A DNA stretch of 29,260 bases from a virus, in the IMG/VR virus record IMGVR_UViG_3300035670_000994, positions 1-29,260 of that record, one strand, 5' to 3'. Within the stretch, counting starts at the first letter, position 1. Each line of letters starts with the position of its first letter. The notes below the pieces were generated by a model, which saw nothing but the letters and a program-made list of their open reading frames with translations, made no database searches and was not told the origin of the DNA. Shown here piece by piece: positions 1 to 29,260 of this stretch. Position numbers and translations under genes: made by a program.

Positions 1-2
1 GT

Positions 3-467
3 GTAACATTTACCCAGTCTGGCACCAAGGCTCTTACGGTAGATGAGTATTTCTCAAAGAATAGCTCACTATCAAATATAGACTTTGTTGCAGACAACCT
101 TGTCTCTTCACCACTGGCTGCTAAGAAGCTTTACCAAGATATCAGAAACAGCAGAATGACCTATGGAAAGAATGACTTCTCTCTTGAGGCACTGTACGTA
201 CAGACTTACGATGCTGCTAATGAGCTAATGGCTTGGCTAATGGAGCGTATCACAAAGCCAAGGCTTGCGGTGGCGGTATCAATTTTTTCTAACCCTATGA
301 TACAACTTGGAGACATTGTTTCAATATATTACAAAGATACCAAGACTGGTAGTGATCAGGTAGCACCAGAAAGTGCAAAGTTTGTAGTATATGCAATAGA
401 TCATTCAAAGGATAGAAGTGGTCAGATTCAAAATGTGCTATACCTAAGCGAGGTTCCAAATGTCTAA
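3..467 (+). CDS. Phage tail/baseplate-type structural protein, C-terminal part
   Basis: The reading frame is open from the first complete codon at position 3 to the TAA ending at 467, so about 154 residues of a longer protein are seen and the start lies upstream of the window. The internal ATG at 156 is therefore probably not the start. The segment mixes polar and aromatic residues. Its last third (YYKDTKTGSD, then FVVYAIDHSKD and QNVLYLSEVPNV) reads like the beta-rich end of a minor tail or baseplate protein. I do not recognise a named family. The following gene overlaps its end by 8 bases, which points to translational coupling inside a virion-protein operon. The virion role is inferred from neighbours and composition; the partial status is seen directly. 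Confidence 0.7.
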   Translation, partial: VTFTQSGTKALTVDEYFSKNSSLSNIDFVADNLVSSPLAAKKLYQDIRNSRMTYGKNDFSLEALYVQTYDAANELMAWLMERITKPRLAVAVSIFSNPMIQLGDIVSIYYKDTKTGSDQVAPESAKFVVYAIDHSKDRSGQIQNVLYLSEVPNV

Positions 468-936
468 TGTAACTCCAAACTACCCCAACGCTAAGCCAAA
501 TGTTTACGTAAATAATTTGTCATATGTAAAGCCAGCAACTTCTGACATCATGATTGATACTGCAGACATTCCAATTGAGTTGATGACAAATCTAATCTTT
601 GAAGAGATTGGTGGCCAGGAACTGATAAACATATCAAGAACTGACAATCTTAATGGTCAGTCTGTACTGTACAATCCAATATCTAATATTGATTCTGTTG
701 CAATTAAATTTAATTCAATGACAATGTTGCCATCAGGAGAAACATCAAAAGATATTTTTGGCAAATACCTGATACTTCTTGACTCAAAAATACCAAATCC
801 ATCAGATGCAAATGCTGTTGAGATTGATCCAGAAAGCGGAGAGCTGGTTATTAATCTAACCAATTTGATGGATGATGAGCAGATTGAGGTTCAAATGTTG
901 TCAAGCGTAGAGCTATATAATGATACAATATACTAG
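460..936 (+). CDS. Hypothetical virion-module protein
   Basis: A 158-residue acidic protein starting at an ATG that overlaps the previous gene by 8 bases, with a weak purine stretch (AGCGAGG) before it. There is no signal peptide, membrane segment or cysteine motif. It contains several predicted-looking beta strands (VAIKFNSMTML, KYLILLDSKI, ELVINLTNLM), and the C-terminal half reads like a compact beta domain. It sits between tail-type genes, so a small structural or assembly protein of the tail or adsorption apparatus is the best guess. I do not recognise the family. Being a real gene is well supported by tight packing and uniform codon use. Confidence 0.72.
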   Translation: MSNVTPNYPNAKPNVYVNNLSYVKPATSDIMIDTADIPIELMTNLIFEEIGGQELINISRTDNLNGQSVLYNPISNIDSVAIKFNSMTMLPSGETSKDIFGKYLILLDSKIPNPSDANAVEIDPESGELVINLTNLMDDEQIEVQMLSSVELYNDTIY

Positions 937-944
937 GACAAAAT

Positions 945-2099
945 ATGATTACTAATAACGGCAAAGACATTATGACCAAATATCTGATTGGTCAGGCACC
1001 ATCGTATGCCTCACATATTGCTATTGGATGTGGACCAAAGCCACTTGTTGACGCACCAACAACTGAGCAAAAAGCAGAGTACGTTCAGAAGGACACCCTT
1101 GACTTTGAGATGTTTAGGGTACCAGTAACATCACGAGGATACGTAGATGATGGTGGCGTCTCTAAGGTAGTCCTTACAGCAGAGCTTCCTACTCAGGACA
1201 GGTATGCAATTACCGAGGTTGGTCTATTCTCTCAGGGATCTAATCCTTCTGCAGGTGCATACGACAGTAAACTTTTATACTCCTTTAATGATGATGAGAA
1301 TTGGGAGTATCACTCTGGAGAGACAGCAATGCAGCTACCATCCTATATTGCATCTCTTGGTGATGATGCAACGCCATACAATATCGTTAAAACAGATGAG
1401 GCATTCTTTACTATTGCAGATAACAGAAGCTTTACTAACTTGGATAGAATTGAGAGACATGAAACCCCAAGATTTCTAAATAGCGTTATTCTTATGGATG
1501 GTGCGTCTTCAGATCTGCAGTGGGATGGCTCTCAGCTTGAACCAGCAACTGGTAGTTCTCACATTCACATTACTGGAATTAACACAAACCTTAATAAGAA
1601 TTCTCCACAAGATGAGCTTAGAATGGCATTTTCTGTAGTAAACAGAGTTGCCACATCAAACAACCTTGCCCAGCCTGACTCAGCTAGAATCTTGATTGAG
1701 TTTGCCTCATCAGACGTTCTTGACGGAGAATGGGCACGTATGGAGATTGTGGTAAATGAAATTACTGGGGTAGACCAGACTGGTGATCTTCATGACCTAA
1801 TTAATAATAGATACGTTGTAGTAACCAAGCAGTTACAAGATCTTCACAAGAGTTCTGGATTTACCTGGAGTGCCGTTGACGTAATCAAGGTATACTCTTC
1901 AGTCTACTATGACGGAGCACCTAGCTCTGAGTTCTTTATTGCACTAGATGCTTTGAGACTTGAAAATGTAAAGACAATCAATCCTCTATACGGACTGACA
2001 GGATATTCTGCAGTACAGACAACAGATGGATTGCCAATTATCAAGTATTCCAATACTTCTAATTTGGTAGAATTTAGGTTTGCCATAGGAGTTCAATAA
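945..2099 (+). CDS. Tail fibre / structural protein with tail-collar-like N-terminus
   Basis: A 384-residue protein starting at ATG 945 behind TAGGAC. The N-terminus (ITNNGKDIMTKYLIGQ, then HIAIGCGP around residues 20-30) has the pattern often seen at the start of phage fibre and tail-collar proteins, where the N-terminal domain attaches to the tail and presents a standard fold (VVLTAELPTQDRYAITEVGLFS around residues 68-90). The rest is beta-rich and ends in a segment resembling a carbohydrate-binding or jelly-roll domain (WARMEIVVNEI, then FIALDALRLENV). No enzymatic motif is evident. The stop codon overlaps the ATG of the next gene. A virion protein that helps contact the host is inferred from this N-terminus and the position of the gene. 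Confidence 0.72.
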   Translation: MITNNGKDIMTKYLIGQAPSYASHIAIGCGPKPLVDAPTTEQKAEYVQKDTLDFEMFRVPVTSRGYVDDGGVSKVVLTAELPTQDRYAITEVGLFSQGSNPSAGAYDSKLLYSFNDDENWEYHSGETAMQLPSYIASLGDDATPYNIVKTDEAFFTIADNRSFTNLDRIERHETPRFLNSVILMDGASSDLQWDGSQLEPATGSSHIHITGINTNLNKNSPQDELRMAFSVVNRVATSNNLAQPDSARILIEFASSDVLDGEWARMEIVVNEITGVDQTGDLHDLINNRYVVVTKQLQDLHKSSGFTWSAVDVIKVYSSVYYDGAPSSEFFIALDALRLENVKTINPLYGLTGYSAVQTTDGLPIIKYSNTSNLVEFRFAIGVQ

Positions 2100-2611
2100 T
2101 GGCAAGCATTAAGAAAGTTAAAATTAATAATGATAGCTTGCCACCACTTAATGCTGAAACTGGATCATACCTGCTAAGATATAGAATTGTTTCTGCAGAT
2201 AAAAACAGAGCATCACACTGGTCACCAGTTTACAGCATTGTACCAGACTACACTTACACCTCAAACAACTTTAAAACAGTTTCGTCTTCAGGCGTAATCT
2301 CTGTTACCTGGGATTCTGTAATAAGAAATATTTCTGGCAATCCAGTTGGCAAGGTGCCATCGTATGATGTATGGGTACGCTGGGACGGTACAAATCAGGG
2401 TGAGTGGGTTTTTTATGGATCACAATCAAGCACCTCAATTAGTGTCATTGTTCCATCCAGCTATAGATATTATGACTCAGTAACACAAGATATAGAGACT
2501 TCTGCCACACCACCTACCAAATATACTGTTGAGGTATATGAAGAGATTAATCCTGAAACCAGGATTTCTGAGTTTAAGCTTTACGAAAACAGTTCGCCAC
2601 AGACCATTTAA
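2099..2611 (+). CDS. Fibronectin-III-like virion protein
   Basis: A 170-residue protein whose ATG shares a base with the previous stop (TAATGG), so it is translationally coupled. The pattern YLLRYRIVSADKNRASHWSPVYS near residues 25-47, then VISVTWDSV near 65 and YDVWVRWDG with TSISVIVPSS further on, resembles a fibronectin type III beta-sandwich with its Trp and Tyr core positions. Such domains are common accessory parts of phage tail and fibre proteins and can bind cell-surface glycans weakly. There is no signal peptide. It ends just before a -10 promoter motif at 2615. The fold call is moderate and rests on pattern only; the receptor-binding role is inference. Confidence 0.65.
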   Translation: MASIKKVKINNDSLPPLNAETGSYLLRYRIVSADKNRASHWSPVYSIVPDYTYTSNNFKTVSSSGVISVTWDSVIRNISGNPVGKVPSYDVWVRWDGTNQGEWVFYGSQSSTSISVIVPSSYRYYDSVTQDIETSATPPTKYTVEVYEEINPETRISEFKLYENSSPQTI

Positions 2612-2614
2612 TGG

Positions 2615-2620
2615 TATAAT
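2615..2620 (+). promoter_or_regulatory. Putative extended -10 promoter (TATAAT)
   Basis: TATAAT preceded by TGG, an extended -10 arrangement, lies in the 22-base gap between two virion genes. It is followed by AT, then AGGAGATAACT and the ATG at 2634, so a transcript starting near 2627 would have almost no leader. No good -35 is visible. The wider block GTATAATAT recurs at other gene junctions in this window. Confidence 0.5.
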
Positions 2621-2633
2621 ATAGGAGATAACT

Positions 2634-3077
2634 ATGGCTAGAATACCTACACCAACACGAGGGCAACCACTAGACGTTGCCTATATCTATCAGATTGTTG
2701 AGGCAATTAATGAGATTGCTCAGCAAACATCTTCTGCTACCTATAAGTATGCGTCTGTAGATACTTCTGCTGGAACTCAAAATATGATGGCAACTGAAAC
2801 CAAAATGGTTGCAGGATACTCTGATGTATACTCTACCCAAACCGCAGTAACGCCAGGAACGTCAAAGTCATTCTCGTACTCGTTTAAAGGCGAGTATAAG
2901 TATCCACCAGTTGTAACCGCAACTCCAGTTATCATTGACGGAACTTCTGCAGGACAAGATATTTCAGTAATTATTACCAGTACGACCACTAACCGTGTTG
3001 ACGGTATTGTTACATTCAATAGCTCAGGAAACCTTGCAGTTAGAGTAAACATTATAGCCATGGGTGTTCCAAACTAG
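2634..3077 (+). CDS. Hypothetical virion protein, fibre-tip-like
   Basis: A 147-residue protein with ATG 2634 preceded by the strong ribosome binding site AGGAG. The N-terminal 35 residues (LDVAYIYQIVEAINEIAQQ) look helical and could trimerise or dock. The rest is a Thr/Ser/Val-rich beta domain, with SFSYSFKGEYKYPPVVTATPVI near residues 80-101 and ending AVRVNIIAMGVPN. The layout of a short helix followed by a small beta domain ending in a hydrophobic strand is common in the last virion protein of actinophage tail operons and in trimeric fibre tips. I cannot name the family. It is the last clear structural gene before the DNA-binding protein at 3082. Confidence 0.65.
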   Translation: MARIPTPTRGQPLDVAYIYQIVEAINEIAQQTSSATYKYASVDTSAGTQNMMATETKMVAGYSDVYSTQTAVTPGTSKSFSYSFKGEYKYPPVVTATPVIIDGTSAGQDISVIITSTTTNRVDGIVTFNSSGNLAVRVNIIAMGVPN

Positions 3078-3081
3078 TATC

Positions 3082-3624
3082 ATGGCTACTCGCAAAGGCA
3101 GCATTGAGGCTGAGGAATATAACTCTGCACCAATTATTCCTGGCAGCAAAAAGGTTTGGTTTCTTAATGGTGACCTTGTCAGAGTGCATCATCTAAACAA
3201 GTCTAATGGAATTATGTCTGTATACAACATTATCAAAGATCAGATTGAAAGCTGTCTTGTTACTGATTTTAAAAAGAACAGAGAGAAGGCTTATACTGTT
3301 GGAGAAACTGCACAATTGGTCAATAGACACAAAAAGTATATGCCAAGTTTAATGAAGCGTGGAATTATCCCACATCCTACTGGCTCTCAAAAGGGTGGGG
3401 CTACAGGGTGGCAGGTAAGAAGTTATTATTCACAGTCGCAAGTTTACGAAATTCGTGATATACTAGCTTCCTATCACATTGGTAGGCCACGCAATGATGG
3501 ACTTATTACAAATGATATGACTCCTACACGTCAAGAGTTGACAAGAAGGATGGGTGATGGTATACTGACTTATACCAGAACTGAAGATGGTAGATTCATT
3601 CCAGTGTGGTCTGAATCAATTTAA
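3082..3624 (+). CDS. MerR-like helix-turn-helix DNA-binding protein
   Basis: About 180 residues from ATG 3082. A GTG at 3064 is also in frame but overlaps the previous gene and has no better ribosome site. Residues about 70-130 fit a winged-helix/MerR-like DNA-binding domain: AYTVGETAQLVNRHKKYM, a turn with RGIIPHPTG, a Gly-rich wing, then YSQSQVYEIRDIL, which matches the helix after the wing. No effector domain is evident. The protein sits exactly between the virion module and the replication module, and a near-consensus promoter lies within its own 3' end (3538-3566). A regulator of the switch between the two modules is plausible, though MerR-like folds also serve in excisionases and in packaging. 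Confidence 0.65.
   Translation: MATRKGSIEAEEYNSAPIIPGSKKVWFLNGDLVRVHHLNKSNGIMSVYNIIKDQIESCLVTDFKKNREKAYTVGETAQLVNRHKKYMPSLMKRGIIPHPTGSQKGGATGWQVRSYYSQSQVYEIRDILASYHIGRPRNDGLITNDMTPTRQELTRRMGDGILTYTRTEDGRFIPVWSESI
3538..3566 (+). promoter_or_regulatory. Near-consensus sigma70-type promoter for the replication operon
   Basis: TTGACA at 3538-3543 and TATACT at 3561-3566 are separated by exactly 17 bases, and the -10 is preceded by TGG (extended -10). The predicted start is near 3573, inside the end of the MerR-like gene and about 65 bases before the ATG at 3641. A perfect -35, a 5/6 -10 and ideal spacing make this one of the two best promoters in the window. The position suggests it launches the replication genes independently of the virion operon. 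Confidence 0.7.
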
Positions 3625-3640
3625 TAGAAAGAAAACGGGT

Positions 3641-3850
3641 ATGGAAAACGAAAACACTAGAGTCAAGGTTGGTCTTGGTTATACTCTTAACCTGGGTAAC
3701 TTCCAGTCGCTACGTATTGACCTTGAGGTCTCTGATAACAAGCGTGATGGAGAAAACACCAATGAAGCGTTTGACAGGGTTTATTCCTTCGTAGAGGATA
3801 GACTAGCAGAGAAGATCAAGGAAGCCTCAGCGGAGATTGAGAGCAAGTAA
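3641..3850 (+). CDS. Small hypothetical acidic protein at head of replication operon
   Basis: A 69-residue protein starting at ATG 3641, chosen over the upstream in-frame start at 3587 because that start would overlap the preceding gene by 38 bases and AGAAAG lies at ribosome-site distance before 3641. The first half (RVKVGLGYTLNLGNFQSLRIDLEV) looks like two or three beta strands. The second half (AFDRVYSFVEDRLAEKIKEASAEIE) is a charged amphipathic helix. It is the first gene after the promoter at 3538. Its TAA overlaps the next ATG (TAATGG). No family recognised; a small DNA-replication accessory factor is only a positional guess. Confidence 0.7.
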   Translation: MENENTRVKVGLGYTLNLGNFQSLRIDLEVSDNKRDGENTNEAFDRVYSFVEDRLAEKIKEASAEIESK

Positions 3851-4158
3851 TGGCAGATCGCAAGGAGCGTTTTGCCTTGCTAAGTCGTTACAGTAAGCTA
3901 CATACTGCAAGGTATGAGGCAAAACCGCAATTAAACTTAAATGTAGAGCAGTGGGCTGCAGACGCTCTTGTAGAATCTTATGGTTTACAAGAGTGCTACG
4001 ACCTGCTAGAATATTACTTTGAGGTAGCACAATCTCCCAATTGGAAGTATTTTGCCAACTACGCTCATGACATTATTGATCGTAGAGAACAGTATAAACA
4101 AGATCTGCTCGAAAGAAAGCAGCGTAGAGAACTAGCAAAGAAGTGGTTAAGTGAGTAA
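3850..4158 (+). CDS. Small helical protein preceding the helicase
   Basis: A 102-residue, mostly alpha-helical, highly charged protein. It starts at an ATG overlapping the previous stop by one base, and the helicase starts inside its last codons (8-base overlap). Trp and Tyr residues are spread through helices such as WAADALVESYGLQECYDLLEYYFEV (residues about 36-60), and a basic C-terminal helix (LLERKQRRELAKKWL) follows. Coupling to a DnaB-like helicase makes a helicase loader or helicase partner an attractive guess, because small helical proteins in this slot often have that job. No sequence motif proves it; there is no Walker motif, unlike DnaC. Confidence 0.65.
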   Translation: MADRKERFALLSRYSKLHTARYEAKPQLNLNVEQWAADALVESYGLQECYDLLEYYFEVAQSPNWKYFANYAHDIIDRREQYKQDLLERKQRRELAKKWLSE

Positions 4159-5371
4159 TACAGAGTCAAAGCTAATTTCGGCAGTGCTTAAAGACAAGCA
4201 GGTGCATGTCTTACTACAAGCTAACGTAGACAACATTCTCACTACCCACAACGATGTTTGGCAGTTTATACGTAGATACTTTGAAACAAACCAGACTGCA
4301 CCACCAGTAGATTTGGTAGTAGATAAGTTTCGTGACTTTACTCCAGAAGAGGGTGTTGGTGCAACTAAGTATCACCTAGAAGAGCTACAGCACGAGTATA
4401 TGAACAATGCTCTAAAAGATGTGTTGCGTTCTGCAGCTGCCGATGTTCAGGCAGACAAGGCAACCAACGCACTTGAGATGCTTATCTCTAAGACTGCAGA
4501 GCTAAAGAAGAACTCGTCAGCTATCCGTGACATTGATGTTACAGATCTTGAGTCTGCTGTTGCATACTATGAAAATGCTCAGCGTATGGCAGAGCTAGGC
4601 ACACAAGGAATTAAAACTGGTCTACCAGGGTTTGATGACTACTTGCCAGCAGGAATTATGCCAGGACAGCTTGGAGTATTTTTAGCCTATCCAGGTATTG
4701 GAAAATCTTGGCTAAGCCTTTATTTCGCCGTACAGGCCTGGAAACAGGGCAAGTCTCCAATGGTGGTTAGCCTTGAGATGAGCGAGACTGAGGTCCGTAA
4801 CCGTGTATTTACAATCATGGGTGAGGGTCTTTGGTCACACCGCAAACTATCTTCTGGGCAGATTGAGATTGATGACCTAAAGCGTTGGCACCAGTCTAAG
4901 CTACAGGGTAAGCCAGAGTTCCACATTATCTCTAATGATTCTGGTGGAGAAGTAACACCATCTGTGCTACGTGGCAAGATTGATCAGTACAAGCCAGACT
5001 TTGTCATTGTTGATTATCTACAGCTGATGTCTCCAAACCAAAAGGCTGACAATGAGACGGTACGTATGAAGAACTTGTCTCGTGAACTAAAGCTGATGGC
5101 AATTTCAGAAGAGATACCAATCATAGCTATCTCCTCAGCGACTCCAGATGACGTTACAAAGCTAGATACTGTTCCTACCTTGGGTCAGACTGCCTGGAGC
5201 CGTCAGATCGCATATGACGCTGACTGGGTAATGGCATTGGGACGTGGACCAAACTCTGATGTAATTGAGTGTGTATTTAGAAAGAACCGTAACGGATTTA
5301 TGGGAGAATTCTTTGTACAGGTTGATTTTGATAAAGGCTGGTATAAATACAGGGATTTGCAAGATAGCTAG
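4151..5371 (+). CDS. DnaB-like replicative DNA helicase
   Basis: A 406-residue protein starting at GTG 4151. Residues about 1-120 form a helical N-terminal region. Residues about 155-400 are the RecA-fold motor: P-loop AYPGIGKS (residues 179-186, Lys185; the usual first Gly is Ala), the SLEMSE motif (207-212) typical of DnaB-family helicases, Walker B FVIVDYLQLM (about 277-286) and the C-terminal RKNRNG arginine-finger region. It would form a hexamer that unwinds the fork 5' to 3' and recruits the primase encoded two genes later. At 406 residues it is slightly shorter than bacterial DnaB (about 450-470), as is usual in phages. Family identification is firm. Confidence 0.93.
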   Translation: MSNTESKLISAVLKDKQVHVLLQANVDNILTTHNDVWQFIRRYFETNQTAPPVDLVVDKFRDFTPEEGVGATKYHLEELQHEYMNNALKDVLRSAAADVQADKATNALEMLISKTAELKKNSSAIRDIDVTDLESAVAYYENAQRMAELGTQGIKTGLPGFDDYLPAGIMPGQLGVFLAYPGIGKSWLSLYFAVQAWKQGKSPMVVSLEMSETEVRNRVFTIMGEGLWSHRKLSSGQIEIDDLKRWHQSKLQGKPEFHIISNDSGGEVTPSVLRGKIDQYKPDFVIVDYLQLMSPNQKADNETVRMKNLSRELKLMAISEEIPIIAISSATPDDVTKLDTVPTLGQTAWSRQIAYDADWVMALGRGPNSDVIECVFRKNRNGFMGEFFVQVDFDKGWYKYRDLQDS

Positions 5372-5377
5372 TATAAT
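5372..5377 (+). promoter_or_regulatory. Putative -10 element of a leaderless transcript
   Basis: TATAAT begins right after the helicase stop codon, within GTATAATAG. The A of the next ATG (5384) is 7 bases past the last base of the hexamer, where transcription would be expected to start, so the mRNA would be leaderless. There is no convincing -35. The same spacing occurs at 11967 and 24955. Confidence 0.5.
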
Positions 5378-5383
5378 AGATGC

Positions 5384-5728
5384 ATGAATACGCTTCACCA
5401 CAAGCCTATCAAAATGTTTCAACTAGATGGGCAAATACATGATGATGCAGCTATTGGAAGACTCAAGCAAGAGTATCTCAGGTTGCTGGCATCAGAGATG
5501 AGGTTGAATGGCTATGTCCCAAGACTAGACATTGATCCAGATTTTACGATACAATTTAATAAGGTAACAGAATATTTTGAATTTAAATTAACAACATATG
5601 GCGTTTACGTAGGGAAAAAGAAAAGCGAATGGATATTAGGAATAGACGGAATAATGGTGGTAGCTACTCAAGCGAACAAATCAAGCGAGTTCTTTCAGGC
5701 ACAGGAATCGCAATTCAGGGCGAAGTAG
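5384..5728 (+). CDS. Hypothetical protein overlapping the primase gene
   Basis: A 114-residue protein starting at ATG 5384 with no Shine-Dalgarno sequence but a -10 hexamer 7 bases upstream, which suits a leaderless start. It has an N-terminal helix (RLKQEYLRLLASEMRLNGY, about residues 27-45) followed by beta strands (FTIQFNKVTEYFEFKLTTYGVYV). No family motif is evident. Its last 100 bases overlap the primase gene in another frame, so its C-terminal tail (about residues 82-114) is constrained by, or accidental to, the primase N-terminus. It is probably real because of its position and its own promoter. Function unknown; its place between helicase and primase suggests replication. Confidence 0.62.
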   Translation: MNTLHHKPIKMFQLDGQIHDDAAIGRLKQEYLRLLASEMRLNGYVPRLDIDPDFTIQFNKVTEYFEFKLTTYGVYVGKKKSEWILGIDGIMVVATQANKSSEFFQAQESQFRAK

Positions 5729-6573
5729 ATACTGACTACCTAATCTATTGTCCATATCACCCAAACCACAGAACCCCTGCTGGTGAAATTGACAAGAACA
5801 ATGGCACATTCTTTTGCTTCTCTTGTCACCATGTTGCTGACCTAATAGAATTTGTGATGCACACAAGTGGCAGAAGCTACTTTGAGTCAATTAGATTTAT
5901 TAAGACAAAAGAGGTTGCCACTAATCTAGAGCAAGAGATTGGCAAAAAGCTTATCCAGGAACCTGAGTATGTCAGATTTGATGAGGTGCTTCTTAAAAGA
6001 CTAAATCAGCAAGCATTGGATTCTCACCGTGCTAAGTCATATTTTGCAGGCAGATCAATCTCTGAAGACTCTATGAAAAAGTTTGGCCTAGGATTCTCTG
6101 AAAAGCAAGACATGGTAACTGTCCCAGTTCATGCACCAGATGGAATGCCACTAGGTTTTGTTGGACGCTCAATTGAGGGCAAGGACTTTAAAAATACCCC
6201 TGGACTACCAAAAGCAAAAACTTTATTCAATTTGCATCGTGTTAAGACATCAAGTTCTATTTATGTGGTAGAATCTTCTTTCGATGCAATTCGTTTGGAT
6301 CAGTGTGGTCTGCCAGCGGTAGCTACATTGGGATCAAATGTATCCAACATACAAATAGACTTGCTAAAGAAATACTTCAACAATATCTATGTTATTGCTG
6401 ATAATGATGAAGCAGGAAGAAACATGCTAACCAGAATTAGAGATAAGGCTGGCTCTCGTGTATCTGAAATAAAACTAAATAGTCAATATAAAGATATTGG
6501 CGATATGCCAGATGATGAGATTCGCTCTTTGCAAGTTTCATTTGACAACACTATCGCCAGCATGTTACAATAA
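5629..6573 (+). CDS. DnaG-like DNA primase
   Basis: A 314-residue protein that makes RNA primers at the fork. The N-terminal zinc-binding domain is a CHC2-type ribbon with Cys41, His44, Cys63 and Cys66 (CPYH, then CFSC). A catalytic core with a Toprim domain follows: the acidic IYVVESSFDAIRL strand (about residues 210-222), LPAVATLGSNVS, and IADNDEAGR (about 256-264), which binds metal. It is shorter than bacterial DnaG (about 580) and lacks an obvious helicase-binding C-terminal domain, as in many phage primases. The start is ATG 5629 behind AGGGAAAAAG; the next usable starts would cut the conserved YSSEQIKRVL segment. The gene overlaps the previous one by 100 bases. Confidence 0.92.
   Translation: MDIRNRRNNGGSYSSEQIKRVLSGTGIAIQGEVDTDYLIYCPYHPNHRTPAGEIDKNNGTFFCFSCHHVADLIEFVMHTSGRSYFESIRFIKTKEVATNLEQEIGKKLIQEPEYVRFDEVLLKRLNQQALDSHRAKSYFAGRSISEDSMKKFGLGFSEKQDMVTVPVHAPDGMPLGFVGRSIEGKDFKNTPGLPKAKTLFNLHRVKTSSSIYVVESSFDAIRLDQCGLPAVATLGSNVSNIQIDLLKKYFNNIYVIADNDEAGRNMLTRIRDKAGSRVSEIKLNSQYKDIGDMPDDEIRSLQVSFDNTIASMLQ
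6542..6571 (+). promoter_or_regulatory. Putative sigma70-type promoter for the ssDNA-binding protein gene
   Basis: TTGACA at 6542-6547 and TACAAT at 6566-6571, 18 bases apart, the latter preceded by TGT (extended -10), lie in the end of the primase gene. The predicted start near 6578 gives a roughly 20-base leader carrying AGGAG before the ATG at 6598. Extra transcription of a protein needed in large amounts makes biological sense. Confidence 0.6.
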
Positions 6574-6597
6574 AACACCAAAACCAATAGGAGAAAA

Positions 6598-7251
6598 ATG
6601 GGAGTAATCAAAGGGCTAAAAGATATCAACGCACTACTTGATAAGCCAAAATATGAATCAACTGGTACTAAGGTACGCTGGGTAAAGCTTGCAGACGGAC
6701 AGTCTGCTCGTGTTCGCTTTGTAGAAGAGCTAGACTCTGAGTCTGCTCACTATGATGCTGCTCGTGGTCTATCTGTTGTCATTGCACAACACACTAACCC
6801 AAAGGATTACAAGCGTATGGCAGCATGTACTCAGGAAACTGAGGGTCGTTGCTTCGCTTGTGAGATGGCTCGTAAGGAGCCAAAGGCAGGGTGGCGTTCA
6901 AAGCTACGCTTCTACTGCAACGTGATTATTGATGACGGCACTGAGGATCCATATGTTGCTGTATGGTCACAGGGTGTCAGCAAGCAGTCTGCATTCAACA
7001 CTATTCGTGAGTATGCACTAGAGACTGGCAGCATCTCTAATCTAGAGTGGAAGCTAAAGCGTAACGGTCAGGGAACTGAGACCAACTACACCCTACTTCC
7101 AACTAAGCCAGACTCTGAGCCATTTGCATGGCCTGAGCTTGAGCTATTCAACCTAGAGAAGGTTGTTCGTGAGGTGCCATATCCAGAGCAGGAAGCTTTC
7201 TACTTTGGCTTTGACACCCCATCTGTTACTTCTACCAACATTGACTGGTAG
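6598..7251 (+). CDS. T4 gp32-like single-stranded DNA-binding protein
   Basis: A 217-residue protein starting at ATG 6598 behind a good AGGAG site. It matches the T4 gp32 class: a short basic N-terminus, then a core with a zinc site formed by His65, Cys77, Cys85 and Cys88 (H-x11-C-x7-C-x2-C). This spacing is close to that of T4 gp32 (His64, Cys77, Cys87, Cys90). The core continues with SKLRFYCNVII and WSQGVSKQS, and the C-terminal part is acidic and aromatic. It would coat single-stranded DNA at the fork and during recombination and coordinate polymerase, helicase and recombinase. It has its own putative promoter. Shorter than T4 gp32 (301 residues), mainly lacking a long acidic tail. Confidence 0.88.
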   Translation: MGVIKGLKDINALLDKPKYESTGTKVRWVKLADGQSARVRFVEELDSESAHYDAARGLSVVIAQHTNPKDYKRMAACTQETEGRCFACEMARKEPKAGWRSKLRFYCNVIIDDGTEDPYVAVWSQGVSKQSAFNTIREYALETGSISNLEWKLKRNGQGTETNYTLLPTKPDSEPFAWPELELFNLEKVVREVPYPEQEAFYFGFDTPSVTSTNIDW

Positions 7252-7261
7252 GAGATAAAAC

Positions 7262-10200
7262 TTGAGCTACAACGGTCTTCACGTTCACACACACTACTCA
7301 CTGTTTGATGGCATTGCCACACCAGAAGAGTATTTGGATCGTGCCCAGCAGTTGGGTATGAATGCATTAGCAATTACAGATCACGGCTCTCTGTCTGGCC
7401 ATAGGGAGTTCTATCGTATTGCTAAGGAAAAGGGCATCAAGCCAATCCTTGGAATTGAAGGATACATTACTAATGACAGGTTTGACCAGCGTGCATCTGA
7501 TGTGCGTGATGGTCTACTAGACCTTGTTTATAACCACGTAATTGTTCTTGCCAAGAATCGTGTGGGACTAGAGAACCTAAACAAGCTCAATGAAATAGCG
7601 TGGACTGAGGGTTTCTTCAAGAAGCCACGCTTTGACTACGAGGTACTAGAGAAGTACTCAGAGGGACTAATACTCCTTTCTGGGTGCCTCTCTGGTGCCC
7701 TAGCAAAAGCTATTGAAGCTGAAGAGTTCGCAGAAGCGAAAAGAATTATTGAGTGGCACAAGAGGGTATTTGGTGACGACTACTACATTGAGGTGATGCC
7801 ACACAACCCTCCAGAGGTAAACAAGCAGTTGCTTGCACTTGCAGATGAGTATGGTGTTAAGCCTATCGTCACACCTGACTGCCACCACGCACACACTGGT
7901 CAAAAAGAAATCCAGGAACTAAAGCTAATCCTTAACAGCTATTCAAACAAGGTGCAGAAGGATTCTACTTACGAGGGTTCCCTAAAGTACGACAACCTAA
8001 TGGATAGATTGCAGTACCTATACGGTGACCGTGAGATTACATTTACTAACTTTGACATCCACCTTCTATCTGATGAAGAGATGCACAAAGACATGCAGGC
8101 CCAGGGTATTGATCGTGAAGATATGTACGAGGCAACACGTGAGGTAGCAGACAAGGTAGAAGACTATGCAATTGAAGACCACCTAGACCTTTTGCCAGTA
8201 CAATATCAGAATCCAGACAAGGAGCTTAGAGAGCTAGCAATTGCTGGTCTTGAAAAGCGTGGTGTCCTTAATGATGAGTACATTGCAAGACTAGATGAAG
8301 AGCTTGATGTAATTCAGTCTAAGAACTTTGGTCCATACTTCCTAGTAGTACGCTCAATGATTTCTTGGGCTAAGAAGGAAGGCATCATGGTTGGACCAGG
8401 ACGTGGTTCTGCTGCAGGATCCTTGCTCTGCTATGCACTAGAGATTACTGATATTGATCCAATTGTTCATGGCTTGCTGTTCTTCCGATTTATTAATCCA
8501 GAGCGTAATGACTTCCCAGATATTGATACAGATATCCAGGACTCACGCCGTGAAGAAGTAAAAGATTATCTTGTTAGACAGTACAAGCATGTTGCTTCTA
8601 TCGCAACATTCCTACAATTCAAGGACAAGGGTGTTGTTCGTGATATTGCACGTGTCTTGCACATCCCACTAACAGATGTTAATAAGGTTATGAAGGTGGT
8701 GGACACTTGGGATGATTATTGCACGTCTAAGCAAGCAGCTTGGTTTAGAGAAAAATATCCAGAGATTGAAGTATATGGGGACCAGCTTCGTGGTCGAATT
8801 CGTGGTACTGGTATCCATGCTGCTGGTGTTGTTACCTCTAAGCATCCTATTTTTAGGTACGCTCCTATGGAAACCCGTACGTCTCCTGGAAGCAAGGAAA
8901 GAATCCCAGTCGTAGGTGTAGACATGGAAGAGGCAGAGAGAATTGGTCTTATTAAGATTGATGCTCTTGGTCTAAAGACGCTATCAGTATTGCGTGACAC
9001 TCTTGACATTATTGAAGAGCGTCATGGAAAAAAGATTGACCTGCTAAAGACAGACATGGAAGACCCAAAGGTTTACCAGATGCTGTCTGACGGATTTACA
9101 AAGGGCGTATTCCAATGTGAAGCTACGCCATATACAAATCTATTGGTTAAGATGGGTGTAAAGAACTTTGCAGAGCTAGCAGCATCAAACGCTCTGGTTC
9201 GTCCAGGTGCTATGAATACTATTGGTAAGGACTACATCCTTCGTAAGCATGGCAAGCAGAATATTGCATACCACCACGTCAAGATGAAGCAGTTTACTGC
9301 TGAGACATATGGTTGCATTCTCTACCAAGAGCAGGTTATGCAGGCTTGTACAGAGCTTGGCGGTATGACAATGGCTGAGGCTGACAAGGTTCGTAAGATC
9401 ATTGGTAAGAAGAAAGATGCCAAAGAGTTTGACCAGTTTAAGGACAAGTTCGTAAAGGGTGCATCTCAGTATGTATCACCAAATGTTGCAGAAGAGCTAT
9501 GGACAGACTTTGAGGCTCACGCAGGGTACTCGTTTAACAAGTCTCACGCTGTAGCCTACTCAACGCTATCATACTGGACAGCATGGCTAAAGACATACTA
9601 CCCAATTGAGTTTATGTATTCTATTCTAAAGAATGAGAAGGATAAGGATGCACGAACTGAGTACCTCATTGAGGCCAAGCGTATGGGAATTAGCATCAAG
9701 CTACCACACATCAATGACTCAGACGTTGACTTTAAGATTGAAGGCAAGGGTATCAGATTTGGGCTAACTGGAATTAAGTACATTTCAGATAACATTGCAG
9801 AAAAGTATATGGCTGCAAGACCGTTTAATTCTTATAAGGAGCTAGAGGAATTTACCTTTGGTAAGGGTAACGGAGTTAATAGCCGTGCTCTCTCAGCATT
9901 AAGGCTAGTTGGTGCAGCTACGTTCCAAGATAACCCAAGAAATGATGACGAGATTCGTGAGAACCTTTATGAGTATCTAAACCTTCCAGAGTTTAATATT
10001 TCTATCCCACAGCACTACTACGCATTTATTAACGATGTAGAAGAGTTTGAGGAAAGGGGATCCTTTATTCTAATGGGAATGGTAAAGGCTATTAAGCGAG
10101 GCAAGGGCTGGAGTCGTGTTGAGATTCTAGATAAGACTGGTAGTGTTGGAATCTTTGATGATGAGCAGACTGGTATTGAGCCAGGAAGAACATATCTAAT

Positions 10201-10537
10201 TCTTGCAAGTGACAATAGAATTCTAAGCTATGTCCCTGCAGATGAAATTGGCAAGGTTGATTCTGCAATCACTAAGTATCTTAACTATAAGCAATTGCCA
10301 TATGGTGATGACGAGATGTTTGTTGTGTCGTTTAAGCAGAGGGTAACTAAAGCTGGAAAGAAGATGGCATACCTAACGCTAGCAGATACTACTAGGGACC
10401 TGCACTCAGTTACAGTGTTCCCAACACAGTTTGCTAAGGCGTACATGAAGATTAAAGAGGGAAACTACTACAAGTTTTCTTTTGCAAAGACAAAAGATGG
10501 AACCGTTATTATGGAGGACGTAAATGACAACAATTGA
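7262..10537 (+). CDS. dnaE: DnaE-type DNA polymerase III alpha subunit
   Basis: A 1091-residue C-family replicative polymerase, close to the length of bacterial DnaE (about 1160). The start is TTG 7262, with GGAG 7 bases upstream; no ATG lies between there and the conserved N-terminus. The PHP domain opens with HVHTHYS (His7, His9, His11), has TDHGSLSG (Asp40, His41) and later PDCHHAH, so its metal ligands look intact. The palm contains GPGRGSAAGS and PDIDTD (Asp420, Asp422, Asp424), with the third catalytic Asp at KIDALGL (Asp567). The fingers contain KVRKIIGKKK. The C-terminal part has an OB-fold pattern (FILMGMVKAIKRGKGW). With no separate proofreading exonuclease in the window, the PHP domain may proofread (inference). 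Confidence 0.96.
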   Translation: MSYNGLHVHTHYSLFDGIATPEEYLDRAQQLGMNALAITDHGSLSGHREFYRIAKEKGIKPILGIEGYITNDRFDQRASDVRDGLLDLVYNHVIVLAKNRVGLENLNKLNEIAWTEGFFKKPRFDYEVLEKYSEGLILLSGCLSGALAKAIEAEEFAEAKRIIEWHKRVFGDDYYIEVMPHNPPEVNKQLLALADEYGVKPIVTPDCHHAHTGQKEIQELKLILNSYSNKVQKDSTYEGSLKYDNLMDRLQYLYGDREITFTNFDIHLLSDEEMHKDMQAQGIDREDMYEATREVADKVEDYAIEDHLDLLPVQYQNPDKELRELAIAGLEKRGVLNDEYIARLDEELDVIQSKNFGPYFLVVRSMISWAKKEGIMVGPGRGSAAGSLLCYALEITDIDPIVHGLLFFRFINPERNDFPDIDTDIQDSRREEVKDYLVRQYKHVASIATFLQFKDKGVVRDIARVLHIPLTDVNKVMKVVDTWDDYCTSKQAAWFREKYPEIEVYGDQLRGRIRGTGIHAAGVVTSKHPIFRYAPMETRTSPGSKERIPVVGVDMEEAERIGLIKIDALGLKTLSVLRDTLDIIEERHGKKIDLLKTDMEDPKVYQMLSDGFTKGVFQCEATPYTNLLVKMGVKNFAELAASNALVRPGAMNTIGKDYILRKHGKQNIAYHHVKMKQFTAETYGCILYQEQVMQACTELGGMTMAEADKVRKIIGKKKDAKEFDQFKDKFVKGASQYVSPNVAEELWTDFEAHAGYSFNKSHAVAYSTLSYWTAWLKTYYPIEFMYSILKNEKDKDARTEYLIEAKRMGISIKLPHINDSDVDFKIEGKGIRFGLTGIKYISDNIAEKYMAARPFNSYKELEEFTFGKGNGVNSRALSALRLVGAATFQDNPRNDDEIRENLYEYLNLPEFNISIPQHYYAFINDVEEFEERGSFILMGMVKAIKRGKGWSRVEILDKTGSVGIFDDEQTGIEPGRTYLILASDNRILSYVPADEIGKVDSAITKYLNYKQLPYGDDEMFVVSFKQRVTKAGKKMAYLTLADTTRDLHSVTVFPTQFAKAYMKIKEGNYYKFSFAKTKDGTVIMEDVNDNN

Positions 10538-11531
10538 TGAAGCATTCGCAATGCTAGATCCTAAGATGAGAAAGCGTATACAGCCTGCTGTGGGCATTGA
10601 GACTGAATTTCAGCCTACCCCCAGTCCAGGTCTGAATAAGGCTTTAGGAGGCGGTTTGCCGTACGGTAGGCAGGTGCTTCTGTGGGGCAGCAAGTCTAGT
10701 GCAAAGTCTTCTATGTGTCTGCAAATGATTGGCATGGCACAAAAAGAAGGCAAGCTGTGTGCTTGGGTAGATGCAGAGATGTCCTACGATGAGTCCTGGG
10801 CTAAGAAGCTAGGAGTAGATACATCACAGCTTATCTACTCAGAGGCACGAAGTGTTAACGATATGACAGATGTTACAGTTGCACTGCTAAAGGCAGGCGT
10901 AGACCTAATTGTTATTGACAGTATTAGTACTTTGCTTCCTGCAGTATTCTTTGAGAAAGACTCTGACGAGCTAAAGCAGCTAGATCAAACCAAGCAGATT
11001 GGTGCAACATCCAAGGATCTGTCACACGCATGGCTAATGATTAACTATGCTAACAACCAGGAGAAGCCAGCACTAGTTGTTGCTATCTCTCAGGCACGTA
11101 ACAATATTACTGCAATGTATACTCAGCAGCAGCCAACAGGCGGTCTGACCACTCAGTATCTTTCTTCTACTATTGTTAAGCTATTCTCTTCTACTTCAGA
11201 TTCTCAGGCTATCAAGGCAAAGATCCCAGTAGGAGATAAGCTCATTGAGCAAAAGGTTGGACGTAAAGTACGTTGGGAAGTAACCAACTCTAAGACATCA
11301 GCTCCAGGAGATAGTGGTGAATACGACTTCTACTTTAGAGGTGATTTAATTGGAATAGACACTATCGCAGACCTAGTTGATACAGCAGAGCTGAATGGCC
11401 TTGTAGAGCGTACAGGAGCCTGGTACAAGCTAGAGAATGGTGAGAAGGTCCAGGGTAGAGATGCATTCGTAGAGTATGTAAAAACCAATCAGGCGTATCA
11501 AGAAGATCTTAGGAAAAGGCTAAATGGCTAA
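10524..11531 (+). CDS. RecA/UvsX-like recombinase
   Basis: A 335-residue protein overlapping the polymerase gene by 14 bases. The recombinase fold shows a P-loop GSKSSAKS (residues 55-62; the usual second Gly is Ala60), the VDAEMSYDESWAKKLGVD block (about 82-99), equivalent to the catalytic-Glu region of RecA, and Walker B LIVIDS (128-133). A region near 154-160 (DQTKQIG) and 165-190 may correspond to the DNA-binding loops. It would form filaments on single-stranded DNA and promote strand exchange and recombination-dependent replication together with the gp32-like protein. The bacterial RecA C-terminal domain is not obvious, so UvsX-like or phage RecA-like is the safer name. Confidence 0.9.
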   Translation: MTTIDEAFAMLDPKMRKRIQPAVGIETEFQPTPSPGLNKALGGGLPYGRQVLLWGSKSSAKSSMCLQMIGMAQKEGKLCAWVDAEMSYDESWAKKLGVDTSQLIYSEARSVNDMTDVTVALLKAGVDLIVIDSISTLLPAVFFEKDSDELKQLDQTKQIGATSKDLSHAWLMINYANNQEKPALVVAISQARNNITAMYTQQQPTGGLTTQYLSSTIVKLFSSTSDSQAIKAKIPVGDKLIEQKVGRKVRWEVTNSKTSAPGDSGEYDFYFRGDLIGIDTIADLVDTAELNGLVERTGAWYKLENGEKVQGRDAFVEYVKTNQAYQEDLRKRLNG

Positions 11532-11703
11532 GTACAACATTTATCAGGGCAAATTCCCATGTCACACATGCAAGGTAGAAGTTACAACCTTAAGAATGTA
11601 CCCAGAGACCAAGGAGCTAACCTGGATGTGTCCTGACAAGCACATGTCTACGGTAAGCTTAAACACCAAGAAAAGCAAGAAGGACTATGAGCGAGAGAAG
11701 TGA
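11524..11703 (+). CDS. Small zinc-finger protein (59 aa)
   Basis: A 59-residue protein starting at ATG 11524, which overlaps the recombinase stop by 8 bases. It carries Cys13-x2-Cys16 (PCHTC) and later Cys36 with His40 (MCPDKH), a plausible zinc ribbon, then a Lys-rich tail (NTKKSKKDYEREK). The next gene starts inside its 3' end (17-base overlap), giving an unbroken chain of overlapping starts and stops. Basic, zinc-binding and in a recombination operon, it may bind DNA or RNA. Function unknown. The coding claim rests on tight packing, the cysteine pattern and the absence of any other explanation for this 155-base gap. Confidence 0.75.
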   Translation: MAKYNIYQGKFPCHTCKVEVTTLRMYPETKELTWMCPDKHMSTVSLNTKKSKKDYEREK

Positions 11704-11971
11704 AATTAAAAGACTAGGGGCAAAAGGTATTAAGAACTCTGGTCGTGGAATTAAAAAGGGAGATGCTACATGGGAAAACTTCACGGTTGACTTTAAAGAG
11801 TATCCCAAGGGTTTCACTGTAAACCAGGATAACTGGGCCAAGGCAGTTACTGATGCCGTAAAGAATGGAAATGATCCAGCAATCGTTGTGGTTCTAGGAG
11901 AAGGTAGTCGTAAGACAAGATTAGCAATCATTGAGCTAGAACTTCTAGAGCAGCTAATAGATGAGGTATAA
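11687..11971 (+). CDS. Possible PD-(D/E)XK (Holliday-junction-resolvase-like) protein
   Basis: A 94-residue basic protein starting at ATG 11687, overlapping the zinc-finger gene by 17 bases. The N-terminus is rich in Gly, Lys and Arg (GAKGIKNSGRGIKKGD). A KGD motif (Asp26) followed by VDFKE (Asp35, Lys37) and a helix with WAKAV (residues 50-54) resemble the core of small PD-(D/E)XK endonucleases, including archaeal-type Holliday junction resolvases found in phages. The Ile-Val-Val-Val strand near 66-70 completes a possible alpha/beta fold. It follows the recombinase, which fits a nuclease role. The family call is tentative: the catalytic triad is incomplete by eye, and a RuvC-like resolvase is also present downstream at 14666. 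Confidence 0.5.
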   Translation: MSERSEIKRLGAKGIKNSGRGIKKGDATWENFTVDFKEYPKGFTVNQDNWAKAVTDAVKNGNDPAIVVVLGEGSRKTRLAIIELELLEQLIDEV

Positions 11972-11972
11972 T
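11967..11972 (+). promoter_or_regulatory. Putative -10 element of a leaderless transcript
   Basis: TATAAT within GTATAATAT overlaps the stop codon of the preceding gene. The ATG at 11979 is 7 bases past the hexamer, so the mRNA would begin at or next to the start codon. No convincing -35 is present. Same geometry as at 5372 and 24955. Confidence 0.5.
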
Positions 11973-11978
11973 ATTTAC

Positions 11979-12719
11979 ATGCACAAATATTTAACAGATT
12001 TTAATGAATATAACACCGTACCTCCAGTATATCTGGAAAAGCCACTGTCTGATGAGGACATTGCTGAGGTAAGAGCAATCCTCATGAAGGCTGAGGTAAC
12101 CTATGGCATTGTAGATGCATCACAGCAGTCTCACCACTATCAGCCAAGAATTATGAAAGATCTATCAAGGTTGGTTACTGAGTTTAAGATGCCAGAATCT
12201 ATTGAGCAAAAGATTAATCAGTATATCCTTCCGATGTACAAAAAAGAGATTAAGCTTTCACACTTTAGCTATCTTGGATATGATCCAAAGTACAGTGATT
12301 ATAAGATCACTCCAGCACTGCCACCGCACATTGATGCAGCAAATACATTGCTCACCTTTAACTTTCAAATAGGTGGAAATATTGACTGGGACATTTATGT
12401 TGATGGAGAACGCTTTGAGCTAAAGAATGGTGATGCCCTTGTCTTTAGTGCTGTTAACCAGATTCACTGGAGACCAAAGCGTAAGTGGAAGAAGGGTGAC
12501 TTTACAGAAATTCTAACCGTAAACTTCTCGCCTCTTGATGACTGGAGATTTGATCCAATGGGAATTGATCCACTACAGGCAGACGATGAGCTACTGCAAA
12601 GGTATATGAAAGACCTTGATGAGAATCCAAGAATGCGTAAAGCCTGGGACCTTTATAATGAAATGGGAAATGAGCTTGGCATTCCAAGAGAGCTACACGG
12701 AGTCTTTGAGGAGAACTAA
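11979..12719 (+). CDS. 2OG-Fe(II) oxygenase-like protein A
   Basis: About 246 residues from ATG 11979, chosen over the in-frame ATG 11961 because a -10 hexamer lies 7 bases before 11979 and the earlier start lies inside the previous gene. The double-stranded beta-helix signature is visible: His117-Ile-Asp119 (PPHIDAA) and a distal His163 followed by Arg165 (QIHWRPKR), 46 residues apart. These would bind Fe(II) and 2-oxoglutarate. The intervening strands FNFQIGGNIDWDIYVDG and DALVFSAVN fit the fold. The family hydroxylates proteins or small molecules using O2. Target unknown. It is the first of two tandem paralogues sharing the HWRPKR and GGNxxWD motifs. The C-terminal 60 residues are an extra helical extension missing from the second copy. 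Confidence 0.72.
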   Translation: MHKYLTDFNEYNTVPPVYLEKPLSDEDIAEVRAILMKAEVTYGIVDASQQSHHYQPRIMKDLSRLVTEFKMPESIEQKINQYILPMYKKEIKLSHFSYLGYDPKYSDYKITPALPPHIDAANTLLTFNFQIGGNIDWDIYVDGERFELKNGDALVFSAVNQIHWRPKRKWKKGDFTEILTVNFSPLDDWRFDPMGIDPLQADDELLQRYMKDLDENPRMRKAWDLYNEMGNELGIPRELHGVFEEN

Positions 12720-13292
12720 TTGGATTACTCGTATAGAAATCTAATTGTTGACAGCATATTTTCTGAAGAAGACATTGCCAAGATTTATGGTCACGTCAAC
12801 AATACCTCTGAAAGTAAAAAACAGCTTGAGGAAAATCTAGGTCATGTTGCTTATTTTAGCTGGCTTCCAGAAGATATTGTTACAAAGATTGTTTCCGTGG
12901 CTCAGTCAGTTTCAGATAAAAGGCTTGAGCTTAGGGAGCTGTCATTTGCAAGATACGAGGCAAGCCTAACACCAAGACTACACCCACACCTTGACACAGT
13001 ATTTAAAGAGCCAAGGCTAACCTTTGACATACAGGTGGGCGGAAATGTTTCTTGGGACTTGATTGTAGAGGGCAGGTCTTATACCCTAAAGAATAATCAG
13101 GCATTGACATTTTCTGGCACTCACCAAATTCACTGGAGACCAAAACGCATCTTTGAAGATGGAGAATATCTAGACATGATCTTCTGCCACTTTAGCGAAG
13201 TTGGTGCTACTCCAAACACTCTGGGAGACGAGCACTATTTGCCATTGCAGGCAAGATGTGATAAACTATTAGCTATATATGACGAAAGCTAA
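12720..13292 (+). CDS. 2OG-Fe(II) oxygenase-like protein B (paralogue of A)
   Basis: A 190-residue protein starting at TTG 12720; GAGGAG lies 6 bases upstream and no earlier ATG exists. The metal triad is His90-Leu-Asp92 (HPHLDTV) and His138, with Arg140 (QIHWRPKR); the 46-residue spacing from Asp to His is identical to protein A. Shared blocks (IQVGGNVSWDLIVEG, then LKNNQALTFSG) mark it as a diverged tandem duplicate. The N-terminal parts differ, so the two may act on different substrates or form a heterodimer (inference). They sit inside a replication/recombination operon, but nothing shows that nucleic acid is the substrate. Confidence 0.72.
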   Translation: MDYSYRNLIVDSIFSEEDIAKIYGHVNNTSESKKQLEENLGHVAYFSWLPEDIVTKIVSVAQSVSDKRLELRELSFARYEASLTPRLHPHLDTVFKEPRLTFDIQVGGNVSWDLIVEGRSYTLKNNQALTFSGTHQIHWRPKRIFEDGEYLDMIFCHFSEVGATPNTLGDEHYLPLQARCDKLLAIYDES

Positions 13293-13295
13293 GTG

Positions 13296-13601
13296 ATGGA
13301 ACAAGAAAAACCAACATTAGAAATGATTAATGGTCTGTCTGAAATAGCAGACTTTATGAACGATGAAGAGCTTACACAGGCCCTAACCGTAATTGCAAAA
13401 CTAATCCTTAAGCCAGACATTCCGCTACAGGTGGCTGTGCTTGAGATTGTACGGCTGCAAGCAATTGCAGCAAAGATGGCATTTAGGGCAACCTGGATGG
13501 TAAACGTTGACAAAGGAAATAGAGAGAAGAAGAACATTTACTTTACTGCACATGAGGCTATCACAGACCTTGTAGCAGCACTAAAGTATATTGTTAGGTA
13601 A
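13296..13601 (+). CDS. Hypothetical helical protein
   Basis: A 101-residue, strongly helical protein. A GTG at 13293 and an ATG at 13296 are adjacent; the ATG is preferred. Features are acidic N-terminal helices (EMINGLSEIADFMNDEE, then LTQALTVIAKLILK) and a C-terminal half with NREKKNIYFTAHEAITDLVAALKY. There are no cysteines, membrane segments or signal peptide. It lies 3 bases after the oxygenase pair and 6 before the Cas4-like nuclease. Similar small helical proteins next to Cas4-like genes occur in other actinophages, so it may be a partner of the nuclease. Function unknown. Confidence 0.7.
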   Translation: MEQEKPTLEMINGLSEIADFMNDEELTQALTVIAKLILKPDIPLQVAVLEIVRLQAIAAKMAFRATWMVNVDKGNREKKNIYFTAHEAITDLVAALKYIVR

Positions 13602-13607
13602 TTTATT

Positions 13608-14417
13608 ATGGCAAGAAATCTACTAAGTCAGGTAATGCTCAAGGCAGAGCTTTCACCAAAGAAAAGCTTTCTGGATACTCAGCAGCTAATTGAAAAGATT
13701 AACTCTGGGTATACTGTAAAGCGTATTACAAAGCACACCCAAAAGAAAACATTTGCACCAAGCACAATTGCTTATGGTCATGGCGAATGCCCAAGATACT
13801 GGTACATCGCATTTGATGGTGCAGAGTTTGAGGACAGTGCTGATGCATATGGTGCTGCCAATATGACTGCAGGAACAAAGTCTCACGAACGCATCCAGGA
13901 TGCCATGGGAAACGTTGATGGATTTCTTGTAGACTCTGAGTTTAAGATTACATACAATGATCCACCAATCTTTGGTTTTGGTGACGTAATGCTTAACTGG
14001 GAAGGCAAGGATCTGCTTGGTGAAATCAAGACAATGCCAGCTGAGGGATTTGAATATCGCAAGGCATCAGGTAAGCCAAAGCTAGGACACCTAGTACAGC
14101 TACTAATTTATATGAAGATTCTTAATAAGACTGAAGCAGTTCTTATTTATGAAAACAAAAATAATCACGATCTTCTGGTTATCCCAGTTGAAATAAGTGA
14201 TTATTATATCAAGTGGGTAAATCAGACATTTGACTGGATGAGAGCAGTTCGCAAGGCATGGACAGATAGAACATTGCCAGAAAAGAACTATAGGTCAAAT
14301 TCTAAGATTTGTAAGACCTGTCCTGTAAAGGCAACTTGCAGTCTAGCTGGTAATGGAGACATCAAAATCAAGTCTTTGGAGCCACTAGATGAAAAGCAAG
14401 CACTGCCAATGGTGTGA
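13608..14417 (+). CDS. Cas4-like / RecB-type PD-(D/E)XK exonuclease
   Basis: A 269-residue protein with the Cas4 family layout. Cysteines that would hold a 4Fe-4S cluster are Cys61 (ECPRYWY) at the start and Cys235, Cys238 and Cys244 (CKTCPVKATC) at the end. The nuclease core between them has His93 (GTKSHERI), Asp126 (FGDVML), Glu139-x-Lys141 (LGEIKT) and the QLLIY motif (Gln164, Tyr168). Such phage enzymes act as DNA exonucleases that resect ends for recombination; no CRISPR genes or repeats occur here, so it belongs to the RecA-like/RuvC-like set rather than to adaptation. The ATG at 13608 follows the previous stop by 6 bases. Confidence 0.87.
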   Translation: MARNLLSQVMLKAELSPKKSFLDTQQLIEKINSGYTVKRITKHTQKKTFAPSTIAYGHGECPRYWYIAFDGAEFEDSADAYGAANMTAGTKSHERIQDAMGNVDGFLVDSEFKITYNDPPIFGFGDVMLNWEGKDLLGEIKTMPAEGFEYRKASGKPKLGHLVQLLIYMKILNKTEAVLIYENKNNHDLLVIPVEISDYYIKWVNQTFDWMRAVRKAWTDRTLPEKNYRSNSKICKTCPVKATCSLAGNGDIKIKSLEPLDEKQALPMV

Positions 14418-14697
14418 TCACACTTTTGAAACAGACGTTTCATATCAAATTTATTGTTCTGCAGAATGTAGAGAAGAAGCAACGAAAGAAAAGATAGCTA
14501 TGAGATACGCACAAACCAGAGTCGCTCGCCGTGTAGGCAAGACCAGGCTTTGCAAAAACTGTAGCTCTCAGCTTTCAGTCTACAATGATGAGACTCTATG
14601 TTCTAAGTGTGTTGTTAATCCAAAAGACTTGAAGCAGGCTCTAAAAGATATCAGGAATTTGTCAAATGGAAAAGATAGCAAAGCTACTGACAAATAA
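14389..14697 (+). CDS. Double zinc-ribbon protein
   Basis: A 102-residue basic protein starting at ATG 14389, overlapping the exonuclease by 29 bases. Two four-cysteine clusters are clear: Cys6-x2-Cys9 with Cys23-x3-Cys27, and Cys55-x2-Cys58 with Cys71-x2-Cys74. A positively charged linker (MRYAQTRVARRVGKTR, about residues 38-53) joins them. Such proteins bind nucleic acid or mediate protein contacts, and this one may accompany the nuclease or the resolvase that follows. Its end overlaps the resolvase gene by 32 bases. No catalytic motif. Function unknown. Confidence 0.78.
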   Translation: MKSKHCQWCDHTFETDVSYQIYCSAECREEATKEKIAMRYAQTRVARRVGKTRLCKNCSSQLSVYNDETLCSKCVVNPKDLKQALKDIRNLSNGKDSKATDK

Positions 14698-15235
14698 GCC
14701 AAAGAACATTTGTTCTATTGACGCTAGCACAAACAGCTTAGCTTTTGCTATTTTTTCAGATGGAGATCTGAGGGCATGTGGCAAGATAGCTTTTGAGGGA
14801 AAAAACATTTTTGATAAAGTGCTAGATGCATCTAAAAAGACTGGTGCTCTGTTTAGTCATTTTGACATAGATGCCATTGTTATTGAGCATACAATATTTT
14901 TGAATAGTCCTAAAACAATGAATGATTTGGCAATGGTCCAGGGTAGCCTCATTGGCTCAGCAGGCATTAGACCAGTTAAGACAATTAATCCTATTGCTTG
15001 GCAAACATTTATTGGTAATGGAAAGCTGTCTAAAGATGAGAAGTTTGCAATACGTAAAGATAATCCTGGAAAGTCAGACTCGTGGTATAAAACCCATGAG
15101 CGAGAGATCAGGAAGCAAAAGACCATAAGGTTTGTTAATATACAGTATGACAAAAACCTTTCTGATAACGATGTTGCTGATGCAGTTGGAATTGGTCACT
15201 ATGCTTTTAGGAACTGGGACAAGCTAGGGGATTGA
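14666..15235 (+). CDS. RuvC-like Holliday junction resolvase
   Basis: A 189-residue protein with an RNase H-fold RuvC core: Asp19 in ICSIDAST, Glu74 in IVIEHTIF, and the C-terminal pair Asp169 and Asp172 in DNDVADAVGIGHYA, matching the four acidic metal ligands of RuvC. The length (RuvC is about 170) fits. It would cut four-way junctions and branched replication or recombination intermediates before packaging. There is a 32-base overlap with the zinc-ribbon gene and AGGAAT ahead of the ATG. An insertion between about residues 117 and 155, rich in Lys and Arg, is longer than in bacterial RuvC and may help bind branched DNA. Confidence 0.85.
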   Translation: MEKIAKLLTNKPKNICSIDASTNSLAFAIFSDGDLRACGKIAFEGKNIFDKVLDASKKTGALFSHFDIDAIVIEHTIFLNSPKTMNDLAMVQGSLIGSAGIRPVKTINPIAWQTFIGNGKLSKDEKFAIRKDNPGKSDSWYKTHEREIRKQKTIRFVNIQYDKNLSDNDVADAVGIGHYAFRNWDKLGD

Positions 15236-15260
15236 CAACTATGGGAAAATCTGCTAAACT
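15232..15260 (+). promoter_or_regulatory. Weak candidate promoter
   Basis: TTGACA at 15232-15237 spans the resolvase stop codon, and TAAACT (4/6 to consensus) lies 17 bases downstream at 15255-15260, inside the small HTH gene. A transcript from here would begin near 15267, serving the small basic protein and the terminase genes. The -10 is poor, so this is only a candidate. Confidence 0.25.
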
Positions 15261-15402
15261 ATATACAAATGAACTATGGCTTAAGAAGCGATATGTTCTA
15301 GATAAGAAAACTCCAGAAGAAATTGCTAGAGAATGTCAGGTTAGTCTTGAGACTATCTATGTTTATTTGGCAAAATTTAATTTAAGGAAATCAAAGCGAT
15401 AA
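15241..15402 (+). CDS. Small helix-turn-helix protein (53 aa)
   Basis: A 53-residue protein between the resolvase and the next gene, starting at ATG 15241. Residues about 8-50 form a helix-turn-helix like the homeodomain-like/sigma-region-4 or small-terminase DNA-binding type: LWLKKRYVLDKKTPEEIARE, the turn CQVS, and the recognition helix LETIYVYLAKF. The basic tail RKSKR ends it. It is upstream of the terminase pair, so it may help recognise phage DNA or regulate the late genes (inference). Its TAA shares a base with the next ATG, supporting real translation. No close named family. Confidence 0.75.
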   Translation: MGKSAKLYTNELWLKKRYVLDKKTPEEIARECQVSLETIYVYLAKFNLRKSKR

Positions 15403-15686
15403 TGAGTAGACGCAAGAAGTCAGTAGTTGCAGAGACCAAGTTTGAGACTCAAGATACCTTTGAGCTAAATGGTTTTGAGATTAGTGCTGGCGATCTAATT
15501 AAAGTCAAGGGTGAATACGGATCTAAGTTTAAGGTACGTGGACTTACGACTAACACAGAGACTGGTGCTCAGTGGGTTGACTGCTTTGAGTTAATTCGTG
15601 GGGTACCATCACAGTTCCGTGCATTTAAGCTAGACCGTGTAAAGCGTATCCCACAAAGAGGAAAGAGGGCTAAGCGTGTCGTTTGA
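15402..15686 (+). CDS. Small basic hypothetical protein before the terminase
   Basis: A 94-residue protein starting at ATG 15402 with AAGGAAA upstream. Both ends are strongly basic (SRRKKS, and RVKRIPQRGKRAKRVV at residues about 78-94). The middle (FELNGFEISAGDLIKVKG, then SKFKVRGLTTN and WVDCFELIRG) looks like a small SH3-type beta barrel. This combination suggests binding to DNA or RNA. It overlaps the small terminase gene by 11 bases, so a packaging accessory role is possible. I do not recognise a characterised family. Confidence 0.72.
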   Translation: MSRRKKSVVAETKFETQDTFELNGFEISAGDLIKVKGEYGSKFKVRGLTTNTETGAQWVDCFELIRGVPSQFRAFKLDRVKRIPQRGKRAKRVV

Positions 15687-16206
15687 AGACCTAACGGTAG
15701 AACACCTAGATCAAGTTAACAAGGTTGTTGAGAAGTATCTAGCTGGAACTCCAGAAACACAGATTTCTAAAGAGCTGTCCATTCCACGACAGAAGGTTGT
15801 TGGATATATCAATGAGTGGCGAGCTATGGCTGCAGACAATGCTGCAATCCGTGCACGTGCAAAAGAGGCACTAGTTGGAGCAGACACACACTACTCAAAG
15901 CTGATTAGCAAGGCATATGAGGTTATTGATGAAGCAACTACAACTGCAAACCTTGGTGCAAAGACCGCAGGTATTAAGCTAGTCATGGATCTAGAGCGTA
16001 CTCGTATTGACATGCTACAGAAGGCTGGACTCCTAGAGAACAAAGAGTTGGCAGAAGAGATGCTTGAGATTGAAAGTAGACAAGAGGTCCTAATTCAAAT
16101 TCTTAAGGACATCGCCTCTGAGCACCCAGAAGTAAGAGACAAGATTATGAAGCGTCTATCAACAATTACTAAACCTGGAGAAACTATTACGATTGTGAGC
16201 CAGTAA
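15676..16206 (+). CDS. Terminase small subunit-like protein
   Basis: A 176-residue protein starting at GTG 15676 with GAGGG upstream. The N-terminal 50 residues carry a helix-turn-helix (LAGTPETQISKELSIPRQKVVGYINEW). They are followed by long charged helices suited to oligomerisation (AAIRARAKEALVGADTHYSK, then TAGIKLVMDLERTRIDMLQ and ELAEEMLEIESRQEV). This layout of a DNA-binding head plus a coiled oligomerisation domain, directly before the large terminase gene with a one-base stop/start overlap, is that of a small terminase. It would select phage DNA and hand it to the motor. The identity is inferred from layout and position rather than from a unique motif. Confidence 0.78.
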   Translation: MSFEDLTVEHLDQVNKVVEKYLAGTPETQISKELSIPRQKVVGYINEWRAMAADNAAIRARAKEALVGADTHYSKLISKAYEVIDEATTTANLGAKTAGIKLVMDLERTRIDMLQKAGLLENKELAEEMLEIESRQEVLIQILKDIASEHPEVRDKIMKRLSTITKPGETITIVSQ

Positions 16207-17984
16207 TGTTTGATGACTTTTTAGATGCCTTAAAATCAGATGTGTTTGCTGAGATTCCAGTAGACGCACGCACTTTCGTTGAGGGTGAGGATTATCTTGG
16301 TCAGCCACCACTATCAGATGTTCAGTATGACATCGTAGAGGCTATGAGTCAGATCTACAAAGAAGAAGACCTGATTGATATTCTTGGTGCAGAAGAAGGT
16401 AAAAGGTATTTTAAAAAGTATACAAAGAACGAGGTAATCCTCCAGTTAGGAAAAGGTAGTGGTAAGGACTTTACATCAACTGTGGCATGTAGCTACATTG
16501 TATATAAACTACTATGCCTTAAGGATCCTGCTCGCTACTTTGGCAAGCCTAGTGGTGACGCCATTGATATCATTAACGTTGCGATTAACGCACAGCAGGC
16601 AAAAAACGTTTTCTTTAAGGGCTTTAAAACTAAGATTGAGAAGTCTCCCTGGTTTGCTGGAAAGTTTTACGCCAAGGCAGAATCAATTGAATTTGACAAG
16701 TCTATCACTGTTTACTCAGGACACTCTGAGCGAGAGTCACACGAGGGTCTTAACCTTATACTCGCCGTTCTTGATGAGATCTCTGGTTTTGCTACAGAAA
16801 TTGGTACAGGAAACGATCAGGGTAAGACAGCTGATAACATCTACAAAGCATTCCGTGCATCCGTAGACTCTCGTTTCCCAGACTTGGGCAAGGTAGCCCT
16901 GCTATCCTTCCCACGTTTCCCAGGAGACTTTATCTCTACAAGATATGATGCTGTCATTGCAGACAAAGATGTTATTACAAAGAATCATAAGTTTATTATG
17001 AATCCAGATCTTCCAGAAGATGCAGAGGGTAACAGTCTAGAGATTAGCTGGGATGAGGATACGATTCTAAACTATAAGTATCCAGGAGTATTTGCACTAA
17101 AGCGTCCTACCTGGGTGGTTAACCCTACTCGCAAGATTGATGACTTTAAGCTTGCATTCTTTACAGACATGGGAGATGCTATGCAGCGTTTTGCCTGTAT
17201 CCCAACGTTTGCATCTGACGCATTCTTTAAGCAGCGTGATAAGGTTCGTAATGCCATGACAATCAGAAATCCTCTAGATCAGTTTAGGAGATTTGAAGAA
17301 ACATTTACACCAGACCCAGAAAAGATTTACTATGTGCATGCTGACCTTGCACAGAAGCACGACAAGTGTGCTGTTGCAATTGCCCACGTTGAGAAATGGG
17401 TTAACATTCAGGTCGTAAAAGACTATGAGCAGATTGCACCTATTGTTGTGGTAGATGCTGTAGCTTGGTGGGAGCCAAGAATTGAGGGACCAGTAGACCT
17501 GTCAGAAGTTAAGCAATGGATACAAAACCTTAGACGTATTGGGTTCAATATTGGAAAGGTGTCGTTTGACCGTTGGCAATCATTTGATATTCAAAATGAG
17601 CTTCAGGCAATTGGCATGAGAACTGAGACGGTATCTGTAGCTAAGAAGCACTATGAAGATATGGCTATGCTAATCTATGAAGAGCGTCTAGTTATGCCAG
17701 CTATTGAGCTGCTGTTTGAAGAGCTTACAGAGCTAAAGATTATTAAGGAAAACAAGGTTGACCACCCACGTAAGAAGTCTAAGGACTTGGCAGATGCTGT
17801 TTGTGGTGCAATCTATGGTTCTATTGCAAACACTCCACGTAATCTAAATCAAGAGGTAGAGATCCATACGTTTAGGGATAGGCCAAAAACCCAGATTGAC
17901 GAGATGCCCAAAAACGTGATACAATATAACCCAAGCCAACGCAAAGACCTAGAGGATTTCGTGGCACAGTTTGATGTAATTTAA
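16206..17984 (+). CDS. terL: Terminase large subunit (packaging ATPase-nuclease)
   Basis: A 592-residue packaging motor. The ATPase domain has a P-loop-like LGKGSGKDF (residues 81-89; Asp follows the Lys where Thr or Ser is usual) and Walker B LILAVLDEIS (about 183-192, with the acidic pair DE). The C-terminal RNase H-type nuclease shows VHADLAQKHDKCAVAIA (about 374-390), SFDRWQSFDIQ (mid) and KDLADAVCGAIYG near residue 526-538, matching the three acidic positions that cut concatemeric DNA. Length is normal. The stop/start overlap with the small subunit is one base (TAATG). It is followed by nrdI after a short gap carrying AAGGAG. Confidence 0.92.
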   Translation: MFDDFLDALKSDVFAEIPVDARTFVEGEDYLGQPPLSDVQYDIVEAMSQIYKEEDLIDILGAEEGKRYFKKYTKNEVILQLGKGSGKDFTSTVACSYIVYKLLCLKDPARYFGKPSGDAIDIINVAINAQQAKNVFFKGFKTKIEKSPWFAGKFYAKAESIEFDKSITVYSGHSERESHEGLNLILAVLDEISGFATEIGTGNDQGKTADNIYKAFRASVDSRFPDLGKVALLSFPRFPGDFISTRYDAVIADKDVITKNHKFIMNPDLPEDAEGNSLEISWDEDTILNYKYPGVFALKRPTWVVNPTRKIDDFKLAFFTDMGDAMQRFACIPTFASDAFFKQRDKVRNAMTIRNPLDQFRRFEETFTPDPEKIYYVHADLAQKHDKCAVAIAHVEKWVNIQVVKDYEQIAPIVVVDAVAWWEPRIEGPVDLSEVKQWIQNLRRIGFNIGKVSFDRWQSFDIQNELQAIGMRTETVSVAKKHYEDMAMLIYEERLVMPAIELLFEELTELKIIKENKVDHPRKKSKDLADAVCGAIYGSIANTPRNLNQEVEIHTFRDRPKTQIDEMPKNVIQYNPSQRKDLEDFVAQFDVI

Positions 17985-17993
17985 GGAGTGAGA

Positions 17994-18390
17994 GTGGTTC
18001 CCATTACTCTCGTATACTTCTCAAATTATTCAGAAAACACTAAGCGTTTTGTGGAGAAGCTAACCAATGCAGGAGTTCGTATTCCAATTAGGCCTAGCGA
18101 TGCTAGGAACCTCACTATGGATCGTGAGTATGTACTCGTTGTACCAACTTATGGTGGTGGCAGTGAATCGCCTGCTATTCCAAAACCAGTAAAGATTTTT
18201 TTAAACAACCCTGCCAATAGGGAGTTGTTGCGTGGTGTCATTGGCACTGGCAATACAAATTTTGGCGAACATTATTGTAAGGCTGCAGATATGATTTCTG
18301 CTAAAACTGGCGTACCTATTATTGCCAGGGTAGAGATCATGGGGACACCATACGATGTAGAGCTAGTAAAGAATAGGTTGGAGATATTAT

Positions 18391-18401
<11 letters not shown>
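17994..18401 (+). CDS. nrdI: NrdI flavodoxin-like protein of class Ib ribonucleotide reductase
   Basis: About 135 residues. The GTG at 17994 is preferred over the in-frame GTG at 17988 because AAGGAG ends at 17988, giving a normal 5-base gap to 17994 and none to the other. The flavodoxin fold is recognisable from the N-terminal strand and loop [20 protein letters not shown], which binds FMN phosphate. [24 protein letters not shown] and the C-terminal helix follow. NrdI supplies the oxidant that assembles the dimanganese-tyrosyl radical in NrdF. Gene order nrdI-nrdE-nrdF with overlaps of 11-13 bases is typical of Gram-positive hosts and their phages. Confidence 0.9.
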
Positions 18402-21452
<3,051 letters not shown>

Positions 21453-21461
21453 TAAATCTGT

Positions 21462-21467
21462 TATAAT
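21462..21467 (+). promoter_or_regulatory. Putative -10 promoter of the secreted-protein gene
   Basis: TATAAT in TTATAATAT lies 9 bases after the nrdF stop. The predicted start is near 21474, giving a leader of about 24 bases before GTG 21498. No clear -35. The leader can fold into the hairpin listed at 21473-21492. Confidence 0.45.
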
Positions 21468-21472
21468 ATAAG

Positions 21473-21492
21473 TGTTGGATAACCCCCCAACA
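21473..21492 (+). other. Hairpin at the 5' end of the leader
   Basis: TGTTGG (21473-21478) and CCAACA (21487-21492) form a perfect 6-bp stem with an 8-base loop, ATAACCCC. It begins at the predicted transcription start and stops just before the GGAG used by the next gene, with no T-run, so it is not a terminator. A stabilising or translation-controlling leader structure is likely (inference). Confidence 0.45.
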
Positions 21493-21497
21493 TTGGA

Positions 21498-23690
21498 GTG
21501 ATTAGCATTAAAGTAGGAAGGATTTTTCTAGCTTCTATTTTAGCGTTTGGTTCGCTATTTTGGGCTACGCCAGCTGAAGCGTCAGAGATGACATTGGCAG
21601 AAGCACAGGCAGCCCTAGAGCTAGCACAGCAAGAAGTTATTGATGCCCAGGAGGCACTATCTAGTGCGTCTGCTGCAGTTGAGGCATCTAGTGTAAGCAC
21701 AACTATTACTGAATACTTTACTGGACCTGCAATCAATACCACTATTGACTTTTTAGTAAATGGATCTACTCCCATTAGCACTGGTACTGACCCCAGAATT
21801 CAAAACTACAACTACTCTCCAAACGCAACTGGAGGAGTTATCTACATAGGTGGCACCTCACAGCCACTACAGATTAAGCCACCTTCGCCAGCAACCAGTT
21901 TCTCGTTTTATTCAGCTGCCAAGAATGGTAATGAAAATATAGATATTACGTTTACTGACGGAACTACTGCAATTTTAGTAAATCCTAATGGTGTTGGAAA
22001 CGCTGACTGTCCAAACTATGAGTGTTTCATTTCCTACAACGCACCTGAAGGAAAGTCTATTCAATACATTACTATTACCAGCAACGTAGGAGACATCTGG
22101 CTTTTAGATGAAATGACTTTTAACACGATGGATGTAGATCCAGAATTAGTGCAAGCACTAGCTGACGCACAAGCACGCTATGATCTGGCGGTATCAGAGG
22201 TAGCTAGACTACAACAATTAGTAATAGACCTAACCCCATTCCTAAATACACCAACAAATCTTCAGGTAACACTTACAGACACAGGAGTTGATCTTACATG
22301 GGATGCTCCAGTACTACACACTTCTGGTCTTGAAGTAGAGCGTTATGCAATTATGTGGAGTACGACTAACTGGCAGGAGAATGGATGGGCATGGTCGCAT
22401 GACCAAGAAGCAATAACTATTCCATTAAACATTCTAGATGACACTGGAATACTTGGCAATGAATTTCAATTTGCTATTAGGGCAGACAACGATACAGAGA
22501 TGGTATATTCCAACTGGTCAAACGTTGTTTCTCTTGTAATAGATGCACCAGAACCACCTGCAGAACCAGATTGGTGGCAGGTACAGTGGTACGAAGGACA
22601 GGAAGTAAACATCTCTATTACGGATGAAGGTCTAGTGTTTACAAGCGTAACTGCTTGGTATGGATCTCCAACAGACGATAACTGCGGTGCTTATGTTACA
22701 GAAATATTAACAGAGATTGTCGTTGGAAACAATGCAGCATCATGGACTGCAGATAATGGATTGTTTGGTGACCCTTGCCCAGGTGTTGTAAAGGTATTGA
22801 GGTTTGCTGCTACTGTTGGTCAATCTGCTGTTGAGCCATCTCCTGAGCTGTCACCTTCAGTGACACCAGAACCACAACCAACTCCAGAGCCAACACCAGA
22901 ACCAAGCCCAGAACCCACACCTGAGCCTACCCCAGAACCCCAACCAGTGCCTGTACAGCCATCAGAACCAGAACCTGTAGTCCCAGTGCAGCCAGAGCCA
23001 TCAGTGGAACCAGAGCCAGTAGTTTCAGAAACGCCTTCACCAGAGCCTACCCCTTCTCCTTCAGAGACAGAAGAGCCAGTAGTGCAAGAGACCACGACCC
23101 CCACACCAACACCGTCACCAACGGCAACCCCCACTCCAACTGCAACAGCGACCCCCACGCCGTCTGTGACACCGTCACCTGTGCAGACGTCTCCTGTCCC
23201 CACGCCATCTCCAACTCTAACACCTGAACCAACTCCTTCTGTAGAACCAGAACCAATTATACCAAACGATATAGAAGAAGCTGTTTCAGAATTGTTAAAT
23301 GTTGATGTCGCTGAGATTACTCCTGAACAAGGCGAGGCACTTAAAGAATTAGCCCATGAAACATTTGAAACTGCAGAGCCAGGATCAGAGGAATACGAAT
23401 TGGCACTAGAGGCACTAGCATTAGCTGCAGAAGCAGACGATGTTGAACTACCAGAAGAGCTAGCAGCTATCCCATTGCTTGGTGATGTTGCAGGTGCAGC
23501 TCTAGAAGTATTTAATAGTGTAGGAAATATTGGTGCAGACATGGCTCCTGAAACCCGTGAAAAGGCTGAGAAGACTGTTATTGCATCTGTTATTGCTGCT
23601 CAGGCAGCGATTGGAGCAGTAGCAGCTGCCACATCTGCTGCAACATCTGCTGCATCTACCGCTTCAAGCGGTTCATCTAGGAGGATATAA
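21498..23690 (+). CDS. Secreted multidomain surface protein with FN3 and Pro-rich stalk
   Basis: A 730-residue protein from GTG 21498. Residues 1-28 are a signal peptide ending ATPAEA. In order: an Ala/Glu coiled coil (about 31-63), a beta-sandwich domain with GKSIQYITITSNVGDIW resembling a carbohydrate-binding jelly roll (about 70-208), a second coiled coil (about 213-245), a fibronectin III domain (about 247-350), a small domain with two Cys (about 360-440), a Pro/Glu/Thr/Ser-rich stalk (about 446-589), an acidic helical part, and a C-terminal Ala/Val hydrophobic stretch ending SSRRI (about 689-730) that could anchor in the membrane. This looks like a host-type adhesin or envelope protein. 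Possible roles are superinfection exclusion, surface remodelling or a virion decoration; none is proven. Confidence 0.75.
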   Translation: MISIKVGRIFLASILAFGSLFWATPAEASEMTLAEAQAALELAQQEVIDAQEALSSASAAVEASSVSTTITEYFTGPAINTTIDFLVNGSTPISTGTDPRIQNYNYSPNATGGVIYIGGTSQPLQIKPPSPATSFSFYSAAKNGNENIDITFTDGTTAILVNPNGVGNADCPNYECFISYNAPEGKSIQYITITSNVGDIWLLDEMTFNTMDVDPELVQALADAQARYDLAVSEVARLQQLVIDLTPFLNTPTNLQVTLTDTGVDLTWDAPVLHTSGLEVERYAIMWSTTNWQENGWAWSHDQEAITIPLNILDDTGILGNEFQFAIRADNDTEMVYSNWSNVVSLVIDAPEPPAEPDWWQVQWYEGQEVNISITDEGLVFTSVTAWYGSPTDDNCGAYVTEILTEIVVGNNAASWTADNGLFGDPCPGVVKVLRFAATVGQSAVEPSPELSPSVTPEPQPTPEPTPEPSPEPTPEPTPEPQPVPVQPSEPEPVVPVQPEPSVEPEPVVSETPSPEPTPSPSETEEPVVQETTTPTPTPSPTATPTPTATATPTPSVTPSPVQTSPVPTPSPTLTPEPTPSVEPEPIIPNDIEEAVSELLNVDVAEITPEQGEALKELAHETFETAEPGSEEYELALEALALAAEADDVELPEELAAIPLLGDVAGAALEVFNSVGNIGADMAPETREKAEKTVIASVIAAQAAIGAVAAATSAATSAASTASSGSSRRI
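22836..23262 (+). repeat. Pro-Glu/Pro-Thr low-complexity coding repeat
   Basis: About 143 codons of imperfect PEPTPEP-, PEPVV- and TPTPSPT-type units encode the stalk of the secreted protein. The codon-level repeat is degenerate, unlike a recent microsatellite. Such segments span cell wall layers in Gram-positive surface proteins. Confidence 0.8.
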
Positions 23691-23864
23691 ATGAAGAAAT
23701 TCTTAAAAGACATGCTAGAACAGGCATGGACTCTTCTAGGTATGTTTGTGGCCTGGGTAGTACTAGAGGGAGATTCCAAAACAATAGTTGGTTATTGTAT
23801 TGTTGGTACCCTTGGTCTATGGGCTGTTACATACCCATTAAGAAACAATGAAAGTGAGGAATAA
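23691..23864 (+). CDS. Small two-helix membrane protein, holin-like (57 aa)
   Basis: A 57-residue protein starting at ATG 23691, behind the strong site AGGAGG, one base after the previous stop. Two hydrophobic segments (about residues 13-27, WTLLGMFVAWVVLEG, and about 31-48, TIVGYCIVGTLGLWAVTY) are joined by a short charged turn. The N-terminus is basic and the C-terminus acidic (RNNESEE). This is the layout of small class II holins or antiholins. It lies right before a second holin-like protein, so the two may form a holin/antiholin pair that times lysis. No sequence motif proves it. Confidence 0.72.
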   Translation: MKKFLKDMLEQAWTLLGMFVAWVVLEGDSKTIVGYCIVGTLGLWAVTYPLRNNESEE

Positions 23865-23865
23865 A

Positions 23866-24135
23866 ATGGAAGAAGACTACGGAGTAGACGGTGGCTGGGC
23901 TACACTAAAGAACGTCATTATGAGGATTGTTGCTGTGTTTGCAGCTTCTGGTCTTGGTGTTCTTGGTGCAGGAGCTGTCGTTGGCATTGACATGCTGTCT
24001 GCTGTTTTTATGGCAGGTATTCTTGGTGTTGCAACCGTTGTTGAGAAGTTGGCACGTGCCTTCCTTGACGATGGCAAGCTAACCATGGATGAGATCAACT
24101 CTGCCTTTTCTAAGGTAGACAAAAATCAGGAATAA
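23866..24135 (+). CDS. Holin-like membrane protein
   Basis: About 89 residues from ATG 23866, one base after the previous stop codon and preceded by GTGAGGAA; an in-frame ATG at 23848 would overlap the previous gene and lacks this site. Two hydrophobic, Gly/Ala-rich segments (about residues 18-40 and 43-60) are followed by a cytoplasmic tail with an EF-hand-like pattern, DDGKLTMDEINSAF (residues 68-81), also seen at the end of many actinophage holins. It would oligomerise in the membrane and release an endolysin. No endolysin gene is recognisable in this window, so that partner must lie elsewhere. Confidence 0.75.
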   Translation: MEEDYGVDGGWATLKNVIMRIVAVFAASGLGVLGAGAVVGIDMLSAVFMAGILGVATVVEKLARAFLDDGKLTMDEINSAFSKVDKNQE

Positions 24136-24150
24136 AGTTTAGTCAACCCC

Positions 24151-24179
24151 TTAACATACCCTCTCAGATAGTGTATAAT
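24151..24179 (+). promoter_or_regulatory. Sigma70-type promoter TTAACA-17-TATAAT
   Basis: TTAACA (5/6 to consensus, 24151-24156) and a perfect TATAAT (24174-24179) are 17 bases apart. The start is predicted near 24186, about 30 bases before ATG 24218. The promoter spans the left arm and loop of a terminator-like hairpin, so transcripts made here contain only the right arm. Confidence 0.65.
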
Positions 24180-24204
24180 ATTTGGGAGGGTATTTCCTTT
24201 TTTT
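24156..24204 (+). terminator. Rho-independent-type terminator after the holin genes
   Basis: ATACCCTC (24156-24163) pairs perfectly with GAGGGTAT (24186-24193), giving an 8-bp GC-containing stem with a 22-base loop, followed by TTCC and a run of seven T. It would end transcripts from the secreted-protein and holin genes. The large loop holds the -10 of the next promoter. Confidence 0.65.
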
Positions 24205-24217
24205 AGAAAGAGAGATT

Positions 24218-24931
24218 ATGTTTCCACCAGAATGGGACTTTGACAGAAATAAAAAGCCACAAAAGTTTTTTGAAAGATATTTAGATAATGATCTTTCATA
24301 TGTTAGCGAAAGACTGAAGCTTGAATACGAGCGTATTGCTAATCTAGATATGTGGGGAATTCAACCACACGATAATGACAAGGACATCTTTACATACTCT
24401 AAGTCTTTGTCAACTCAGAAGTCAAGAGAGTATAATGCTTTCCAAATGTACTATCCATTTATGCATGAGTTGCTGTCTGCTGTAGCTGATATGACCAGAG
24501 AAGCCTGTGACTACTACGAGATTGATTATAACTCAGAGCAGTGGATGGTGCAGTCTTGGTTTAATATTAACAGTAGGGAAAAGGGTGCAAAGCTAGAATG
24601 GCATGACCACCTTGATCCAAACATGAAGGTACCAGCATTCCACGGATACTACTCTGTAAATGCTGAGCCGTCTACAACTCACTATGATGTGAATGGCGAG
24701 CAAAAGGTAAACGTCAACAAGAATAATCGTGCAGTTCTATCTATGGTTGGATTCCAGCATGCTATGGGTCCATGGGACTGGGATGGTGAAAGAATTACCA
24801 TTGCTTATGATGTGATTCCATTAAAGATTATTACTCAAGAAGCGTTTCTAAGTGCAAACATGGAACCTCATGAGAGATTCTGGGAGCAGCATTACTTCCC
24901 ACTACCAAAGATTTATGACAAAACTTGGTAG
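24218..24931 (+). CDS. 2OG-Fe(II) oxygenase-family protein C
   Basis: A 237-residue protein from ATG 24218, with AGAAAGAGAG upstream; an in-frame TTG at 24182 lies in the terminator and is rejected. The iron triad fits His131-Leu-Asp133 (WHDHLDPN) and His181 (FQHAMGPW), with Arg192 (ERITIAYDV) to bind 2-oxoglutarate. The Trp-Phe-Asn run MVQSWFNI and the turn HGYYSVNAE complete a pattern known from phage 2OG oxygenases. It is not obviously related to proteins A and B apart from the fold: there is no HWRPKR motif, and this protein is longer before the HxD. Probable targets are proteins or small metabolites. It has its own promoter just upstream. Confidence 0.75.
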   Translation: MFPPEWDFDRNKKPQKFFERYLDNDLSYVSERLKLEYERIANLDMWGIQPHDNDKDIFTYSKSLSTQKSREYNAFQMYYPFMHELLSAVADMTREACDYYEIDYNSEQWMVQSWFNINSREKGAKLEWHDHLDPNMKVPAFHGYYSVNAEPSTTHYDVNGEQKVNVNKNNRAVLSMVGFQHAMGPWDWDGERITIAYDVIPLKIITQEAFLSANMEPHERFWEQHYFPLPKIYDKTW

Positions 24932-24960
24932 TTGACAACCAGTAGTTTTTACTTTATACT
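24932..24960 (+). promoter_or_regulatory. Strong sigma70-type promoter TTGACA-17-TATACT
   Basis: A perfect -35, TTGACA (24932-24937), directly after the oxygenase stop, 17 bases, then TATACT (24955-24960). The A of the ATG at 24967 is 7 bases past the hexamer, so the transcript should be leaderless. It is one of the two best promoters in the window. Confidence 0.75.
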
Positions 24961-24966
24961 ATATTC

Positions 24967-25140
24967 ATGGAAAATACTGAATTTATTGACTGGCTAGCTC
25001 AGGGCATTGAAAAGGGCTGGGTAACTAGGCCATTTTGCAATACGCATGATGGTGACCCATATATGACAGATGAAGAAGAACAAGAGTGGGAAGACGGTGG
25101 AGATCCATGCATGCACGTAGTAAAGCTTTTGCAGTACTAG
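24967..25140 (+). CDS. Small acidic conserved-type protein (57 aa)
   Basis: A 57-residue, very acidic protein starting at ATG 24967 straight after a strong promoter, with no Shine-Dalgarno sequence, as expected for a leaderless start. Its core is GWVTRPFCNTHDGDPYMTDEE followed by WEDGGDPCMHVV; Cys24, His27, Cys48 and His50 could bind a metal. Small proteins with this PFCNTHDGDPY pattern occur in many actinophages, so the coding call is good although the role is unknown. Strong expression early in infection is likely. Its end overlaps the next gene by 34 bases in another frame. Confidence 0.78.
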   Translation: MENTEFIDWLAQGIEKGWVTRPFCNTHDGDPYMTDEEEQEWEDGGDPCMHVVKLLQY

Positions 25141-26219
25141 TAACACTGGTAGCAACACTTCTTTTACCGCTCTCTGCTGAGGCAGCCGTATCTTGTAAGA
25201 CTGTTAATAAGCATTATCCTAATGGGGTAGCTGCTAGCAAATATTACAAAAATGTTGGTGACCCAATTGAGAAGCCAAAGGTTAAGTCATCTGTATATAA
25301 GAAATACAAGAAACTTGATGTAGACAAAGATGGAATTGTTTGTGAACTTACAATTAAGAAAGTTCAACTAAGTCCATCTGAACAAGTTTTGGAAAATGCA
25401 GTTTCTCAGGTTAAGTCAAGGCTAGCCAAGATTAATACTTTTAGTGGCGAGATCAACTACTACGTTTCTGATAAGTATCCTGCTTGGTCAGCACTCAGGG
25501 CAGTGAATTCAGCAAAGATTGGCGTTAGCTATTTTGAAGAGTTCTACACTTTTTCTGGTGCAGACTTTATTTTCTTTACAAAAGATGAGATTGAGTGGGC
25601 ACAACAAAAGTGGAATAGTATAACTGCTGGCACCAGGCTATATGGTCTAAGCGTTTATAACTCTTCTTGGAAGTACCCATGCCGTGGAGCAGAGTTTACG
25701 TATGTTAAGGATGGTCAAACAAGACACTTAACCGTTCAGTGCGATGATGGAAATCAAACAGAAGCTGTAGACTTTGGTGCACACGGAGCTACCCACTGGT
25801 TCCAGGGATACTACAGGCCTCAGTATATGCCTAACTGGCTAGTTGAGGGAGCTGCAACATTCTACGGAGAAGTTATTGGGTATGGACCAGACAATCCTCT
25901 GGCTAAAGAGGTTTTGTGGAGGGGTGACTATAAGCTGCACAATGCACTTAAGGCTGGTCCAGATTCAGTAATGGCAGAGATTCAAAAAACTACTGTGCAA
26001 AACCCAAGCTATTCTATTAGCTACACAACTTCTAGAATGTTATATCAGGCACTGATTGGCCTTTACGGAGAAGACAGGGCAATAAAGTTTATTCAAAGTT
26101 TTGGATCAAGCTCTGATGTTGCTTTAAACTTCTTTATGGTATATAATAGAAGCATAGATTCGTTCTATGAAGAGGCTGTTCCACTCTTATCAGCTTGGGC
26201 TGTTAGGATTTGGAAATAG
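25107..26219 (+). CDS. Secreted Excalibur / metallopeptidase-fold protein with HGATH motif
   Basis: About 370 residues from ATG 25107, behind GGTGGAG; the earlier GTG 25086 would spoil the signal peptide. Residues 1-26 are a signal peptide (VLVTLVATLLLPLSAEA). Residues about 30-80 form an Excalibur-type module (Cys30, then DVDKDGIVCE with Asp71, Asp73, Asp75, Cys79) that binds calcium. A domain resembling the gluzincin (peptidase MA-like) fold follows: HGATHWFQ (His226, His230) and WLVEGAATFYGE (Glu247). Active enzymes have HExxH, so the catalytic Glu is replaced by Gly227. It is therefore probably an inactive, ligand-binding or otherwise altered peptidase. Export to the cell surface suggests wall remodelling or blocking of other phages (inference). 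Confidence 0.75.
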   Translation: MHARSKAFAVLVTLVATLLLPLSAEAAVSCKTVNKHYPNGVAASKYYKNVGDPIEKPKVKSSVYKKYKKLDVDKDGIVCELTIKKVQLSPSEQVLENAVSQVKSRLAKINTFSGEINYYVSDKYPAWSALRAVNSAKIGVSYFEEFYTFSGADFIFFTKDEIEWAQQKWNSITAGTRLYGLSVYNSSWKYPCRGAEFTYVKDGQTRHLTVQCDDGNQTEAVDFGAHGATHWFQGYYRPQYMPNWLVEGAATFYGEVIGYGPDNPLAKEVLWRGDYKLHNALKAGPDSVMAEIQKTTVQNPSYSISYTTSRMLYQALIGLYGEDRAIKFIQSFGSSSDVALNFFMVYNRSIDSFYEEAVPLLSAWAVRIWK

Positions 26220-26226
26220 CTTTTAA

Positions 26227-26298
26227 TCCTCCTTAGCTCAACGGCAGAGCAGAGAGCTGTTAACTCTAAGGTTCGTGGTTCGAATCCACGAGGGGGAG
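26227..26298 (+). tRNA. tRNA-Asn(GTT)
   Basis: The cloverleaf is readable: acceptor TCCTCCT with AGGGGGA, D-arm GCTC with GAGC, anticodon loop CTGTTAA (anticodon GTT) and T-arm CGTGG with loop TTCGAAT and CCACG. The discriminator is G and the CCA is not encoded. The anticodon stem has a G-A mismatch at its outer pair (27-43). It starts 7 bases after the stop of the metallopeptidase-fold gene, so it may share that transcript. Confidence 0.92.
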
Positions 26299-26304
26299 CA
26301 AACA

Positions 26305-26384
26305 GAAGTCCTTTTCTTGGATGGGAATACTCGCCCAACTACAGGATTTCTGGGGCATACACTTTTCTGCGGGCAGTGTATGCC
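26305..26384 (+). other. Structured inter-tRNA spacer, two stem-loops
   Basis: The 92-base spacer between tRNA-Asn and tRNA-Trp can fold almost fully. GAAGTCCT (26305-26312) pairs with AGGATTTC (26343-26350), one G-U, enclosing a small TGGG/CCCA hairpin. GGCATACACT (26354-26363) then pairs perfectly over 10 bp with AGTGTATGCC (26375-26384), with an 11-base loop. No T-run follows, so it is not a standard terminator. It may be a processing signal, a small RNA or a tRNA relic. Confidence 0.5.
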
Positions 26385-26390
26385 TAACTT

Positions 26391-26461
26391 ATCACCCAAG
26401 TGTTACGGTAGCACAGCAGTCTCCAAAACTGTTGGACCAGGTTCAATTCCTGGGGGTGGTG
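26391..26461 (+). tRNA. tRNA-Trp(CCA)
   Basis: Acceptor ATCACCC with GGGTGGT, D-arm GTGT with GCAC, anticodon arm GCAGT/ACTGT with loop CTCCAAA (anticodon CCA), and T-arm CCAGG with loop TTCAATT and CCTGG. The discriminator is G; CCA is not encoded. 71 bases. All arms pair. Confidence 0.9.
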
Positions 26462-26462
26462 C

Positions 26463-26609
26463 TCTTTACAAAACGATTCTGAACAGTCGTTGTAGAGATC
26501 GTGTAATTGAATCTACGGGTTCCAGCGGTATGATTGAGGGGTTCAGCCAAAACATCATGCGTCTAGGCGAGAACTAGATTACACAGCCATCAGCTCTTGC
26601 GTGGATGGC
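26463..26609 (+). ncRNA. Candidate structured RNA between tRNA-Trp and tRNA-Asp
   Basis: The 152-base spacer holds three consecutive foldable elements with 1-2 bases between them. First, a 14-bp hairpin, 26463-26498, with an AA bulge (TCTTTACA-AA-ACGATT with AGTCGT-TGTAGAGA, loop CTGAAC). Second, an 84-base element, 26501-26584, closed by GTGTAAT with ATTACAC and holding a 7-bp inner hairpin (26528-26534 with 26554-26560) plus TCTAG-loop-CTAGA (26562-26578). Third, GCCATC (26586-26591) with GATGGC (26604-26609). No open reading frame of merit lies here. It could be a structured RNA or degraded tRNAs. Folding is by eye. Confidence 0.4.
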
Positions 26610-26613
26610 ACAA

Positions 26614-26687
26614 GGCCTGGTAGCTCAGTTGGTTAGAGCACCACCCTGTCACGGTGGGGGTCGTGGGTTCAAGTCCCATCCAGGTCG
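26614..26687 (+). tRNA. tRNA-Asp(GTC)
   Basis: Acceptor GGCCTGG with CCAGGTC, D-arm GCTC/GAGC with loop AGTTGGTTA, anticodon arm CCACC/GGTGG with loop CTGTCAC (anticodon GTC), and T-arm GTGGG with loop TTCAAGT and CCCAT. The discriminator is G; CCA is not encoded. The ATG of the next gene is 2 bases past its 3' end. Confidence 0.92.
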
Positions 26688-26689
26688 CT

Positions 26690-27325
26690 ATGGAAATACA
26701 AATAAGAGATATTCCAGTAGTCTTAATAAACATGCATAAGGATGTCTTAAAAAAAGAACGCATGCTTTTGATGCTTGATCAAATTGGCATAAACAACATA
26801 ACGATAATAGATGCAGTAGACGCAGAGTTTATTTCTGACACACAGTTTAATGCCATATCAATGTCTCACGAGATGGCAATTGATGTTGCTATAGACTACC
26901 GGGGTCCTGTCCTTATACTTGAGGATGACTGTCTTTTAAACAATGGCTTGCCAGGTACCCTTGTGATTCCTGATGATGCAGATGCTGTTTATCTTGGTCA
27001 CTCAGCAGCTGGGGTATCGTCTATTCCAGTTGTGATTAAAGATACTACTTTTGCAGATATTACTGGCAGTGCATCATATTCTAGGCATAACGATCTAATG
27101 TATAGGATAAGCAGCATGGTGGGGGCACATGCCATTCTTTACATAAGTGATCGCTTTAAGGTTTTAGCTAACGAGCTAACTAGGTATGCGTATAATAAAT
27201 CTATTAATCATGACATACTATTTGTAATGCTACAGCAGATGTATAATGTATATGGATACTATAATCCATACTTTGTGCAGACAAGCCAGTATCAGCTAAG
27301 TAGAGAGTTTTTAAATGGAAATTAA
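26690..27325 (+). CDS. GT25-like glycosyltransferase A
   Basis: About 211 residues from ATG 26690, two bases after tRNA-Asp; the in-frame GTG at 26654 lies inside the tRNA and is rejected. The pattern matches glycosyltransferase family 25: N-terminal strand VVLINMHKDVLKKERM, IDAVDA near residues 40-45, a His-containing helix (SMSHEMAI), then RGPVLILEDDC with Glu78-Asp79-Asp80, the metal and nucleotide-sugar site, and a later SMVGAHAILYISDRF helix. Length is on the short side for the family (about 220-280). It lacks a ribosome site, so the mRNA may become leaderless once RNase cleaves the tRNA. Acceptor unknown. Confidence 0.78.
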   Translation: MEIQIRDIPVVLINMHKDVLKKERMLLMLDQIGINNITIIDAVDAEFISDTQFNAISMSHEMAIDVAIDYRGPVLILEDDCLLNNGLPGTLVIPDDADAVYLGHSAAGVSSIPVVIKDTTFADITGSASYSRHNDLMYRISSMVGAHAILYISDRFKVLANELTRYAYNKSINHDILFVMLQQMYNVYGYYNPYFVQTSQYQLSREFLNGN

Positions 27326-27938
27326 CATCAGCAATGTTCCCGTAATATACATAACATCTGAGGGTAACGAGTCACGTGAAGCTAGACTTTTAGATTCTCT
27401 AAAACAAATTGGCACCAAAGAGATCATGCGTATTCAGGGATACAATGGCAAAGATCTAGGCAAGGGTCCAGCATGGGGCAACGCCTATTCGCAATCAATT
27501 GCTCTTGAGCTAGCTGCAAAAATTAGGGGACCAGTTCTGATTCTTGAAGATGACTGCGTAGTTTCTGACTGGTTTGAAGATAGCATTGGTTTTCCAGATA
27601 GTGCAGATGCGGTTTATTTGGGCAATGCAAGCTTTGGTGTTGAGTCGTATAACCCGTCAGATAAACTAACCTATATTCCAGGACCAGTAGCGTGGGAGCC
27701 ATTTGCAGAAAAAACGGTAAAGCTAAATAGTATGATGTCTACCCATGCAATATTGTATATTTCTGAGTCCTTTAAGAAAGCAGCCAAGAGGTTCTGTCAG
27801 TTTTCCATAGACAACGAATCTGTAAACTTAGATGTTTATTTTGCAACAGGAATGAACTTCTACGATGTTTATGCACTAGTACATCCTGCATTTATTCAAA
27901 CAAGCCAATATCAGATGAGCAATGCCATATTGCAATAA
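27315..27938 (+). CDS. GT25-like glycosyltransferase B (paralogue of A)
   Basis: A 207-residue tandem paralogue of the preceding gene, overlapping it by 11 bases. The same landmarks appear in the same place: MEINISNVPVIYI at the start, RGPVLILEDDC with Glu78-Asp79-Asp80 at identical positions, DSADAVYLGNA, SMMSTHAILYISESF and the end FIQTSQYQMS, matching FVQTSQYQLS in protein A. The middle segment (SYNPSDKLTYIPGP) differs, so the acceptor or sugar may differ. Both likely add sugars to proteins or to envelope glycans in the host cytoplasm. No signal peptide or membrane segment is visible. Confidence 0.8.
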   Translation: MEINISNVPVIYITSEGNESREARLLDSLKQIGTKEIMRIQGYNGKDLGKGPAWGNAYSQSIALELAAKIRGPVLILEDDCVVSDWFEDSIGFPDSADAVYLGNASFGVESYNPSDKLTYIPGPVAWEPFAEKTVKLNSMMSTHAILYISESFKKAAKRFCQFSIDNESVNLDVYFATGMNFYDVYALVHPAFIQTSQYQMSNAILQ

Positions 27939-27958
27939 ACGCATTGACATGGTATAAT
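27930..27958 (+). promoter_or_regulatory. Putative promoter for tRNA-Thr
   Basis: TTGCAA (4/6 to consensus, 27930-27935), 17 bases, and a perfect TATAAT (27953-27958) preceded by TGG. The tRNA 5' end is 10 bases past the -10, so transcription would begin within about 3 bases of the mature 5' end. Confidence 0.55.
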
Positions 27959-27967
27959 ATTTTGTAT

Positions 27968-28039
27968 GCCTTCTTAGCTCAGTGGTAGAGCAACGCACTT
28001 GTAATGCGTAGGTCGTCAGTTCAATCCTGACAGAAGGCT
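27968..28039 (+). tRNA. tRNA-Thr(TGT)
   Basis: Acceptor GCCTTCT with AGAAGGC, D-arm GCTC/GAGC, anticodon arm with loop CTTGTAA (anticodon TGT), and T-arm GTCAG with loop TTCAATC and CTGAC. The discriminator is T; CCA is not encoded. It reads ACA, a codon used often in these AT-rich genes. It has its own promoter motif just upstream. Confidence 0.93.
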
Positions 28040-28051
28040 CTGAGGAGATAA

Positions 28052-28714
28052 ATGTCTAGCCCACTAGAAAAACAAACAGAGTTTAATCAGAACATCTGGT
28101 ACGAATCCTATGACCCAGATTTTTTGCATATTAATTTTATCTCAAGAGTTACTGCTAACTGGATGTCAGCATTTCCAGTCTATGCCAAGTACGAGTCTGA
28201 GGCAATTATGCCAATCAGCAATTACGTAGATAATATTGGAACAGTGCCAGAGCTGGTGTCAATTGATGGCAACAGGGTTACCCTTAGACAATTGGTTTAT
28301 GCAGACATATATCTTTTGCAAGAAGCAGGGTCAGATTTTTATAATGTAGATAGGACCTGGATCAGGCAATATTATCAAACTAATTTTAAGATGCCAGACG
28401 ACCCTGAATGCTTTGATCCTACGTACTTGTTTTTTGTCTCTTGGATTCCAAAAGAAACAACTGAGATATTTTATTCAGGGGTAGATGGGTCTCCAGTAAA
28501 AGTGTTTGCTAAGAAAGATCTTTGGATATTCCCAGAGGTAAACATGGAGTTTATTCAGCCACACATGGTACCACTAAAGTTTAAAAAGGTTGGAGAGCAT
28601 ATGTATGATGACGAGCTTGGAATCATTAGACGTGGAATGCCCTTGTTTGACATGACATTCACGGTAAGTGATATAATGGTAGAGAAGATAAGGAAGTTTT
28701 ATGCCAGTAATTAG
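28052..28714 (+). CDS. Hypothetical protein, 220 aa
   Basis: A 220-residue protein starting at ATG 28052 behind GAGGAG, shortly after tRNA-Thr, so tRNA and mRNA probably share a transcript. It is rich in Phe, Tyr, Trp and Met with many short strands (FLHINFISRVTANWMSAFPVY, then YLFFVSWIP and KVFAKKDLWIF). There is no signal peptide or membrane segment. A cluster of Asp/Glu and Tyr is spread through the middle, but no catalytic motif stands out. It overlaps the next gene by 14 bases, and the two are likely functional partners. I do not recognise a family. Confidence 0.7.
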   Translation: MSSPLEKQTEFNQNIWYESYDPDFLHINFISRVTANWMSAFPVYAKYESEAIMPISNYVDNIGTVPELVSIDGNRVTLRQLVYADIYLLQEAGSDFYNVDRTWIRQYYQTNFKMPDDPECFDPTYLFFVSWIPKETTEIFYSGVDGSPVKVFAKKDLWIFPEVNMEFIQPHMVPLKFKKVGEHMYDDELGIIRRGMPLFDMTFTVSDIMVEKIRKFYASN

Positions 28715-29260
28715 ATTTTATCCATATAGCGAAATGACTATGGATTTTGCACCAAAGCCAATGCCAGGAGTTCGCTTTGTCCCAGATTGGTACAAGCAGC
28801 AGCCAGGAAGCGTTAATGATGAAGAGTTTATTGCAACTGTTGGTGCCTCTGGATCTACAGTAAAAAGGTGTATGCCAGTTTTTGATGCAATGACTGCTGG
28901 CTATATCATTGGAGCACCATGTGACATTCATCTAGATGCAACAGATCCAAATGAACTGAAGTGGTCTATTCCTCTTGGAGTGCGTGCTATCCAGCCAGAC
29001 ATGTTTGCTAAGCATGCACCAGAGCAATATCAGAACTATCCAATTAACCCAGACGACTATCACAAGCAACTGCTAAGAATTATGCCATTCTGGGCAGTAG
29101 GAACAGATCCAGGATATAGCACACTATTCATGAATCCACACCATGCTGACGAGTCTCCTCTCTGGGCATTTAGTGGTTTGGTAGACACAGATAAGTTTGT
29201 TTCTGATGGCCACCTGTCATTCTTGGTAAAGAAAAACTTTAAGGGTGTTATTAAGCAGGG
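28701..29260 (+). CDS. Hypothetical protein, 3' end beyond the window
   Basis: An open frame from ATG 28701, with AAGGAAG upstream, to the window edge, so only about 186 residues are seen. It contains MPVIRFYPY at the start, VPDWYKQQPG near residues 27-36, SGSTVKRCMPVFDAMTAGY near 51-69, and a His-rich stretch ending MNPHHADESPLWAF near residues 144-157. There is no signal peptide. The pattern of Pro-Asp-Trp-Tyr-Lys with a Lys/Arg-Cys-Met-Pro repeat of small motifs resembles uncharacterised proteins of aquatic phages, by memory only. It shares a likely operon with the previous gene. Function unknown. Confidence 0.65.
   Translation, partial: MPVIRFYPYSEMTMDFAPKPMPGVRFVPDWYKQQPGSVNDEEFIATVGASGSTVKRCMPVFDAMTAGYIIGAPCDIHLDATDPNELKWSIPLGVRAIQPDMFAKHAPEQYQNYPINPDDYHKQLLRIMPFWAVGTDPGYSTLFMNPHHADESPLWAFSGLVDTDKFVSDGHLSFLVKKNFKGVIKQ

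Follow-up and report, generated by a model that had tools for sequence, protein, structure and literature searches.

What occupies the spacer between the tRNA-Trp and tRNA-Asp genes of this phage, a decaying tRNA or a structured RNA of its own kind? The window, by which we mean the whole stretch of DNA analysed here, is an IMG/VR virus record of 29,260 bases. An initial sequence-only reading had described stacked structures in this spacer: a 5' hairpin, an 84-base element of tRNA size with an acceptor-like closing stem and a T-arm-like hairpin, and a third hairpin. It had allowed for either a new structured RNA or a decayed tRNA. All three structures are present, and the spacer as a whole (26463-26613) folds at -46.9 kcal/mol, compared with -35.7 +/- 3.8 kcal/mol for shuffled sequences (z -2.98; 1/200 shuffles). 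The first and third hairpins were each confirmed at their predicted places and were scored individually (Table 1). However, the 84-base middle by itself gave an unexceptional folding energy (z -1.1; 29/200 shuffles). Folding energy alone would leave the finding undecided and was dropped as a test.

Homologues were sought among related phages, and RNR-beta and terminase searches yielded 160 loci; loci are cited below by L numbers. A search with the adjacent protein (26690-27322) returned no relatives, the gene probably being too variable, and a short exact pattern gave 10 matches, no more than expected by chance. Blastn among the related loci detected the spacer element in L015, L016, L017 and L018, with weak matches in L064 and L069; these copies lie between tRNA-Asp and tRNA-Glu or tRNA-Thr, unlike the Trp/Asp setting of the window. 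When the first members were aligned, the loops stayed and the stems changed together. A first covariance model, R1, was built from nine members; it retrieved L081/L083 at E 8e-7 and L138 at E 0.003, none of which had been used in its training and all of which are situated in tRNA spacers. A second model (R2) was built from ten diverse members, and its score on the window (106 bits, E ~1e-23) is that of one of its own training sequences. Scanning IMG/VR with a degenerate pattern returned 98 stretches and 71 confirmed matches, already known members included, while the pattern matches that the covariance model left unconfirmed were located away from tRNA genes. Further members were added by a second IMG/VR scan with a pattern containing no loop letters. 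In all, 76 distinct IMG/VR homologues adjoin a tRNA gene on at least one side and 70 of them do so on both; the length in relatives is 149-190 nt. Since the patterns fixed some conserved letters, sequence conservation is inflated in this larger set; the covarying helix columns were largely unfixed.

The 11 long element-bearing records (94-120 kb) that were searched whole contained one convincing copy each. Searching 86 related IMG/VR records whole with R2 gave 12 strong matches, and weak covariance-model scores of about 11-17 bits elsewhere were put down to chance. When the spacer region or the L215 member was compared by blastn with 50,697 phage records, only the tRNA was matched, or nothing, and a scan of genome contigs for the conserved core gave no match. 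A covariance-model search of five Stanwilliamsviridae relatives, the Streptomyces phages Gilson, Coruscant, Phredrick, Riptide and Mandalore, likewise produced nothing convincing (best 17 bits).

The fold was then derived from 45 representatives with pairwise identities of 46-92%, aligned by plain MAFFT without a model (alignment A7). Applied de novo, RNAalifold recovered hairpin H1, helices P1 and P2, the tip of P3 and hairpin H5, with double compensatory changes in 26 of the 31 pairs. With the loop-loop pairs described below included (35 pairs), 97.3% of the cells are paired and 333 cells are double-changed, compared with 103 in shuffled alignments and 23-51 with slid partners. The covariation over these 35 pairs is 0.564, as against 0.198 when shuffled (0/500) and at most 0.091 with slid strands. 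The result from 60 distinct sequences aligned to the covariance model agrees with the counts from the MAFFT alignment. The comparison shows a fold preserved by compensating mutations, arranged in the order hairpin H1, arm P1-P2-P3 and 3' hairpin H5. The closing stem that had been proposed for the 84-base element, GUGUAAU/AUUACAC, corresponds to P1. In relatives, the GUUC/GAAC pairing of P2 is replaced by GUGG/CCAC, GUCA/UGAC or GUAG/CUAC, and its inner GC pairs with GC at 26567-26568 in the subgroup of the window. In the lower part of P3, a set of 10 diverse members has double changes at 6 of 7 pairs, and the pairing is less regular across the family as a whole (66% of cells). Since the energy of the 84-base piece is near random and its covariation overwhelming, the comparative evidence is what establishes that this piece is real.

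Table 1. Coordinates in the window of the spacer RNA, its structural parts and the tRNA genes
Feature	Positions	Strand	Evidence or pairing
tRNA-Asn	26227-26299		ARAGORN + Rfam
Flanking tRNA-Trp(cca), 5' boundary of the RNA	26391-26462	+	ARAGORN + Rfam tRNA
Whole RNA unit, from tRNA-Trp 3' end to tRNA-Asp 5' end	26463-26613	+	76 homologues, rigid boundaries; R2 match
Hairpin H1: stem UCUUUACAA/UUGUAGAGA, bulge, CGAU/GUCG	26463-26498	+	z -3.8, 0/200 shuffles; double changes in 6/7 counted pairs (45 sequences)
H1 loop CUGAAC, kissing side	26479-26484	+	Complementary to 26541-26546; compensatory changes
Helix P1, 5' strand (GUGUAAUU)	26501-26508	+	Pairs with 26577-26584; 6/7 counted pairs covary, 99.7% of cells paired
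Helix P2, 5' strand (GUUC, then GC)	26519-26526	+	GUUC pairs with GAAC 26571-26574, double changes in 4/4 pairs
Helix P3 lower part, 5' strand (GUAUGAU)	26528-26534	+	Pairs with 26554-26560
P3 tip, short GG/CC stem closing the loop	26538-26548	+	3/3 pairs covary in the family alignment
P3 loop GUUCAG, other kissing side	26541-26546	+	Complementary to H1 loop 26479-26484
Helix P3 lower part, 3' strand (AUCAUGC)	26554-26560	+	Pairs with 26528-26534
Helix P2, 3' strand (GC ... GAAC)	26567-26574	+	Pairs with the 26519-26526 strand
Helix P1, 3' strand (GAUUACAC)	26577-26584	+	Pairs with 26501-26508
3' hairpin H5 (GCCAUC/GAUGGC, inner GC/GC)	26586-26609	+	100% of outer cells paired, double changes in 4/6 outer pairs; z -2.2, scored as segment 26584-26613
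Flanking tRNA-Asp(gtc), 3' boundary of the RNA	26614-26688	+	ARAGORN + Rfam tRNA
tRNA-Thr	27968-28040		ARAGORN + Rfam

Viewed in the window alone, a 7-bp closing stem together with a 5-bp hairpin carrying a 7-base loop could suggest a decayed tRNA, or hairpins that arose in the spacer by chance. The T-arm-like hairpin (UCUAG/CUAGA) does exist in the window, but all five of its pairs are possible in only 2 of the 45 homologues, most of which allow two, and the GAAC in its loop pairs with the upstream GUUC to form P2. Neither the tRNA model (RF00005) nor ARAGORN calls a tRNA in 26463-26613, and the massive covariation belongs to a different fold, which is not a cloverleaf. We consider the decayed-tRNA and chance readings refuted. 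The spacer element very probably functions as an RNA, the unit of function being the entire spacer of ~150 bases and not the 84-base part that had been singled out. A coding origin was rejected as well, with at least 41 of the 45 representatives having a stop in every frame and no frame being conserved.

The loops of H1 (CUGAAC) and P3 (GUUCAG) are exactly complementary. Since the first degenerate pattern demanded both loops, the kissing pair was tested with the pattern that contained neither. Among the 38 distinct members found in this way in which both loops are readable, the variable position is C-G in 34, U-A in three (L289, L295 and L300) and U-G in one (L299), and it is broken in none; another U-G occurs in L305, which was obtained by an unrelated pattern. 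A comparison of L300 with L253, the sequence closest to it, shows three differences in 170 positions, and two of these are the kissing partners themselves. The U-A pairs of L289 and L295 stand in a sequence background different from that of L300. Of the six pairs in the kissing helix five never vary, so that the U-A and U-G evidence concerns one pair, with about two independent origins of U-A. We conclude that the H1 and P3 loops very probably pair. The covariation fits an intramolecular and an intermolecular kissing helix alike and cannot tell one from the other. CUGAAC and GUUCAG loops pairing between molecules could assemble the RNA into rings or chains, as in ROOL and GOLLD, and this possibility overlaps with the explanation that we prefer, which allows either kind of kiss. 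The perfect preservation of complementary hairpin loops, with a compensatory change, and a genomic niche like that of ROOL and GOLLD (PMC12286853) are consistent with such self-assembly. However, an intramolecular kiss accounts for the same data, and the RNA is much smaller than either of these two, neither of which it matches; we therefore regard self-assembly as conceivable, if rather unlikely.

The boundaries of the element are rigid. At the 5' junction, CUC directly follows the tRNA end in 66 of 70 cases, with no CCA encoded, and at the 3' junction GGCA plus exactly 3 nt precede the next tRNA in 51 of 74. Since the flanking tRNAs form 32 different pairs among the homologues, the RNA behaves as a cassette bounded like a tRNA gene. 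With such rigid, tRNA-adjacent ends, RNase Z and RNase P would release the RNA through established tRNA processing. The same junctions would be expected if the element were a cis-acting spacer of the tRNA transcript that insulates the pre-tRNAs, positions their termini for cleavage by RNase Z and RNase P, and serves no purpose once released; that nearly all copies lie inside tRNA arrays would also suit a cis processing element. However, in these arrays the majority of tRNA spacers are without the element or measure 1-5 nt, and its length of ~150 nt and its conserved tertiary contact, well away from the junctions, also speak against this role. Moreover, one homologue (L291:10220-10383, minus strand) is the only one without a tRNA within 1.5 kb, which speaks for a function of the RNA's own. 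Overall, we judge a purely cis-acting role improbable. In L291 an ORF starts ~40 nt downstream, as might be expected of a cis-regulatory element, such as a riboswitch, of the downstream gene, and the manA RNA, which is present in the same arrays, is labelled cis-regulatory by Rfam. This reading is disfavoured, since 74 of the 76 distinct sequences have a tRNA as the next gene downstream, with many different isoacceptors, and we think it very improbable.

We then asked how the element relates to known RNAs. A scan of 26463-26613 against Rfam matched no family at E values up to 10. The GOLLD and ROOL models gave no match in the window (E up to 10) or in eight RNA-bearing loci (E up to 1). The tmRNA model (RF00023) and ARAGORN found none in the window. 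Its array position and its use of tRNA ends as boundaries resemble a tRNA gene, but the RNA has no cloverleaf, tRNA-model match or T-arm. In phage T4, RNAs C and D are likewise stable non-tRNA RNAs encoded in the tRNA cluster, though of a different phage lineage. GOLLD and ROOL are phage-borne as well (GOLLD also prophage-borne), occur near tRNA islands (GOLLD often) and have kissing loops, conserved in ROOL (PMC12286853). However, GOLLD members often exceed 800 nt, compared with 149-190 nt here, and ROOL is large, with a far more complex, multi-pseudoknot structure. The manA model (RF01745) matches neighbouring spacers of the same arrays (L018, L039, L061 and L081), adjoining the present RNA in L018, L039 and L081, but does not match the element itself. 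The manA RNA was described in cyanophages and marine samples, where it was regarded as a putative 5'-UTR element (PMC2864571). Its matches at L018:15749-15931, L039:16047-16228, L061:15492-15672 and L081:15668-15852 lie in or beside tRNA arrays and not clearly upstream of a coding gene, which calls its cis-regulatory label into question. The open-access literature on tRNA-array RNAs, kissing loops and manA, a scope that takes in few subscription papers, does not describe the RNA. With its covariation-supported conserved secondary structure and its location between tRNA genes, the element belongs to a known kind, the structured noncoding RNAs of phage tRNA arrays; since it matches no Rfam model and has no published description in the open literature, it is a new family within that kind. 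The suggestion of a new structured RNA is thereby supported.

The terminase of the window shares ~55% identity with its counterparts in Streptomyces phages of the Stanwilliamsviridae, among them Gilson and Coruscant. A closer terminase relative (66%) lies inside a Candidatus Nanopelagicales MAG from Lake Baikal, and the host is likely a freshwater actinobacterium. Where a long stretch could be compared, terminases of element-bearing loci are ~55 to 85% identical to that of the window, so that the RNA occurs across a broad section of this phage lineage, yet patchily. One relative encodes a separate tmRNA (L107:11163-11492, minus strand; tag AKYTPEEYALAA), which was seen in this locus only.

Several other spacers in these arrays also carry conserved sequences. 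The Asn/Trp spacer of the window (26300-26390) holds another structured RNA (z -5.8), whose homologues in L085, L304, L305 and L306 have stems that differ on both sides; L305 has both this RNA and the one in the Trp/Asp spacer. A spacer of ~50 nt (TAATGGTGTGGTCCATACCACTC...GGGTAT...ATAAAAATGGACA) is very common (L023, L024, L044, L054, L071, L073, L077, L082 and others); by eye it resembles a compact H-type pseudoknot, and it gave no gathering-level Rfam match in L039, L081, L082 or L085. A conserved spacer of ~190 nt (GGGGTCGCACCCCTAGGAGGCTGATATACC...) is found between tRNAs at different positions (L061:15904-16096, L085:9952-10140 and L088:5454-5640), and another (ACAAGTGCACGTAAAA... GGTTCGGAGTTGGTCACTCGTCTTAGGAAACGAC) lies between tRNAs at L080:10400-10690 and L147:20664-20983 and upstream of tRNA-Asp in L172.

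Taking the evidence together, we consider it likely that the element is a stand-alone, trans-acting structured RNA of ~150 nt, a new family cut from the tRNA transcript. It would be transcribed together with the phage tRNA operon. RNase Z, cutting the upstream tRNA on the 3' side of its discriminator base, would generate the 5' end of the RNA, and RNase P, cutting at the downstream tRNA, its 3' end. The RNA folds into H1, the interrupted arm P1-P2-P3 and H5, and a 6-bp loop-loop helix between H1 and P3 would close it into a compact shape. Since H1 and H5 seal its ends, the product would be a stable RNA that acts in trans during infection. Its target may be the host's machinery for tRNA or translation, a guess prompted by the array location and by the ribosome binding of GOLLD in pull-downs, as cited in PMC12286853. 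The comparison of homologues demonstrates conservation, secondary structure, kissing interaction, boundaries and genomic context. Our certainty is highest for the fold and the kiss and decreases through the boundaries, the processing and the trans action to a target in translation or tRNA biology. As a more speculative idea, to which we give a low probability, a small phage RNA cut out by tRNA enzymes and assembling via its loops could be a small-scale analogue of the cages formed by GOLLD and ROOL, one of several unrelated families using the same slot in the arrays.

Phage tRNA arrays are usually considered for codon supply only. Here, their spacers hold a widespread and strongly constrained RNA, beside manA and several recurring spacer RNAs. 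With 149-190 nt, a covariation-supported kissing loop and exact ends, it is a compact and well-defined addition to the unexplained RNAs of phage tRNA arrays, small enough for structure determination and for tests of roles in translation, tRNA processing or self-assembly.
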